64,000 nt of DNA. Source: Sneathiellales bacterium (GTDB taxonomy: Bacteria > Pseudomonadota > Alphaproteobacteria > JANQFL01). Position numbers and translations under genes: made by a program. Shown here piece by piece: positions 1 through 64,000 of the stretch. A model generated the notes under the pieces. That model ran no database searches. It saw only the letters and a program-made list of their open reading frames with translations, and was not told where the DNA came from. How positions within the stretch are numbered: the first letter of the stretch is position 1; each line of letters opens with the position of its first letter. The stretch covers positions 1-64,000 of the forward strand of contig JANQFL010000108.1 in NCBI GenBank assembly GCA_028277845.1, read 5' to 3'.

Positions 1-2
1 AT

Positions 3-98
3 CCGGCGGCTGCCGTCTCGGCCATACCGCCAGGTATGGCCGTCACCGCCAGCCTTGGCCTTGGCGCCAATACGCTCCGTCAGAATGTTTCCATCTAA
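3..98 (+). CDS. 3' end of an unidentified gene (partial)
   Basis: A reading frame open from the window edge ends in TAA at 96-98 and gives about 31 residues ending in LRQNVSI. Its third codon positions are GC-rich, as expected for a coding tail in this genome. It contains a perfect 9-bp inverted repeat (20-28 with 33-41, 4-nt loop). I do not recognise the protein, and the other two plus frames are also open over part of this stretch, so the frame choice is tentative. The following 200 bases hold no gene; an 8-bp inverted repeat (129-136 with 158-165) lies there without a T-tract. Confidence 0.3.
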   Translation, partial: PAAAVSAIPPGMAVTASLGLGANTLRQNVSI

Positions 99-300
99 AG
101 AGGAATTGCTCTAAGTGTCCCACGTTTCAAGGCCGGCGAGACACCAGGCATGTCCCACCGGCCTTAAAGCCATCTTAACCATCGTAGGGATATGATTATC
201 GCAGATTACAACTAAAAGTAGTATAACGCACCCCCTCCCGACCAGCAACCCACAAGTAGCGTTCCGTTGTTCAAGCGGAACCAAACCGACGAGTTTCGAG

Positions 301-2532
301 ATGGAAGAGAAAAATCGGAATACAGACGACGTGACGATCGATGACGAAAATCCGGCCGACGCAATTTCAGACGACCCCGGCGGGACCGTCCCGGCCGGTG
401 CCAGGTCCGGCTTGACGTTGTCTCTACGCAACAAACTCATCGGCTTGTTGTTGGTTTTCGGCCTGGTTTCCTCCCTGGTCGTATTTGCCGCCTTTTTGAT
501 GCAGAAAGACCGGGTGGCCGCCGTAATGGATGGGGCGGTCGCGAACTATGCGGCGCAATTATCGGATACCGTGGACCGGCAGTTGGCCGCCCGCTATCGC
601 GACGCACAGGCGTTCGCCCTGAACGGTGCGGCGGTCGATCCGACCTATTGGGGTTTCTATCACGAGCGTAATACCCTCAACATCGCCATGAACGCCTATG
701 TGCGGAACAACGCGAGTTACCGCCTGATGGTGCTGGTGGATGCGAACGGCAAGGTCCTGGGCGCCAACGGCATGACGCCGCAAGGCGAGGCCCTCGATCA
801 CGAAGCCGTATACGCCACGTCGTTCAAGGATGCGCCGTGGTTGAAGAAGGCATTGGACGGCAAATTCCTGGAAGGCGGTAACGGCCTGACCGGGACCGTT
901 GTCGAAAGCCCGGCCAGGAGCGAGATCGTCGCCAAGCTCTATGGGACCGACGGCTACGGTATGGTGTTCGCCGCGCCGGTCCGTGACGAGGCCGGCGACG
1001 TTGTCGCCGTATGGGCCAACTTCGTGGATTTCAACGCCGTCGAAAGCCTGATTGCCGATTTCTATTCGCAACTCGCCGCCAACGGCATGGCGGCGGCGGA
1101 ACTGACCGTGCTCGATCCCACCGGTAAGGTCATCGTCGACTACGACCCGTCGGTACAGGGCACCACGGACTACACACGCAACTTCGAAGTCGTCGGCGCC
1201 CTGAACCTGGCCGAGAAGGGTGTCGGCGCGGCAGTCGCCGGTGTCGCCGGCGAACGTGGCGTCGTTTCGGCGACCCATGCACGCAAGGGCATCGTTCAGG
1301 TGTCGGGCTACGCGGCGTCCACCGGCGCGGGGGACTTCCCCGGCATGGGCTGGACCGTGTTGGTGCGCATACCCGAAGTCCAGGCCTACGCGACGGTCGA
1401 CGAGATCGTCACGAATATGCTGATCGCCATGGTCGTCGCCGGCGCCATCGTGTTGGCGGCCGGCGTATACTTCGGCACCAGCTTCAGCAAACCGATCAAG
1501 AAGATGACGACGGCCATGCAGGCGCTGGCCGACGGCGACATGGCCGTCGACGTACCGGAACAGGACCGCAAGGACGAAATCGGCGACATGGCGGGTACCG
1601 TGCAGGTGTTCAAGGACAACGCCCTCCGCATGGAGGAGATGCGGAAAGAACAGGAGCAAAGCGAGCGCCGCGCATCCGAGGACCGTCGCCAGGCACGGGA
1701 AATGCTGGCAAACGAGTTCGAGGCCAGCGTCAAGGGCGTGGTTCAGTCGGTTTCGTCTTCGGCGGCGCAGATGCAGTCTTCCGCCCAAAGCATGTCTTCG
1801 ACGGCGGAGGAGTCCACCCGCCAGGCAACGGCCGTTGCATCGGCCTCTGAAATGGCGTCGTCCAATGTCCAAACGGTGGCCGCCGCTGCCGAGGAGCTGT
1901 CGTCGTCCATCACCGAAATCAGCCGGCAGGTGTCGGACAGCGCCCGCATCGCCGGTGAGGCCAGTGCCGAAGCCGAACGCACCAACCGGTCCGTCGAAGG
2001 CCTCAACGACGCGGCGCAGAAGATTGGCGACGTGGTCGAACTGATCAACGACATCGCCTCCCAGACCAACCTGCTGGCATTGAACGCCACCATCGAGGCG
2101 GCGCGCGCCGGCGAGGCCGGCAAGGGCTTCGCCGTGGTCGCCTCCGAGGTCAAGAACCTGGCGACCCAAACGGCGCGGGCTACCGAGGAGATCGCCAACC
2201 AGATCTCGTCCATGCAGGAGGAAACGACGCAGGCCGTGGGTGCCATCAAGGGGATTACCGGGACCATCGGCAAGATCAACGAGATCGCGGCGTCGATTTC
2301 CTCGGCCGTCGAGCAGCAGGGCGCGGCGACCGGCGAGATCAGCCGCAACGTCCAGGAAGCCTCGCGCGGCACCCAGGAAGTCTCAAGCAACATCTCCGGC
2401 GTCACTCAGGCCGCCCAGGACACGGGCAACGCCGCCGGCGACGTGCTGACGGCGGCAGGCGATCTCAGCCAGCAGTCCGAGCAACTGCAAACCCAGGTGG
2501 ATACATTCCTGGAGCAGGTTCGCGCCGCATAG
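301..2532 (+). CDS. Methyl-accepting chemotaxis protein
   Basis: Transmembrane chemoreceptor that would sense a periplasmic ligand and control CheA. Visible parts in order are an acidic N-terminal cytoplasmic tail of about 45 residues, TM1 (about 46-67), a Cache-like periplasmic domain (about 70-368), TM2 (about 370-393), a HAMP segment, and a long signalling coiled coil. The signalling hairpin carries the hallmark [16 protein letters not shown] followed by [15 protein letters not shown]. At 743 residues it is at the large end for the family because of the periplasmic domain and the unusual N-terminal tail. The ATG at 301 has only a weak purine stretch upstream. No che genes are nearby, so it is an orphan receptor. 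The ligand cannot be told from sequence. Confidence 0.95.
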
Positions 2533-2571
2533 ATTTCGCGGAGCGGGCCGGCCTCGGTTCAATCAACAAAT

Positions 2572-3417
2572 CTATTCCCCGACCTGCAGCAGCAGGCCGC
2601 GTTTGCGGGCGACATGAAAAGCGAACAGGAAGATGCCGACCCCAATGGCGAGGTACACCAGGTTCAGCAGCAGTGCGTTGGCCATAAGTCCGTAGGGAAC
2701 CACGCCATCCTGCAGAATGGCCCGCATGCCTTCGAAAACGTGGCTCGACGGTATGGCGTGGGCGACGGGCAGCAGCCACTCCGGCAGCACCTCGATGGGA
2801 TAATACACCCCGCTGACGGGCAGTAGCGCGAATATGCAGGCCCAGGCCAGGCTTTCCGCGCCCAATCCCAGGCGCAGCACCATTCCCGATACCATCAGGC
2901 CGACGGCCCAGCCGAACATCAGCAGCGATAGGAAGAACACCACCAGCGACAGGCCCAGTTCGTAAACCGAAAAGCCGAAAAACCAGATCGCCAGCAAGGA
3001 CGCCGGCACGATCCCGATCAATGTGCGGATGAAGCTCATGACCGTGATGGCGCAGACCAGTTCGCCCGGCCGCAAAGGGCTGACGAACAAGTGGCCCAGA
3101 TTGCGCGACCACATTTCCTCGAAGAACGACAGGGAAACGCCGAGCTGACCACGGAACAAAACATCCCACAACAGCACCGCCGACAGCAGAACGCCGAACG
3201 CCTGGGCGACGTAACTGGTTTGATTGGCCAGGAACTGGGTCATGAAGCCCCACATGATCATCTGCACCGTCGGCCAGTAGGCCAGTTCGATGATCCGCGG
3301 CCATGATGTGCGCATCAGATAGGTGTAGCGCAGGATCATGGCGGCCGCCCGCCGCGCCGTGACGGTGGGTTGGAACAGGGGTGACGGTGCGGGTGCGTTC
3401 AGTGGTTCGTACTTCAT
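2572..3417 (-). CDS. ABC-2 type transporter permease
   Basis: Integral membrane permease of an ABC-2 exporter, 281 residues with about six hydrophobic helices after a soluble N-terminus. It starts at the ATG at 3417, overlapping the stop of the ATPase gene in an ATGA arrangement (3414-3417), which implies translational coupling and a shared complex. The architecture is that of NodJ/DrrB-type permeases, which export lipids, polysaccharides or drugs. The substrate is unknown and nothing in the flanking genes identifies it. It ends 39 bases from the convergent chemoreceptor gene. Confidence 0.9.
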   Translation of the reverse strand: MKYEPLNAPAPSPLFQPTVTARRAAAMILRYTYLMRTSWPRIIELAYWPTVQMIMWGFMTQFLANQTSYVAQAFGVLLSAVLLWDVLFRGQLGVSLSFFEEMWSRNLGHLFVSPLRPGELVCAITVMSFIRTLIGIVPASLLAIWFFGFSVYELGLSLVVFFLSLLMFGWAVGLMVSGMVLRLGLGAESLAWACIFALLPVSGVYYPIEVLPEWLLPVAHAIPSSHVFEGMRAILQDGVVPYGLMANALLLNLVYLAIGVGIFLFAFHVARKRGLLLQVGE

Positions 3418-4208
3418 GAGACCGGACTCGTTGTGCCGTCGCCGAACGTGTGGTCCGCGTTGCCGCGGGCGATGTCGAGGAAGACCTGTTCCATATTTTC
3501 GCGGCCGTAGCGGGTGATCAGTTCCGCCGGGGCGCCCTGATCGACGATCCGGCCGGCCCGCATCATCAGCACGTCGGAACACAACCGTTCCACTTCGCTC
3601 ATGTTGTGGGAGGCCAGCAGGATGGTGGCGCCGGTCTCGCGCTGATAATCCTGAATGTAGCGCCGGATCCAGTCGCCCGTATCGGGGTCGAGAGATGCCG
3701 TGGGTTCGTCCAGCAACAACAGCTTGGGCTCGTTGATCAGGGCCTTGGCGAGCGCCACGCGGGTCTTTTGTCCGGCCGACAATTGGCCGTAGGGCCGGTC
3801 CAGCAGGCCGGCGATGTCCAGGGCGTCCGCCAATTCGGCGATGCGGTCCTTGATGCGCCTGACTCCGTACAACATGGCATAGACCCGCAGGTTCTGCGCC
3901 ACGGTCAGGCGGGCGGGCAGATCCACATAGGGCGACGAAAAATTCATGTAAGGCAGGGCTTGGTGGCGCCGCCGCCGCATGTCCACGCCCAAGACCGATA
4001 CCGTGCCGCCGGTCGGCAGCAACAATCCGAGCATGATGGCGATGGTCGTGGTCTTGCCGGCGCCGTTGCCGCCCAACAGGCCGGTCACGCTGCCGAAGGG
4101 CACGGCGAACGACACGCCGGACAGCGCCTCGACGTCGTCGTATCTTTTGACGAGGTCGATCGCTTGGATGGCATTGACGGTCGATGTCTGCAATTCCGAG
4201 TCGGTCAT
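3414..4208 (-). CDS. ABC transporter ATP-binding protein
   Basis: Nucleotide-binding subunit (264 residues) of an ABC-2 exporter. It has Walker A GGNGAGKTTT, the signature LSAGQKTRVALAKAL and Walker B LLLLDEPTASLD, followed by an H-loop in ASHNMSE. The start MTDSELQT at 4208 is chosen because homology to ABC ATPases begins about 15 residues later; the upstream extension is arginine-rich and looks untranslated. The gene is transcribed divergently from regB, with its start inside the short shared upstream region. It is coupled to the permease by a 4-base overlap. Confidence 0.93.
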   Translation of the reverse strand: MTDSELQTSTVNAIQAIDLVKRYDDVEALSGVSFAVPFGSVTGLLGGNGAGKTTTIAIMLGLLLPTGGTVSVLGVDMRRRRHQALPYMNFSSPYVDLPARLTVAQNLRVYAMLYGVRRIKDRIAELADALDIAGLLDRPYGQLSAGQKTRVALAKALINEPKLLLLDEPTASLDPDTGDWIRRYIQDYQRETGATILLASHNMSEVERLCSDVLMMRAGRIVDQGAPAELITRYGRENMEQVFLDIARGNADHTFGDGTTSPVS

Positions 4209-4348
4209 GGCGCCAATATGGGGTAAGAGCCTTTCGGAAGCCAGTGGACAAATGCCGGGCCGGCGTCTCCGCCGGGCGATTGACAGGCGTGGCCGGGCGG
4301 ACGATTGTCCTGGACGAGCACAACCGATGGATCCTGAATTTGGACGAC

Positions 4349-5701
4349 ATGCGCCCGAACGACATCCGTAGCGCAACGCGGGAAATGGCGCCCGGCCCCC
4401 ATGGCCGCATGCCGCAGGGCGGCCGCATCCGGCTGCGGACCCTGGTCCTGATCCGCTGGCTGGCCATTACCGGCCAGTCCGTTGCCTTGCTGCTGGTGCA
4501 TTTCGGTCTTGGCTACGAGCTGGCGATTTTTCCCGCCCTGGCCCTGGTGGCCGCATCGGCTTTGCTCAATGTCGCGCTCGGGGTCGGCTGGTCGGCGGCG
4601 ACGCGGCTGCACGACCGGGGCGCCGCGTTTTTGTTGGGGTACGATATTCTGCAACTGGCCGGTCTGATCTTTCTGACCGGCGGCCTGCACAATCCGTTCG
4701 CCCTGCTGTTTCTCGTTCCCGTGACGATTTCGGCGACCATGCTCAATCTGCGCAGCACGGTTTACCTGGGCGCTCTCGGGATGCTTTGCATCAGTCTCCT
4801 GGCCTTTTTCCATGAACCCTTGCCATGGCCGGGCGAGGGGCTTCAGCTTCCCGCCCTCTACATCGCCGGGATCTGGTTCGCCCTGGCCATCGGCACGGCG
4901 TTCCTGGCGGCCTATGCCTGGCGCGTGGCCGCCGAGGCCCGGCGCATGTCGGATGCCTTGTCGGCGACGCAACTCGCCCTGTCGCGCGAACAGCGCCTGT
5001 CGGCGTTGGGCAGCCTGGCCGCCGCCGCGGCCCACGAGCTGGGCACGCCCCTGGGCACCATCGCGGTCGTGACCAAGGAACTGAAGCGCGACCTGCCCGA
5101 CGGCAGTCCGTTCGGCGACGATGTGGACCTGCTGTCCAGCCAGGCGGAGCGCTGCCGGGACATTCTGGCCCGCCTGTCGCAGCGCCCGGATACCCAGGAC
5201 GATCAGGCGTTCCACGCGATCCCCCTGGACTCCCTCGTCGACATGGCCGTCAATCCTCACCGGCGGAACGGCATCGCGGCGACCGTTCATGTGATCGACG
5301 AGGTCGATGCGGCGCTCCGGTCCAATCCGCCGTTGGTCATGCACAAGCCGGAAATCGTGCATGGCCTGGGCAATCTGGTTGAAAATGCCATGGATTTTGC
5401 CCGCGCAACGGTGGACGTGGGGGTTTCCTGGACGGATCGCGAGGCCCGGGTCATTATCCGGGACGACGGCCCCGGCCTCTCCCTCGATGTGCTGGATATG
5501 CTGGGTGAGCCTTACATGACCACGCGGCGCGAGGCCGGCGGCATGGGCCTTGGCGTGTTTATCGCCAAGACGCTGCTGGAGCGGACCGGGGCAAGCCTGC
5601 GGTTTGCCAATCGAAAGGATGGCGGCGCAGAGGTTGCCATTACATGGCCCCGTGGCATATTAGAAGAGTTGGAAATAAGGCGTCAGCCTGCGGAACCTTA
5701 A
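4349..5701 (+). CDS. regB: Redox sensor histidine kinase RegB/PrrB/ActS
   Basis: Membrane histidine kinase of the global redox system RegB/RegA, which controls photosynthesis, respiration and carbon and nitrogen fixation genes in Alphaproteobacteria. About six N-terminal membrane helices contain the conserved quinone-site motif GGLHNPF. The H-box is AAAAAHELGTPLGT. A cysteine in SSQAERCRDIL lies exactly 40 residues after the phosphorylated histidine, the spacing of the redox-active cysteine (H225/C265) in Rhodobacter RegB. ATPase boxes follow (NLVENAMDFA, DDGPGLS, GMGLGVFIAKTLL). Starts at 4349 or 4385 are both possible; 4349 has a slightly better Shine-Dalgarno spacing. It is followed 29 bases later by regA. 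Confidence 0.93.
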   Translation: MRPNDIRSATREMAPGPHGRMPQGGRIRLRTLVLIRWLAITGQSVALLLVHFGLGYELAIFPALALVAASALLNVALGVGWSAATRLHDRGAAFLLGYDILQLAGLIFLTGGLHNPFALLFLVPVTISATMLNLRSTVYLGALGMLCISLLAFFHEPLPWPGEGLQLPALYIAGIWFALAIGTAFLAAYAWRVAAEARRMSDALSATQLALSREQRLSALGSLAAAAAHELGTPLGTIAVVTKELKRDLPDGSPFGDDVDLLSSQAERCRDILARLSQRPDTQDDQAFHAIPLDSLVDMAVNPHRRNGIAATVHVIDEVDAALRSNPPLVMHKPEIVHGLGNLVENAMDFARATVDVGVSWTDREARVIIRDDGPGLSLDVLDMLGEPYMTTRREAGGMGLGVFIAKTLLERTGASLRFANRKDGGAEVAITWPRGILEELEIRRQPAEP

Positions 5702-5730
5702 GGGAATGACCTCGCGGTTCATCTGCAACC

Positions 5731-6309
5731 ATGAACAAACAGTCCAGTGATCCAGGCGGAAGGCCCGCAGTGAACGAAGATACGACCGAACGCACCTTGT
5801 TGATCGTCGACGACGACGAACCGTTTCGCAACCGCCTGGCCCGGGCCATGGAGCGCCGCGGTTTCGCGGTGACGACGGCGGAGAGCCTGGCCGCTGCCGA
5901 AGCCGCCATCAGCGGCGCGGCGCCGTCCTTTGCGGTCGTCGATTTGCGGCTGGACGACGGCAACGGTCTCGACCTGGTGCCCAAACTGCGCGCGGTCCGG
6001 CCCGACATGCGCGTCGTCATCCTGACCGGCTACGGCAACATCGCGACGGCCGTGTCCGCGGTGAAGGCGGGCGCGGTGGACTACCTGGCCAAGCCGGCGG
6101 ACGCAGACGATGTCGAAGCGGCGCTTTTGGCCCGCGGCCTCGACAAGCCGCCGCCGCCGGAACAGCCCATGTCCGCCGACCGGGTGCGTTGGGAACATAT
6201 CCAGCGGGTCTACGAGCTGTGCGACCGCAATGTGTCGGAAACGGCGCGGCGGCTGAACATGCATCGGCGGACCTTGCAACGCATCCTGGCGAAGCGGTCC
6301 CCCAACTGA
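5731..6309 (+). CDS. regA: Response regulator RegA/PrrA/ActR
   Basis: Cytoplasmic response regulator partner of RegB. The receiver domain (about residues 20-135) has LLIVDDDEPF, the phosphoacceptor aspartate in VVDLRLDDG, the threonine in ILTGYGNIATAV and the lysine in YLAKPAD. The C-terminal Fis-type helix-turn-helix (NVSETARRLNMHRRTLQRIL) is the DNA-binding domain typical of this family. The 192-residue length includes a leader of about 13 residues; a GTG giving VNEDTTER is an alternative start nearer the usual family length. Its position directly after regB is the usual arrangement. Confidence 0.95.
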   Translation: MNKQSSDPGGRPAVNEDTTERTLLIVDDDEPFRNRLARAMERRGFAVTTAESLAAAEAAISGAAPSFAVVDLRLDDGNGLDLVPKLRAVRPDMRVVILTGYGNIATAVSAVKAGAVDYLAKPADADDVEAALLARGLDKPPPPEQPMSADRVRWEHIQRVYELCDRNVSETARRLNMHRRTLQRILAKRSPN

Positions 6310-6312
6310 GGG

Positions 6313-6840
6313 CTATTCCGCCGGACGCCACGCCATGATCACCCGGTCCTCTATCGGCAGGCCGCGCGCCTTTTCCCGCAGGCGCAGGTCCGACAAGGCC
6401 GGGTCGAGATTTCCGGGATTCATTGCAACGAAACCCATGCGGGCGTAGAACGGGCCGTTCCACGGCACCGTCGAAAACGTGGACAGGGTCAGCCGTGTGT
6501 AACCCGTCCGTTCGGTCCACGACTGGACGGCGTCCACCAGTTGCCGGCCCAGTCCGCGCCGGCCGTGGTCCGGGTGTACGGACAGTTCATCGAGATGCGG
6601 TTGGTCTTCGATCAGGATGACCAGGGCGAAGCCGACCGGGCGGTCGTGATCGTCGGCGGCAATCCATAACCGGCCGTCGTCATGGGCCGCCTGCAACTGT
6701 GCCCATTCGGTCACCGGCGAATCGGCAATCTCGCCCATGCCAGCCGTTCGGAACAGCGTTGCCGCGCTGTGCTCCACATGAGCGAGCGCCGGCAAGTCGT
6801 CTGCGCGCGACGGGCGGATAGGGCGTGCTGTGTCGGCCAT
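6313..6840 (-). CDS. GNAT family N-acetyltransferase
   Basis: Predicted acetyl-CoA-dependent N-acetyltransferase of 175 residues. The acetyl-CoA binding motif A is visible as LSVHPDHGRRGLGRQLVDA, with the C-terminal NGPFYARMGFV typical of GNAT proteins. The acceptor is unknown. It converges with regA (3-base gap) and lies 72 bases downstream of the LapG-type protease gene on the same strand, so the two may be co-transcribed. Confidence 0.9.
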   Translation of the reverse strand: MADTARPIRPSRADDLPALAHVEHSAATLFRTAGMGEIADSPVTEWAQLQAAHDDGRLWIAADDHDRPVGFALVILIEDQPHLDELSVHPDHGRRGLGRQLVDAVQSWTERTGYTRLTLSTFSTVPWNGPFYARMGFVAMNPGNLDPALSDLRLREKARGLPIEDRVIMAWRPAE

Positions 6841-6912
6841 GGCGCGTCAGGCATACAGGCCCGAAGCGGGGCGAATCAAGCCGGCAATGTCGCGGGTGGG
6901 GGGGTGGACCGC

Positions 6913-7599
6913 TTACGAGCGGTGCAGCCACCAGGCGTTTTCGTTGATGGAATAATACGGCTTGTAGTGCCGGATGGTCTTCGCATCGACCACCTGCTTG
7001 ATCTGGTTGTCGAGCACCAAACTCTTGTTGCCGTGTTTGACGACGAGAACGGCGTGGGCGATGCCCAGGTTCAGGTCCTGCAAAACGACGATGCGCATCT
7101 TGGACGGGTCGATGCCCAGCCGGCGCAGGGTCATGTACTTGACGATGGCGTAATCCTCGCAATCACCGTCCTTGTAGAAAAACTGGCCCGGCGTCGCCCA
7201 ATAATCCTCAAGCCCCCAGTTGATCGGGTCGAGGATGTAACGGGTTTCGTTCATGACCTTGTTGACGGCCTCGATCTGCTTGCGCGGGCTCAACTTGGAC
7301 AGCTTTTTGACCAGCGTCTCCCAATTGTCGTAGGCGCATTCCTGGGTCGGCGTCGGCTTGCAGTTGCTGACGATGACCTTCTCGTCCTCGAAACGCTTGA
7401 GCATCCCGGTCCATTTTGTGAACGGGCCGAGATTGGCGCGCTTGATTTCAATGGAACGGAAATAGCTGGTCTTGATGACCGACTTGGACGCCTTCGCCGC
7501 CCGCGCGTCGGGCACCGACGCAAAGCCTGCAAGTGCGACGCCGCATGCGATCGCCGCCATCAAGGAAAGGGATCTGAAGGGTTTCCGATGTACCGTCAT
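6913..7599 (-). CDS. Transglutaminase-like cysteine protease (BTLCP, LapG type)
   Basis: Predicted periplasmic cysteine protease of the bacterial transglutaminase-like family (DUF920, peptidase C93). Starting at 7599 it is 228 residues with a signal peptide ending near ARAAKA. The catalytic triad is C147 (DGDCEDYAIVK), H182 (GIAHAVLVV) and D197 (LVLDNQ); the C-to-H spacing of 35 equals that of LapG. LapG cleaves surface adhesins and is held inactive by the c-di-GMP receptor LapD. Here no LapD or adhesin is adjacent, but the divergent neighbour is a membrane protein with a degenerate HD-GYP domain. The natural substrate is not visible in the window. Confidence 0.9.
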   Translation of the reverse strand: MTVHRKPFRSLSLMAAIACGVALAGFASVPDARAAKASKSVIKTSYFRSIEIKRANLGPFTKWTGMLKRFEDEKVIVSNCKPTPTQECAYDNWETLVKKLSKLSPRKQIEAVNKVMNETRYILDPINWGLEDYWATPGQFFYKDGDCEDYAIVKYMTLRRLGIDPSKMRIVVLQDLNLGIAHAVLVVKHGNKSLVLDNQIKQVVDAKTIRHYKPYYSINENAWWLHRS

Positions 7600-7810
7600 G
7601 GTCGTGCCCGGGGGGTCTTCCAAGCCGTTCGTATCCGTAAGGCCAAGCATGGCCCGGCCAGGTAAACCCGCCGTTAAAGGAAATGGTTAAGCGGTTAACG
7701 GAAAGGGTTAATCAGTTGTTAAGGGCGCGACCGGTATCTTGCTGAACGACGAGATCATCGCGCGCAACAGCCGTCTCTCATGCAGCAGTTGAAACCAGAA
7801 AGGGCGAACC

Positions 7811-9946
7811 GTGGCCGTTGAATTCATCGATTCCGGGGAAGAAAAGAACCATCGTGCCTGGGCCGTCATGGCGGCCATGGCCGTGGGTCTCCTGGGTTTG
7901 ATTTTGTTGGGGATTTTTGCGGTTTTCCGGTTTGTCGACGGCGAACGCACGCGCGATTTGCAGGCTTGGCAGGTACGGCTCGGCATCGTTGCCGACAGCC
8001 GTGCGGGGGCGGTCGACCTGTGGTTCGACGACCTGTTGGGCTCCCTGCGCAGCCTGTCCGAAAATGCCTCCCTGCAGCTCTATCTTTCCGACGTTCTGCA
8101 ATCGGACTCGGCCGATCCCGCGGCGTCGCCCCAGGCCGGCTATCTTCAAAATTTGTTGATCGCCACTGCCGACCGGTCCGGCTTCGAAGGCGACGTCACC
8201 GGACCCGATATTCCGGCCAATGTCGAACGGGTCGGCATCGCCGGCCTGGCCTTGACCGATCCGGCCGGCCGGGCCCTGGTCACGACCCGGGGCATGCCGC
8301 CCCTGCAGGCGGCGCTTCAGCAGCAGCTCGCCACCCGGCGCCCGGCCGAATCGGTGTTCTTCGACTTGCACAAGGGCGTGACCGGATTGCCGACCATCGG
8401 GTTCGCGGTTCCGGTCTTCGCGGTTCAGGGCGATCACACCGCCAGCACCGAAATCGGCCTCATCATCGGCATCCGCCCGTTGGACAAATCGTTTTACCAG
8501 TTGCTCGAACAACCCGGCGAAACAGGTGTAACGGCGGAGACCCTGTTGGTCCGCCGCCGCGATTCTGTCGTCGAATACCTTTCACCGCTGGCCGACGAAA
8601 CCGGGCCGTTGCGCAAGGTTCTGGCCGCCGATACCCCCGACCTGTCGTCGGTGTTCGCCATATCGTCGCCTGGCGGGTTTGCGGCCAAGCGGGACTATGC
8701 CGGCAATGATGTGCTCGTCACCGGCCGGGTGCTGTCGTCGGTGCCCTGGACGCTGGTGCGCAAGATCGACAGCGCCGAGGCAATGGCGGAGATCGACCGC
8801 CGGCAACGCAATCTGACCGCGACCTTCCTGGGCGCGCTTCTGTTCGTCAGCCTCCTGGTCGTGGCCGTCTGGCGTCATGGCACCAGCGTGCGGGCCAGTG
8901 AAGCGGCCGCGAATTTCCGTGACCTGGCCGGCCGTTTCGAGCGGCTCAATCAGTTTCTGCGCATCGTCACCGACGGCCAGCCGACCGCGATCGCCGCGGT
9001 CGACCGCGACGGGCAATACAAGTTCGCAAACCGGCAGGCGGCCGACGGCCTGGGCATTTCCACCGACGACATGATCGGCAAGCGCATGGCCAGTGTCATC
9101 GGTCCGGTCAAGGCCCGCATTTTCGAAAAGCTGAACCAGCAGGCGCTTGCCACCGGCGAGCCGGTCACCGAAACCCACGGCTTCGATGACGACAGCGGCG
9201 AGCACATCGTCAAGACCGACCACATCCCGCTGGGCGGTATCGTCGAGGAGGATTCCGAGGACGTCCGCCCCGGCGTTTTGATGGTGATGCAGGACATCAC
9301 CGATCTGATGCGTGAAAAGAACCGGCGTGAAGGCACGCTGCGCCAGTTGATCGCGACACTGGTCGGCCTGGTCGACCGGCGTGATCCGTATTCGGCGCAC
9401 CACTCGTCCCGGGTGGCCGAAGTCGCCGCCGCCATCGGCGAGGAAATGGAGCTCGATCCGGCGACCCTGGATACCATCGAGATCGCCGCCAACCTGATGA
9501 ACCTGGGCAAGATCTTCATCCCGAAATCCCTCCTGACCAAGACCGATGCATTGACGGGCGAGGAATTTCAGTTGATCCGCGACAGTTTGGCTGCCAGCGC
9601 CGAGCTGATTTCCGGCATCGAATTCGACGGGCCCGTCGAGGATACCCTGCGCCAGATTTCCGAACGTTGGGATGGGGCCGGGCCGAAAGGTTTGGCTGGC
9701 GAGGATATCGCGCTCGGTGCCCGCGTCATCGCGGTCGCCAATGCCTTCGTCGGCATGGTCAGTCCGCGGGCCTACCGTTCGGCCATGCCGTTCGACAAGG
9801 CATGCGACGAGTTGCGCGACCAGGACGGCGCGTTTGACCGGCGGCCGGTGTCCGCGCTGGTCAATCTGGTGGACAATCGCGGTGGCCGGGAACGCTGGGC
9901 CGAATTTCAACGCGATCCGGAATCCAGCCGACTGGTCGACGGTTAA
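7811..9946 (+). CDS. Cache-PAS membrane sensor with degenerate HD-GYP domain
   Basis: Signal protein of 711 residues. It has TM1 (about 17-40), a large periplasmic Cache-like domain, TM2 (about 338-360), a PAS domain (about 375-495; TAIAAVDRDGQYKFANRQAA) and an HD-GYP-like domain from about 510. The histidine motif HHSSRVAEVAA (H530) is kept. However, the metal-binding HD pair is replaced by M563-N564 in NLMNLGKIFIP, the HHER motif is ISER, and GYP is GPKG. Hydrolysis of c-di-GMP is therefore unlikely and a receptor role more plausible. Translation begins at a GTG with a purine-rich site (GAAAGGG) upstream. It is divergent from the LapG-type protease with about 210 bases between starts. Confidence 0.85.
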   Translation: MAVEFIDSGEEKNHRAWAVMAAMAVGLLGLILLGIFAVFRFVDGERTRDLQAWQVRLGIVADSRAGAVDLWFDDLLGSLRSLSENASLQLYLSDVLQSDSADPAASPQAGYLQNLLIATADRSGFEGDVTGPDIPANVERVGIAGLALTDPAGRALVTTRGMPPLQAALQQQLATRRPAESVFFDLHKGVTGLPTIGFAVPVFAVQGDHTASTEIGLIIGIRPLDKSFYQLLEQPGETGVTAETLLVRRRDSVVEYLSPLADETGPLRKVLAADTPDLSSVFAISSPGGFAAKRDYAGNDVLVTGRVLSSVPWTLVRKIDSAEAMAEIDRRQRNLTATFLGALLFVSLLVVAVWRHGTSVRASEAAANFRDLAGRFERLNQFLRIVTDGQPTAIAAVDRDGQYKFANRQAADGLGISTDDMIGKRMASVIGPVKARIFEKLNQQALATGEPVTETHGFDDDSGEHIVKTDHIPLGGIVEEDSEDVRPGVLMVMQDITDLMREKNRREGTLRQLIATLVGLVDRRDPYSAHHSSRVAEVAAAIGEEMELDPATLDTIEIAANLMNLGKIFIPKSLLTKTDALTGEEFQLIRDSLAASAELISGIEFDGPVEDTLRQISERWDGAGPKGLAGEDIALGARVIAVANAFVGMVSPRAYRSAMPFDKACDELRDQDGAFDRRPVSALVNLVDNRGGRERWAEFQRDPESSRLVDG

Positions 9947-10018
9947 ACTCCCGGCCACGGTGCCGATGTCGGTTTGAGCCCTCTGGAGCACCGGCGGCCA
10001 CGGGGGTAAGATCGGTTC

Positions 10019-10798
10019 ATGCTCAAACGCTTCTTTGGCCGCAGCACCCGTCCCGCTTTGACCGGCACGCAAGACGCGCCCGCATCGACGCCCGAGCGAA
10101 CCCGTATCTACGCCGTCGGGGACATCCATGGCCGGCCTGATTTGCTGGACAGGCTGCACGACAAAATTCTTGCCGACGCCGAAACTTGTGACGCCGACCG
10201 CCGGGTGATTGTCTATCTCGGCGACTATGTCGACCGTGGACCCGGCAGCTATGACATCGTCGAGACCCTTGCGCGCAGGCCCCTGCCGGGCTTCCAGTCC
10301 GTGCACTTGAAAGGCAATCACGAGGCGATGTTTCTCGACTTCCTGGATGGCCGTGACGAAGGAGACCTTTGGTTGCGTAACGGTGGCGACGCCACGTTGA
10401 CATCATACGGAGCCGCGGGCAGCAATGGCTTGGCCGCGCAGCCTTCCGAAATCAGGTCTCAGCTCCGGTTGCAGATCCCCGACCATCATTTGGAGTTTTT
10501 CCACTCCCTGCCGCATATGCACAAAGAGGGAGGCTATCTGTTCGCCCATGCCGGTATCCGGCCGGGACTTTCATTGGCGGATCAGGATCCGCACGACCTC
10601 ATCTGGATCCGTGGTGAGTTTCTCGATTCCGATGACGATCACGGGTTCGTCGTCGTCCATGGCCATTCGCCGGCGCGCCAGGTCCTGGTCAGACAAAACC
10701 GTATTGGCATCGATACGGGCGCGTTCGCCACGGGTGTCCTGACCGCTGTCGTGCTGGAAGGCTCGTCGTTGTGGTTTTTGCAAACCTCGCGAGGCTAA
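10019..10798 (+). CDS. PPP-family metallophosphoesterase (serine/threonine phosphatase-like)
   Basis: Predicted cytoplasmic phosphatase of 259 residues with the PPP signatures GDIHGR, GDYVDRG and GNHEAMF and later metal-ligand histidines (FAHAG, VVHGHSP). Bacterial relatives include PrpA-type protein phosphatases and ApaH-like hydrolases; sequence alone does not separate protein from nucleotide substrates. It lies 58 bases upstream of hldE on the same strand, so co-transcription is likely, but no role in heptose metabolism is known for this family. Confidence 0.9.
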   Translation: MLKRFFGRSTRPALTGTQDAPASTPERTRIYAVGDIHGRPDLLDRLHDKILADAETCDADRRVIVYLGDYVDRGPGSYDIVETLARRPLPGFQSVHLKGNHEAMFLDFLDGRDEGDLWLRNGGDATLTSYGAAGSNGLAAQPSEIRSQLRLQIPDHHLEFFHSLPHMHKEGGYLFAHAGIRPGLSLADQDPHDLIWIRGEFLDSDDDHGFVVVHGHSPARQVLVRQNRIGIDTGAFATGVLTAVVLEGSSLWFLQTSRG

Positions 10799-10856
10799 AA
10801 CCGGCCCGTTGTTCCCGCTATGGCGCAACGGTTGAACGTGCTATGACCAGCGCATA

Positions 10857-12323
10857 ATGACAGAGTCTTCATCCCTTCTTCGATTGATCGACGCCATGCC
10901 CGGGGCCCGGGTGCTGTGCTGTGGCGATCTGATGCTCGACCGTTTCGTTTATGGCGCCGTCGACCGGGTGTCACCGGAAGCGCCCATACCCATCGTCCGG
11001 GTCGACCGCGAAGCCAGCATGCTGGGCGGCGTGGGCAATGTGGCGCGCAACGTGGCCGGACTCGGCGCGCGGGCCGACATCGTTGCCATGGTGGGAAGCG
11101 ATGCCGCGGCGGACCGGATCCAGTCGCTCATCGAGGCCGAACCCGGTCTGCAATCGCACCTGGTGCATAACGCGGCCCGCCGCACGTCCGTCAAGACCCG
11201 CTACGTCGCCAATGGGCAGCAACTGCTCCGCGCCGACGAAGAACATCAGTCCCCGATCACCGGCGACGCGCGCGAACAACTGTTCGATACGTTTGCCGCG
11301 CGGCTGCCCGACTGCGACGTGGTCGTCCTGTCGGATTACGCCAAGGGCGTTCTGCCCGCCGATGTGCTCGTGACGTTCATCGACCAGGCCCGGGCGGCCG
11401 GCAAGCCCGTGGTGGCCGACCCGAAGGGGCGGGACTTCGCCCGCTACAGAGGGGCGACCTTGCTGACACCGAACCGAAAGGAACTGGCGGCGGCGACGGG
11501 CCGGGCCTGCGGCTCCGACAAGGATGTGGAATCGGCGGCCGGCGACCTGCTGACGACGTTCGGACTGGAAACCGTCCTGGTGACGCGGTCCGAACAGGGT
11601 ATGACCCTGGTCCGCCGGGTCGAGGGGGTCAGGCACATCCCCAGCCAGGCCCGGGAAGTGTTCGACGTGTCGGGCGCCGGCGATACGGTCGTGGCCGTCG
11701 CGGCGACGGCCATCGCGGCCGGGGCCGATGTGGCCGCGGCGGCGGAGCTCGCCAACGTGGCCGGCGGTGTGGTCGTCGGCAAAGTGGGCACGGCCGCGGT
11801 GACGGCGAGTGAACTGCGCGACAGCCTGTATGTCGATGACCTGTTGGCCAACGAATCCAAAATCGTGTCGCCGCGTGAAGCGGCGGATCAGGTGGACCGC
11901 TGGCGCGCACGGGGCAAACGGGTCGGGTTCACGAACGGCTGTTTCGATTTGATTCATCCCGGCCACGTTTCGTTGCTCAGGCAGTCGAAGGCGACGTGCG
12001 ATTGCCTTGTGGTCGGTCTCAACAGCGACGACTCGGTGTCGCGCCTCAAAGGCGCGGACCGGCCGGTGCAAAGTGAAATGGCCCGCGCGACGGTGCTGGC
12101 GTCACTGCAGCCCGTGGACCTGGTGGTGATCTTCGCCCAGGACACGCCCATCGAATTGATCGAAACCCTGCGGCCGGATGTCCTGGTCAAGGGCGCCGAC
12201 TACACCGTCGACGAAGTCGTGGGCGCGGACGTGGTTCAGGGATATGGCGGGCAGGTCGTTCTGGCCGACCTGGCGGACGGATACTCCACCACCGGGACCA
12301 TTGCGAAGATGTCGGGCGGCTGA
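10857..12323 (+). CDS. hldE: Bifunctional heptose-7-phosphate kinase / heptose-1-phosphate adenylyltransferase
   Basis: Makes ADP-D-glycero-beta-D-manno-heptose for the LPS inner core. The first domain (about 1-320) is a ribokinase-type kinase with LDRFVYG, the substrate-binding GGVGNVARN and the catalytic DVSGAGDTV. The second domain (from about 350) is a cytidylyltransferase-type fold with GFTNGCFDLIHPGHV and the later KGADYTVDEVVG. The 488-residue length fits fused HldE. It is followed 16 bases later by hldD, giving the last two kinds of step of the pathway in order. Other gmh genes are not in the window. Confidence 0.97.
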   Translation: MTESSSLLRLIDAMPGARVLCCGDLMLDRFVYGAVDRVSPEAPIPIVRVDREASMLGGVGNVARNVAGLGARADIVAMVGSDAAADRIQSLIEAEPGLQSHLVHNAARRTSVKTRYVANGQQLLRADEEHQSPITGDAREQLFDTFAARLPDCDVVVLSDYAKGVLPADVLVTFIDQARAAGKPVVADPKGRDFARYRGATLLTPNRKELAAATGRACGSDKDVESAAGDLLTTFGLETVLVTRSEQGMTLVRRVEGVRHIPSQAREVFDVSGAGDTVVAVAATAIAAGADVAAAAELANVAGGVVVGKVGTAAVTASELRDSLYVDDLLANESKIVSPREAADQVDRWRARGKRVGFTNGCFDLIHPGHVSLLRQSKATCDCLVVGLNSDDSVSRLKGADRPVQSEMARATVLASLQPVDLVVIFAQDTPIELIETLRPDVLVKGADYTVDEVVGADVVQGYGGQVVLADLADGYSTTGTIAKMSGG

Positions 12324-12339
12324 GGAAACGGAGCGGTTG

Positions 12340-13323
12340 ATGATTGTTGTGACGGGCGGCGCCGGATTCATCGGGTCCAATATCGTTGCCTCGCTGGCGG
12401 ATGGCGGTCGGCCGGTGGCGGTGTGTGACCATTTCGGCGAGGGCGACAAATGGCGCAACGTCGCCAAGCATGACCTTGCCGACATCGTCGCTCCCGAACG
12501 GCTGCTGGCGTGGCTCCAGCAGAACGGCGGCGGCGTTTCCGCCATCGTTCATATGGGCGCGAACTCGTCGACCACGGAACGGGATGTGGATCTCATTGTC
12601 CGTTCCAATTTTCAACTGTCGGTTGATTTATGGACGTTTTGCGCACATAGCGGGATTCCGTTGATCTATGCCTCCTCGGCCGCGACCTATGGCGATGGCT
12701 CGGCCGGCTTCGAGGACGATTGGAGCGACCGGTATCTGGCGCAATTGCGGCCGCTCAATCCCTACGGCTGGAGCAAGCACCAGTTTGACCGGTGGGTCGT
12801 GCGCCAGCGGGCCGACGGTGCCGTCGTGCCGCCCCGGTGGGCGGGTCTCAAGTTTTTTAATGTCTACGGTCCCAACGAATACCACAAGGGCGACATGATG
12901 AGTGTCGCCGTCAAGGCCCATCGGAGCATTACCGCCGGCCAGCCGGTCACGCTGTTCAAATCCCATCATCCCGACTTCCCCGACGGCGGTCAGCTGCGCG
13001 ACTTCGTTTATGTTGACGACTGTGTCGCCATCGTGCGCTGGCTGCTGGATGCACCGGACACTGAGGGCATCTTCAACGTGGGTACGGGCAAGGCCCGCAG
13101 CTTTGCCGACCTGGCGGCGGCCGTGTTCGCGGCGCTCGGACGCGAACCGGACATTTCCTACGTCGACATGCCGGATGCCATTCGCGACCGTTATCAGTAC
13201 TTCACCCAGGCGCCCATGAACCGGATCCGGCACGCCGGCTACAATCAACCGGCGACCGAGTTGGAAGACGGCGTTGCTCAATACGTCAAAGGGTTTTTGT
13301 CCGCGGCGGATCGCTACCGCTAA
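12340..13323 (+). CDS. hldD: ADP-L-glycero-D-manno-heptose 6-epimerase
   Basis: NADP-dependent epimerase of the short-chain dehydrogenase superfamily that converts ADP-D,D-heptose to the L,D form. The Rossmann motif VTGGAGFIGSNIV is at the N-terminus, followed by the family-specific FGEGDKWRN and the catalytic YGWSKHQFD (Tyr-x-x-x-Lys). It is 327 residues from the ATG at 12340, which has GAGGAAACGGAG upstream; the open frame extends further 5' but that part overlaps hldE. It ends 3 bases before the convergent MmcB gene. Confidence 0.97.
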   Translation: MIVVTGGAGFIGSNIVASLADGGRPVAVCDHFGEGDKWRNVAKHDLADIVAPERLLAWLQQNGGGVSAIVHMGANSSTTERDVDLIVRSNFQLSVDLWTFCAHSGIPLIYASSAATYGDGSAGFEDDWSDRYLAQLRPLNPYGWSKHQFDRWVVRQRADGAVVPPRWAGLKFFNVYGPNEYHKGDMMSVAVKAHRSITAGQPVTLFKSHHPDFPDGGQLRDFVYVDDCVAIVRWLLDAPDTEGIFNVGTGKARSFADLAAAVFAALGREPDISYVDMPDAIRDRYQYFTQAPMNRIRHAGYNQPATELEDGVAQYVKGFLSAADRYR

Positions 13324-13326
13324 GGC

Positions 13327-13776
13327 TCAACCGCGGCCGTCGCTCCACTCGGGATCACCGAGGCGTTGCAGGCGGTCGGCGGCGGCAAGGCCGAAATTCA
13401 GGATCACGCTGCGCCGGCGGCTGGCATGGGCCTTTTCGAACGGCGGCTCCCGTTCGACCACGGCCCCGAAGCGGTCGGCGACGATAATGCCGGTGCTTTC
13501 GGGCAGCGTATCGCGCGGAAAATGGTCCGGTACGCCGAAATAGAACGTATCGCAATAGGGCAGGTATTCCGGCCACTTGTCGTCGCCGCGGAGGTCCGCG
13601 GTCGTGCGCTTGATCTCGACAATGGTCAGGTCTCCGCCGGCATTGAGACCGATCACGTCTGCCCGACGGCCGTTGGCGAAGGTAAACTCCGTCAGGGTTC
13701 TGTAGCCCATGCTTGCCAGCAAACGTCCTATGCCGCGCGCAAGGTCGCGGGCTTCCCGAATGGCGTCAGACGACAT
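13327..13776 (-). CDS. mmcB: MmcB-like DNA repair protein
   Basis: Protein of 149 residues of the MmcB family, known in Caulobacter as an SOS-associated repair factor. The fold is PD-(D/E)XK nuclease-like: RRADVIGLNAGGDLTIVEIKR supplies the D...E-x-K residues. The rest (DKWPEYLPYCDTFYFGVP) matches the family. Whether it cuts DNA is not established here. The pentapeptide-repeat gene lies 24 bases upstream on the same strand, so the two may form an operon. Confidence 0.85.
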   Translation of the reverse strand: MSSDAIREARDLARGIGRLLASMGYRTLTEFTFANGRRADVIGLNAGGDLTIVEIKRTTADLRGDDKWPEYLPYCDTFYFGVPDHFPRDTLPESTGIIVADRFGAVVEREPPFEKAHASRRRSVILNFGLAAADRLQRLGDPEWSDGRG

Positions 13777-13800
13777 CGATTGCTCCTCGAGAGGAGCGGA

Positions 13801-15081
13801 TTATGCGGGCATCAGGGCCTTGGTCAATACGGCACCTTCGAACGTCGCGTCCTCGGTGTCGGCGCCGGTCAGGTCTGCGCGCACCAGTTTGGCGTTGTCG
13901 AACCTGGCGTCACGCAGATTGGCCGAATGAAGTTTCGCGTCTTCCAGATTGGCCATGGTGAAGTCGGCCGCCATCAGGTTGGCGGGCCATTTGCGCCCGG
14001 TGTCGTTGCCCTGCGCATCCTTTATCGGGGACGGACAGATGGATGCCTGTTTGAGGTTGGTCTCGTTGAGCCTGGCGTCGTTCATATTGACGCCGTTGAG
14101 ATCGGCGCCTTCCAGATTGGCCTTGTCCAAAACGGCATGAGAGAGATCGGCCATCGTGAAGGATGACCCTGCCAGATTGGCGCCGGTTAGATCGGTTTCC
14201 TTCAAACTGGCTCCACTCAGGTCGATTCCGGCAAAGGCCACCCGGTTCAGATCGGCACCATCGAGGATCGCGCGCTCACCGCTCTTGCCCCGGCTGATGA
14301 TCCAGTTCTTGTGCTGCTGCAGGGAAATCTGTACGTCCGGTTCCAGATCCTCCAAACGCCGGGCGAAATGTGCGCCATAGGCGTCGGCTTCCGAAAGATC
14401 GACATTCTCCAGGTTGGCGCCGGCCAGTTCCGCGCCGTTGAGCACCGCCCCCTTGACCTGGGCGCCCGCCAGGTTGGCGCCGGATAGGTTGACGCCCGTC
14501 AGATTGGCGCCGACCAGACTTGCGTTGGTCAGGTCCACCGACGCGAGGTTGGACCGGCTGAGGTCGGCCAGTTCCAGGTTGGCGCCGGTGAGAACGGCGC
14601 CCGTCAAATCGGTCTGCTTGATGGCCGAACGGGCCAATCGCGCACCGGTGAGATTTGCGCCCGACAGGTCGGCTTTGCGACGATCCAGGTTTTCGGGATC
14701 ATGCTTGAGCACCGAGATGGCCCGCTCGTTCAAGACGGGTGTCATCAGGGTTCCGTCGCGAAGGTCGGCGTTTTCGAGGTTGGCGTCGGTCAAGTTGGCG
14801 CCGCGCAGAAACGTGCCGCGCAGGTCCGAATTCGTCAGATCGGCCTTGGACAGGTTTGCGCCGCTCAAATCGGCCGCGAAAAGATCGGCTTCGCTGAGAT
14901 TGGCGCCGATCAACGTGCACCGGCTCATGTTGGTGCCGGCCAGTTTCGCCAGTTTCAGATTGGCGCTGCCGAGATGAAATCCGGACAGTTCCGATAAAGT
15001 CAGATTAGCCCGTGCCCCACCACGTCCACCCAACCAAGTCTGGTGGTCTTCAAGTACGGAGACGAGTTGGTCGGGTGTCAT
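13801..15081 (-). CDS. Pentapeptide-repeat protein
   Basis: 426 residues made almost entirely of A(D/N)LxG-type pentapeptides, predicted to form a right-handed quadrilateral beta helix. There are two modules, each opened by a non-repeat helix-like segment with a conserved H-x-x-W: HQTWLGGRGGARANL (H13) and HKNWIISRGKSGERAIL (H257). No signal peptide is seen, so it is probably cytoplasmic. Some pentapeptide proteins mimic DNA and act on gyrase, but function here cannot be assigned. It is followed by the mmcB-like gene on the same strand. Confidence 0.9.
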   Translation of the reverse strand: MTPDQLVSVLEDHQTWLGGRGGARANLTLSELSGFHLGSANLKLAKLAGTNMSRCTLIGANLSEADLFAADLSGANLSKADLTNSDLRGTFLRGANLTDANLENADLRDGTLMTPVLNERAISVLKHDPENLDRRKADLSGANLTGARLARSAIKQTDLTGAVLTGANLELADLSRSNLASVDLTNASLVGANLTGVNLSGANLAGAQVKGAVLNGAELAGANLENVDLSEADAYGAHFARRLEDLEPDVQISLQQHKNWIISRGKSGERAILDGADLNRVAFAGIDLSGASLKETDLTGANLAGSSFTMADLSHAVLDKANLEGADLNGVNMNDARLNETNLKQASICPSPIKDAQGNDTGRKWPANLMAADFTMANLEDAKLHSANLRDARFDNAKLVRADLTGADTEDATFEGAVLTKALMPA

Positions 15082-15524
15082 TCACGATCCTGCTGGCCGG
15101 CCTGGTAGCTGGGAACTGCCGGCGCGGATGCCCAGCTTTTGTGCCACATGGCGACCGACACACCTTCGCTTAAGGGGGTTAAAACTTTGTGAGGTACGGG
15201 CGCATTATCCGGCGGAAACCGTGCGATGCAGCGGCCGTTTGATCGCCGTGTGTCGAAATTTCTTACATGCTAACTTAAGGGCTACGGATTTTCTCTAATG
15301 CGTTGATATTAAAAGAAAAAAAGCTCTGCATTCCGTGCGCGGAAAGCAATCCGGGGAATGATGCTGCATTTTGAGCGTCGATGTTTTTTACAGATGGATT
15401 ATGAGGAACTGCGGATAAAGCCCTAACGTGTTCAAATTAAACAAAGAATTTGTTCTGGCTCGGAAATTGCTATTAACCGGTTACACAATTGATTTGGAGC
15501 CAATCCTTGACCGGATCCCAGCCC
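15082..15524. other. 443-base gap without a recognised gene
   Basis: Upstream region shared by the minus-strand pentapeptide gene and the plus-strand mini-ORF at 15525. The stretch 15250-15500 is clearly more AT-rich than the surroundings and includes an A-run near 15312. No conserved RNA, terminator or known operator was recognised. Confidence 0.5.
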
Positions 15525-15650
15525 ATGGCTCATCGTGGCCGCCCTTTGTCCGTTCGCCGATCCCTGCTGGTGTGGATCGCCTGCGCGGCTGTCGGTTGGG
15601 CGGCCGCACTTGTGTTGCTGTACGGCGTGCTCCGTTTCGGCTGGTTCTGA
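15525..15650 (+). CDS. Tiny single-pass membrane protein (paralogue of 51864-52100)
   Basis: 41-residue open frame with a basic N-terminus (HRGRPLSVRRS) followed by one hydrophobic helix containing VWIACAAVGWAAALVLLYG. It would be dismissed by size, but over 35 residues it matches the N-terminal part of the small protein at 52100-51864 at 23 positions (shared RPLSxRRxLLVW, CAxVGW, ALV, YG, FG). That similarity is the main evidence that it is translated. The ribosome-binding site is weak. Function is unknown; a small inner-membrane regulator or subunit is only a guess. Confidence 0.6.
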   Translation: MAHRGRPLSVRRSLLVWIACAAVGWAAALVLLYGVLRFGWF

Positions 15651-15775
15651 AGCCTTTCCCTTACCCGCGGATCGCTTCGGCAGGGCAAAATGTAGCCTTG
15701 CCGGGTGCTTTGCATTCTCTCAATCGCTGAAACCCCATTAGTAAGGGGACTCGCCCCGAAATTCCGTGTAACATT

Positions 15776-15791
15776 TGTGACCCTTGTCACA
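15776..15791. promoter_or_regulatory. CRP-like palindrome
   Basis: TGTGACCCTTGTCACA is a perfect dyad and matches the CRP core consensus TGTGA-N6-TCACA exactly. It is centred about 71 bases upstream of the ATG at 15855. CRP/FNR-superfamily regulators are common in Alphaproteobacteria, but their half-sites vary, so the cognate protein is unknown. Confidence 0.5.
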
Positions 15792-15854
15792 TGTTTGTTG
15801 CACTGCGCGTTGTATGTCCTAGTTTCACATTGGTTGTTGGACAGGGAGATCACA

Positions 15855-16064
15855 ATGCACTCACCTCTCGCCTTGGATGGCGCGGTGGCGCGGGGACGCG
15901 AGTTTGTCGTCGCCTTTCTATGTGGATTTGGTGGTGCGATCGTCGGGGCTGTTATCTCGCTGACCTTGGGCGGCGATAACGTCTGGGTCGCCGGCAGCAT
16001 CATCGGCGCCGCCAGCGCTGCTTGGATCGGTTGGCGAAACTACAACTATTTGACGCTCAAATAA
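15855..16064 (+). CDS. Small two-helix membrane protein, unknown function
   Basis: 69 residues with two predicted membrane helices (about 17-36 and 43-60), glycine-rich (GFGGAIVGAVISLTLGG). The ATG at 15855 is preceded by a good Shine-Dalgarno GGGAG at 8 bases; an upstream in-frame ATG at 15705 would run through the CRP-like site and is less likely. I do not recognise a family. It converges with the ligase gene (34-base gap). Confidence 0.65.
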   Translation: MHSPLALDGAVARGREFVVAFLCGFGGAIVGAVISLTLGGDNVWVAGSIIGAASAAWIGWRNYNYLTLK

Positions 16065-16098
16065 TCGGCGGCACTCAACGTCACCAGGAAATACGTTC

Positions 16099-17439
16099 TC
16101 ATGCAGGTGTCGACACATTGCGCGACTGAGTCGACAGTGCAGGCGTAGAGGTCGCACCCAAATTCGGCGCGGCGACGAGGTGTGCCGGCCGGTGCGGAGT
16201 GGCCGCCACCTTCAGCAGCTCCTGTCCGACCAGATACCTCGTGACGGCCATGATCGCCAGCATGTGATAAAACAAGTCGAAAAATGCGAGGTTCAGGAAC
16301 GCGCCGCCGACAGCAAAGCCGATCAATCCGACCCTGGTCATGGACGCAAGATCACGGGCCCATGCCAGATCCGGCCTGTCTCTGGTCCGTTTTACGATCC
16401 AGGTTCCAGCCCTAAGTCCTGCCGCACCCAGCATGAGAAACAGCACAAGCCCGACAAATCCGTGGGCGCCAAGGGTTTGAAAATAGATACTGTGCGCAAC
16501 GCGCCCGGTGGTTCCGTCCTGCGCAACGAATCCAGCGCTATATCCGAATCCTCCGCCCCAAAGCGGGCTGTCCGTGGCCACTTCGATCGCGTACACCCAT
16601 GCCTCGATCCGGGACATGGCCGAGGCATCTTCCTCGTATGTCTGGATCGTGTTCATGCGGTCGAACCAAGTGTCCGGCATGAACGCCAGCGTGCCCATGA
16701 GCGCAATAACGAACGCGATGCCGATGATCAGGCGTTGTTTGGACTTCCAGGCAAAGACGATCAGCATGGCGGTCATGGCGATCAACGCCCCGCGCGAATA
16801 ACTGCCGATGGCGGAAACGAGGAACAGCGGCATCGCGCCCAGCAAACCGAGCCGCACCCACCGGTGTTGGGACTGAAGCTGGAGATACCGCATCAGGGGC
16901 AGGACGGCGATCAAGGCCAATGCCAGTTCATTGTTGCCTTGGATGAATGACCCCGAAGGTCCCCAGACACGATGGTCGCCGCCGCTGAGTACGGTGAATA
17001 TGCCGCCCTTGACGCCGAAAAATGCCATACAGATGACGATGATCCAGACCAGCGCGTGGAGGCGTTCCCGCGACTGCATGATCAGCATCGTCAAGACACC
17101 GTTGAATGCGATGATCTTGAACGCCTTTTTCCATAGATCAAAAGCTTCATCCGGGTATTGGGCAATGGCTGAGGTGAAGCTGATCCACAAAAGAAATGTC
17201 ACCAACAAGATCGATACGGTGTTGACCGGAAACTTCTTTGGCTCTTTCGAAACAATATATGCCAGGGCCGTTGCCGCGCCGACCGTGAACGCGAGCGGGA
17301 GCGTATAGGCAAATCCCCATGTAAGACGGTGGGGGTTCATGTAAGACAGCCACGAGAAGACCAGCACGCCGATGTGCGGGCTGACGAAAAAGACCGGCAG
17401 CGTGCCCAAGGTCATTAATGTGACTAGAATATCCCGCAT
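16099..17439 (-). CDS. Putative O-glycosylation ligase, exosortase A-associated
   Basis: Polytopic membrane protein of 446 residues with about ten to twelve helices and a Wzy/WaaL-type core. The N-terminus (SPHIGVLVFSWLSYMNPHR) and the periplasmic-loop region GPSGSFIQGNNELAL are typical of the exosortase-A-associated ligase family (TIGR03097). It is presumed to polymerise or transfer glycan in the periplasm. The start at 17439 gives MRDILVTL, the usual family start; 15 upstream in-frame codons look non-coding. It is last in a minus-strand run starting with the GT2 gene at 21931. Confidence 0.9.
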   Translation of the reverse strand: MRDILVTLMTLGTLPVFFVSPHIGVLVFSWLSYMNPHRLTWGFAYTLPLAFTVGAATALAYIVSKEPKKFPVNTVSILLVTFLLWISFTSAIAQYPDEAFDLWKKAFKIIAFNGVLTMLIMQSRERLHALVWIIVICMAFFGVKGGIFTVLSGGDHRVWGPSGSFIQGNNELALALIAVLPLMRYLQLQSQHRWVRLGLLGAMPLFLVSAIGSYSRGALIAMTAMLIVFAWKSKQRLIIGIAFVIALMGTLAFMPDTWFDRMNTIQTYEEDASAMSRIEAWVYAIEVATDSPLWGGGFGYSAGFVAQDGTTGRVAHSIYFQTLGAHGFVGLVLFLMLGAAGLRAGTWIVKRTRDRPDLAWARDLASMTRVGLIGFAVGGAFLNLAFFDLFYHMLAIMAVTRYLVGQELLKVAATPHRPAHLVAAPNLGATSTPALSTQSRNVSTPA

Positions 17440-17513
17440 ATCTTGGTGGAGTCTTTTTTCAACCCGATTTGACGATCGTACCAAAAGCAGTGCTGGCTAT
17501 TGACACGTCCCGA

Positions 17514-19031
17514 TCATTCGCGCTCCAGCATTGTCCTTCGTCCAAAATGGCCCAATGTCTTTGCCAACAATCTCAGGACGACCGCTTCGGCGCTTGATTG
17601 CGGACGGCCACATAGCTGCCAGAGGCCAATGACCGTTCCGGCGTATATGGCGGCTCCAGAGAGGGATAATACCACTAATTTTATTGCCAAAGCTGAAATA
17701 TGCGGCTCGGTAACGATCCATTTATCGAGCTGAACGACCGCGCCGATCATGATGGTCATGGCAACCACGGCGCGCCAGCATGATCCGAACAAACGGCCGA
17801 TAGACAGCTTCAGAAGAATACTGACGGTAGTCAAATCGAGGAGGGCATACAGTCCGGCCGCAAACGTCGCCGCCCACGCGGCACCGATGACACCATAGGT
17901 GTCGACCGCCCATATGAGCGTTGGAATCTTGACCAAGAGAGAAATACCAATCAGACCGGCAAAAAATTGCGGCCGGCCGAGAACAAAGTAGATCGGTCCG
18001 CCGTTTGATACCAAAACGCCGAAAAACCCATAAATCGCAAGGACCTGTATAAGCGGTATCGCCTCGATCCATTTCGCGCCCAAAGCCACGGGAACGAGGT
18101 AATCGGCGACCAGCAAGATTCCGAACGCCATTGGTCCGACCACCAACAGCACTGTCGACCAAATGCCGACGAAACTATCCGCCAGTTTTTCCCGGGACAC
18201 GGCCAGCTTGGCATATCCCGGAAAAATCGCCCTGCGAATGGGTGCCACCAGTTCGGACGTCGGCATGTTGGAGACTTCGTAGGACACCGAATACAAGCCT
18301 ACGCTGGCAGACCCCATCATGCGTCCGAGCACGAACTCGTCGTACCTTAAATTGAAGTAGCCGAGAATGTTGTTGAGAAGCAGCCAAATTGAAAAACCGA
18401 GGATTTCTCTTGCCCGGATGAGGGAAAAGCGCGGCCTGTAGGGGTGCATGATGTAACCCAGTACAAGGACGCAGAAGTAATTTGTCGCCATGCCGACGAC
18501 CAAAGCCCAGTAGTCGCGCCACATAAACGCGCAGATGACCGTGACGGCGAAACTGGCGATTTTGGGGATCACCATGTAGAGAAAGTCGCGGTCGAACGTC
18601 ATTTCCTTACGAAAATCGACCACACCAACGTTGTAGAGCGACGTGACGACGGCAAATCCGGCAAGACAGTAGATAATGGGCTGAATGCGTGGTTCGTTGA
18701 AAAAGTCCGCCGCGTATTGCGCTGTCGTGATCAGAATGGCTGCCAGAAGCAGACCCCGGATCACGGTCATCGTCCAGACTGTGTCGTAGTACGAGCGGTC
18801 GGCGTCTTGCTTCTTGATCAGGTAGGTGTCGAATCCGAATTCGCCCAGCATCAGGAGGAACCCAAATAGCATCGTGGCGATGGCGACGACACCGAAGTCT
18901 TCAGGCGTGAGCAGGCGAGCGAGAATGATCGTGCTGACCAGGCCGATTCCACGCATGGCAAAGCGCATGCCGATCATCCAGGCGGCGCCCTTGGCGATTT
19001 GGTTACCTATGGAGGAGACAGAATCCGGCAT
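17514..19031 (-). CDS. Lipopolysaccharide/oligosaccharide flippase (Wzx-like)
   Basis: Membrane protein of 505 residues with about 12-14 helices of the MOP/polysaccharide-transporter superfamily. The N-terminal KGAAWMIGMRFAMRGIGL and ILARLLTPEDFGVVAIATM are characteristic of WzxC-type flippases. It would move undecaprenyl-linked repeat units across the inner membrane. It lies 74 bases upstream of the ligase gene and 108 bases downstream of the UDP-glucuronate decarboxylase gene on the same strand, matching a Wzy/Wzx-dependent pathway. Confidence 0.92.
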   Translation of the reverse strand: MPDSVSSIGNQIAKGAAWMIGMRFAMRGIGLVSTIILARLLTPEDFGVVAIATMLFGFLLMLGEFGFDTYLIKKQDADRSYYDTVWTMTVIRGLLLAAILITTAQYAADFFNEPRIQPIIYCLAGFAVVTSLYNVGVVDFRKEMTFDRDFLYMVIPKIASFAVTVICAFMWRDYWALVVGMATNYFCVLVLGYIMHPYRPRFSLIRAREILGFSIWLLLNNILGYFNLRYDEFVLGRMMGSASVGLYSVSYEVSNMPTSELVAPIRRAIFPGYAKLAVSREKLADSFVGIWSTVLLVVGPMAFGILLVADYLVPVALGAKWIEAIPLIQVLAIYGFFGVLVSNGGPIYFVLGRPQFFAGLIGISLLVKIPTLIWAVDTYGVIGAAWAATFAAGLYALLDLTTVSILLKLSIGRLFGSCWRAVVAMTIMIGAVVQLDKWIVTEPHISALAIKLVVLSLSGAAIYAGTVIGLWQLCGRPQSSAEAVVLRLLAKTLGHFGRRTMLERE

Positions 19032-19139
19032 GCGCGGTGGTACCTGAAAACGTGAGACGTATTAAGTTGCCAATATGATCAACTTCGAAAACTCGAAACC
19101 TGTGTATCGTCTGCTTCGCCTTACAGAGCGCCATCCGAG

Positions 19140-20084
19140 TCACTGATCGATAAGTAGCTCCTTGAAGTATGCAATCGTCCTCTTCAGTCCGTCCTGTATC
19201 GGAACGGTCGGCTCCCAATTCAGGGTTGTACGGGCAAGCGAAATATCCGGGCATCGCTGAACAGGATCATCAACCGGCAAGGGCTTTTTCACGAGACGGG
19301 ACTTGGAACCGACAAGCGACACTATGGTCTCGGCCAATTCGCCAATCGGCAATTCGGCCGGGTTGCCCAAATTCATCGGTCCCGTGACGTCGTCCGGCGT
19401 GGCCATCAAACGAACGAACGCGTCGATCAAATCATCGACATAGCAAAACGCCCGAGTCTGGGTTCCGTCGCCGTAGATGGTGATGTCCTCCCCTTTGAGG
19501 GCCTGCACGATGAAATTGGAGACGACGCGGCCGTCGTTGGGGTGCATGCGCGGTCCATAGGTGTTGAAGATCCGCGCCACCTTGATGTTCAAGCCGTGTT
19601 GACGGTGGTAGTCGAAAAACAGGGTTTCGGCGCAGCGTTTTCCTTCGTCGTAACATGCCCGGGGTCCGATGGGATTGACCTCGCCGCGATAACCTTCCTT
19701 TTGCGGATGTTCCTTCGGGTCACCGTAAACCTCGCTCGTCGACGCCTGGAAAATCTTCGCCCGGGTGCGCTTTGCCAGGCCGAGCATGTTGATGGCGCCG
19801 TGGACGCTTGTTTTGGTCGTTTGCACCGGATCGAACTGATAATGGACCGGTGAGGCTGGACAGGCGAGGTTGTAGATTTGGTCGGTTTCCAGGTACAGCG
19901 GAAACGTGATGTCGTGGCGCAGCACCTCGAAACGCAAGTCGGACAACAAATGGGAAATGTTGTTGCGGGTCCCTGTAAAGTAATTGTCCACGCAAACGAC
20001 GTCATGGCCATCCTGCAGCAAGCGTTCACACAGGTGAGAGCCCAAAAAACCCGCACCTCCAGTGACAACAATCTGGATGCTCAT
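19140..20084 (-). CDS. UDP-glucuronate decarboxylase (UDP-xylose synthase)
   Basis: Extended short-chain dehydrogenase of 314 residues that converts UDP-glucuronate to UDP-xylose with bound NAD. Visible are [26 protein letters not shown], the YDEGKR catalytic segment with Tyr-x-x-x-Lys, [20 protein letters not shown] and [11 protein letters not shown], all diagnostic of UXS proteins. It suggests that the polymer made here contains xylose. It sits between the FkbM methyltransferase gene and the flippase gene. Confidence 0.95.
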
Positions 20085-20181
20085 AATAAACTCACCGGCA
20101 ATTATTTATTCTGTTAATGAAGTCGAGGAAATGAAGCTATCAAAGTCAAAACAAGTGAGTGTAATACTAACAGTAAGAATG

Positions 20182-20940
20182 CTACGAAACCAATAACGTC
20201 GCGCTGTTTATCATGACACAGTCGAATTCGATAAGCCGGTTTTGGCGATCGCTCGCGACGGGAAAAAAGCCGGTGGCCTCAAACCCCAGCTCATTGAATT
20301 TCTGCAAAGATTTCGAAAATGTCGGCATTCCGCGATAGATGTTTTTCAAAGACATTTCGGACTGCAGGGCCACTACGTGTCTCACTGTATTCCGTCCTCC
20401 GTCGATTACTTCCAGGTCGTAACCCTGGGTATCCAGCTTCACATACATCCTGCCGATGTCATGGTCCATTTCAATGGACCTGACAACTTCATCCAACTTG
20501 CGAATCTCGACGACTTCTTCGCGTTCGACGGAATTGATGACGTCGAATTCGTTGACGACCGAGTGGTCCGGCGACAGAAACGAGCTGAAAACATCGCTCT
20601 TCATGACATTGATTTTCTTTCGCGTGCTCTCGTTTCCCAGCGCGTAATTGTAGGTGTCCCAGTTTCCCTTATCGGATGCGACTTGCTCCAGGACCTGAAA
20701 GTTCGATTTGATCGGTTCGAACGAAAGAATTGTGCCTTGATAGCCGACCTCATCACGAAGAAACCGGCCGTATTGTCCTTTGTTGGCGCCGACATCCAGC
20801 ACGCAGGATATGTTCAGCTGTGCAAACACCATTTCCAGGTGGCGCGCCAACTCATAGTTTTTCAACTGCCACAGCGGAATAATTTGATAACCGGCACGGC
20901 GCGCCAGTCGAGAGATCAGGGTTTTAAGCGCAACTTTCAT
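20182..20940 (-). CDS. FkbM family methyltransferase
   Basis: SAM-dependent methyltransferase, 252 residues from the ATG at 20940, which has GGAAAG upstream. The SAM motif is VLDVGANKGQYGRFL with the following LSFEPIKSNF and the later YVKLDTQGYDLEVIDG, all typical of FkbM. It would O-methylate a sugar hydroxyl. Base composition is lower in GC than the neighbouring core genes, as for the other sugar genes between 19 and 24.5 kb. Confidence 0.9.
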   Translation of the reverse strand: MKVALKTLISRLARRAGYQIIPLWQLKNYELARHLEMVFAQLNISCVLDVGANKGQYGRFLRDEVGYQGTILSFEPIKSNFQVLEQVASDKGNWDTYNYALGNESTRKKINVMKSDVFSSFLSPDHSVVNEFDVINSVEREEVVEIRKLDEVVRSIEMDHDIGRMYVKLDTQGYDLEVIDGGRNTVRHVVALQSEMSLKNIYRGMPTFSKSLQKFNELGFEATGFFPVASDRQNRLIEFDCVMINSATLLVS

Positions 20941-21043
20941 CGAAACGTCTTTCCAAGAACCATCCTGTGAAGTCACGCGTTACAATTGACGTGAAGGATT
21001 GAAGCGGATTCGACAGTTTGTTCGAAGCCGGTTTCCGAATTGG

Positions 21044-21931
21044 TCAGCGGTACACCAATTTACGCCAAGCGCCGGTGAGAATGCCGATCATGAAACGCCA
21101 TTCTTCTCGTGCAATCCTGGAGAACAATCGGTTCTTCAGGATATTGACGACGAGTTCCGACAGTTCCCAATACGCGGCCTTCAATATGTACCGATCGCGG
21201 GCCATGATATGTTTCATGTAAAATGCGCCCCGCCCGATCAGATACGACCGGTTTACGGCATCGACATGCTCTTTCGTGCGCCGCCCGTGATCGTGAAATA
21301 CCAGTGCGTCCGGCGAGTACACGGCGATGAGACCGCGCTTGTGGGCGCGATAAATCAGGTCGATGTCCTCGCCATAGACCGACGTGCCGGGCCCCATTGT
21401 CACATCGCTTCCTTGCAGTGATTCCAGGGCCGACCGCAGATAAGCCATATTGCAGCCCGGAATCATGCCCAGCGCCAATTCAGCAGTATCCAAGACAACG
21501 CGGTCCTTTGCCGTGCGAATGCTGATCGGTGCATCCTGGTCGTTGAACAGCTCTACGCGCCCGCCCAGGAATGAAACCTGCGGATCACCGTTGAACTCCT
21601 CGGCAATGGCCTTGATCCATGCCCGGTCCGGATAGCAATCGTCGTCAATATAGGCGATCACGTCGCCGGTGGATTCGCGCCAACCGGTATTGCGCGCGAA
21701 CGACACGCCCTGTCGTGGCTCGAAAACGTAGCGCACGGGAAGCGAATTCAGCGCAATCCAGCTTTGAATGATTTCCGCCGAATCGTCGCCGGAATTGTTG
21801 TCCACCACGATGATTTCCCATGAGATGCCATCCGGGACATCCACACGTTTGAAATGGTCGAGCAGCGTTTCAATTTGAAATCCGCGATTGAAAGTCGGAA
21901 CGACTACGCTGATGGTCGCTATCCTTGGCAT
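21044..21931 (-). CDS. Family 2 glycosyltransferase
   Basis: 295-residue GT-A glycosyltransferase, cytoplasmic face. The nucleotide-sugar fold starts at once with ISVVVPTFNRGFQIETLL and IIVVDNNSGDDS; the acidic metal site is AYIDDDCYPD; a C-terminal GEDIDLIYRAHKRG supplies the catalytic acidic residue. The donor sugar cannot be told. It is the first gene of the minus-strand run and is divergent from the methyltransferase gene at 22404. Confidence 0.92.
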   Translation of the reverse strand: MPRIATISVVVPTFNRGFQIETLLDHFKRVDVPDGISWEIIVVDNNSGDDSAEIIQSWIALNSLPVRYVFEPRQGVSFARNTGWRESTGDVIAYIDDDCYPDRAWIKAIAEEFNGDPQVSFLGGRVELFNDQDAPISIRTAKDRVVLDTAELALGMIPGCNMAYLRSALESLQGSDVTMGPGTSVYGEDIDLIYRAHKRGLIAVYSPDALVFHDHGRRTKEHVDAVNRSYLIGRGAFYMKHIMARDRYILKAAYWELSELVVNILKNRLFSRIAREEWRFMIGILTGAWRKLVYR

Positions 21932-22403
21932 CTGTCAAAACTCTCATCGAACGAATATGTGTTTGACGTCATTTGACTATGTCGACCCGCTAGGATTTCG
22001 GTGAAAAACAATGAACTGGTCCGTTCCGATCCCGAAGTCCGGCGCATGAGCGTGTATCATGTAGCCCAAAACGATTTACAAACTATTTCGTTTAAGGTGA
22101 AGAGGTTAGAATTGAATTGAGTTAATCAGTCTGTTTATTCAGGAACCGTAATATCGATGGTCGAAATACTTAATTTTTCAGCCAGTATTTTTCTCATGGA
22201 ATTGTCACCCGATTTTACTTAATTGTGTTCCATGAATGGCGCATTTTGTTTTCGTCACATCGGGACATTCGTGAAGTGTTTTAGCTGCTTACCGGGTTGC
22301 GGTCTGGAAAGAACGACGAAAGTGTTCCCCGGGTTGACGGAATTGAAAGGCACCACAGGTGATGAGTAAAGTAATTCTGTCGAATTCTTCAGAAGTTTAG
22401 GAA
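21932..22403. other. 472-base AT-rich divergent promoter region
   Basis: Spacer between the divergent GT2 and methyltransferase genes. It is markedly AT-rich compared with the rest of the window and has no open frame of coding character. It must hold the promoters of both sugar-gene runs. No recognisable operator, terminator or repeat was found. Confidence 0.5.
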
Positions 22404-23132
22404 ATGAAGCAATCAAAATCGCTAAATGATCAACAGGAATACTACGATCGCAGGTGGGTGACCGAGTCGCCGTTCATGAACCGGCTGGAATTGATGCGGC
22501 TGATCGAAATACTGCGCTGTCTGGAATCCATGGAAGTAAACTTTGCGAAGAGACGTCTGAAGATCTGTGATCTTGGTTGCGGCCGCGGTTTGTTGGCGAG
22601 TCACCTGGCGTCGTTTGGCGACACGCTCGGCGTCGACTTGTCGGCTTCGGCGGTGGCGGAAGCCAGCAAGAAATGGCCACATATCGAGTTCAGACAGGCG
22701 AATGTCATCGAGTTCGATACCGAACAAGCTTTCGATGTCGTCGTTTCGTCGGAAGTGCTTGAACACGTCCCGGACAAAGAGGGTTTTTTCCGAACGGTGT
22801 CGCGAATACTCAAGCCCGGTGGACATGTCATCCTTACGACACCAAATCTGGACCTTTACGACAGGTACATCGCGACGGATGCCGAACTGCAGCCAATCGA
22901 GCAATGGCTGTCCTTGAAGGATTTGAGGGCGTATGTCGCGGAAGACTACATTACGATCCGGCATGAAACATTTACGTTCGACGTGTTCTATTCCGGTTTC
23001 TTTCGGCTCCTTTCGGCGCCAAAGTTGATACGTTTATGCCGCGTTTCGCGACTGGAGTGGCTGCGCCAAATGTTCCTGCGCAAATTCGATTTGGGCTTGC
23101 ATCAGATATATCACGGGGTGAAAAAGGGTTAG
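22404..23132 (+). CDS. Class I SAM-dependent methyltransferase
   Basis: 242 residues. SAM motif I is ICDLGCGRGLLASHL, followed by GVDLSASAVAEA, FDVVVSSEVLEHVPD and a LKPGGHVILTTPN strand, a UbiG/UbiE-like arrangement. The substrate is unknown; the position at the head of a sugar-modification run suggests methylation of a glycan. It is 80 bases upstream of the GT4 gene. Confidence 0.9.
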   Translation: MKQSKSLNDQQEYYDRRWVTESPFMNRLELMRLIEILRCLESMEVNFAKRRLKICDLGCGRGLLASHLASFGDTLGVDLSASAVAEASKKWPHIEFRQANVIEFDTEQAFDVVVSSEVLEHVPDKEGFFRTVSRILKPGGHVILTTPNLDLYDRYIATDAELQPIEQWLSLKDLRAYVAEDYITIRHETFTFDVFYSGFFRLLSAPKLIRLCRVSRLEWLRQMFLRKFDLGLHQIYHGVKKG

Positions 23133-23212
23133 TTGTCTAACCTGTTTCTAACTGGTCAAAGTATTTCCGTGAACAGTTCATATAAAACCAGCTTCCATCA
23201 ATTTGCACCGAA

Positions 23213-24400
23213 GTGAACACCAAACAACTCCGCATACTGATGGTGACCGAAGCCTGGGGGTTCATCCATGGCGGCGGTATCAACGTGATGATTCAGACGC
23301 TCGCCAATCAACTGAAAAAGACTGCGTTGGTTGATGTGTTGGTGCCGTCCTGGCAGGTAAAAAAGGCGACGACCGAAAGCACCGGCGGTTTCAATGTGGT
23401 TAGATTGGGATTGGCTTCGCCGGTCAACGTGCAAAACAGATTTCGCTCAATCTTGAGTTTCTTTGCGCTGTTTCCGTCGGTGCTGTTGCAATTGACGCTG
23501 TACATCACGCGCCGCGACATCGATGTCGTTCATCTCCACTATCTTGGCCACTATCACTTCTATTTTCGTCTTCTCCGCATTGTCGGGGGACCTCCGTACA
23601 TCATCACGTTGCACGGCAGCGACGTGGCGCGGTTCTCCGAACAGCCGTGGCTGTCACGCAAACTCTGCGAGTTCGCTCTGAGGGGCGCGTCCGCTGTTGT
23701 CGCCGTATCCGACAATCTGCGCACCTTGGCACAAGCCCAGTGGCCGGACCTCGATGCGATCACGGTCGTGCACAACGGCGTTTCCTTCGAACATGCAACA
23801 CTGCCAACGGATGCCGACTATTCAGAGGTCGCGAACATCCTGGCACTGCAAGGGGCTTACATATGCGCCCTGGGCGCCGTCGAACCTGTCAAGAATCAGA
23901 TCGTATTGATCAAGGCATGGCCGCAGGTGCTGGAAGCCTACCCCGATTTTCATTTGATCATCGCCGGAACCGGTACGCTTGAACCGTCGTTTGATGCATT
24001 GATCCAAAGCTTGAATTGCCAACATCGCATTCATCTTGTCGGCAAACTCGTTCATCTCCCGACTCTGAAGGTGCTGCAGGAGGGCAGGGGGCTGGCATTG
24101 ACATCCAAGCGGGAGGGTCTGCCCTACGCCCTGCTCGAAGCCGGCATGTTGGGCAAAGCGGCCATCGCCTCCCGAGTGGGTGGGATGCCGGAGGTGATCG
24201 ATGACGGTGTGACCGGCATCCTGGTCCCGGTCGACGATGTGGACGCGACGGCGAAGGCTGTGATGACCCTTGTCGGCGATGAGGCCAATGCGAACCGCAT
24301 GGGGCTGGCCGCGCGAGAACGGGTGAAAAAGCAGTTTTCCGCCGAATCCATGGGTAACGGATACCTGGAACTCTATCGGGCCGCAATCGGGGCTCAGTAA
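23213..24400 (+). CDS. Family 4 glycosyltransferase
   Basis: GT-B retaining glycosyltransferase of 395 residues starting at a GTG. The N-terminal domain has MVTEAWGFIHGGGIN and ITLHGSDVARFSEQ; the C-terminal domain has GAVEPVKNQ, the E-x7-E-like KREGLPYALLEAGMLGKA and the nucleotide-sugar region SRVGGMPEVIDDGVTG. It acts at the cytoplasmic membrane surface in repeat-unit assembly. Confidence 0.93.
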   Translation: MNTKQLRILMVTEAWGFIHGGGINVMIQTLANQLKKTALVDVLVPSWQVKKATTESTGGFNVVRLGLASPVNVQNRFRSILSFFALFPSVLLQLTLYITRRDIDVVHLHYLGHYHFYFRLLRIVGGPPYIITLHGSDVARFSEQPWLSRKLCEFALRGASAVVAVSDNLRTLAQAQWPDLDAITVVHNGVSFEHATLPTDADYSEVANILALQGAYICALGAVEPVKNQIVLIKAWPQVLEAYPDFHLIIAGTGTLEPSFDALIQSLNCQHRIHLVGKLVHLPTLKVLQEGRGLALTSKREGLPYALLEAGMLGKAAIASRVGGMPEVIDDGVTGILVPVDDVDATAKAVMTLVGDEANANRMGLAARERVKKQFSAESMGNGYLELYRAAIGAQ

Positions 24401-24586
24401 ATCAATTTGAATATATGATTATGGCGGATGCTCAGCCGAAAACACATGCGGGTGCCGCGATTATTGTTTGGTAATATTTGTTCATTAGTCAGGTCCCGAT
24501 GATTGCCTAAAGGCTATCTTAATCACCAGGGCCTATGCTTGGGCGCCGCAGTTCTGACAAGAATTCTTTAAAATCAAACGACGGCA

Positions 24587-25597
24587 GTGGTGAACAAGGG
24601 GCGGGTCGTTTCCGTGAGCAGAACACACGAACTCCAATGGCACGAGACGCCGGACAAGGACGCGATCGGTCTTCTGTCTCAAGCCCACCCCGAAAATCCG
24701 TTTTACACGCACGAATATGTCGCGTTCCGACTGGCGCAGGGGTGGACGCCGCATATGCTCTGGCTTGATGCCGGTTACGATGCGACCGGCGCGACCGCGG
24801 TCGGATGCACGGCGTTCGGTAAATCGGGCCGCGCCAGTCGAACGCTGGAAATACCCTCGATGCCGGATGTTGATGCCGACCATGTGTTTTGGCAGGAACT
24901 GCGGACCTTGTGCCGCAAGGAGCGCATCACCGATCTGACGGTGGGTAGTTTCGCGTCGCCCGGCGGGACGATTCCCGATTTGGGACCGGTTGTGTCCCGC
25001 AAGGACCGATGGGAATACGTCCTCGATCTGCAGCAACCCGATTTGTTCCGGAAGATGCGCAAAGGGCATGCCTACAGCATCAAACGCGGCCAGAAAGCCG
25101 GTCTGGTATTGAAGCGCCGAACGGATATGGAGGCGTGCCGGATCCATGCGGACCTGATCAACGCGTCGATGGAACGGCGTCAGCAGCGCGGCGAAAACGT
25201 CAGCACGGGCGCGCAAGCAGACAATTTCGCTTCGATCCTGGACGCCGGCGCGGGAGAGATCTTTCAGGCGGTGCAGGACGATAACGTTCTGTCGTCGAAC
25301 CTGATTCTGCTCTCCGACAAGGGCGGCTACAACCACACCCAGGGGACACGGCCCGACGGTATGAACGTGGGTGCCGCCCAGTTCCTGATTCATGCCATCG
25401 CCCAGTCGTTGGCGGCGGACGGCGCGACCCTGTTCAATATCGGAGGAACCGACGACCCGGAATCCGGGCTGACCAAATTCAAAAGCGGGTTCGGCAAGTC
25501 GACCCGTGTGATCAGCCTGCAATCCGCCCAATTCACCATGCACCGCAGTTTTCTCGGTACCGTGAAATCGGTACTGCGTTCCGTGCATTCGCGCTGA
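24587..25597 (+). CDS. FemAB/GNAT-like acyltransferase
   Basis: 336-residue protein with a single FemAB-like double-GNAT fold (Acetyltransf_6 type): an early WTPHMLWLDAG strand, then KMRKGHAYSIKRGQKAGL, the usual basic helix, and a C-terminal LFNIGGTDDPESGLTKFKSGFG like the substrate loop of FemAB/BcsL proteins. It could aminoacylate or acylate a glycan or lipid-linked sugar. Translation probably starts at the tandem GTGs at 24587. It lies 24 bases upstream of a second FemAB-like gene. Confidence 0.75.
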   Translation: MVNKGRVVSVSRTHELQWHETPDKDAIGLLSQAHPENPFYTHEYVAFRLAQGWTPHMLWLDAGYDATGATAVGCTAFGKSGRASRTLEIPSMPDVDADHVFWQELRTLCRKERITDLTVGSFASPGGTIPDLGPVVSRKDRWEYVLDLQQPDLFRKMRKGHAYSIKRGQKAGLVLKRRTDMEACRIHADLINASMERRQQRGENVSTGAQADNFASILDAGAGEIFQAVQDDNVLSSNLILLSDKGGYNHTQGTRPDGMNVGAAQFLIHAIAQSLAADGATLFNIGGTDDPESGLTKFKSGFGKSTRVISLQSAQFTMHRSFLGTVKSVLRSVHSR

Positions 25598-25621
25598 CAG
25601 CCGGACACGAACGAGGCCGCA

Positions 25622-26758
25622 GTGATCAAGTCTTTGATACGGCAAGTGCTGAGACGGATGCCGGACAAATGGCAGTTCGCCTTCGATGTCGCTGTCATCG
25701 TTCTGCAGGAAACGCGCGCCAACTGGACCATGCCGGTATACCGCGTTCGCGGCCCGCTGGCAGGCGAAGACATCGAGGGGACGCTGGTCTATCTCGGGGA
25801 TCAGCCCCAGTACAAATCCTGGGTGTCGAACATATTTTCCGAACCGTCCAAACCGGAACGTGTGGGCACCGTCAGTTTTCCGAGTGCGGTTCAGCGTCGT
25901 GGCGACTCCCTTGCCGCCGACATTATCCTGTGTCCGACGAACCCGGCCGCATCCAAGTTTCTTCGACGTGCCGGCTGGCGGATCGTCCCCAAGTTCGTTG
26001 ACAGCGTGATCGACCTGCGCCGGCCGGTCAAAGATCTCATTCGCAGCAAGGGCGCCAAGGACGATGTTCGGGTGGTGCGAAAGCTGCAGTACGAACCGCG
26101 GATACTGACCGGGGAGGAACACCTCAGGGAATATTACGAGGATATGCTGCTGCCCATGGTCGAAACGCGGCACAAGGACAACGCACATATTTCTCAATGG
26201 GACGAAGTGCGGAGCATCTTCGCCGACGGGCATCTGCTGGGTGTGTACCGCGACGGTGCATGGGTCGCGGCGATCCTCATCGGCAATGCCGGGGACAAGG
26301 GCGTTCGCATCGCCAGCGTCGGATGGCGCGCGGGCGATGCACAACTGCTCAAGGACCGTGTCGCGGCGGCGTTGTTCTATCACGCCATACTGTGGGCGCA
26401 GGAACAGGGCTTCGAAACGATGAACCTCGGCGGCAGTCTGCCGTTCGTCTCCGACGGCCCCCTCAACTTCAAACTCAAATGGGGCGCCGATTTGCGCGCG
26501 CCGGAACTTGCCCGCGAAGGCGATGGCGTCGACGGCGTGAGAAGCTATCTGGCCGTTGCCACGAACACCGCGACGGCGGCGGGCCGGGCGATGCTGAAAC
26601 ACAATCCGCTTCTGGAGAAACATGACGACGCCATCCGCGCGATCGCATGGCAGTCCGACGTGCCGCGCTTGTTCAAACACCAGGTCGACCGCGGATTCCC
26701 TTGGATCGATTTATCCGACCATGGACACGAAGGCGAAACCCGTGGCGAAACCGGCTGA
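25622..26758 (+). CDS. Second FemAB/GNAT-like acyltransferase
   Basis: 378 residues from a GTG start. The C-terminal half shows a GNAT-like core (GVYRDGAWVAAILIGNAG) and the loop MNLGGSLPFVSDGPLNFK followed by KWGA, which parallels the NIGGTDDPESGLTKFK loop of the preceding gene. The N-terminal 200 residues are less clear. The downstream ATP-grasp gene starts inside its last 38 bases. An acyl or aminoacyl transfer to the glycan is inferred only from family and context. Confidence 0.7.
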   Translation: MIKSLIRQVLRRMPDKWQFAFDVAVIVLQETRANWTMPVYRVRGPLAGEDIEGTLVYLGDQPQYKSWVSNIFSEPSKPERVGTVSFPSAVQRRGDSLAADIILCPTNPAASKFLRRAGWRIVPKFVDSVIDLRRPVKDLIRSKGAKDDVRVVRKLQYEPRILTGEEHLREYYEDMLLPMVETRHKDNAHISQWDEVRSIFADGHLLGVYRDGAWVAAILIGNAGDKGVRIASVGWRAGDAQLLKDRVAAALFYHAILWAQEQGFETMNLGGSLPFVSDGPLNFKLKWGADLRAPELAREGDGVDGVRSYLAVATNTATAAGRAMLKHNPLLEKHDDAIRAIAWQSDVPRLFKHQVDRGFPWIDLSDHGHEGETRGETG

Positions 26759-28601
26759 ATCCGCGGACGGTGGTGCCGCGAGGCCCGATGCACCGAACGC
26801 GGTGCCGCCCGCGGTCCTGATTCTTGGCGCCGGTCCCCGCCTGACGTTGACCATCGCCCGGTCCCTGAAACGGCGGGGGGTCAAGGTGATCGTATCCCCT
26901 GTCAGTCAGGCGGAAGACGTCATCCCGTCCCGTGCAATCGACCGCTTTGTCACGCTGCCCGACAACGCATCCGGGCCGGACGAATTTCTCCAAGCGCTTC
27001 TGGCGCTGATCCGTTCGGAGAACATCGAACTGATCATGCCGACCGGCGACGGCGCCATGGCGATTCTCGGCCAGCACTACAATGCGCTGAAAAACGAAAC
27101 GCGCCTGGGCTGTCCCACGCCCGATGTCATGGAAGCCGTCCTCAACAAGGAAATCACACTGGATGCGGCTAGGCGGTGCGGCATTCCGGCGCCCCTCAGT
27201 TTGCCGGTGGCCGACGCAAGTGAAGCCAAATCGGCATCGCATAAACTCACATTTCCGGTGATCGCCAAGCCGACCGTGCGCAAGGGCGCCAGCCCGTTCA
27301 AGGTGCGTTACTTCAAGACATCCGAAGCGTATATGGCCAGCGCCGAGGCCGAACCGGAATTGTGGCAAGACGTTCTGGTGCAGGAGTATTGTCCGGGCTA
27401 CGGCGTCGGCATCGGCACCTTGTTGCATGACGGCGAACCCATGGCCTTGTTCCAGCACCGGCGGATCAAGGAACTACCCTATTCCGGCGGAGTCAGTGTC
27501 ATGGCCGTCGCTGAGGAACCCGATCCGGGCATTCGTCAGGCGGCGCTCGATCTGTTGCGGGAGATCGGCTGGTACGGCATCGCCATGGTCGAGTTCCGCT
27601 ACGATCCGGCAAGCGGCAAGTTCTGGCTGATGGAAATCAATGGGCGGTACTGGGGCTCGCTCTTCGTCGCCGCCAAAGCCGGGCTGGATTTTCCCTATTA
27701 CGAATGGCAGTTGGCACACGGCCAAAAGCCTGAACCGCCGGAGCGGTATGCCGTCGGCACGAAGGCACGGTGGCTCAGCGGCGATATCATGCGCCTTGTC
27801 GGTATCTTGTCCGGGCCGCAACTCGGCTTCAACAGGCCGTCGCCGTTGCGGGAAATACTTCTCTTCTTCCTGCACTTTTCGCCCCACATCCGGCACGCGG
27901 TCTGGTCCGTCGCCGATCCCAAGCCGGCCATTTGGGAGTGCTGGGAGACGCTCAAGCCGTTGATCACAAGGGCGGTCAAAAAGATCGCGAAGCTCGTCTT
28001 GCCGTCGTTCGTGCTCGAGCAATTGTCGATCTACCGGAGTCTCGGCAGCCGCAGGAAACACTTTCTTAGGTCGCAACTGAAACGGCTGTTCCGGCCAAGT
28101 TCCGCACTGTGCAGGATCGGGCAGCGGCCTGTCCGGTCGGTACTGTTCGTCTGTCTCGGCAATATTATGCGCAGTCCCATGTCGGCCGAAATACTCAAGC
28201 GGGAGTTGCCGCCGGACATGGCGCGGGACATGTCCATCACGTCTGCCGGCTTGTGGCGCGGCCTGGATCCGCAAAACCCGCGTCGGTCGCCCGAGGAGGT
28301 CCAGATGGTGGCCAAGGAGTTCGCCGTATCGCTCGAGGCTCATCGTTCCCAGCCGGTGACCGATGCACTGGTGGCGAAACAGGATCTGATCTTCGTCATG
28401 GACTACGAGAACGAGGCAACGATGCTGGACCGGTTTCCCGAATGCCGCGACCGTCTGTATCTGCTGGGGGCCTGCATATCGAAAGTGCCCGTCAGACAGT
28501 ATGAAATCGAGGACCCGTGGGGTGGCGGCAAGGACACGATCCGCGTCGCCTTTCGGACCATTCAGGACCGCGTCTCCGGGCTGGCGAAGCTATTGACTTG
28601 A
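26721..28601 (+). CDS. ATP-grasp / low-molecular-weight tyrosine phosphatase fusion
   Basis: 626-residue fusion. Residues 1-400 form an ATP-grasp ligase of the carbamoyl-phosphate-synthase type with LILGAGPRLTLTIARSL (pre-ATP-grasp), PVIAKPTVRKGASPF and the metal-binding MEINGRYWGS (E305, N307). A basic helical linker follows. Residues about 470-626 form a LMW protein tyrosine phosphatase: FVCLGNIMRSPMSA has C478-x5-R484 and EDPWGG carries the general acid D598, so it looks active; the second cysteine of the usual P-loop is methionine. The start at 26721 overlaps the previous gene. Substrates are unknown; the phosphatase could serve the tyrosine kinase at 42361. Confidence 0.88.
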   Translation: MDTKAKPVAKPAESADGGAARPDAPNAVPPAVLILGAGPRLTLTIARSLKRRGVKVIVSPVSQAEDVIPSRAIDRFVTLPDNASGPDEFLQALLALIRSENIELIMPTGDGAMAILGQHYNALKNETRLGCPTPDVMEAVLNKEITLDAARRCGIPAPLSLPVADASEAKSASHKLTFPVIAKPTVRKGASPFKVRYFKTSEAYMASAEAEPELWQDVLVQEYCPGYGVGIGTLLHDGEPMALFQHRRIKELPYSGGVSVMAVAEEPDPGIRQAALDLLREIGWYGIAMVEFRYDPASGKFWLMEINGRYWGSLFVAAKAGLDFPYYEWQLAHGQKPEPPERYAVGTKARWLSGDIMRLVGILSGPQLGFNRPSPLREILLFFLHFSPHIRHAVWSVADPKPAIWECWETLKPLITRAVKKIAKLVLPSFVLEQLSIYRSLGSRRKHFLRSQLKRLFRPSSALCRIGQRPVRSVLFVCLGNIMRSPMSAEILKRELPPDMARDMSITSAGLWRGLDPQNPRRSPEEVQMVAKEFAVSLEAHRSQPVTDALVAKQDLIFVMDYENEATMLDRFPECRDRLYLLGACISKVPVRQYEIEDPWGGGKDTIRVAFRTIQDRVSGLAKLLT

Positions 28602-28713
28602 ACCGGGTTTTCGATATTCCGTGCCGCCATATGTTCATGCAATGTTTATATGTTGCCGCCATATCTAGCGCGGTATGTACTCGGACTTTTCTTCGATCGA
28701 TCAGCGACTACAA

Positions 28714-29883
28714 ATGAAAGATATTCTGCGCCGTAAATACCGTGAGTTTTCTCTGCCCGGCCTGGCCAAGCAGGAACTTCGCCGCGACCGGCAGGGATTG
28801 CCGGACACCGACACGCCGCTTGATGAAGCCGTGCGGGCGGCGATGGACTGGCTGGTGCGGGCGCAGGACAAGTCCGCTTCCCAGGATGGCGGCGTCGCCC
28901 GGGATTTCAGCCTGATCAAGGGTTGGGCCACATCATACCCCGAAACGACGGGCTACATCGTCCCGACCATTCTGGAGGGCGCGCGGCGTAAGGTGCGGCC
29001 CGACCTGCGGGAACGGGGCCGGAGAATGCTGGACTGGATGGTGTCCATTCAGTTCCCTGAAGGCGGCTTTCAAGGCGGCAAGATCGATTCGACGCCCGTC
29101 GTGCCGGTGACGTTCAACACCGGCCAGATCCTCATCGGTCTGGCAGCGGGCGTGGCCGAATTCGGCGAGTCCTACGTCGAACCCACCGAACGCGCCGCGG
29201 CCTGGCTGGCCGACACCATGGATGACGACGGCTGCTGGCGGAACTTTCCCACGCCGTTCGCGGCGCCTGGCGAGAAAGCCTACGAAACCCATGTTTCGTG
29301 GGGATTGTTCGAGGCCGAGCGTGTCCGGCCAGGCAAGGGATATGGCGACGCCGGCTTGAAAAACGTGTCCTGGGCGCTGACCAAGCAACGCCCGAACGGC
29401 TGGTTCGACAGCAATTGCCTGACCATGCCCAGCGCGCCGCTCACCCACACCATCGGATATGTCCTGCGCGGTGTTCTGGAAGGCTACCGGCTGAGCGAAG
29501 ACAGGAACTTGCTGACCGCGGCACAAAAGACGGCCGACGGTGTGCTGTCGGCCATTGGCCCCGACGGCTATCTGCCCGGGCGTCTCGATGCCGATTGGCA
29601 ACCGGCCGTGTCGTGGGTCTGCCTGACCGGATCGGTCCAGATCGCCCACTGCTGGTTGATGCTGTACGGATACACGGGCAATGAGGCCTACCGGGATGCG
29701 GCATTTGCCGCCAACGCCTATGTCCGGCGGACCATCAGGATGACGGGTAACGAAGATCAGTTGGGCGCCGTCAAAGGCGCGTTTCCCGTCGATGGCGGCT
29801 ATGGCTCCTACGAGTATCTCAACTGGGCCGCCAAGTTTTTCATCGATTCCCATTGGCTGGAGCGCGATATCCGGCTTGGCTGA
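28714..29883 (+). CDS. Alpha/alpha-toroid protein (terpenoid cyclase/glycosidase-like fold), unknown function
   Basis: 389 residues from the ATG at 28714. Repeated pairs of helices separated by glycine/aromatic turns (FPEGGFQGGKID, DDDGCWRNFPTPF, QRPNGWFDSNC, GPDGYLPGRLD) indicate an alpha/alpha toroid as in terpenoid cyclases, prenyltransferases and some polysaccharide lyases. No signal peptide is seen. The DxDD motif of squalene-hopene cyclases is not apparent. It ends a plus-strand run of glycan-modification genes and overlaps the convergent hydrolase gene by 44 bases. Confidence 0.65.
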   Translation: MKDILRRKYREFSLPGLAKQELRRDRQGLPDTDTPLDEAVRAAMDWLVRAQDKSASQDGGVARDFSLIKGWATSYPETTGYIVPTILEGARRKVRPDLRERGRRMLDWMVSIQFPEGGFQGGKIDSTPVVPVTFNTGQILIGLAAGVAEFGESYVEPTERAAAWLADTMDDDGCWRNFPTPFAAPGEKAYETHVSWGLFEAERVRPGKGYGDAGLKNVSWALTKQRPNGWFDSNCLTMPSAPLTHTIGYVLRGVLEGYRLSEDRNLLTAAQKTADGVLSAIGPDGYLPGRLDADWQPAVSWVCLTGSVQIAHCWLMLYGYTGNEAYRDAAFAANAYVRRTIRMTGNEDQLGAVKGAFPVDGGYGSYEYLNWAAKFFIDSHWLERDIRLG

Positions 29884-30802
29884 CGGTTGGGTGCGTGCCT
29901 GAGATCCAGTTGATGGTGGTGTCCTCCACCCAGGCGCGCCACTCGGCGCGCGAAAACGTGTGATCGGCGGGGTCGAGGTCACAGCGGGTCACCCGCGTGT
30001 CGTCCAGAAGGCTCCGCCACATCGTCGAACGTGCGGCCGCATCGGTGAACTCCCTGGCGGTGAAATCCTGCCCCGACAGGATCAGCAGAACTCGGCCACG
30101 GAATTTTTCCAGCCCGCGCCCCATGCGCGCGGCCAGCGCGTCGTTTCCTGATGTGTCCGGGGCGGCCGCATTTTTTTCATGACCGGGATCGGGGTCGATG
30201 TCCGGCTGTTGTCGCTTGGCGCCGCCGGCCACGGTGGCGATCATGGCGAACAGGGACTTCAGTGAGCCGGCGATGTCGACCCCACCGCCGGCCAATTTGC
30301 GCCAGAAGGCCGGATTGCGAAGCTGCGCCAGATAATAGTGTTTGAGGTATGTGCGCGCCGCGCCTTCCTCGCTGTGCACCCAGGGGTTCAGCAAAGCCAC
30401 GGCCGTGATGCGCGGGTCCCGATGGGCATAAAACAGGATGGCCGAGGCCGCGTCGCACAATCCCCATAACACGACGTTTTTGATCGATGGACACCGTGCA
30501 CACAGGATATCGACGGCGGCCCCGATATCGTCGTCGATGGCCTCGAAACCGGCGAAGACGCCCTCGCTGTCACCCATGCCGCGGTAGTCGAAACGAAGCA
30601 CCGGCCAGCCTTCGGCCGCCAGGCGCCGGGCCAGCAACACGAACTGGCGGTGGCTGCCGACGCGGTATTGCGGGCCGCCAACGACAATGACAATGCCTGT
30701 CTCGGCATCCGCGTTCCCGGTGTGCAGAATGCCGACGAGGTCCGCCTGTTGGCAGGGAATGGTCAGGGGTGATTCCCCGAATGTCTCGGCCACGATGGTC
30801 AT
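29840..30802 (-). CDS. Exosortase A system-associated hydrolase 1
   Basis: Alpha/beta-hydrolase of 320 residues of the exosortase-A-associated hydrolase 1 family (TIGR03100). FDYRGMGDSEG follows the usual oxyanion-region strand, and VLWGLCDAASAILF sits where the nucleophile elbow is expected, with cysteine in place of serine. A late DPADHTFSRAEW carries the likely catalytic histidine. It starts at 30802, overlapping the stop of hydrolase 2 by 4 bases (ATGA). Its 3' end overlaps the convergent toroid gene. The substrate is unknown. Confidence 0.88.
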   Translation of the reverse strand: MTIVAETFGESPLTIPCQQADLVGILHTGNADAETGIVIVVGGPQYRVGSHRQFVLLARRLAAEGWPVLRFDYRGMGDSEGVFAGFEAIDDDIGAAVDILCARCPSIKNVVLWGLCDAASAILFYAHRDPRITAVALLNPWVHSEEGAARTYLKHYYLAQLRNPAFWRKLAGGGVDIAGSLKSLFAMIATVAGGAKRQQPDIDPDPGHEKNAAAPDTSGNDALAARMGRGLEKFRGRVLLILSGQDFTAREFTDAAARSTMWRSLLDDTRVTRCDLDPADHTFSRAEWRAWVEDTTINWISGTHPTVSQAGYRAPANGNR

Positions 30803-31620
30803 GCCGGAGCCTTCCCGTCGGTCAGGGTCTGCCGTGTTGCGTCGATCAGATTGGGCGCCGTGGCGGTTTCCTGCAAAGACCAGAACGGCTCCCCGACGAT
30901 AGGCCGGAGTTGAACGTCCATGCCGGCCGCGCGCCATACATCGATCTGCCGGCGTGCCGCGGGAGTCGCCTCACGGCCTTCATCCGATACCAGTTCGAAC
31001 CAGGAGACGGGGGTTGGCCGGGGGTCGAAATCGCCGAGCTTCAACGCGTCAATGTCGGCCGCCAGGTCCGCGCTCAACATATAGCCCGCGACTTCCACGG
31101 CCGTGCCGGCATTCAGTCGGTCGCGCAAGTCCTTGGTGGTTTCGCCTTTTTCGCCGGTCAGGCCGGCAGCCATGCGAATGCGCAGGAACTGCGTGATGAA
31201 CTGACTGCCGGACGTCACCGCTTGCCACAGAACAAGGTGGTTGATCGGATGCGTGGTCCGCGCGAGCAGATCAAGGGCGAGCACGGCGCCCAGCCGCAGG
31301 CCGACGAGCGAAATACCCGCACGCTCCTTGCCGGAGAGCCAAGATAGGGCGGCTTCGGCATCGCCAAGCCAGGTGGTCCAGCGCCCGTCGGTGAAATCGC
31401 CGGCGCTGTCACCGGTTCCATGGGGGTCGAGGATCAGCGTCCCGATACCGGATTCGGCCAACGATCGCGCCAGCATTGCGGCCATGAAGCGGCTGCGGTT
31501 CATTTCTTCCGCGAACGGCGGCAGGTATAAGACATCCCCGTTATCGGGGGTATCGGCCTTGGGGGGATGGTAAACGCAGAATACGGGTCTGGCAGCGCCG
31601 TCTAGAAAGAATGGCTGCAT
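30799..31620 (-). CDS. Exosortase A system-associated hydrolase 2
   Basis: 273-residue alpha/beta-hydrolase-like protein of the exosortase-A-associated hydrolase 2 family (TIGR03101). Typical are YLPPFAEEMNRSRFM near the start, LDPHGTGDSAGDF, and LVGLRLGAVLALDLL at the elbow, where the usual nucleophile serine is replaced by arginine (GLRLG), as I would expect of a non-classical member. It lies 23 bases after the acyl carrier protein gene and is coupled to hydrolase 1. A thioesterase-like role with the ACP is an inference. Confidence 0.88.
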   Translation of the reverse strand: MQPFFLDGAARPVFCVYHPPKADTPDNGDVLYLPPFAEEMNRSRFMAAMLARSLAESGIGTLILDPHGTGDSAGDFTDGRWTTWLGDAEAALSWLSGKERAGISLVGLRLGAVLALDLLARTTHPINHLVLWQAVTSGSQFITQFLRIRMAAGLTGEKGETTKDLRDRLNAGTAVEVAGYMLSADLAADIDALKLGDFDPRPTPVSWFELVSDEGREATPAARRQIDVWRAAGMDVQLRPIVGEPFWSLQETATAPNLIDATRQTLTDGKAPA

Positions 31621-31643
31621 GGTGCCCGACCGGCCCCCGTCCG

Positions 31644-31895
31644 TCAGGCGGCCTGTTTAAGGTCGATGAAGGCGCACAGACTGCCTACGGTTTCGAACGT
31701 TTCGGCGCTGATTTCATCGTCTTCGACCACGATGCCGAAGGAGTCTTCGATACCCGTAATCACGGCGACGACGGCCATGGAATCAAGCTCGGGCAGGCTG
31801 CCCAGCAGTGCCGTCTCCGGTTCCAACGTTTCCGCCCGGTCGCCCAGCTGCAGGGTGTCGCGGAGAATGGATTTGACGTCGTCGAGGGTCGCCAT
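31644..31895 (-). CDS. Acyl carrier protein
   Basis: 83-residue four-helix carrier protein with the phosphopantetheine attachment serine S39 in LPELDSMAVVAVI. The ATG at 31895 (MATLDDVKSIL) is chosen because the carrier fold begins there. It heads the minus-strand run ACP - hydrolase 2 - hydrolase 1 and is divergent from the acyl-CoA ligase, which may load it. ACPs of this kind are regular members of exosortase A loci. Confidence 0.92.
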   Translation of the reverse strand: MATLDDVKSILRDTLQLGDRAETLEPETALLGSLPELDSMAVVAVITGIEDSFGIVVEDDEISAETFETVGSLCAFIDLKQAA

Positions 31896-32185
31896 GGTCG
31901 GTATTCCTAAGCCAATCGGTACGGGAGAAAAACTATGCTCGGGTCCAATGTCGCCCGCTGCGGTTTCTAAATAATGAAAACATGTGGTCAAATAAAGCCT
32001 TAACCGGGCTATTCGGATGGGAGGCCGGGGCCGAAATCGTTAACGGCGCGGGTCCGGAATCCGTGACATGGGCGAAACATCGTGGCATTACCATCCACTT
32101 TTGATTAAGTGTTCTCCGACTAGATTACCTTGAAATTCAACGATCTAGGAATTTCCCGCTCGGTTGGGACCCGTTTCACAGATAA

Positions 32186-33775
32186 ATGCTTGTCGATCAT
32201 CTCATTTCCCAACACGCCGCCGATTCCGCGCCGGCCAATGCGCTCGTCCACAAAGGCGACGTGTTGTCGTATCGGGCCCTGGAGGAGCAGGTCCAAGGCG
32301 TCGCCAATGGCCTGCTCGAAGCGGGCCTGGGCCGGGCCGGTCGCGTCGCCGTTTATCTGGAGAAGCGCCTCGAAACGGTCGCCGCCATGTTCGGCGCGGT
32401 CCGGGCCGGAGGTGCTTTTGTTCCGGTCAACCCGTTGCTGAGGCCGCGCCAGGTCGGACACATTCTGCGCGATTGCGGCGTCCGCGTGCTGGTGACCAGC
32501 CCCGACCGTCTGAATTCGCTGGGCGATGAAATCGGCGCTTGCCCGGAACTGACATCGGTCGTGCTCGTCGGGTCAGGCACCGTCGATATCGGCGCAAAAC
32601 AGGTTGTCGCCTGGCAGGATCTGATCGCGGCGCCTTTCCGTCAGGCACACCGTGTCATCGACGGCGATTTGGCCGCCATCATGTACACGTCGGGCAGCAC
32701 GGGCTTGCCCAAAGGCGTCATGCTGTCCCATCGCAACATCGTCGCCGGGGCTTTGAGCGTGGCCGAATATCTCGAAAACGGGCCGCACGACCGCATTTTG
32801 TCCGTTCTGCCGCTCAGCTTCGACGCCGGCATGAGCCAGTTGACCACCGGTTTCGCGGTTGGTGCGGAAGTCATCTTGATGAACTACCTGCTGCCCAAGG
32901 ATGTCGTCGTCCAGGCCGGCAAACACCGGATCACCGGCCTGACCGGCGTGCCGCCCCTGTGGAACCAACTGGCGCAACTGGAATGGCCGGCCGAGGCCGT
33001 CGACAGTCTGCGGTACTTCGCCAATACCGGCGGCGCCATGCCCCGCGCGACGCTGGACAGGCTTCGAACCGCATTGCCCAAGAGCAAGCCGTTCCTGATG
33101 TACGGACTGACCGAAGCGTTCCGGTCGACCTACCTGCCGCCGGAACAGGTCGACCGGCGTCCCGATTCCATTGGCAAGGCGATTCCCAACGCGGAAATAC
33201 TGGTGATCGGCGAGGACGGCAATCCCGTCGGCCCCGGACAAGAAGGGGAACTTGTGCACCGCGGCGCATTGGTCGGTTTGGGTTACTGGAACGATCCCGA
33301 AAAGACGGCAAAACGCTTTAAACCGGTACCCGGTGGACCCGATGGATTGGTTGTACCCGAAATCGCCGTCTGGTCCGGCGACACCGTGCGCATCGACGAT
33401 GAGGGCTATCTCTATTTCGTCGGCCGGCGCGACGACATGATCAAAACCTCGGGTTACCGGGTCAGTCCAAACGAGGTGGAGGAAACCGTCTACGCCAGCG
33501 GGGCCGTCGGCGAAGCGGTCGCGCTGGGTGCGGCACACCCGACCCTGGGCCAGGGGATTGTCGTCGTGGCAACGGCGCCCAACGGTGCGGCCTTCGACGT
33601 GGACGCCGTCATCGCCTTCTGCCGCCGAGAGTTGCCGCCGTTCATGGTGCCGCACCAGGTGATCGAACGCGACTCCCTGCCGCGCAATCCGAACGGCAAG
33701 ATCGACCGCACGGTTCTGGCGGCCGAATTCGCCGATACATTCCAGCCGGAAAACGGTGCGGAGGACGGCGCATGA
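32186..33775 (+). CDS. Acyl-CoA ligase (AMP-forming), exosortase A-associated
   Basis: 529-residue adenylate-forming enzyme (ANL superfamily, TIGR03098-like). Motifs are the P-loop MYTSGSTGLPKGVMLSHRN, YGLTEAFRS, the hinge RRDDMIKTSGYRVSPNEVEE and the C-terminal catalytic lysine in NPNGKIDR. It would adenylate a carboxylate and transfer it to CoA or to the nearby ACP. The stop overlaps the start of the decarboxylase gene (ATGA, 33772-33775), so the two are translated together. The divergent spacer to the ACP gene (31896-32185) contains no other gene. Confidence 0.93.
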   Translation: MLVDHLISQHAADSAPANALVHKGDVLSYRALEEQVQGVANGLLEAGLGRAGRVAVYLEKRLETVAAMFGAVRAGGAFVPVNPLLRPRQVGHILRDCGVRVLVTSPDRLNSLGDEIGACPELTSVVLVGSGTVDIGAKQVVAWQDLIAAPFRQAHRVIDGDLAAIMYTSGSTGLPKGVMLSHRNIVAGALSVAEYLENGPHDRILSVLPLSFDAGMSQLTTGFAVGAEVILMNYLLPKDVVVQAGKHRITGLTGVPPLWNQLAQLEWPAEAVDSLRYFANTGGAMPRATLDRLRTALPKSKPFLMYGLTEAFRSTYLPPEQVDRRPDSIGKAIPNAEILVIGEDGNPVGPGQEGELVHRGALVGLGYWNDPEKTAKRFKPVPGGPDGLVVPEIAVWSGDTVRIDDEGYLYFVGRRDDMIKTSGYRVSPNEVEETVYASGAVGEAVALGAAHPTLGQGIVVVATAPNGAAFDVDAVIAFCRRELPPFMVPHQVIERDSLPRNPNGKIDRTVLAAEFADTFQPENGAEDGA

Positions 33776-35007
33776 GCCAGAGCAAACCGCGACATGCGCC
33801 ATTGCCGGATTTCGGCGTCGATGGAGACCGACTGCTGGTGGGCGGCATTCCCGTCGACCGCCTGGCGGACCGGGTCGGCATGACGCCGTTCTATGCCTAT
33901 GACCGCAGGTTGCTCGGCGACCGCGTCGGCGAATTGCGTGCAGCCTTGCCCCAGGAGGTCAAGTTGCACTACGCGGTCAAAGCCAATCCCATGCCGGCCG
34001 TGGTGCAGCACATGGCCGGCCTGGTCGACGGTTTCGATGTGGCGTCGGGCGGCGAACTCAAGACCGTGCTGGACACGACCATGCCGACCGGTGAAATCAG
34101 TTTTGCCGGCCCGGGCAAATCCCGTGACGAAATCGGCCGCGCCGTTGCCGCCGGCATCGTGATCAACGCCGAGTCCGAAGCCGAAATTCGGGCTGTTGCC
34201 GACATCGGCGCGGCGCAGGGCGTGACCGCGAAGGTCGCCGTGCGCGTCAATCCGGATTTCGAACTCAAAACGGCCGGCATGCAGATGAGCGGCGGTCCCA
34301 AACCGTTCGGCATTGACGCCGAACGCATGCCGCAGGTGCTTTCGTCGATGGCCGGTTTGCCCATCGAGTTCGTCGGGTTTCATATTTTCAGCGGCTCGCA
34401 GAACTTGCGGGCGGAAGCCATTCTCGAGGCCCAGGAGAAGACCATCGAACTGGCCGGCGATCTCGCCAGTCACGCCCCCGCGCCTGTGAAAACGCTCAAT
34501 ATCGGCGGCGGGTTGGGTATTCCGTATTTCCCCGGTGAAACGCGGCTCGATCTTACCGTCGTGGGCCGCAATCTGGCGAATTTGATGCCGCGGGCGCAGT
34601 CTTTGATGCCCGGAGTGGAAATCGTCATCGAGCTGGGCCGTTTCCTGGTCGGTGAAGCCGGTGTCTATGTTTGCCGGGTCGTCGACCGAAAGGAATCCCG
34701 TGGCCAGGTGTTCCTCGTTACCGATGGCGGTTTGCACCACCATTTGGCGGCGTCGGGCAATTTCGGCCAGGTGATCCGCAAGAACTATCCGGTGGCGATC
34801 GGAACCCGCATGCGGGCCCCGGCCGAAGAATCGGTGAACGTTGTCGGGCCCTTGTGTACGCCGCTGGATGTTTTGTCCCAGAAAGTGGATCTGCCCCGTG
34901 CCGATGTGGGTGATTTGGTCGTCGTGTTCGCCTCCGGCGCGTATGGACTGACGGCCAGTCCGACGGCGTTTCTCGGCCATCCCGCTCCGGGCGAAGTCCT
35001 GGTCTAG
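33772..35007 (+). CDS. PLP-dependent decarboxylase, exosortase A-associated
   Basis: Fold-type III PLP decarboxylase of 411 residues related to diaminopimelate/ornithine decarboxylases (TIGR03099-like). The PLP lysine is in KLHYAVKANPMPAV, phosphate binding in NIGGGLGIPY, ELGRFLVGEAG follows, and the second-subunit active-site residues are in GPLCTPLDVL. It would decarboxylate an amino acid or amino-acyl compound to an amine. The substrate is unknown. It is translationally coupled to the ligase and 18 bases from the asparagine-synthase-like gene. Confidence 0.93.
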   Translation: MSQSKPRHAPLPDFGVDGDRLLVGGIPVDRLADRVGMTPFYAYDRRLLGDRVGELRAALPQEVKLHYAVKANPMPAVVQHMAGLVDGFDVASGGELKTVLDTTMPTGEISFAGPGKSRDEIGRAVAAGIVINAESEAEIRAVADIGAAQGVTAKVAVRVNPDFELKTAGMQMSGGPKPFGIDAERMPQVLSSMAGLPIEFVGFHIFSGSQNLRAEAILEAQEKTIELAGDLASHAPAPVKTLNIGGGLGIPYFPGETRLDLTVVGRNLANLMPRAQSLMPGVEIVIELGRFLVGEAGVYVCRVVDRKESRGQVFLVTDGGLHHHLAASGNFGQVIRKNYPVAIGTRMRAPAEESVNVVGPLCTPLDVLSQKVDLPRADVGDLVVVFASGAYGLTASPTAFLGHPAPGEVLV

Positions 35008-35025
35008 GCAGTAAGGTAGAGTGCG

Positions 35026-36879
35026 ATGAGCGGTTTTTGCGGGTGGTTCGGTGCTGGCGGCGAGGTTGCCGAGTCGGACTCTCAGTTGCAGGTCATGGCG
35101 GATGCACTGCCCCACTACGGGACCTGCGACCGGTGGATCGGCCGCAAAACCAACGGCGCTCTGGCCATGGCCGCATCGGCCCGGCTGGGCGCGTTTCTGT
35201 CGAACGGACGCTTTCTGGCGACCATCGAAGGGTACCCCTATTGGAGCCACCCGGACCTGCAAACCCTGGCCCGGGAGCAGGGCCACGCCAATGCCCTGGT
35301 CGAAGCCTTCCGCCGGTTTGGCGTCGATTTGTTCGATCACCTGCATGGCCCTTTCAGTTTCGCCTTGTGGGACCAGGACGACGGTCAAGGGCTGGCGGCG
35401 GTCGATCGACTGGGCGTGCAGCCGTTGAGTTACGCCCGGGTCGACGGTGGATTGATATTCGGATCGACCACGGACAGTGTCCGTGTCCACGAATCGGTCG
35501 GCTCGCCGCTGTCTCCCCAGGGTGTCTTCAACTACCTCTATTTCTATCGGGTGCCATGCCCGGGCACCATTTTCGGCAATCAGGAAAAGCTCAGACCGGC
35601 GAATTATGTCCGCTTCGCGAACGGATCGGCACAGGTCGCGACCTATTGGCGGATGCCTTATGGCCAACCGTCCGACGCGTCGTTCGGCGAATTGAAGGAA
35701 GAGTTGCTGGCGCGATTGCGTCAGGCCATGACCCGGTGCCTGGCCGACGAGGACGAGACGAACGGCGGCGCGTTTCTCAGTGGCGGCCTCGACAGCTCGA
35801 CCGTGCTGGGATTGCTTGCCGAGCAGCGCCCCGGCCGGTCGCCGGCGTTCACGATCGGCTTCGACGTCGACGGATACGACGAATCCCATTTTGCCCGGGT
35901 GGCGTCACGCCACTTCAAGACGGACCACGAGGAATACAACCTCACGCCCGACGATGTGGTCGAACTGGTGCCCAAACTGGCGCATATCTATGACGAACCA
36001 ATGGGCAACGCCTCCGTCGTGCCGTCCTTCTTTTGTGCCCGTTTGGCCCAGGGCAAGGGAACGTCGCTTTTGATGGCCGGTGACGGCGGTGACGAACTGT
36101 TTGCCGGCAACAGCCGCTATACGGAACTACAGGTTTATGAGCGCTACCGGCATATCCCTGCGCTGTTGCGCAAGGGACTGATCGAACCGGCGGTGGCCGC
36201 GCTGGCAGCACTCACCGGCGCGCGGATCGTGCGGCGGGCGCGGAACTACGTCACGGATGCGAACCGTCCGCTCTACGAGCTGATCGAACGCTACAACCTG
36301 CTGGCCGATGTTCCCGCCGGCGAGATCATGCATGGCGATGTGGTTGATCAAGTGAACGCCGGCGATCCGATGAACACCTTCCGCGAACGCTACGAAGCGA
36401 TGCCGAATATCGGAACCGTGCAAAAACTGATGTTGCTGGATCAGCAGATCACGCTCGCCGACAACGATATCCGCAAAGTCAGCCGCATGTGCGAGCTGGC
36501 GGGCGTCCGGGTCCGCTATCCGTTGCTGGATGAAGAATTGGCGGTATTTTCAGCGACCGTTCCGGCCGAGATGCACCTTCGCGGCGGCCGGTTGCGTGAT
36601 TTCTACAAGCGATCATTGCAGGAATTTCTGCCCGACGAAATCATCGGCAAATCCAAACACGGTTTCGGCATGCCGACCGAAATCTGGATGAAAAGCGACG
36701 CGCGGCTACGGGACATGTGCCGCGAAAGCCTGGTGTCGCTCAAGCGGCGCCGATTGCTGAACGACGGCTATGTCGATCCGGTCATCACCGACCTGGAAAC
36801 CGACGAACGGACGAAATTTTCAGGCGCCACATGGGATCTGATGATCCTTGAACAGTGGATGGCGGCCCGGTCGCTTTAA
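35026..36879 (+). CDS. Asparagine synthase-like ATP-dependent amidase with degenerate glutaminase domain
   Basis: 617 residues with the AsnB layout. The synthetase half is intact, with the PP-loop FLSGGLDSSTVLGLL (S252-S258) and GDGGDELFAGNSRY. The N-terminal half is unusual: it begins MSGFCGWFG, so the cysteine is at position 5 rather than 2, and the RHRGPD and NGEIYN motifs of glutamine amidotransferases are not seen. Glutamine hydrolysis is therefore doubtful. It may use a free amine, as beta-lactam-synthetase-like relatives do, possibly one made by the adjacent decarboxylase. Exosortase A loci commonly carry an AsnB-type gene. Confidence 0.85.
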   Translation: MSGFCGWFGAGGEVAESDSQLQVMADALPHYGTCDRWIGRKTNGALAMAASARLGAFLSNGRFLATIEGYPYWSHPDLQTLAREQGHANALVEAFRRFGVDLFDHLHGPFSFALWDQDDGQGLAAVDRLGVQPLSYARVDGGLIFGSTTDSVRVHESVGSPLSPQGVFNYLYFYRVPCPGTIFGNQEKLRPANYVRFANGSAQVATYWRMPYGQPSDASFGELKEELLARLRQAMTRCLADEDETNGGAFLSGGLDSSTVLGLLAEQRPGRSPAFTIGFDVDGYDESHFARVASRHFKTDHEEYNLTPDDVVELVPKLAHIYDEPMGNASVVPSFFCARLAQGKGTSLLMAGDGGDELFAGNSRYTELQVYERYRHIPALLRKGLIEPAVAALAALTGARIVRRARNYVTDANRPLYELIERYNLLADVPAGEIMHGDVVDQVNAGDPMNTFRERYEAMPNIGTVQKLMLLDQQITLADNDIRKVSRMCELAGVRVRYPLLDEELAVFSATVPAEMHLRGGRLRDFYKRSLQEFLPDEIIGKSKHGFGMPTEIWMKSDARLRDMCRESLVSLKRRRLLNDGYVDPVITDLETDERTKFSGATWDLMILEQWMAARSL

Positions 36880-36889
36880 GACCAACCGG

Positions 36890-37915
36890 TCAACTCTCCG
36901 ATGCAGCGCGTTTCCTCAGCATGGCGTGCAGCGGCTTGAAGACCGGCCAGGGATAATAGTTGATGTGGTACATGGTCCGGATGTTGTCCGTCCACTTGCG
37001 GTGCCAATCCATCGCCCGGCCGTAGAACTCAATGCGCTCGACCGATTTTTCCGCAAAGACCTGTGTATAGGCTTCGTGCCGCATCAGATGGGCCGGCGAC
37101 GTCGACGGCTGGCTTTCGTCGTACGCCGTTTTCAGGACAACGAGCTGGCGGTCGTCGGATATGCAGAGATCGGATGCAACCAAAGTGTCGTCGTACCAAT
37201 ACCGCATGACCGTGGCCTTTTGCCGCCGCGCGAAATTCGACAGCAGGGCGCGGTAGGCGGCGCCTTGGGCGTTGTCCGCATGAATGGCACCGCCGGCGCC
37301 GTGTTTCCAGCCGGCGCTTTCCAGATTGCCGTGGTCGCGCACGGCATCGGCCATCTGGTCCGGCTCCGTCAGTAACTCGAGCCGGGTGGCGACGTTTTCC
37401 CGTTTCAGGCGGTTGCGTTGGCGCTTGATATTGTGCCGCAGGTTCTTGCCGCGGCTGGCCCAATAGTCATCGAATGTGCCTTCGACCCTGATATGCGCGG
37501 TCGGAATGTAATCCAGTGTCAGGCATTCGGAGCTGTCTTCGGGCCTGGGCGTTAGCGCCGGGTCCTGTTGGCTGATTGACATGAGCAGATTGATCCCCGG
37601 CAACTGGCCGGCAAGGGACCGAAGCTGTAGGGGATCGAACACGCAGCTCCTCGTCTGCCAGGCGCCGACCGGCGACTGCAGGGGTTGAAATGTCGCCCAT
37701 CCCATCGACCGAACAGGTTCGAATATGCCCATGGCGCTGGGATCGCCCGGGTCTCCGCACAGCGCGATTTTCTCGTTGCCGTTGGCGAACGTTTCGACCA
37801 GAGGAAAAAAGAAATCCGGGTCCATCAAGGGCGTATTGGCGCCGGCCGTATTGAGCGCCGCCCATTGCGCGCGAAAGTCTTCGTATTGGGCGATTGGATG
37901 GATGGACCAGTTCAT
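36890..37915 (-). CDS. FemAB/GNAT-like acyltransferase (Acetyltransf_6 type)
   Basis: 341 residues from the ATG at 37915. The central YWASRGKNLRHNIKRQRNRL is the basic helix typical of BcsL/CelD/FemAB-like GNATs, and DTLVASDLCISDDRQLVVLKTAYDE the second GNAT core; a C-terminal RIEFYGRAMDWHRKWTDNIR replaces the usual substrate loop. It is probably co-transcribed with the DegT aminotransferase gene 79 bases upstream, suggesting acylation of an amino sugar made by that enzyme; this is inference. It converges with the asparagine-synthase-like gene. Confidence 0.78.
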   Translation of the reverse strand: MNWSIHPIAQYEDFRAQWAALNTAGANTPLMDPDFFFPLVETFANGNEKIALCGDPGDPSAMGIFEPVRSMGWATFQPLQSPVGAWQTRSCVFDPLQLRSLAGQLPGINLLMSISQQDPALTPRPEDSSECLTLDYIPTAHIRVEGTFDDYWASRGKNLRHNIKRQRNRLKRENVATRLELLTEPDQMADAVRDHGNLESAGWKHGAGGAIHADNAQGAAYRALLSNFARRQKATVMRYWYDDTLVASDLCISDDRQLVVLKTAYDESQPSTSPAHLMRHEAYTQVFAEKSVERIEFYGRAMDWHRKWTDNIRTMYHINYYPWPVFKPLHAMLRKRAASES

Positions 37916-37994
37916 TGGATGCCGCGCGGATCGATCTGTTGTTGCAATAAAGGGTTGTTCAGCGTGGGAACAGGCTGCCTGGGTTGCCGGCGCA

Positions 37995-39338
37995 CTATCC
38001 GACAATATCCCTGGTGCGTTGAACAATTGAGTCGATTTCGTTGTCGGTGAGTTCCTGATGACAAGGCAGTTGTATGACATTCTTGGAAAAATCATCCGTT
38101 ACCGGGCACAGATCGGGGGTCACGCCTTCATAAAGAAACTGCCCGAATCTTTGCATCGGTACCGCGGCATCCTCCAGCCGCGGAAAAACGGATCTCATGT
38201 CGTCCAGATACAGTGGAAACACATACGGCACGACACCGTCCGCCAAATCCTTGATCAGCGGCCGGCCGTTCGACAGCGAGTCCAATGCCCGAAGAAACGC
38301 GCGGTAGTTTTCACGGCGCCGTTCGATCGCCCGTCCGAAGGACAGGCAGGATATCAGGGTCTGAGAGGTGCGCGTCATCGCCAGATGGGTCCGCTCGGCA
38401 TCGAACTCAAAGCCATCGTCCTCGACATAATGAATGTCTTCGTCGGCCGGCCATTCGGATACGTTCGTGCGGAGTTTGACGCCATCACGACGGAACAGCG
38501 TCCTGAATGTTTCCAGCGCCATGAACGCCGGCTGAAGCAACCACATGCGGTTGTAGTTTATGGCGTGTTCAAGGGTGTTGTAGACGGTCTTCAGGTCCAC
38601 GTATGGGCTTTGAGCCTCGACGCCGGGTGTGGCCAGGCTGTCGTCTCGGATGACCAGGCATCCGCCGTCCAGGACCGGGAAAAACTTCCAGTAGCTGCCG
38701 ATCGCGAAATCGCCATACGAACCCACGGGCCGGCCGTTCGATGCCCCGAAAAAGCAATGGGCGCAGTCTTCGATCAACAAAATACCCTCGTCATCGCAAA
38801 AATCCCTCAATACCTGCAGGTTTTGGGGAAATCCGAAGTAGTTGACGGCCAGTAGCGCCCGGGTCTGCGTGCCGACCTGTTGCTTGAGGTGTTCGAGATT
38901 GACGGAGAGGTCCCGGTTGATCTTGTAGAAAACCGGCCGCGCGCCGACGTTCAGCATGGGGTCGATCATCGAGGAACAATGATAGGCGGGCAGAAGAATC
39001 TCGTCCCCGTCACGGAAGTTGATGATTTCGGCGGCGAGGGCGATGGCATAACGGCCGGACGTGACTTCCACATGGTGGCCGGAATCCAATATGGAGGGCG
39101 TCGCGGATCGGATCCGCTGGAACAGGGCCTGTGTCGACAACACCGGGTGATTGGGCACGTCGGGCGACGGGATGAGGCGTCCCTGGACAATTTCGTGTGA
39201 GTTGCCTTCGGAGTCCGTGATCGAGCGCATGGGGCCGCGCCTCAAGGCGGCTTTCCGGTCCATCCAGGCCCTTATCTGCTGGGTAACGGCATTCATATCC
39301 TGGCGCGGGGATTCTGCTCGGTTTCCGGAGATAGACAT
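37995..39338 (-). CDS. DegT/DnrJ/EryC1/StrS-type aminotransferase
   Basis: 447-residue PLP-dependent sugar aminotransferase-like protein. VEVTSGRYAIALAAEII, ILLPAYHCSSMIDPML and the cofactor aspartate in LLIEDCAHCFFG fit the family, and the PLP lysine is probably in GSYWKFFPVLDGGCLV. It would aminate a nucleotide-linked keto sugar. The length exceeds the usual 370-400 by an N-terminal segment; an internal ATG (MNAVTQQ) is an alternative start. Confidence 0.85.
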   Translation of the reverse strand: MSISGNRAESPRQDMNAVTQQIRAWMDRKAALRRGPMRSITDSEGNSHEIVQGRLIPSPDVPNHPVLSTQALFQRIRSATPSILDSGHHVEVTSGRYAIALAAEIINFRDGDEILLPAYHCSSMIDPMLNVGARPVFYKINRDLSVNLEHLKQQVGTQTRALLAVNYFGFPQNLQVLRDFCDDEGILLIEDCAHCFFGASNGRPVGSYGDFAIGSYWKFFPVLDGGCLVIRDDSLATPGVEAQSPYVDLKTVYNTLEHAINYNRMWLLQPAFMALETFRTLFRRDGVKLRTNVSEWPADEDIHYVEDDGFEFDAERTHLAMTRTSQTLISCLSFGRAIERRRENYRAFLRALDSLSNGRPLIKDLADGVVPYVFPLYLDDMRSVFPRLEDAAVPMQRFGQFLYEGVTPDLCPVTDDFSKNVIQLPCHQELTDNEIDSIVQRTRDIVG

Positions 39339-39717
39339 ACGTACGAAATTGGTCGGTGCGAGGGCTGCAACTGCACGGTTTTATACTTCGGGAGACGTTG
39401 GGCCAGCCATGATGATTTTTCGGCGTTAATTATCTGTTGAATTATTAGGAACTAACAATCGTGATTGATGAAACAACGGCACGTTTGCGGCCATGGAAAC
39501 CCGCTGCTGATTCGTTGACACGGCGAATGATGCAACGTTAGTTTTCGACCAAATGATATCGTTTTCGGCGTTTCTGCGTATAAAACTTTCAACGTTCGCC
39601 AGTAGTTGGTACAAAGTTAGCCATATTCGTCTGCCTGCCTTGGTTTTGCTTTGGCGGCGGAATTGACGGGAATACGGACTATGCTGCGCCAATCGCTGGC
39701 TGGGGGACATAAATGTG
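39339..39717. other. 379-base divergent spacer upstream of the core export operon
   Basis: Non-coding region between the divergent aminotransferase gene and the export lipoprotein gene. It is AT-rich and should carry both promoters. GGGGGA around 39702 serves as the ribosome-binding site of the lipoprotein. No sigma-54 type promoter or long repeat was found. Confidence 0.5.
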
Positions 39718-40359
39718 ATGAAAACGCGCGTTAGAGAGCTGTTGGGAATTCGAGTGATTGCCGCTGTTGCTTTGGCTGCGCTCCTTGCGGCTTGCGGCCC
39801 GAGTTTTGATGAACTGCCGACGGCTCAGTTCGTGACGGCCGAAGAAGGGCCGGGACCGGACTATATCATCGGACCTAACGATGGCCTCTCGATTTTCGTT
39901 TGGCGCAATCCCGAATTGTCCACCACCGTGACCGTACGCCCGGATGGCCGTATCACGGTGCCGTTGATCGAGGATCTGCCCGCAACCGGCCGGACGCCGA
40001 CCCAACTGGCCCGGGATGTGGAGGAGCAGCTCAAGGTCTATATCCAGGATCCGATCGTGAGCATCATGGTGTCCGGTTTTTCCGGTCCATTTGCGCAGCA
40101 GGTCCGGGTTGTGGGCGAAGCGGACGATCCCAAGGCCATTCCATATCGGGCGAACATGACATTGCTCGACTTGGTGATTGCGTCAGGCGGATTGACGGAA
40201 TTTGCGGCAGGCAACCGCGCCGTTTTGGTCCGGTATATCGACGGCAAGCAACAACAGTTCGGTGTCCGTCTGGACGATTTGATCAAGGACGGCGACGTAT
40301 CGGCCAATGTCCGTGTTCTGCCCGGCGATGTGCTGATCATCCCGGAGAGCTGGTTCTAG
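39718..40359 (+). CDS. XrtA-associated polysaccharide export lipoprotein
   Basis: Wza-type outer-membrane export protein of 213 residues. It has a lipoprotein signal with lipobox LLAAC near residue 22, a polysaccharide-export domain (YIIGPNDGLSIFVWRNPEL, VRPDGRITVPLI) and one SLBB-like domain (VRVVGEADDPKAIPY). The length fits the short exosortase-associated form (TIGR03027). A GTG three bases upstream is an alternative start. It opens the plus-strand core operon but is separated from the next gene by 378 bases that hold a perfect hairpin. Confidence 0.95.
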   Translation: MKTRVRELLGIRVIAAVALAALLAACGPSFDELPTAQFVTAEEGPGPDYIIGPNDGLSIFVWRNPELSTTVTVRPDGRITVPLIEDLPATGRTPTQLARDVEEQLKVYIQDPIVSIMVSGFSGPFAQQVRVVGEADDPKAIPYRANMTLLDLVIASGGLTEFAAGNRAVLVRYIDGKQQQFGVRLDDLIKDGDVSANVRVLPGDVLIIPESWF

Positions 40360-40737
40360 TTACGAAATAGCCGAACCGCCGGCGGCGGCAGGGGCGCCGT
40401 AAACAATTGGACTAAAACGCCGCGGCGGTGTCGGCGATAAAAGGGGTAAAGACGTGTCTGGGGCCGGGTCGGTGACAACCGACGCGGCCCGTCGCGTTGA
40501 GTGGGCAGAATGTAACAGCCGCCACATTCTTTTCGCAATGTGGCGGCTATGATGCGTGAGTCGGTAAGGGAATGTCCGAGGTGGCAAGCTGGTCAACGTA
40601 TGATTAAGACTACTTTTACCTTGGTTCGGGAAACTGGCGAAAATGGTTTTGTTTCAATTCGTTAACAATTGTTTGCGTAGTCGTAACTGGTACGGAATGC
40701 CCTGCGGACAGGGATAGCGGTGCGGTAAAATCGTCCT
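40360..40737. other. 378-base intra-cluster spacer
   Basis: Unusually long spacer inside an otherwise tight operon. It contains a 10-base palindrome CCGCCGGCGG (40376-40385), a second weak dyad near 40480-40500 and the perfect 12-bp hairpin listed separately. Downstream of the hairpin (40560-40737) the sequence is AT-rich and could hold a second promoter for the chain-length gene. Confidence 0.5.
40517..40548. repeat. Perfect 12-bp inverted repeat, 8-nt loop
   Basis: AGCCGCCACATT at 40517-40528 pairs perfectly with AATGTGGCGGCT at 40537-40548 across the loop CTTTTCGC. No T-tract follows on either strand, so it is not a standard intrinsic terminator. It could be a Rho-assisted end, an mRNA-stability element or a regulator binding site between the lipoprotein and chain-length genes. 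Confidence 0.75.
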
Positions 40738-42333
40738 ATGAAAGATATTTACAATCTCGTTCTCTCGCAGTTGGTGGGAATCTGGCGCCGTCGCTGGTGG
40801 GGCGTGCTGGTCACCTGGATGGTATGTCTGGGTGGTTGGGTGTTCGTGGCCAATATGCCCGACACCTATTCGTCATCCGCGCGCGTCTATATCGATGCCC
40901 AGTCCATGCTGGCACCGCTGATGCGGGGATTGGCCGTCCAGAACAATATATTCAGCCAGATCGAATATATGAAACGGACGCTGCTGAGCCGCCCGAACCT
41001 GGAAAAAGTGACGCGCATGACCGACCTGGACCTGACGGTCAAGGATTCGGTCGAAATGGACGAGCTGATCCGTAAGCTCGAAGACGACATCACCATCAGT
41101 TCCCATGGGCCCAACCTGTTCCGCATCAGTTTCGACCACAACGATCCTGAAATGGCGAAGAAAGTGGTGCAGTCTCTGCTGACCATTTTCGTCGAGAGCA
41201 ACTTGGGCGCCAGCCGCAAGGATTTGTCCACGGCCACCCGGTTCATCGATGAACAAATCCGGTTCTACGAGCGGCAGTTGGAGGAAGCGGAAAACCGCCT
41301 GGCCGAATTCAAACGCCGCAATATGGGTTTTCTGCCGGGCGAGGGCAGTTACTACAATCGATTACAGGAAGCGCGGGCCAATTTGGCCGGCGAACGAGGC
41401 AAGCTGGCCGAAGCCATGAGCCGGCGCAACGAGTTGGAAGAACAGCTCAAGAAGGTGCCTCAGTTTCTGGAATTTGAAGTTGAAACCGAAGACGCCGAGC
41501 CGGAAGGCTTCGGTCAGGGACCGGAATCCAATTTGACCATCAAGGTTCTGGACTTGGAGTACCAGATCGAACAGATGCTGCAGCACTATACGGATAAGCA
41601 CCCGGACGTGCTGGCGGCGCGGCGACTGCTGGATTCCCTTCGCAAGAAAATAGAAGAAGAACAAGCGGCTCTCGGCGAGGGAACCGAGGACGGTGAAGGT
41701 GAGGCGGAAGCCAAGCCGACGGTGAAGAAAACCATTCCCAATCCGGTGCACGAACAGGTCAAGGTCCAGTTGGTCGAAGCGGAAACGCAAATCGCCATCT
41801 TGCGGCAACGAGCGACCGAGGCGGAAGGCCAGGTGGCGAAATGGCAAAGCCTGGCGGAAACCGTCCCGCAGGTGGAAGCGGAATTGAAGCGCCTTAATCG
41901 TGACTATGATGTCGTCAAGAAGAACCATGACCAGTTGTTGGCCCGGCGGGAGTCGGCCCGTTTGGCGCAGGATCTGGAGACCAAGGCGGACAGCGTGGAA
42001 TTCCGGGTGGTCGACCCGCCGCAAGTCCCGTTGTCGCCCAGCGGACCCAACCGTCTGCTGTTCCTGACGGTCGTCATGGTGGCCGGCCTTGGTGCCGGAC
42101 TGGCATTGCCGTTTGCCCTCAGTCAGATCGACGATTCCATTTCCAACGTATTGAGGTTGCGCGAATCGTTTGCCGTCCCGGTTCTTGGCGGCGTATCGGC
42201 GATCGTCAGTCAGACCAGACGGCGTCGACGAATGGTCGAGCTATCCGGGTTCGCGATGATGGCGGCAGGCCTGTTTACGGCGTACGCCGGGATGGTGGCG
42301 CTAGAATTCATGAACGTGCTGCGCAGCCTGTAG
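40738..42333 (+). CDS. XrtA-associated chain-length determinant (Wzz-like)
   Basis: Polysaccharide co-polymerase of 531 residues. It has an N-terminal Wzz domain with TM1 (RRWWGVLVTWMVCLGGWVFV), a long periplasmic coiled coil (about 150-420) and a C-terminal TM in FLTVVMVAGLGAGLALPFAL, with a further hydrophobic segment at the end. The proline-rich VDPPQVPLSPSGPNR before the last helix is a Wzz hallmark. It controls polymer length together with the tyrosine kinase encoded 27 bases downstream. It fits the exosortase family TIGR03007. Confidence 0.94.
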   Translation: MKDIYNLVLSQLVGIWRRRWWGVLVTWMVCLGGWVFVANMPDTYSSSARVYIDAQSMLAPLMRGLAVQNNIFSQIEYMKRTLLSRPNLEKVTRMTDLDLTVKDSVEMDELIRKLEDDITISSHGPNLFRISFDHNDPEMAKKVVQSLLTIFVESNLGASRKDLSTATRFIDEQIRFYERQLEEAENRLAEFKRRNMGFLPGEGSYYNRLQEARANLAGERGKLAEAMSRRNELEEQLKKVPQFLEFEVETEDAEPEGFGQGPESNLTIKVLDLEYQIEQMLQHYTDKHPDVLAARRLLDSLRKKIEEEQAALGEGTEDGEGEAEAKPTVKKTIPNPVHEQVKVQLVEAETQIAILRQRATEAEGQVAKWQSLAETVPQVEAELKRLNRDYDVVKKNHDQLLARRESARLAQDLETKADSVEFRVVDPPQVPLSPSGPNRLLFLTVVMVAGLGAGLALPFALSQIDDSISNVLRLRESFAVPVLGGVSAIVSQTRRRRRMVELSGFAMMAAGLFTAYAGMVALEFMNVLRSL

Positions 42334-42360
42334 CACGTCAGAGTACCGCAAGGATTTATC

Positions 42361-43362
42361 ATGAGCATGATTGAAAAGGCTGTGGAACGGCTGAATAAGC
42401 CCGGCAAGAACAGCCTCGTCGAAAAGGCTGCGGAACGGCTCGAAGATGAGATCTTGCGGGGCGATACCTCCGAGACGGGCGTCATTTCGCCCGACGGTCA
42501 TGCCGATGCTGTCGTCGAAAACCCGGAAGAGGCCGCCAGCGAGGCCGCGGTTGCCGACACCGTTCCCGAGGTCGAGCCGGAAAAGGCCGAGCAGCCGCCG
42601 CCGGAGGAACGTACTCAGCAGTCCAAGCGCCGCATTGACATCGATTTCGATCACCTGTCCAAAGCGGGATTTGTGACGCCGCAACGCATGCGCACGCGCA
42701 TCGCCGAGGAATATCGCGTCATCAAACGGCCCCTGCTGCAAAAGGCCTTCGTTCGCGGAGGCAATGCCTTGCACAACGGCCATCTGATTTTGGTCACGAG
42801 TTCCCGTCCTGACGAAGGAAAGACGTTCACCGCCATCAATCTGGCGATGAGCATCGCCTCCGAGCGTGATTTGACCGTTTTGCTTGTCGATGCGGACTTC
42901 GCCAAATCGGGCATCGGCAAGACCTTGAATATCGAAGCCGAAAAAGGGCTGTCCAATGTCCTCACCGACAGCAGCCTGGACTTGTCCGACGTCATGATTC
43001 GGACCAACTTGCCGAATTTGTCCATCCTGCCCTCGGGTCCGGCCGATCCGTTTACGACGGAGCTGCTCGCCAGCGACCGCATGGGCCGTTTGATCGAGGA
43101 TATCGCCGCACGGTATTCGGACCGTGTGATCATCTTCGATTCGCCGCCTGTGCTCGCCAGTTCCGAACCGGCGGTGCTGGCGACGCACGTCGGGCAGGTT
43201 TTATTTGTCGTCGAGGCCGATGAAACGGGTGAAAGTGCAATTCGAGAAGCGCTTGACCTTATTAGTTCTTGCAAAAACATCGGTCTTGTATTGAATAAGA
43301 CCCAATCTAGGATCGGTTCCGAGCTTTTTGGCTCATATTATTACGGTGAGTCTCGGACCTAG
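42361..43362 (+). CDS. XrtA-associated tyrosine autokinase (BY-kinase)
   Basis: Cytoplasmic BY-kinase of 333 residues. An acidic N-terminal linker precedes the kinase with Walker A SSRPDEGKTFTAIN, Walker A' LLVDADFAKSG and Walker B RVIIFDSPPVLA. The C-terminal tail FGSYYYGESRT carries the tyrosine cluster for autophosphorylation. It belongs with the separate Wzz protein encoded just upstream (TIGR03018-like). No stand-alone tyrosine phosphatase is in the window; the only candidate domain is in the ATP-grasp fusion at 26721. Confidence 0.94.
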   Translation: MSMIEKAVERLNKPGKNSLVEKAAERLEDEILRGDTSETGVISPDGHADAVVENPEEAASEAAVADTVPEVEPEKAEQPPPEERTQQSKRRIDIDFDHLSKAGFVTPQRMRTRIAEEYRVIKRPLLQKAFVRGGNALHNGHLILVTSSRPDEGKTFTAINLAMSIASERDLTVLLVDADFAKSGIGKTLNIEAEKGLSNVLTDSSLDLSDVMIRTNLPNLSILPSGPADPFTTELLASDRMGRLIEDIAARYSDRVIIFDSPPVLASSEPAVLATHVGQVLFVVEADETGESAIREALDLISSCKNIGLVLNKTQSRIGSELFGSYYYGESRT

Positions 43363-43396
43363 CGCCTCAAATTGGTTGGGGGGGATACGTCGGCCC

Positions 43397-44851
43397 ATGG
43401 GCCTGTGTTTACGACAGCACATTGCGATTGCGTCTGCGGGGATTATCGCAGGGGTATCCGGCTCCGCTATTCTGACGAACCCGCTTTGGGCGCAGCAATG
43501 GCGCGTGACCCCGTCCCTGGGCGTCAATTCCACGTTTTCCGACAATATCAACGGTGCCACCGACGGTAATGAAGAGTCCGATCTGGTGCTCACCGTTACC
43601 CCAGGGATCTCGGTCAATGGCGCGGGCGGCCGCATCTCGTTGGATTTCTCCTACAATCCCAGCTACCTGTATTACACGCAGGGCAACGGCGAAGACGAAT
43701 TTCGGCACAGATTGCTGGGCCGCTCCAAAGTCGAATTGATCGAACAGTCGGTGTTTGTCGAAACGCAGGCGTCGATCAGCCAGCAGTTCGTCGATAGCGC
43801 AGCGGGCGTTACCGATTCCGCCGATGTTCTGGATTCAAACAATCAAACCCAGGTCATCACATTCAATATCAATCCCGAGTTTCGCCACCACTTCGGTACA
43901 TGGGCGGAATCGGTCACCAACTACAATTTCAGCTTCACCCATACCGACTCCGATGCGGTAACGAGCACGGATTCGCAATCGGCGTCGTTCGTGTTGTCGA
44001 GCGGCGAACGATTCACGAGTTTCAAATGGGACGTTAGCACCAGCCGTTCGAAAAGCGGTGAAAACAACGAGCGGTCCAATTACCGGGCCAATGTGGAGTA
44101 TCCGTTCAACCGACACATTTCCGCGCTGGCGGGCGCCGGTTACGAAGTGTTTGATGACGATTCCCTGAACAGTGAACCGGATGGCATCATCTGGAATGTC
44201 GGTGTTCGCTTGAATCCCGGCCCGCGGACCCAGTTTACGGCCAATTACAACGACCGCTTCGACGATCAGTTCTTTTCATTCGAAGGGTCTCACAAGTTCG
44301 GCGGCAACACGAACGTCAATGTGTCCTATACGACCAATCTGACGACGTCGCAGGGTCAACTCGGAGAGGAACTCGCCAACACGAGCACAAATACCAGCGG
44401 ACAGATCATCGACCCGAGCACCGGCCTGCCGTTCGAGGCCGGTGATTCGTCCTTTGGATTGACGGACAATACGTTCAAGCAGCAACGCTTCCAGGCTTCG
44501 GTCAGCGGAGGCCGCAAGAGAAATTCGTATTCCCTGCAGGCTTTTCTCGAAACACGGGAAACGGATGCCACGGGCGCCGACGAGACTGTTTTCGGGACCA
44601 GTCTTCGATTTTCACGCAAACACACGCGAAAAGCCAATTCGTCCGTCTCCTTTTCATACCGTAATACGGACTTCGGCACCGTGGACGGACGGGAAGACGA
44701 CTTTTTTACAGCGTCGGCGAGTTTAAGCTATCGAATATTCACAGATTTTAATGGATCTGTGGCATACAATTTTTCGAAGCGTAGCTCATCCGTGGATTCA
44801 AACGATCTGACATCGAATTCGCTTACGGTGAGTTTGCAGAAAACTTTCTGA
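43397..44851 (+). CDS. PEP-CTERM system-associated outer-membrane beta-barrel protein
   Basis: 484-residue secreted protein rich in alternating strands and aromatic-ended repeats, ending in a terminal phenylalanine (SLQKTF) as in outer-membrane barrels. The start at 43397 gives a signal peptide with cleavage near NPLWAQ and has a G-rich ribosome-binding site; an earlier ATG at 43328 overlaps the kinase gene and is less likely. WRVTPSLGVNSTFSDNI and later barrel strands fit TIGR03016. It may form the outer-membrane exit for the polymer. Confidence 0.9.
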   Translation: MGLCLRQHIAIASAGIIAGVSGSAILTNPLWAQQWRVTPSLGVNSTFSDNINGATDGNEESDLVLTVTPGISVNGAGGRISLDFSYNPSYLYYTQGNGEDEFRHRLLGRSKVELIEQSVFVETQASISQQFVDSAAGVTDSADVLDSNNQTQVITFNINPEFRHHFGTWAESVTNYNFSFTHTDSDAVTSTDSQSASFVLSSGERFTSFKWDVSTSRSKSGENNERSNYRANVEYPFNRHISALAGAGYEVFDDDSLNSEPDGIIWNVGVRLNPGPRTQFTANYNDRFDDQFFSFEGSHKFGGNTNVNVSYTTNLTTSQGQLGEELANTSTNTSGQIIDPSTGLPFEAGDSSFGLTDNTFKQQRFQASVSGGRKRNSYSLQAFLETRETDATGADETVFGTSLRFSRKHTRKANSSVSFSYRNTDFGTVDGREDDFFTASASLSYRIFTDFNGSVAYNFSKRSSSVDSNDLTSNSLTVSLQKTF

Positions 44852-44861
44852 AGGCGTTCCC

Positions 44862-45920
44862 ATGTACACCGGGTATTACAAGCTGACGGGCCGCCCGTTT
44901 CAGCTGAGCCCTGATCACCGATTTTATTTCGATAGCCGGAGCCATAAGAAGGCGCTGGCGTATTTGATTTATGGTCTGAATCAAGGGGAAGGCTTCATTG
45001 TCGTAACCGGCGACATCGGTGCCGGCAAGACCACACTGGTGGCGCACCTTCTCGCCCAATTGGATCCTGCGAAATTTGTGGCTGCAAACGTGGTCACGAC
45101 CCAGTTGAGTGCCGGCGATATGTTGCGGGTCGTCGCGGCGGCGTTCGGTTTGTCCCAGGAAGGGGCGGACAAGGCGACGGTTCTCAAACGAATCGAAAAC
45201 TTTCTCATCGATTGTCACAAAAGCGGTAAACGGGCCTTGCTCCTGGTGGACGAAGTACAGAATATGCCCATCGATGCGCTCGAGGAACTCCGCATGTTGT
45301 CGAACTTCCAGTTCGAACAAAAACCGCTGCTTCAAAGTTTCCTGATCGGGCAGCCGCAATTCAAACAGATCATTGCCGATCCCCACCTTGAGCAATTGCG
45401 CCAGCGGGTCATCGCCACCTATCATCTGGAGCCGCTCGACATCGCTGAAACCCGCGCCTATGTGGAGCACCGGCTCAAGAAGGTCGGGTGGGAAAACGAT
45501 CCGCTGTTTACCGAAGACAGCTTGCGCGCCATTTTCGAAGATACCGGTGGCGTGCCGCGCCGCATCAACACCCTGTGTTCCCGGCTGCTCCTTTACGGGT
45601 ACTTGGAGGAATTGCATCAGATCGATGCCGAGACCGTACAGGAAGTGGTCAAGGACCTGATGCAGGAAGGCGCGCACACCAGCGGCAAGGCCGTGGATCC
45701 GACGCAGGAGGACGAACAGGCGCTGCCACCGAAATCGGCCCGCCAGTCCAATGGTAGCAACGGTTCCGGGCAAGGCGATGCCGATGCCGACGGGTCGGTG
45801 CTCGAGCAGCGGGTCGCCGTTCTGGAAGAGTATGTCCGCGCCCATGACAAAACCATCTCCCGTGCGCTTGATATCGCGGCTCAGTGGCTGGAAACCAATG
45901 ACGACGCGGGGATCGAATAG
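44862..45920 (+). CDS. XrtA-associated ExeA-like ATPase
   Basis: 352-residue AAA ATPase (TIGR03015-like). The N-terminal YYKLTGRPFQLSPDHRFYF is typical, Walker A is TGDIGAGKTTL and Walker B ALLLVDEVQNM, with a sensor-like arginine region in PRRINTLCSRLLL. The C-terminal 100 residues are low-complexity followed by a short helix. It starts 10 bases after the barrel gene. Role in export or assembly is inferred from its constant presence in these loci. Confidence 0.94.
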   Translation: MYTGYYKLTGRPFQLSPDHRFYFDSRSHKKALAYLIYGLNQGEGFIVVTGDIGAGKTTLVAHLLAQLDPAKFVAANVVTTQLSAGDMLRVVAAAFGLSQEGADKATVLKRIENFLIDCHKSGKRALLLVDEVQNMPIDALEELRMLSNFQFEQKPLLQSFLIGQPQFKQIIADPHLEQLRQRVIATYHLEPLDIAETRAYVEHRLKKVGWENDPLFTEDSLRAIFEDTGGVPRRINTLCSRLLLYGYLEELHQIDAETVQEVVKDLMQEGAHTSGKAVDPTQEDEQALPPKSARQSNGSNGSGQGDADADGSVLEQRVAVLEEYVRAHDKTISRALDIAAQWLETNDDAGIE

Positions 45921-45933
45921 CGTGGACCGGGCG

Positions 45934-46869
45934 ATGCGGCAGCCGACAGGGGACGGCGGTCAATCGGCTCCCCAATCTCTTGGCCGGGCAAAGGGACATG
46001 CCGAAACGGCGCGCGTCGTCAATGCGATGTCGATCGACATCGAAGAACATTTCCAGGTTGGCGCGTTTGAAAACGTCATCGATCCATCATCGTGGGACCG
46101 ATTGGCCTCTCGTGTCGAAGACAATACGGATCGCGTGTTGAAGCTTTTCGACAACGCCGGGGTCAAGGCGACTTTTTTCACGCTTGGCTGGATCGCCGAG
46201 CGGCACCCGCAACTTGTTCGCCGCATTGTCGAACAAGGCCACGAACTGGCGAGCCACGGCTATTCTCATGTCCGTGTCACCAATCAGGATGCCCAGGGGT
46301 TTCGCGCCGATGTCCGCAAAACCAAACAGCTTTTGGAAGATGTCGGTGGCGTCGCCGTGAACGGCTACCGAGCCGCCAGTTTCTCCATAGACGACAGCGT
46401 ATTGTGGGCGTTCGAGGTTCTCGCGGAGGAGGGATACCGCTATTCCTCCAGCGTCTATCCGATCCAACACGATCATTACGGCATGCCGTCCGCGCCGAGA
46501 CGGCCGTTTTATCCGGACGGCAAAGACGGCATCAAGGAGGTCCCCATTACGACGTGGGACCTGCTCGGTCGGACGCTGCCGTGTGGCGGCGGAGGGTATT
46601 TCCGGCTGCTGCCATACGCCTATTTCCGGACCGCCTATCGGCGTCTGAACCAGCGTGATCGGCAGTCGTGCGTCTTTTATTTCCATCCCTGGGAAGTCGA
46701 TCCGCAGCAACCCCGGATCCCGGGGATCGGCGCAAAGGCGCGCTTTCGTCACTACATCAATCTCGACAAGATGCAGGCGCGTCTGACCCGGCTTCTGTCG
46801 GACTTCGCCTGGGACCGGATGGATCGCGTCTTTCTGGAAGGCGGTTCGGCCAAAGCCGGAGCTTCCTGA
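45934..46869 (+). CDS. XrtA-associated polysaccharide deacetylase
   Basis: NodB-type deacetylase of 311 residues (TIGR03006-like). The metal site is given by MSIDIEEHFQ (Asp-x-Glu) and ELASHGYSHVRV (two histidines); GYRAASFSID and the late YFHPWEVDP are family motifs. It would remove N- or O-acetyl groups from the glycan. No clear signal peptide is present. The ATG at 45934 follows the ATPase stop by 13 bases, a GTG at 45922 being an alternative. The stop overlaps the next start (TGATG). Confidence 0.93.
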   Translation: MRQPTGDGGQSAPQSLGRAKGHAETARVVNAMSIDIEEHFQVGAFENVIDPSSWDRLASRVEDNTDRVLKLFDNAGVKATFFTLGWIAERHPQLVRRIVEQGHELASHGYSHVRVTNQDAQGFRADVRKTKQLLEDVGGVAVNGYRAASFSIDDSVLWAFEVLAEEGYRYSSSVYPIQHDHYGMPSAPRRPFYPDGKDGIKEVPITTWDLLGRTLPCGGGGYFRLLPYAYFRTAYRRLNQRDRQSCVFYFHPWEVDPQQPRIPGIGAKARFRHYINLDKMQARLTRLLSDFAWDRMDRVFLEGGSAKAGAS

Positions 46870-47906
46870 TGACGTCTTCGGTCACGGTTCAGCCGCTTCG
46901 TGACAATGATGCGGATCGTTGGGATGCCTTTGTCGGTCAACAAGCTGACGCGACGTTCTTCCACCTATCGGGGTGGAAAGACGTCATAGAAAAATCCTTT
47001 GGCCACAAGACACACTATGCCTACGCCGAACGCGCAGGCGAAATCGTCGGTGTGCTGCCGCTGGTTCATGTGCGCAGTTTGATCTTCGGTAATTCGCTGT
47101 CTTCATTGGCTTTTGCCGTCTATGGCGGGTCCGCGGCCGTGGACGAGGAAAGCCGCGATGCCTTGGACCATTGGGCGGTGCAATTGGCCCAATCCCTGAA
47201 GGTTCGGCATCTTGAATACCGTTCGATGCAACACGTCCGTCCAAGCTGGCCTTGCAAGGATAAATTGTACGCCACATTCCGCAAGCAGTTGTCCGAAGAC
47301 CACGATGTCAACATGAAGGCGATTCCGCGCAAGCAACGGGCCATGGTGCGCAAGGGGATCAAGGCCGGACTGGCCAGCGTAATCGACGACGACGTCGACC
47401 GGATGCATCACGTCTACGCCGTCAGCGTGCGCAATTTGGGCACACCCGTTTTCCCGATACGGTACTTCCGCGCCTTGAAGGAAACGTTCGGCGATGCCTG
47501 CCAGGTTCTGACCATCGAGAAAGACGGCGATGCCGTCGCCAGTGTCCTCAGCTTTTTTTTCCGCGGCGAAGTGCTGCCCTATTATGGCGGCAGTGTGCCC
47601 GAGGCCCGACCCTTGGCCGGAAACGACTTCATGTACTGGGAAGTCATGCGGCGTGCCGTCGAGCAGGGTTGCACGGTCTTTGATTTCGGGCGCAGCAAGT
47701 TCGATACCGGCGCGTTTGCGTTTAAAAAGCACTGGGGATTCGAGCCGACCCCTTTGTGCTATGAATACCGGCTGTTCGGGACCGATGACATTCCCGACGT
47801 CAATCCGCTCAATCCCAAATACCGCTTGTTTATCGAGGGCTGGAAGCGCTTGCCGCTTCCGGTGACCAAATTCATCGGACCCATGATCGTCAAGAACCTG
47901 GGTTGA
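46869..47906 (+). CDS. XrtA-associated FemAB family protein
   Basis: 345-residue FemAB-like acyl/aminoacyl transferase (TIGR03019-like). FFHLSGWKDVIEKSFGH and VGVLPLVHVRS form the first GNAT half; the basic helix RKQRAMVRKGIKAGL and the C-terminal FDFGRSKFDTGAFAFKKHWG are hallmarks of the exosortase-associated group. It overlaps the deacetylase stop by one base and abuts the next gene, so all three are co-translated. Possibly adds an amino acid or acyl group to deacetylated amino sugars. Confidence 0.93.
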   Translation: MTSSVTVQPLRDNDADRWDAFVGQQADATFFHLSGWKDVIEKSFGHKTHYAYAERAGEIVGVLPLVHVRSLIFGNSLSSLAFAVYGGSAAVDEESRDALDHWAVQLAQSLKVRHLEYRSMQHVRPSWPCKDKLYATFRKQLSEDHDVNMKAIPRKQRAMVRKGIKAGLASVIDDDVDRMHHVYAVSVRNLGTPVFPIRYFRALKETFGDACQVLTIEKDGDAVASVLSFFFRGEVLPYYGGSVPEARPLAGNDFMYWEVMRRAVEQGCTVFDFGRSKFDTGAFAFKKHWGFEPTPLCYEYRLFGTDDIPDVNPLNPKYRLFIEGWKRLPLPVTKFIGPMIVKNLG

Positions 47907-49136
47907 ATGGCCGTGGCCGACCTGCTGTATCTCGTCCACCGAATCCCCTATCCGCCAAACAAAGGCGACAAGATTCGCTCATGGAACATCCTGCGTCGGC
48001 TGGCCGAACGCTATCGGGTCCACCTCGGATGTTTCGTCGACGACGACAACGATTGGGAGCACATCGAAACCGTCAAGGCGCTTTGCGGCGATACCCGGTT
48101 CGAACGGTTGACGCCGCTGACCGCGAAAGCGCGGGGTGCACTCAGGTCTCTGAGCGGATTGCCCTTGTCCGTCGGCTATTACAAGACCCGCGCATTTACC
48201 GATTGGGTCCATCAGACCGTACAAAAAAACCGCATCGACCGATGCCTGATCTATTCCTCGCAAATGGCGCAATATGTTTGCGGGCCGGAGTTTTCGAACA
48301 TGCGCCGGGTCATCGATTTCGTCGATGTGGATTCCCAGAAATGGCGGCAGTACGCGTCAATGAAGCGGTGGCCGGCAAGTTGGATCTACCGATGGGAAGC
48401 CGAAGCACTGCTCGGCTACGATCGCCGGATCGCCGAAATATTCGACGCCAGCGTGTTCGTATCCGATGCGGAGGCCGAGGTGTTTCGCGGCCTGGTGCCT
48501 GAGTGCGCCGCATCGGTTCATCACATGTTCAATGGCGTCGATCTGGATTTCTTCGATCCCGACGCCGCATTGAATCCCGTCGGATTGGATAAACAGGCAT
48601 CCCTGGTCTTCACCGGTGCCATGGACTATTGGGCCAACGTGGACGCGGTAACCTGGTTCGTGTCCGATATCCTGCCGATCGTCCAGCAACACGTTCCGTC
48701 GGCAACATTCTGGATCGTTGGCAGCAATCCCACCGCGGAAGTCCAGGCACTCGGCAATGCACCCGGTGTCACGGTAACCGGGCGCGTGGCCGATGTGCGG
48801 CCCTACCTGTCCGAAAGCCGCGCCGTCGTCGCCCCGATGCGTGTCGCGCGCGGAATTCAGAACAAGGTCCTGGAAGCGATGTCCATGGCGAAGCCGGTGA
48901 TCGCCACGAGTGATGCGGTGGAAGGCATCGCGGCCGAGAGCGGCCACCAACTGTATGTTGCGGATACGGCGTCGGATTATGCCGAAAGGGTCATCGCCGT
49001 ACTGCAGGAGCCCGAGAATGCTCGGTTGCGGAGCAATGCACGAGAATTTGTAGCGCAGCGATTCAGTTGGAATGCTAATCTCGGCGTGCTGGATTCGCTA
49101 CTGGATGGCGTGTCGGGGGCGTCGAATTCGCCTTAA
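47907..49136 (+). CDS. XrtA-associated glycosyltransferase (TIGR03087 type)
   Basis: GT4-like glycosyltransferase of 409 residues. LLYLVHRIPYPPNKGDKIRS at the N-terminus is diagnostic of the PEP-CTERM/XrtA glycosyltransferase family; VIDFVDVDSQKW, FTGAMDYWANVDAV and RVARGIQNKVLEAM follow. It begins immediately after the stop of the FemAB gene. It would add a sugar in the repeat-unit assembly. Confidence 0.94.
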   Translation: MAVADLLYLVHRIPYPPNKGDKIRSWNILRRLAERYRVHLGCFVDDDNDWEHIETVKALCGDTRFERLTPLTAKARGALRSLSGLPLSVGYYKTRAFTDWVHQTVQKNRIDRCLIYSSQMAQYVCGPEFSNMRRVIDFVDVDSQKWRQYASMKRWPASWIYRWEAEALLGYDRRIAEIFDASVFVSDAEAEVFRGLVPECAASVHHMFNGVDLDFFDPDAALNPVGLDKQASLVFTGAMDYWANVDAVTWFVSDILPIVQQHVPSATFWIVGSNPTAEVQALGNAPGVTVTGRVADVRPYLSESRAVVAPMRVARGIQNKVLEAMSMAKPVIATSDAVEGIAAESGHQLYVADTASDYAERVIAVLQEPENARLRSNAREFVAQRFSWNANLGVLDSLLDGVSGASNSP

Positions 49137-49218
49137 ATGTAAGGTGTTGGAAACCACTTCGTTGCCATAGTGGTTGTGTCCCCGTGCAGCGCGCGAAGGG
49201 GTTTTCGGGAGTTATGTC

Positions 49219-50832
49219 TTGTCGGACACGGTGACCAGATTGAAGCGTTCGGAGACCGGCGGTGCGCCGGTGCCCGCGGGCTGTCACGGTACCGGGTCGC
49301 AGGATAGTACCGGGCTGCCCGATCCTTTGGACACCAGGATGGTGGCGTGGTCGACTGTCTGTGTTGCCATTGCAGCCGTGCTGTTCGTGTTCGCGGACAC
49401 GGTCGTTGGGGCGGTCGACAAGTGGTACAACACGCGCAGCTACAATCACATTTTCTTCATACTGCCGATTTGCGGTTATCTGCTGTGGGAGCGCCGGCAG
49501 TTGCTGGCACGGTTGGCGCCCAAACCGTCTCTTGCCGGGATCGCCGTGGTGGCGGCGGGAGCGCTGGGCTGGCTGCTCGGGGAAACGGCGGGCGTCAAGT
49601 TCGTGCAACAGTTCGCCCTGGTCATGATCCTGCAAGGAATTTTTCTCGCCGTGTTGGGCTGGGGGGTGGTCCGCCGCATGGCGTTCCCTTTGTTGTACTT
49701 GGTATTCCTGGTCCCGTTCGGGGATTTTCTGGTGCCCAAGCTGCAGGACATTACGGCCCAGTTCGTCGTGCGCGGCCTGCAGATGATCGGAATTCCGGTG
49801 TTCCTCGACGGTATTTTCATTTCGATACCGTCGGGCAACTTCGAAGTGGCCGAGGCTTGCTCGGGTTTACGCTTTCTCACGGCGTCCATCGCGCTGGGCG
49901 TGCTGTTCGCCAACATCATGTACCGTAGTTGGTGGCGGCGCGGTGTCTTTTTTGTACTGACCCTGACGGTGCCGATCGTCGCGAACGGTCTTCGTGCCTT
50001 GGGGATCGTTTTGCTGGCCCATTATTCCGACAATCAAATCGCGGTCGGTGTCGATCACCTCGTTTATGGCTGGATCTTCTTTTCCTTCGTCACAGCCATT
50101 CTGTTCGGCCTCGGCATGACGTTCCGTGACGGTGGCGTCGATCATGCCAACAACCATGTGAGCGAGCGCTTCGCGCCCGGCAGATCCTCGGCGATCGTAG
50201 GTTTTGGGGTCATTGCCGTTGCCTTGGCCGGTTTGTCTCCGGCCTACGGTGCCTATGTCCATCAGCGTCTCGCCGACAGCCGGGTCACGACCGAGCTTGC
50301 GTTACCCGCCGGTTTCTCGAATTGGACGCCGGTGCACAAGGACTCGTGGCAATGGCAACCGGGTTACCTTGGTGCCGACCGAAACTACCATTGGCAGTTT
50401 CGTGAACCGGGTACCGGCCGCACGGTGGACTTGCATGTGGTGTTCTACCGCTATCAGCGCGATGGTTCGGAAGTGGTCAATTCCACCAACCGACTTGGCG
50501 ACGGCGGGTGGCAATGGGTCAGCAACGGCGTGGTTCAGGCGCGCGTCGAAGGTCACATCATGACCGTTCCCGTGTCGCGTCTGTCGAAGCTTCGGTCGAA
50601 ACGCGTGGCGGCCTATTGGAATTGGGTCGATGGACGTACGGTGACCAACCCGATCGTTGCAAAAGCCTTGCAGGTCAAGGCGGCTTTGCTGGCCGGGCAG
50701 GCTTCGGCGGCGGCCGTGGTCGTTTCCGCGCCCTATTTGGATACGCCAAGAGAGGCGAACGATGCCATCCAAGCCTTCCTATTGTCCGCCAAGCCGCTCG
50801 GGGCGCAGCTCGAATCCATTACGCGGGAATAG
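49219..50832 (+). CDS. xrtA: Exosortase A fused to EpsI domain
   Basis: Membrane transpeptidase-like sorting enzyme that recognises PEP-CTERM proteins. About eight helices carry the conserved catalytic residues: C214 in EVAEACSGLRFL, R259 in ANGLRALGIVLLAHY and H280 in GVDHLVYGWIFF. After the exosortase domain (to about 310) a helix leads into a periplasmic EpsI/DUF3485 domain (about 330-537), the fused form seen in many XrtA loci. No ATG precedes the first helix; the TTG at 49219 with GGGAG at 7 bases is the best start, with TTG 49174 and GTG 49231 as alternatives. Confidence 0.94.
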   Translation: MSDTVTRLKRSETGGAPVPAGCHGTGSQDSTGLPDPLDTRMVAWSTVCVAIAAVLFVFADTVVGAVDKWYNTRSYNHIFFILPICGYLLWERRQLLARLAPKPSLAGIAVVAAGALGWLLGETAGVKFVQQFALVMILQGIFLAVLGWGVVRRMAFPLLYLVFLVPFGDFLVPKLQDITAQFVVRGLQMIGIPVFLDGIFISIPSGNFEVAEACSGLRFLTASIALGVLFANIMYRSWWRRGVFFVLTLTVPIVANGLRALGIVLLAHYSDNQIAVGVDHLVYGWIFFSFVTAILFGLGMTFRDGGVDHANNHVSERFAPGRSSAIVGFGVIAVALAGLSPAYGAYVHQRLADSRVTTELALPAGFSNWTPVHKDSWQWQPGYLGADRNYHWQFREPGTGRTVDLHVVFYRYQRDGSEVVNSTNRLGDGGWQWVSNGVVQARVEGHIMTVPVSRLSKLRSKRVAAYWNWVDGRTVTNPIVAKALQVKAALLAGQASAAAVVVSAPYLDTPREANDAIQAFLLSAKPLGAQLESITRE

Positions 50833-50947
50833 GTATTGCCGCCGGAACGGAATGCATGGCCGAGCCACTTACCCGACCATGGCGCGGAAACAGCGCGGAT
50901 TTCCGGCGCGGGCCGGTGTTGAACAAGGCAGGGAATCCGTCAAAATC

Positions 50948-51808
50948 ATGTCGGACACCGAGGCAACGGCGACGGAGGGCAACAGGACGGCAAATGACAT
51001 GACTGTAGGCGCGCGCGCACGTTCGTTGGTTTCGAAGGCATCCATGCCGGTGGCCGCCCTGGTGTGCGGGCTGATGGCGCCTGCGCAGGAGGCGTCGGGG
51101 CAAACCCTGCCCGATACCTTGAAACGGGTGAAACCAAGCATCGTTGGCGTCGGTACTTATCAGGCGCTTCGCAGGCCGCGGGCAAAGTTCCTCGGCACCG
51201 GTTTTGTTGTGGCCGATGGCCGGCACGTCCTGACCAATGCCCACGTCGTCAACAAGGGGTTGGACAGCAAAAACAACGAACGCATTGCCGTTTTCATCGG
51301 CACCGGACGGAACACCAAGCATCGGCTGGCAAAAAAGGTCGCTGTCGACCGGCAGCACGACGTCGCATTGCTCAAATTCGAAGGCGCGGCGTTGCCGGCG
51401 CTCACGCTGGGGCGTGATGAAGACGTGGAAGAAGGCCAACAGATCGCTTTTACCGGCTTTCCCATCGGGTCCATACTCGGATTGTATCCGGTGACCCATC
51501 AGGGCATCATTGCGGCGCGGACCCCGATTGCCATTCCGCGTCAAACGCCGGGCCAGTTGGATGCGGTCGTGGTCAACCGGCTGCGGTCACCGTTTCTCGT
51601 GTTCCAGCTGGATGCGACGGCTTATCCGGGCAATAGCGGCAGTCCCCTGTACGATCCCAAAACCGGTGTGGTCTGGGGGATCGTCAGCAGCGTTTTCGTG
51701 AAGCAAAGCAAGGAAAACGTTCTCAAGGATCCGAGCGGCATCACCTACGGCATTCTGATCCGGTATGCGCGGGCTCTCATGACCCGCGCCGGACTGGCAA
51801 AGAAGTAG
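50948..51808 (+). CDS. Trypsin-like serine protease (S1C/DegP-like, no PDZ)
   Basis: 286-residue exported serine protease. The triad is H99 (TNAHVV), D138 (RQHDVALLKF) and S230 (YPGNSGSPLYD). A signal peptide is seen after MTVGARARS (cleavage near EASGQ); an alternative start at that methionine (50999) would give a standard-length signal. No PDZ domain follows. Being last in the exosortase operon, 115 bases after xrtA, it may process or quality-control PEP-CTERM proteins, but this is inference. Confidence 0.88.
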   Translation: MSDTEATATEGNRTANDMTVGARARSLVSKASMPVAALVCGLMAPAQEASGQTLPDTLKRVKPSIVGVGTYQALRRPRAKFLGTGFVVADGRHVLTNAHVVNKGLDSKNNERIAVFIGTGRNTKHRLAKKVAVDRQHDVALLKFEGAALPALTLGRDEDVEEGQQIAFTGFPIGSILGLYPVTHQGIIAARTPIAIPRQTPGQLDAVVVNRLRSPFLVFQLDATAYPGNSGSPLYDPKTGVVWGIVSSVFVKQSKENVLKDPSGITYGILIRYARALMTRAGLAKK

Positions 51809-51863
51809 TCCTTCGTTGCCGCGACGTTTCCGGCCAAACGCCAACCGGTCAAGTTGCGCCGGA

Positions 51864-52100
51864 TTACTGATCGCCGGCGGCGGGGGCGATATCTTGCACG
51901 GACTCACCCTGCTGATCGGTCACCTCTACGTCCGAGGGGCCGGTGATCGAGGCAATCATGCGATCGCCAAACTGTAGGGCGCCGTAAATGGCCACGAGGG
52001 CGAACAGCCACCCGACGAGCGCGCAGCCGAACCAGACCAATAGTGCTCTGCGGGTCGACAACGGCCTCCTGGCCGGTTTATGCGGGTTTCTGCGAACCAT
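51864..52100 (-). CDS. Small single-pass membrane protein (paralogue of 15525-15650)
   Basis: 78 residues: a basic N-terminus (RRNPHKPARRPLSTRR), one membrane helix (LVWFGCALVGWLFALVAIYG) and an acidic tail (PSDVEVTDQQGESV). The first half is clearly homologous to the 41-residue product at 15525-15650. The start at 52100 is preferred because homology begins just after it. Function is unknown. It sits convergent to the protease, between xrtA and the PEP-CTERM gene. Confidence 0.7.
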   Translation of the reverse strand: MVRRNPHKPARRPLSTRRALLVWFGCALVGWLFALVAIYGALQFGDRMIASITGPSDVEVTDQQGESVQDIAPAAGDQ

Positions 52101-52390
52101 AAAACGGCATCGCTTCCGGTATTCCGTGTCCTGCGATGATCCAGTTCGGCGCACCGCAGTATGTTAAATTGGCCCGAGTGAAACTGAGTTTTATGGCTGG
52201 CGCATAACAATATTTTTTAAATCGCGAAACCTTAAGCTACATTATCTTGTAGTTTCAACAATATTTTGTGGTTTCATACATTCACGTCCAAATATTTATG
52301 GAAATGTAAATAATCGGTCATATCGACTGAAAGCCGATTTACGCACGGTGTTAAACATCCGCTGAGTGTGCCCAATACTTCCGGCGCCAG
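52101..52390. other. 290-base AT-rich spacer with an 11-bp direct repeat
   Basis: Upstream of the small membrane protein gene. AACAATATTTT occurs at 52206-52216 and 52257-52267, flanking a short dyad CTACA-N6-TGTAG. This could be an operator or merely AT-rich promoter sequence. No gene is seen. Confidence 0.5.
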
Positions 52391-53203
52391 TTACGGCCGG
52401 ACGCGGGTCCGAACTCTCATCCACACTTTGAACGTGACCCAGGCGCCAATCACCATCGACAGGATAAGGACTTGTGGACCCCCGATCAGCAAGTCAAGCA
52501 ACTTGCGGATCAATTGCCGAAAGGTCATGTCCTCGTCGGCCACGTCCAAGGTGCCGTTGGCGGATGGTGACGGTGACTCGGAATCTACACCTTTGAGAAC
52601 ATCCTGGCTAATGGCGGCGCGAAACTGGGTCTGCTCCTCCATGATGAGCAGCTTTCCCGATTCCGAATCCTTCATCAGCAGAAACCGCCCCAAACCGGCG
52701 ATGGAGAAGCTGATAACCCCGTTCCCTTCGTGGATCGGGTCAAGCAGGTCCTCGGCCAGGTCATAGAGTCCCGACCGGCGCGAGGAACGGCCGTTCTGTG
52801 ATACGCCGCCGCTTTCCGGACTGCCGTAATAGGACGGCAGCAAGTCCTCCAGCGACAGTGCGTCATCGACGGTTTGGCGTCCCTGCTGATCCAGTTGACG
52901 CGCGATTTCGCTGCCGAAAATCTGTTGTGCGTCCAAGGACTTGGTCACATTGGAAAACTGCGGGTCCTCTTCCCGCCATTGCAACTGGTAGCGCTGCAGC
53001 TCCTGCTGAATGGGATGGGCGTCGGGAATGCTCACGCCAGGGGATGCCTGCTCCAGGCCGGGGTCGTCCTGCGTCGGCGTCAAAAACGTGCGGTCCTTCC
53101 CCTCGTCCGCGGGAATTGCACCCGCATGCGCAGGCGTGGCGGCCATGAACATCACGGACAGGATCAATCCTGTGATCGTCGTTCCGTGACGATGAATGCG
53201 CAT
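52391..53203 (-). CDS. Exported hypothetical protein with C-terminal membrane anchor
   Basis: 270 residues from the ATG at 53203. The signal peptide is LILSVMFMAATPAHA with cleavage after HAGA; a mostly hydrophilic region rich in Asp, Ser and Gln follows, and a single C-terminal helix (VLILSMVIGAWVTFKVWMRV) ends in basic residues, a tripartite end superficially like a sorting signal but without PEP. I do not recognise a family. It is transcribed towards the small membrane protein gene and divergently from the PEP-CTERM gene, so it may belong to the same system. Confidence 0.7.
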   Translation of the reverse strand: MRIHRHGTTITGLILSVMFMAATPAHAGAIPADEGKDRTFLTPTQDDPGLEQASPGVSIPDAHPIQQELQRYQLQWREEDPQFSNVTKSLDAQQIFGSEIARQLDQQGRQTVDDALSLEDLLPSYYGSPESGGVSQNGRSSRRSGLYDLAEDLLDPIHEGNGVISFSIAGLGRFLLMKDSESGKLLIMEEQTQFRAAISQDVLKGVDSESPSPSANGTLDVADEDMTFRQLIRKLLDLLIGGPQVLILSMVIGAWVTFKVWMRVRTRVRP

Positions 53204-53837
53204 TGCCAATAGAGTTCCGTACCGGTTGAAGAGAAATTCAGATGAAATCCGGGCGACAAGAACCGACATACCTTCTGATTAACGTCACGAACCTAATTCA
53301 CGGTAAACGAAAATCCAGTAACCGCGTGTCCGTCAAGTTGGTTTTGTCCGCACGCGGAACATTTTTGTCGTCGACACGCCGACCGTTCCCCGCCAGCACC
53401 CTCCACAGGTGATTATCTTGGATCTCGTGTTGCCGGCGGCCGTCGATCCGGGTCGATGTTACAGGCATATTTGCCCGATGTCGGGATTCTTTACACCCGA
53501 AACCCGGGGAGAATTTGGCCAGTTTTCCTAATAAAAACAAAGACATGTGGGATAACGGCTTGCCTTGCGCGATGATTCCGACTGTGATTCGTGTGTTTGC
53601 TTCGCGACTCGCCGTCGGCAATCTTTACAGGTTGTCCTTGCCGTAACTTGGTTAACAGGGTTAACGTATTGAATTATAACGATTTATGTGTTTTGGCATG
53701 GGATATGCAAAGTACTGCTGCGAGTGCGCTACGGCGCGTTTGTTGCCCACGTTTCGGGCAGAGACACCAAAGTTTTAGGCCGGCGATTTGAATCCAGGTT
53801 CAATTCCTCGGGTGTCGGCGGAGCAAGGAGGTAGATT
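53204..53837. other. 634-base regulatory region upstream of the PEP-CTERM gene
   Basis: Long non-coding stretch between divergent genes. It contains the sigma-54 promoter (53694-53709), two TTACAGG-N5/6-TTGCC repeats (53459-53475 and 53625-53642), two GTTAAC hexamers 3 bases apart (53651-53665) and a structured leader. There is no credible gene in it. Confidence 0.6.
53694..53709 (+). promoter_or_regulatory. Sigma-54 (RpoN) promoter for the PEP-CTERM gene
   Basis: TGGCATGGGATATGCA has the invariant GG (53695-53696) and GC (53707-53708) separated by exactly ten bases and differs little from consensus TGGCAC-N5-TTGCA. Transcription would start near 53720, leaving a leader of about 118 bases before the ATG at 53838. 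PEP-CTERM genes are known in other exosortase A bacteria to depend on the PrsK/PrsR pair and sigma-54; a PrsK gene begins at 62545. Confidence 0.7.
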
Positions 53838-54719
53838 ATGAAGTCAACACTGAAGAAAGGCCTGTTGGCTGCTGCGACCGCTGGCGCGATGACGCTGGGG
53901 CTGGCTGGCACGGCTTCTGCATTTGACCTGGGCGGTTACACCGGTCCGGTCGAATTCAAGTTCGCGGGTGTGTCCACCGGCCAGAACGTTCAGGCCGGAA
54001 CGAATGAAAACACCTGGACGGTCGGTAACGTCACCAGTATTACGGACGGGTTCAACACCCTTTGGAACTCGGGCGACGGTGGCGAATTCCTGACGTTCAT
54101 GATGTACGGCATCGCCGACGATTCGATCGTGGCCGATGGCGCCGACTTTGACATTTATTCGTCCGGTGCTGTAGGTGGCGTCGGTGACGGCAGGATCCAC
54201 ATCGATGTCTACCTCGACAATTCGGCTGGCAGCGTTGCTTCCGGTCCGGCCGGTCGTACGGGTTACGGCACCTACTCGACCATTACCGACGGTAGCCTGT
54301 TCCTGTCGCTGGAACTGGTCCCGGGTATCGTTGCCGACGTTGCTTCGACCGGCGGCGTGAACGAAGGCACGACCTCGACGCTGTTCCAGAACTCCAACGC
54401 AACCACGGCACCGGCCACGGGTGACGGCACGTTCTACGCCGATGTCACGGGCGGTTCCTGGGCCACGCGGTTCGATACCGACGGCTTCACCACGCTGCTG
54501 GGCACCCTCGCCGACATGTTCGGTCAGTTCGACTTCACGCCGAACAACAATGCGGTAACCGCAGGCTGCGGTACCGGTCCGATTACGCCGGCTTGCTGGG
54601 AAATCGCTCTCGATGACCCGATCCGCGCCAACGTGATCCCCGAGCCGGGCACGCTGGGTCTGCTGGGCGTCGGTCTGGTGGCTCTGGCTGGTCTCAGCCG
54701 CCGCCGCCGCAAAGCCTAA
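53838..54719 (+). CDS. PEP-CTERM sorting-domain protein
   Basis: Exported protein of 293 residues, the likely substrate of XrtA. It has a signal peptide cleaved near GTASAFDLGG, a Gly/Thr/Asn/Ser-rich beta-type body with two cysteines late (AGCGTGPITPACW), and a C-terminal tripartite signal: PEPGTLGLLGVG, a short hydrophobic helix and the basic end RRRRKA. The ribosome-binding site AAGGAGG seven bases before the ATG is the strongest in the window, suggesting abundant production. A sigma-54 promoter lies upstream and an intrinsic terminator downstream, so it is monocistronic. No enzymatic domain is recognised. Confidence 0.95.
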   Translation: MKSTLKKGLLAAATAGAMTLGLAGTASAFDLGGYTGPVEFKFAGVSTGQNVQAGTNENTWTVGNVTSITDGFNTLWNSGDGGEFLTFMMYGIADDSIVADGADFDIYSSGAVGGVGDGRIHIDVYLDNSAGSVASGPAGRTGYGTYSTITDGSLFLSLELVPGIVADVASTGGVNEGTTSTLFQNSNATTAPATGDGTFYADVTGGSWATRFDTDGFTTLLGTLADMFGQFDFTPNNNAVTAGCGTGPITPACWEIALDDPIRANVIPEPGTLGLLGVGLVALAGLSRRRRKA

Positions 54720-54749
54720 GTCGACAGACACGTCCTTCGGGACAAAAAG

Positions 54750-54779
54750 AAACCCGGCGCGGAAGCGCCGGGTTTTTTT
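54750..54779 (+). terminator. Intrinsic terminator of the PEP-CTERM gene
   Basis: AAACCCGGCGC pairs with GCGCCGGGTTT across a GGAA tetraloop and runs into a T-tract (to 54779). It lies 30 bases after the stop. Because the A-run precedes the stem on the other side, it could also end transcripts from the convergent ligase gene. Confidence 0.93.
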
Positions 54780-54807
54780 GTGCCGGATCGCTGCCGGAAA
54801 GGACGGG

Positions 54808-56286
54808 TCAGACGTAGCTGAATTTGCGCTCGTAATCCACTTCCATGGCATGGCCGAACGTCTCGTAGGGGCCGAACGTTACCTCGGGCGTGACCGACGA
54901 ATACGATGCCAGGTGTTTCAACAGGCGGGCCTCCGCTTCGGCCGGCTTGTCGAAGCCGCGGCGCAGCTGAACGGCCAACTGGCCACCGTCGCCACCGTCG
55001 GTCAGGTGAAAATTGCCCGTGATGGCGGCGGCGATATCGTGATCGGCGTACAGAGCTTCCTTGACCGCTTCGGGGAACAGATGCCCCTGCGGCGTGTCGA
55101 GGGACTTGCCGCGTCCGTACACGGCGACGAACGGCAGCTGCAGATCCGGCTTGAGGTCGTAGCCGTGTTCCCGCAGCGTGTCGACCACGTGATCGTAGGT
55201 CATGATCCTGCCGATATCGCCCGACTTGTAGCGCAACAGCGGGATTTTCATTTCCTCGCTGAGCATGGAGATGACCAGTTCATTGTGGCCATCGCCGCGG
55301 GGCATTTCTTCGACATAGCAGCGTTGCGGGTAATAGGCGAAGAACATGGGGCAGAAGTCCACGTCGCCGCCGAACAGGGCCTTGCGCAGCTTTTCGTCCT
55401 GGTGGGCCAGACGCCGGATTTCGATGCTCTCACGGGTTTCGTGGAAGATGTTGAGATCCAGCTCCGCGACGCCCATGGACGACCCGACCAACTTGCCGCC
55501 TTCCGCCGTAATGTCGTCGATCCCCAGCAGCTTGGCGATGTAGGTGCGGTAGTTCTCGGCGATCCCCTCTTCGCCGGTAATCAGATGAACCCGCAGCGAC
55601 GGCCAGTCGATGCCGTGCTGTTCGGCGCCGTCCTCGATGATCTTCTTGATGAAGGACCCTTCGCCGACCAGGATAACCTGGTCGAACTCTTCCGAGAATT
55701 TCTTGACGATGGCAAAGACCATGTCGTCACGGACGCTGGTCTCGGCCAGGAAGGTTGCCGTCGTGTTGACCTTGACACCCATGGGCAGGCAGTTGATCAG
55801 GACGGTGGCGCGGTTGTCGACGTCGAACAGGTACTGCAGGCCCATATCGATGCTTTTGGCCGAGCGCTGCAGATTGTCCTTGGTGTTCACGCCGAACGAA
55901 AAGACGCCGGAGTGCCCGGAACTGGTCAGCAGCGTGCGAATGTCATCGAGATTTCCACCGGTGCACAACTCGGAAATGCTGTGAGCCGCGAACGTGTTGT
56001 GCTTGTCGAGGATGGGGGCCTGCGCGCAATAGGACTGGATGTCCGTCACCGTGCTCGGGTCGACGCCGTTGCTCGACAGCATCTGCTGATAGAACGGGAC
56101 CGACTGGGCGACACGGTGAAAGGCCTCGACCGTTTGCATTTCGCTCATGGCCAGCAACGTTTCCGGTGGTGTCTCGCGAAGAATGCGAATCAGTTCGGCG
56201 CGTTCAACGCGTTCCTCATCCGTCGAAAACGGCTTCATTCCGGCCTTGTCGTTTGAACTGGCTTTGAGGGATGGGGTGGCTGACAT
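54808..56286 (-). CDS. PaaK/CapK-like adenylate-forming ligase
   Basis: 492-residue protein of the phenylacetate-CoA ligase branch of the ANL superfamily. The ATP-binding loop is LLTSSGHSGVFSFG, the later MGVAELDLNIF and the hinge-region RYKSGDIGRIM match the family. It should adenylate a carboxylic acid. It is longer than typical PaaK (about 430), mainly at the N-terminus. It lies 170 bases downstream of an exosortase-type acyltransferase gene on the same strand, so it may supply that enzyme's acyl donor. Family assignment is fair; substrate is unknown. Confidence 0.78.
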   Translation of the reverse strand: MSATPSLKASSNDKAGMKPFSTDEERVERAELIRILRETPPETLLAMSEMQTVEAFHRVAQSVPFYQQMLSSNGVDPSTVTDIQSYCAQAPILDKHNTFAAHSISELCTGGNLDDIRTLLTSSGHSGVFSFGVNTKDNLQRSAKSIDMGLQYLFDVDNRATVLINCLPMGVKVNTTATFLAETSVRDDMVFAIVKKFSEEFDQVILVGEGSFIKKIIEDGAEQHGIDWPSLRVHLITGEEGIAENYRTYIAKLLGIDDITAEGGKLVGSSMGVAELDLNIFHETRESIEIRRLAHQDEKLRKALFGGDVDFCPMFFAYYPQRCYVEEMPRGDGHNELVISMLSEEMKIPLLRYKSGDIGRIMTYDHVVDTLREHGYDLKPDLQLPFVAVYGRGKSLDTPQGHLFPEAVKEALYADHDIAAAITGNFHLTDGGDGGQLAVQLRRGFDKPAEAEARLLKHLASYSSVTPEVTFGPYETFGHAMEVDYERKFSYV

Positions 56287-56457
56287 GGTGAGTCCGGTCC
56301 TCTGGTGTCATGAAGAATTGTCACAGCACATAAGCGGTGATTAACGTAAATAAACCGTTTCGATCACGAAATTCGGCGCCGAAAACCCTGCGTTTCGTGG
56401 TTCACGGCGCCGTCGTAAGCCGACACCTGCAAATGACCGGCTGTCCGGATTCCCGGC

Positions 56458-57243
56458 CTAGCGCGAGCGGGCGAATTCAGGCAGGAATTCCTGCTCCAGA
56501 CCGTCCATGAACTCCCAGAAGACTTTGGGGTTCTTGGAGTAGGCAAGGCGCTCGACTTCCGATATGTCGGCAAGATACGGCGTCACCGGGCCGTAATAGT
56601 CGATTTCAGGGCCGATCGGCACGAACAGAAAACCGAAGCGCCACAGCAGCCGAACCAGGGTCTTCTCCATGGCGGCATACCAGTGGGTGATACCGTTGCG
56701 CTTGCTGTGCTGGTACATCGCCTTGTACAGACCGAGGACGATCTCCGGCCGTTGGCGCCGTTCGATCTTGACGATGCCGTCCACGTTGGAGCCCATGCCG
56801 TAGAGACCGTCACCCGCGCGGCGGCGGTATTTCTTGCTCACGGCCAGCCGGGAAATCTCCGCAAGTTTCGTCGGGTCCTCCGGCATCTGATCGGGTTCCA
56901 TGGACACCGTGCAGTGTTCGTGCAGCGGATAACCTTGCTCCGAATGGCAGACCAGCCGGACGGTGCCGATAATGTCATCGTCGAGATTGTAGGCGCCGAA
57001 GTGCTTCGAATGCGCGTCAAACTGATCGATTTCTTCCTGTCCGGAATAGTCGTCACCTTGAAGCAGCTGACGTTCCTCGCAATAGACTTGGTAGCGCAGC
57101 GCGTAGCAATCTTTCAACAAATCCCGAGATGTGATTTCTCGAAATCGGAAGTAGGGCGAAGGGGGAGTCTTCGAAACCGGCGGGGTGACGATGACGTTGG
57201 GTGCGTCCGTCATCGGATTGGCAGTGACCCCTAGAGCATTCAT
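56458..57243 (-). CDS. PEP-CTERM/exosortase-associated acyltransferase
   Basis: 261-residue GNAT-superfamily protein of the exosortase acyltransferase group (TIGR03694-like), related to acyl-homoserine-lactone and N-acyl-amino-acid synthases. Typical are DCYALRYQVYCEERQ near the start, IGTVRLVCHSEQG and EISRLAVSKKYRRR. The start at 57243 has GGAG at 8 bases; the open frame extends upstream but without coding character. It would make an N-acyl metabolite from an acyl donor, perhaps that of the adjacent ligase. Confidence 0.9.
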   Translation of the reverse strand: MNALGVTANPMTDAPNVIVTPPVSKTPPSPYFRFREITSRDLLKDCYALRYQVYCEERQLLQGDDYSGQEEIDQFDAHSKHFGAYNLDDDIIGTVRLVCHSEQGYPLHEHCTVSMEPDQMPEDPTKLAEISRLAVSKKYRRRAGDGLYGMGSNVDGIVKIERRQRPEIVLGLYKAMYQHSKRNGITHWYAAMEKTLVRLLWRFGFLFVPIGPEIDYYGPVTPYLADISEVERLAYSKNPKVFWEFMDGLEQEFLPEFARSR

Positions 57244-57737
57244 TATATCGTTCTCCAGAACTACGCCTGCTGGGTTGCGGCGCTTTACCAGTCCATAAAA
57301 TCTACGAACATGGTTAACGACATTCAAACATTTCAGCCCCGCCCCTTGTAACCTTTTTGTGGCATGAATGTGCGCACAGGCCCCGCGAAACCGAATCTCC
57401 GAAAACTCTATACGCAGTGCCGCGTCCACATGCGATCTCCGATCAGAGAAGACTCGACACCCAATTCTTTTACTACGGCTAATTTAAGGAAACATGAATA
57501 CAAATCTGCAGTTTTTCTGCAATTTTTATTCAAGCGTGTAGACTCCTATTTGACCACACCAATAAATATGGTCGGTTTGTTTTGGTTTCTCTGACGGAAC
57601 CCACAATGTTCATTTGTGCGACGGTATGGTGGGATGGCCGGTCCGCCGCTCCCTTTGCTCAGTCTGGTGCCGTGGCGGGGCCAGTGAACGCGGCCCCGCT
57701 GCGATGACGTTCGGATACGGAGACAAGCCTACCGTGA
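57244..57737. other. 494-base spacer between acyltransferase and prsT
   Basis: Region upstream of the acyltransferase gene and downstream of prsT. The middle (57440-57600) is AT-rich and probably holds the acyltransferase promoter. An 8-bp inverted repeat GCGGGGCC/GGCCCCGC (57675-57682 with 57692-57699) lies about 40 bases past the prsT stop and may help end its transcript, though no T-tract follows. No gene is seen. Confidence 0.45.
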
Positions 57738-60557
57738 TCAGTTCGCCTTCAAGGACTGGAGGAGTTCCTCCGCTTCCCCTTGCTCCGGAAAATAGCTTTG
57801 CCGGGCCAACACTTGTTCCAGCACGTCGCGGGCCTGTTCCTTTTTGCCGTTGAGGATCATGGCTTCCGCCAGGTGGTACTGGATCGTGGAGTATTGCGGT
57901 CCGGCCGCCGCGGCCCGGTTCATGACCCGTAACGCGCGCGGCCCGTCTTGCTTGGCGATGAGCGCTTTGCCCAAAGTATCCAACACCGCCGGGTTGTCGG
58001 GTTCGATCGCTTCGGCCGATTCCGCGTGTTTAATGGCATTGTCCTGGTCGCCCGCCGCGAGCAACAGCGCACTCAGATTGTTGTGCGCCTGCCAATAGTC
58101 GGGGCGCACGGCGATGATGTTTCGATAGGTTTCGATGGCCGTGCCGGCTTTGCCGTCGAGGGTCTGCTGCACCGCCAGTTCATATTTTAGGTTCAGATTG
58201 TCCGGGAATTTGGTGATCCAGGTTTCCAGCAGCCGGTTGGCTTCGTCCTGTTCCTTGCGTTGCCGGTGCACCTGAAGCGTCTTCATAACGAGTGTTTGCG
58301 TCGGACGCGCCGTCAACGCGGTATAGAACTTTGACAACGCCAGGTCCGTGTTCTTGCGTACGAGCGCGATATCGCCTTCCATTTCCAGCACCGCCGGGCG
58401 TTGCCGCGCATCACCCTCCAGGGACTCCAGCACTTGGTTCGCGTCGTCCAACTGTCCGCGCTGCGCCGCAATCAACGCGAGGCCAACGGCGGCATCGAAG
58501 TTGCCGGAGTGCAGTTTCCTGGCCTCGCCGAACTGCTTTTCAGCACTGTCCAATTTGCCGGCCATGACATAGGCGTTGGCAAGCTTGGTTCGCGCGATCG
58601 AGGAATCGGGCGCGGATTTCACCAAGTTGGAATAGGCGTCGACGGCGTCTTCCAATCGTCCCAAATCCGTAAGTGCCTGACCCATGATGTCAAAATAGAC
58701 GGGCGTGCCTTGCGAAAACTTCAAACCCTCCTGAGCAAGGTCCAGGGCCTGTTGCGGCTTGCCGTCAAGCAATTGCATGCGCGCGAGCCTGGAACGGGGT
58801 TGAACCATGTTCGGTGACCGTTCAACGATCGTTTCGAGCAGCGATTTCGCATCCTGCGTCTTTCCGGATTTGAGCGTCAGTTCCGACAGCCGGTTCAAGA
58901 CCCGAGGGTCATTGGGGTGCTGCTTCAGGAATTCCTCAAGGATGGATTTCGCCTTGTCCATGTCACCCTGGCGTTCCGCGATAACGGAAAGATTGTTCGA
59001 TGCGTCGGGCGTTCCAGGAGCGATTTCGATGGCTCTGGAAAACAGGGGTTTGGCTTGATCCAGCTTGTTTTGCCGCATCAGCACGATGCCTTCGGCGGTA
59101 TAGCCGAACGCGTGATCAGGCCAGTGTTCCTGCATCCGTTTCGCCGATTTTAAGGCATCGTCAAATCGGTCGGCCCGCAAATGGGCGATGTAAACGTTGA
59201 GTTCCGCTTGCGTGAGCGACGGATTACTTTTGAGGGCTTGTTCAAGGTCCCGAATTCCAGCATCGTCGTCGCCCAATGCAATTCGTGTCGCCCCCAACTC
59301 GGCCCGAAGTGCGGGGTTGTCCGGTTCGATCGACAAGGCCTGGCTGTAATACTTCGATCCGGTATCCAGATCACCGCTTTTGACGGCGGCTTCCGCGATC
59401 ATGGCCAGCAGTTCGGCGTCCTGCGGAGATTTCTCGACCAGCGGTAAAAGCTGGTCGAGGGCGTCGTCGGCTTCCGCGAGACGCAGTAACGTTGCGCCAA
59501 GCAAACGCCGTGCGTGTTCGTTGTCGGGAACCTGCGACAAAAACTGCGTCAGGCGCCGCTTTGCGTGTTCCAGTTCGCCGACGGCGAACCCCGACGCGCC
59601 GCTCAGAAGCAAACTTTTCAAATCGCTGGTGACGACGTTGAGAACGCGTTCCACATGCACCTTGGCGGTGTTGTAGTCGTTCTGATGATATGCTGCCAGG
59701 GCACGAAGGTAGTTGGCCGCCGGCGTGTTGGGCGAGGCTTTCAGGACCTTGTCCAAATTGACGACGGCTTCGTCGTAACGGCGATCACCGATCTGTGCGC
59801 GGGCCAGCCCGATCAGTACGATTCGTTGGCCGGGGTGTTTTTCGTAGAGCTTGAGAAATGCCGCTTCCGAGCTCTTGAAGTCTTTTTGCAGGTAAGTGAC
59901 GTCCCCCTTCAGGATCAGCACGTTGATCAGTTCCGGTGACTCCGCTTCCGCCAGTTTCAAGTATTTGTCGGCGTCGCCGATTTGGTTCTGCGCCATCATC
60001 AGGCGTGACATGCCGACCAGCGCGTCGACCGATTTCGGATCTTCCTCGAGGGCCGATTCATAGTCGGACTTTGCCTGCTCGAATTGCGACAGACCCGCGT
60101 GGGCGTCGCCGCGCAGGGTCAATATCGAGGCGCGTCCGACGGCCGAACCATCGTCACGCGGCTGCAAAGTGTCCAATACCTTCTGATATTTACGTTGCAG
60201 GATCCACGCGTGCCCGAGAGGGCGTGCGATCGCACCTTCATCCATACCCAGATCGCGCGCGCGGACGAGTTCCTTCTCCGCCGAGGCACCATCACCGATG
60301 TCGACATAGAGTTGACCGAGCAACAGTCTGGCGCGGGCGCTCTTGGGGTTCAGTTGCAGCGCGTTCTTCAGTTCGATGGAACTGGACCGCAGGTCGCCGG
60401 CCTGCCGGTGTTTTTGCGCGCGCTCAATATGCTCTTCCTCGCTGACGCTGGAAATTTCATCGCAGGCGCTCAGAGCCAGCGTCACCGCACCGAAAAGAGC
60501 GATAACACGGATGAATTTACGGCGTGGATATGGATGCGTCACGGTAGTGATCCCCAA
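57738..60557 (-). CDS. prsT: PEP-CTERM system TPR lipoprotein PrsT
   Basis: Lipoprotein of 939 residues with a signal peptide and lipobox LALSAC near residue 32, followed by about twenty tetratricopeptide repeats to the end. Typical repeats are AQKHRQAGDLRSSSIELKNALQLNP and NNLSALLLAAGDQDNAIKHAES. Length and layout match TIGR02917. It is anchored in the periplasm or outer membrane and probably scaffolds glycan assembly or PEP-CTERM handling. It is divergent from the sugar transferase gene. Confidence 0.94.
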   Translation of the reverse strand: MGITTVTHPYPRRKFIRVIALFGAVTLALSACDEISSVSEEEHIERAQKHRQAGDLRSSSIELKNALQLNPKSARARLLLGQLYVDIGDGASAEKELVRARDLGMDEGAIARPLGHAWILQRKYQKVLDTLQPRDDGSAVGRASILTLRGDAHAGLSQFEQAKSDYESALEEDPKSVDALVGMSRLMMAQNQIGDADKYLKLAEAESPELINVLILKGDVTYLQKDFKSSEAAFLKLYEKHPGQRIVLIGLARAQIGDRRYDEAVVNLDKVLKASPNTPAANYLRALAAYHQNDYNTAKVHVERVLNVVTSDLKSLLLSGASGFAVGELEHAKRRLTQFLSQVPDNEHARRLLGATLLRLAEADDALDQLLPLVEKSPQDAELLAMIAEAAVKSGDLDTGSKYYSQALSIEPDNPALRAELGATRIALGDDDAGIRDLEQALKSNPSLTQAELNVYIAHLRADRFDDALKSAKRMQEHWPDHAFGYTAEGIVLMRQNKLDQAKPLFSRAIEIAPGTPDASNNLSVIAERQGDMDKAKSILEEFLKQHPNDPRVLNRLSELTLKSGKTQDAKSLLETIVERSPNMVQPRSRLARMQLLDGKPQQALDLAQEGLKFSQGTPVYFDIMGQALTDLGRLEDAVDAYSNLVKSAPDSSIARTKLANAYVMAGKLDSAEKQFGEARKLHSGNFDAAVGLALIAAQRGQLDDANQVLESLEGDARQRPAVLEMEGDIALVRKNTDLALSKFYTALTARPTQTLVMKTLQVHRQRKEQDEANRLLETWITKFPDNLNLKYELAVQQTLDGKAGTAIETYRNIIAVRPDYWQAHNNLSALLLAAGDQDNAIKHAESAEAIEPDNPAVLDTLGKALIAKQDGPRALRVMNRAAAAGPQYSTIQYHLAEAMILNGKKEQARDVLEQVLARQSYFPEQGEAEELLQSLKAN

Positions 60558-61130
60558 TGATAAAACGTCCCGAGACCGGGTCGAAAAGGCGCTGAGAAGA
60601 AATGTTTGAAAATCCGTTGGTTTCTCAAATGTGATACCGCGAAACAGGGGTTATTGCTATCCGAATGCGCAACAATTCTTCTTGTGCACGCCGCAGACGG
60701 CACCCCTCCATACGGCTGCACGGTGCCGACTCCGGACCATCTATGGTAAACAAACATTTAAAGTGGTGGATTTTCCTTGAAAATGGTGTTGAACCCGTCA
60801 CCGGTCCGACCGCCCTGATTCCGGCTCTTGATACCAATTCTTGATAACCGTATTACTAGTTGGTGGTTTCGGGCGGCCGCTCGGGAACAGGGTTCGGGCG
60901 CGCTTGGGTTAACCCGGATTCACGCTAATTTAATGAACAAATCGCTTTTATTGTGACCGGCGTCGCATATTTCGGCGCACGAATCGGTATTTTCATCGTT
61001 ATGAGTGAAACGCCGATAACGAAATTGTTGGGGCAGGCGACTCGCCGGCTCGCGACAAGCTGCAATAGTATGGACCTATTAATCGTACGCGGATCTTGTG
61101 GGGGCCGTCAGGGGCAAGGATGAAGTTCCG
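60558..61130. other. 573-base divergent region between prsT and the sugar transferase
   Basis: Non-coding region that must contain promoters for both divergent genes. It shows several short AT-rich blocks (for example 60925-60960) but no sigma-54 promoter, terminator or long repeat that I could find, and no reading frame with coding character. Confidence 0.5.
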
Positions 61131-62522
61131 ATGAAAGTCCGCATATTCAAGCACTACATTCCTTTGCCGTTGATGGCTCTGGCGGCATTGGAGTTCGCCG
61201 TTCTGATTTTGGCCATCAGTGTCGGTATCGGCGTGCGCTACAGCGTCACTGGGACGGTGGCGGAAGATTTTGCCGCCTTCGGGGCCGAAATACTCACCTT
61301 TGCGTCGATCCAGTTGCTGGCCATGGTCGCCGTCGGCGCCTATCACCTGGATCATTACCGAGATCTTCGCGTGGTGGCCATTCGGCTGGCGGTCAGTTTT
61401 GTCGCCGGTTTCCTGGTTCTGGCGATGATTTACTATCTGGTGCCGGCTTTGGAGATCTGGCGTAGCGCGTTTGTCATCGGACTGATACTGGGATTTGTCG
61501 GTGTCATTTTCGTCCGCGCGGTTTTTCTGCGGGTTACCGGTCTTCGCAATTTCGGCCGCAAGATCGCCGTACTGGGTGCCGGAAAATGGGCGAAGCGGAT
61601 AGAAGCGCTGCTACAGGATGAAAAGCGCGCCAATTTCAAGTGCGTCGGGTTCATCCCGATGAACGGGCGCGGTCCCGAAGTCGACGAGGCGAAGGTCATA
61701 CCCGGTATCAATTCGTTGAGCGATTTCTGCAGTGACCGGAGTGTCGAGGAAATCGTTGTCGCGGTCGAAGAACGGCGCGGCGGATTGCCTGTACAGGACT
61801 TGTTGGCGTGCAAGTTGGAAGGCGTGCGCGTGACGGATTTCTCCAGCTTCTGGGAGCGGGAAACAGGCCGCGTCGATTTGGACGCCCTCAACCCCAGCTG
61901 GTTGATTTTCTCCGACGGATTTGCGGCCAACCGGTCACAGAGGGTGGTCAAGCGGGTATTCGATTTGTTCGCCAGCCTGACGCTGTTGCTGTTCAGCATG
62001 CCGATCCTGTTCATAACGGCGATTGCCATCAAACTCGATTCCCGCGGTCCCGTGTTCTATCGCCAGAACCGGGTGGGGTTGAACGGCGAATCGTTCGAAC
62101 TGATGAAGTTCCGGTCCATGACCGTCGACGCGGAAAGGGACGGCCGTCCTCAGTGGGCCGCCATCAATGATCCCCGTGTCACGCGGATCGGGGGCTTTAT
62201 CCGCACGACCCGAATCGACGAACTGCCGCAGATCTTCAACGTTCTGAAGGGCGATATGAGTTTCATCGGTCCGCGCCCCGAACGTCCGTTCTTCGTCGAG
62301 GAGCTGGCCGCCAACATCCCCTATTACTCCGCCCGTCACGGCGTGAAGCCTGGGATCAGCGGGTGGGCGCAGCTGAACTATCCCTATGGCGCCTCCATTG
62401 ATGACGCGCGGGAAAAGCTGCAATACGACCTTTATTACATTAAGAACTACAGCGTATTTCTGGACCTCACCGTCATGCTTCAAACGGCTCGCGTAATTCT
62501 GTGGCCGCAGGGGGTCCGTTGA
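61131..62522 (+). CDS. Initiating sugar (undecaprenyl-phosphate) transferase, EpsB-type
   Basis: 463-residue polyprenyl-phosphate hexose-1-phosphate transferase (TIGR03013-like) that loads the first sugar on the lipid carrier. Four N-terminal helices are followed by a CoA-binding-like Rossmann region ([17 protein letters not shown]), then the catalytic domain with [26 protein letters not shown] and [20 protein letters not shown]. The ATG at 61131 is used because the first helix begins a few residues later. It is followed 22 bases later by prsK. Confidence 0.95.
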
Positions 62523-62544
62523 TCCGGCCCCGGGGATCGGAACC

Positions 62545-64000
62545 ATGGCATTCGGACTAGTCAGCCATCTGGCGGCATTCGCCGCGTATATGTTGCTGGT
62601 CGCTTTGCTGATCATCAGTTGGCGCAAAGGCGGGCTGGGTGCATGGCTGCTCATCGCGTGTGGATTGACGGCCCTCTGGGCCGCCACCGTGAGTCACGCC
62701 GAATGGTCGTCCCAGTCGACGCTGTGGCCATGGTTGATGGAAGGCGTGCGCACGAGCGGCTGGCTGGTGTTCATGGCCAGTGTCCTCGCGGTGCATGCCG
62801 GCAGCCAGTCTGACGCGAGTTCGCCGCGTCTGCTGTTGCCGATCATCGCCGCATTTTGCGTGGTCCTAGTCGGCACCGACATTGTCCGCGCAGTGGTCGG
62901 GCAATCAGTTTTGACGGCCGGTTTCGCGCTTTTCGTCCGCCTGATCGGTGCCGTGATCGGGCTGGCGCTGGTGGAGAACCTGTACCGCAACACGCCGAAC
63001 GAACGGCGTTGGTCGGTCAAATATCTGTGCTTCGCCATCGGCGGCATGTTTGCATTCGATCTGTTCATTTACGCGGATGCGATGTTGTTCCGCCGTCTGG
63101 ACGCAAACCTGCTCGACGCACGCGGTGCCACCAGTGCGCTGTTGACGCCTTTGATTGCCATCTCGGCATCGCGGAACCCGCAATGGTCCCTGGATGTGTT
63201 CGTGTCGCGCCGTGTGGTGTTTCACTCGACGACGCTGATTGCGGCGGGTTTGTATTTACTGTTGATGGCCGCGGCCGGATTTTACCTGCGCGAGTTCGGC
63301 GGCGGTTGGGGTTCGGTCCTGCAGATCACCTTCCTGTTCGCCTCGGTCATCATGCTGGCGGTCATTCTGACGTCCGGCCGGGTCCGCTCCCACCTGGCTG
63401 TCCTGTTGAACAAGCACTTCTTCCAATACAAGTATGACTACCGCGTGGAGTGGCTGCGGTTCATCGAAACAATTTCCGCATATGACCGCGTGCGCAATCT
63501 GCACGCCCGCGCCATTCAGGCAGTGGCGGATGTTGTCGACAGTCCCGAAGGGGGCCTGTGGCTGGCAAGCGAAAATGGCGACTTCCGGCTGGAACGCGAA
63601 TGGAACCGCCGCATCGATCCGCTAATTGTCGAGCGGCAGGACGGTCCGCTCGCGTCGTTCTTCAAGTTGCGGCAATGGGTGTTGAACCTGGAAGACCTTG
63701 CGCGCGGCGAACGGCCGCCGGAAGGATTGGAATTGCCGCAATGGCTCGCCCGGTTGGATTGGGCGTGGTTGGTCCTGCCGCTGATGCACCGTGGCCGGTT
63801 GCTGGGATTCATCGTTTTGTCGCGACCCCGTGCCGCCCGGTCGTTGAATTGGGAAGACTACGATTTGTTGCGCATGCTGTCGCAACAGGTGGCCAGCTAT
63901 CTGCGCGAACAGGAATCGGAAAAGGCTTTGTTGTCGGCGCGCCAGTTCGAATCGTTCAACCGGCGTTTCGCCTTTGTCGTGCACGATATCAAGAACCTGG
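62545..64000 (+). CDS. prsK: PEP-CTERM system histidine kinase PrsK (partial, cut by window end)
   Basis: The first 485 codons are in the window. The N-terminal half has about eight membrane helices (MAFGLVSHLAAFAAYMLLVA onwards), a GAF-like domain follows (about 310-450; GGLWLASENGDFRLEREW), and the H-box FVVHDIKNL with H480 comes just before the window edge, so the catalytic ATPase domain lies beyond it. This layout is that of PrsK (TIGR02916). Its partner PrsR, a sigma-54 activator, is expected next. It probably controls the sigma-54 promoter of the PEP-CTERM gene at 53838. Confidence 0.93.
   Translation, partial: MAFGLVSHLAAFAAYMLLVALLIISWRKGGLGAWLLIACGLTALWAATVSHAEWSSQSTLWPWLMEGVRTSGWLVFMASVLAVHAGSQSDASSPRLLLPIIAAFCVVLVGTDIVRAVVGQSVLTAGFALFVRLIGAVIGLALVENLYRNTPNERRWSVKYLCFAIGGMFAFDLFIYADAMLFRRLDANLLDARGATSALLTPLIAISASRNPQWSLDVFVSRRVVFHSTTLIAAGLYLLLMAAAGFYLREFGGGWGSVLQITFLFASVIMLAVILTSGRVRSHLAVLLNKHFFQYKYDYRVEWLRFIETISAYDRVRNLHARAIQAVADVVDSPEGGLWLASENGDFRLEREWNRRIDPLIVERQDGPLASFFKLRQWVLNLEDLARGERPPEGLELPQWLARLDWAWLVLPLMHRGRLLGFIVLSRPRAARSLNWEDYDLLRMLSQQVASYLREQESEKALLSARQFESFNRRFAFVVHDIKNL

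Follow-up and report, generated by a model that had tools for sequence, protein, structure and literature searches.

An ATP-grasp ligase joined in one protein to an LMW protein-tyrosine phosphatase (LMW-PTP) is a real and conserved architecture of XrtA exopolysaccharide loci. The two domains are encoded by one open reading frame with conserved active sites, their fusion recurs in other genomes, and both domains are tightly linked to each other, as is the phosphatase to a BY-kinase. The case studied here lies in a stretch of 64,000 nucleotides from a Sneathiellales bacterium (contig JANQFL010000108.1; hereafter "the window"), in which the forward strand at 26721-28601 encodes a protein of 626 amino acids without internal stop. 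An alternative in-frame ATG lies upstream at 26622, where a mechanically called reading frame may start. The initial annotation, made from the DNA sequence only, had proposed a single protein with two domains, and this is borne out by the uninterrupted reading frame and by matches of both domains above the Pfam cut-offs. The catalytic residues that it had named (E305, N307, C478, R484, and D598) are found at the positions claimed and are intact in our alignment. We dropped an assembly or frameshift artefact as the origin of the fusion because the same fusion is present in six other genomes and in plasmid records of Vibrio alfacsensis. Among its relatives is a protein from a Rokubacteria MAG that aligned to residues 27-600 of the query with 32% identity.

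An AlphaFold model of the fusion protein (built with 27 related rows; mean pLDDT 87.3, pTM 0.70) predicts two confident domains that are connected by a linker at residues 416-472 (27966-28136, + strand), in which confidence is low from about residue 421 and pLDDT ranges from 52 to 67 across most of residues 421-470. The N-terminal half (residues about 27-415; 26799-27965, + strand) is an ATP-grasp domain of the carboxylate-amine ligase-like kind according to Pfam, the model, and structural matches. Its matches to ATPgrasp_Ter (PF15632; 31.7 bits vs a cut-off of 29.1) and CPSase_L_D2 (PF02786; 31.5 bits vs 19.8) are accompanied by the metal/ATP motif E305-I-N307-G-R309 (27633-27647, + strand), of which E305, N307, and R309 are invariant together with K183 in all 20 aligned ATP-grasp rows, while E291 is conserved in 19 of them. 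Sequence match, fold match, and this set of conserved Lys, Glu, and Glu-x-Asn-x-Arg place the domain in the ATP-grasp superfamily. The nearest folds are the carbamoyl-phosphate-synthase-like 2pn1 (Z 27.9) and the L-amino acid ligase 3vot (Z 27.3), with PylC also among the structural matches. These PRK12767-type ATP-grasp proteins and L-amino acid ligases resemble the window's domain in fold (Z 25-28) and have the same residue set, but the window protein is only 16-18% identical to the solved structures, and its ligase domain is fused to a phosphatase and placed in an XrtA locus. Our best reading of the N-terminal domain is a carboxylate-amine ligase with polymer decoration as its probable task.

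The structural search of the model was swamped by the ATP-grasp domain, and the phosphatase fold is assigned from sequence matches and the model. Residues 473-624 (28137-28592, + strand) match LMWPc (PF01451) with an E-value of 6.6e-22 and 78.7 bits (cut-off 23.2), and phmmer against the PDB recovered 7dhd, 4egs, and Wzb (2fek) as well as the Wzb structures 2wmy and 2wja. The P-loop reads C478-L-G-N-I-M483-R484-S485 (28152-28175, + strand) and the general-acid loop D598-P599-W (28512-28520, + strand); C478, R484, S485, D598, and P599 are invariant in all 14 rows with a phosphatase domain, which thus have the CX5R(S/T) P-loop and the Asp-Pro loop typical of the family. Judged by these residues, both domains of the fusion protein look catalytically intact. 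The window protein has Ile at P-loop position 5, a site that distinguishes phosphotyrosine-specific from phosphoarginine-specific enzymes of the YwlE type and at which Ile favours phosphotyrosine (PMC8001253).

The full C(X)4CR(S/T) signature (PMC8001253) is absent from the window protein, where Met483 takes the place of the usual second P-loop cysteine that has been discussed as a backdoor redox residue in LMW-PTPs (PMC5656095). Methionine is also found at this position in the fusions of genomes G301, G602, and G534, and isoleucine in G873, V. alfacsensis, G657, G709, and G737, while the cysteine is kept in the fusions of G289 and G705 and in separate phosphatases of the gammaproteobacterial type, so that the majority of fused phosphatases are without it. 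Wzb/Etp-type LMW phosphatases share the Pfam domain, the CX5R P-loop with Ile at position 5, the Asp-Pro loop, and a nearby BY-kinase with the window phosphatase, and Wzb/Etp proteins of plasmid records were among its tblastn matches. However, they are stand-alone proteins of about 150 aa, whereas the window phosphatase is the C-terminal domain of a 626-aa protein with Met483 at the backdoor site. Because its score against the NCBIfam Wzb equivalog (NF007520) is 45.8, far under the cut-off of 243, we do not file it as Wzb but only as working like Wzb.

The initial annotation had placed the gene in a capsule locus. This setting has to be replaced on NCBIfam evidence by an XrtA/PEP-CTERM exopolysaccharide system, since XrtA, PrsT, and the export, chain-length, and kinase genes of the XrtA type all score above their cut-offs; a classical capsule locus was rejected in its favour. 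These genes, all on the + strand where given, comprise the export protein (TIGR03027; 39715-40359, +), the chain length determinant (TIGR03007; 40738-42333, +), the XrtA-associated tyrosine autokinase that is the presumed phosphatase substrate (TIGR03018; 42361-43362, +; 255.5 bits vs a cut-off of 230.65), and exosortase A (XrtA) with an EpsI-type C-terminal domain (49174-50832, +). Further genes of the locus encode an outer-membrane protein (43328), an ATPase (44862), a deacetylase (45751), a FemAB protein (46668), a glycosyltransferase (47907), PrsT (57738), and an EpsB-like transferase (61098). A further PrsT-like TPR protein is encoded just past the window (L089:1987-4809; contig C23 about 65987-68809) and shares 30% identity with PrsT from 57738.

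The fusion gene itself sits in a run with a GT4 glycosyltransferase (23213-24400, +) and, two genes upstream of it, a GNAT/FemAB-like protein (Acetyltransf_6; 24587-25597, +; Pfam E 2.9e-8). Directly upstream is the gene of a 378-aa protein (25622-26758, +), the end of which overlaps the start of the fusion gene by 38 nt and which has no Pfam or NCBIfam match. By eye, the end of this protein looks GNAT/FemAB-like; the assignment was dropped because a leave-one-out GNAT profile failed to recover it. A 715-aa frame on the opposite strand (24533-26680, -) runs antisense to two predicted genes without any family match and probably results from GC-rich codon use. The next gene after the fusion encodes a 402-aa protein (28675-29883) for which the only matches are weak ones to squalene-hopene cyclases, in their C-terminal part, and an acyl-CoA ligase/decarboxylase/hydrolase set occupies 29840-35007.

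Within this locus, the fusion provides the sole phosphatase domain near the BY-kinase, just as had been proposed: the 134-kb contig carries a single LMWPc match, which is separated by 14.6 kb from the gene of the XrtA tyrosine autokinase and is thus encoded with a BY-kinase in one locus. This kinase is the only protein of the genome above the BY-kinase cut-off, and it has the tyrosine-rich tail that the initial annotation had pointed out (its C-terminus reads GSYYYGESRT). We found no CpsB-type phosphatase in the genome and therefore rejected a CpsB/PHP-type enzyme as the alternative. The genome as a whole has four LMWPc matches. Two of those elsewhere, with the motifs CSQNAIRS on contig C40 (where a short conserved ORF adjoins the gene) and CTGNSARS on contig C41, were rejected as Wzb candidates since these motifs look like other subtypes; the protein on C41 we take to be arsenate-reductase-like. 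The strongest of the other matches is a canonical, complete LMW-PTP on contig C52 that adjoins a fructosamine kinase and no exopolysaccharide locus. The idea that no stand-alone Wzb serves the kinase therefore stands for the locus, where there is none, but is less secure for the whole genome, where this unlinked enzyme could act in trans.

Searches across other genomes revealed that the fusion is rare yet recurrent, and not common and already characterised, which would have refuted the initial proposal; the literature searched contained no description of an ATP-grasp plus LMWPc architecture. A search of 289 genomes from the same class as the window, run at E 1e-40, matched none but the genome that the window comes from. 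Nine of 398 genomes of the phylum matched, with the fusion in the window's genome, G301, G602, and G534; an order-level search added one more fusion genome (G873), and nine of 95 genomes from the phylum of the Rokubacteria MAG matched, two of them with the fusion (G289 and G705). Beyond the window's genome, the architecture is thus present in four other Pseudomonadota genomes, in two from the Rokubacteria MAG's phylum, and on a Vibrio alfacsensis plasmid, i.e., in several lineages, which rules out that it is unique to the window's genome.

Across 24 other genomes with the same ATP-grasp, the LMWPc domain is fused to it in six, encoded separately within about 5 kb in nine, and joined instead to the adjacent GT4 in two (G709 and G737). 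None was seen in the stretches fetched from the other seven, which in some cases are truncated at a contig end. The GT4-LMWPc fusions have a related phosphatase domain and adjoin a free-standing ATP-grasp gene of the same family within exopolysaccharide loci, but differ from the window protein in that the phosphatase is joined to a glycosyltransferase and not to the ligase. We observed them as single ORFs with a GT4 and a C-terminal LMW tyrosine phosphatase at L065:6191-8200 (-) and L084:10602-12779 (+). The fusion rows are scattered over three positions of the ATP-grasp tree, which needs three changes, at least two of them forced by well-supported branches, and we conclude from this that the fusion, or its retention, recurs; the pattern may reflect repeated fusion, or fusion with later splitting. 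The tree of the LMWPc domain is weakly supported and is not used to count the origins of that domain. Since this rare pairing turns up in unrelated bacteria, it seems that the phosphatase became part of a biosynthetic enzyme on more than one occasion.

The neighbourhood of the ATP-grasp gene is informative as well. A polysaccharide deacetylase gene directly adjoins it in 12 of the 24 genomes, including the fusions of G289 and G705, and the other fusions and V. alfacsensis have a GNAT gene one or two genes upstream, in most of them with a flippase in between, a pattern that includes gammaproteobacterial cases (the deacetylase and GNAT profiles used here are local and were each built from few sequences). 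This context favours a modification of the polymer or its precursor at amino groups.

The phosphatase also tends to lie near a BY-kinase. Among 13 genomes with usable contigs, 11 have LMWPc, fused or separate, at 9-43 kb from a BY-kinase, with G289 and G705 as the two exceptions; the naive chance of this, 1.7e-14, ignores shared ancestry and uses a 45-kb limit set after the data had been seen, so that it is to be read only as strong linkage. The V. alfacsensis plasmid pVa1 offers a parallel to the window. Its fusion protein (WP_128813648.1; P-loop CYGNIIRS) shares about 26% identity with that of the window and is built from the same two domains. The surrounding XrtA/PEP-CTERM locus contains PrsT, GNAT, and flippase genes, with the XrtA tyrosine autokinase encoded about 27 kb away from the fusion, and no second LMWPc was found in the about 90 kb examined. 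The record names the fusion protein only as "ATP-grasp domain-containing protein" and leaves the phosphatase domain unnamed. A complete XrtA/PEP-CTERM exopolysaccharide locus is plasmid-borne on pVa1 (L093 and L094), which also has genes for acyl-CoA dehydrogenase, thiolase, and lipid transfer.

Wzb dephosphorylates the tail of Wzc, and both phosphorylation and dephosphorylation are required for polymer production (PMC8285477; PMC2777267). By analogy, we propose that the fusion gene encodes a bifunctional cytoplasmic enzyme of the XrtA/PEP-CTERM exopolysaccharide locus, the C-terminal LMW-PTP domain of which would remove phosphate from the tyrosine tail of the XrtA-type BY-kinase at 42361. This would reset the complex of kinase and chain-length determinant and allow polymer assembly to go on, in the role that Wzb has for Wzc. 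The N-terminal ATP-grasp domain would form an amide or similar bond, in which a carboxylate such as an amino acid most likely becomes attached to an amino group on the polymer precursor or on a linked building block. The linker, finally, would tether the phosphatase to the biosynthetic enzyme so that the kinase is reset where, and in amounts that, the precursor is made. We infer the kinase tail as phosphatase substrate, the substrates of the ligase, and any communication between the domains; taken by itself, a reset of the XrtA-type kinase by the C-terminal domain is probable, and to the whole reading, with Wzb-like reset, amide ligation, and tether, we assign a probability of roughly 55%.

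The initial annotation had suggested that the fusion could couple dephosphorylation directly to a ligation step, an idea that is weakened by the GT4-LMWPc fusions of other genomes. Because another lineage joins the phosphatase to GT4, we favour tethering to the biosynthetic machinery in general over such specific coupling. A bolder extension would have the phosphatase built into enzymes that make or decorate exopolysaccharide building blocks (ATP-grasp in several lineages, GT4 in another), with the substrate state of the ligase gating the phosphatase, precursor synthesis feeding back on BY-kinase cycling so that the supply of repeat units is linked directly to polymer assembly, and loss of the backdoor cysteine in most fused forms making the switch insensitive to reversible oxidation; we regard this as speculative and unlikely in its full form.

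The phosphatase domain could also act on something other than the BY-kinase, i.e., another phosphoprotein, a sugar-phosphate, or a small-molecule phosphate of the same pathway, e.g., one tied to the product of the ATP-grasp domain. LMW-PTP relatives do vary in substrate, with YwlE and PtpB acting on phosphoarginine (PMC8001253), the phosphatase adjoins or is fused to biosynthetic GT4 and ATP-grasp enzymes, and the fusions of G289 and G705 are found on contigs of 54 kb and 408 kb that carry no BY-kinase. Yet the Ile at P-loop position 5 is as in phosphotyrosine enzymes, 11 of the 13 usable genomes keep the phosphatase less than 45 kb from a BY-kinase, and the window's kinase would be left without any other phosphatase in its locus, so that we consider such a substrate unlikely, though well worth keeping in mind. 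A different doubt concerns the ligase, which might have been merely recruited into the locus and produce a soluble small molecule that has nothing to do with the polymer, such as a modified amino acid or a dipeptide. Its nearest folds include PylC and a dipeptide-forming L-amino acid ligase, and the family is widely spread, with members annotated "carboxylate--amine ligase" even on haloarchaeal plasmids; its repeated occurrence inside exopolysaccharide loci, by a polysaccharide deacetylase or near GNAT and flippase genes, makes this quite improbable.

Both domains might, on the other hand, function as proposed but independently, with the fusion fixing no more than their equal expression and bringing neither tether benefit nor coupling, while the LMW-PTP on C52 may reset the kinase in trans. 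That this enzyme is complete and canonical, that many relatives keep separate genes, that the fusion partner differs between lineages (ATP-grasp or GT4), and that the low-confidence linker comes with no predicted fixed domain interface in the model would all fit. Against it, at least two of the changes on the ATP-grasp tree that place the fusion rows in three positions are forced by well-supported branches, and the C52 phosphatase with its adjoining fructosamine kinase gene lies outside exopolysaccharide loci; independence of the domains therefore appears unlikely to us. The reading that we prefer remains a tethered, Wzb-like phosphatase that resets the XrtA-type kinase.

How phosphorylation cycling of Wzc and other BY-kinases is coupled to polymer synthesis is still treated as a hypothesis by structural studies (PMC8285477). 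The joining of a phosphatase to precursor enzymes, seen in separate lineages, is a concrete and testable candidate for this link between kinase cycling and synthesis. It also draws attention to a conserved, unnamed gene pair of ATP-grasp plus LMW-PTP in XrtA exopolysaccharide loci, which a label such as "ATP-grasp domain-containing protein" can hide.
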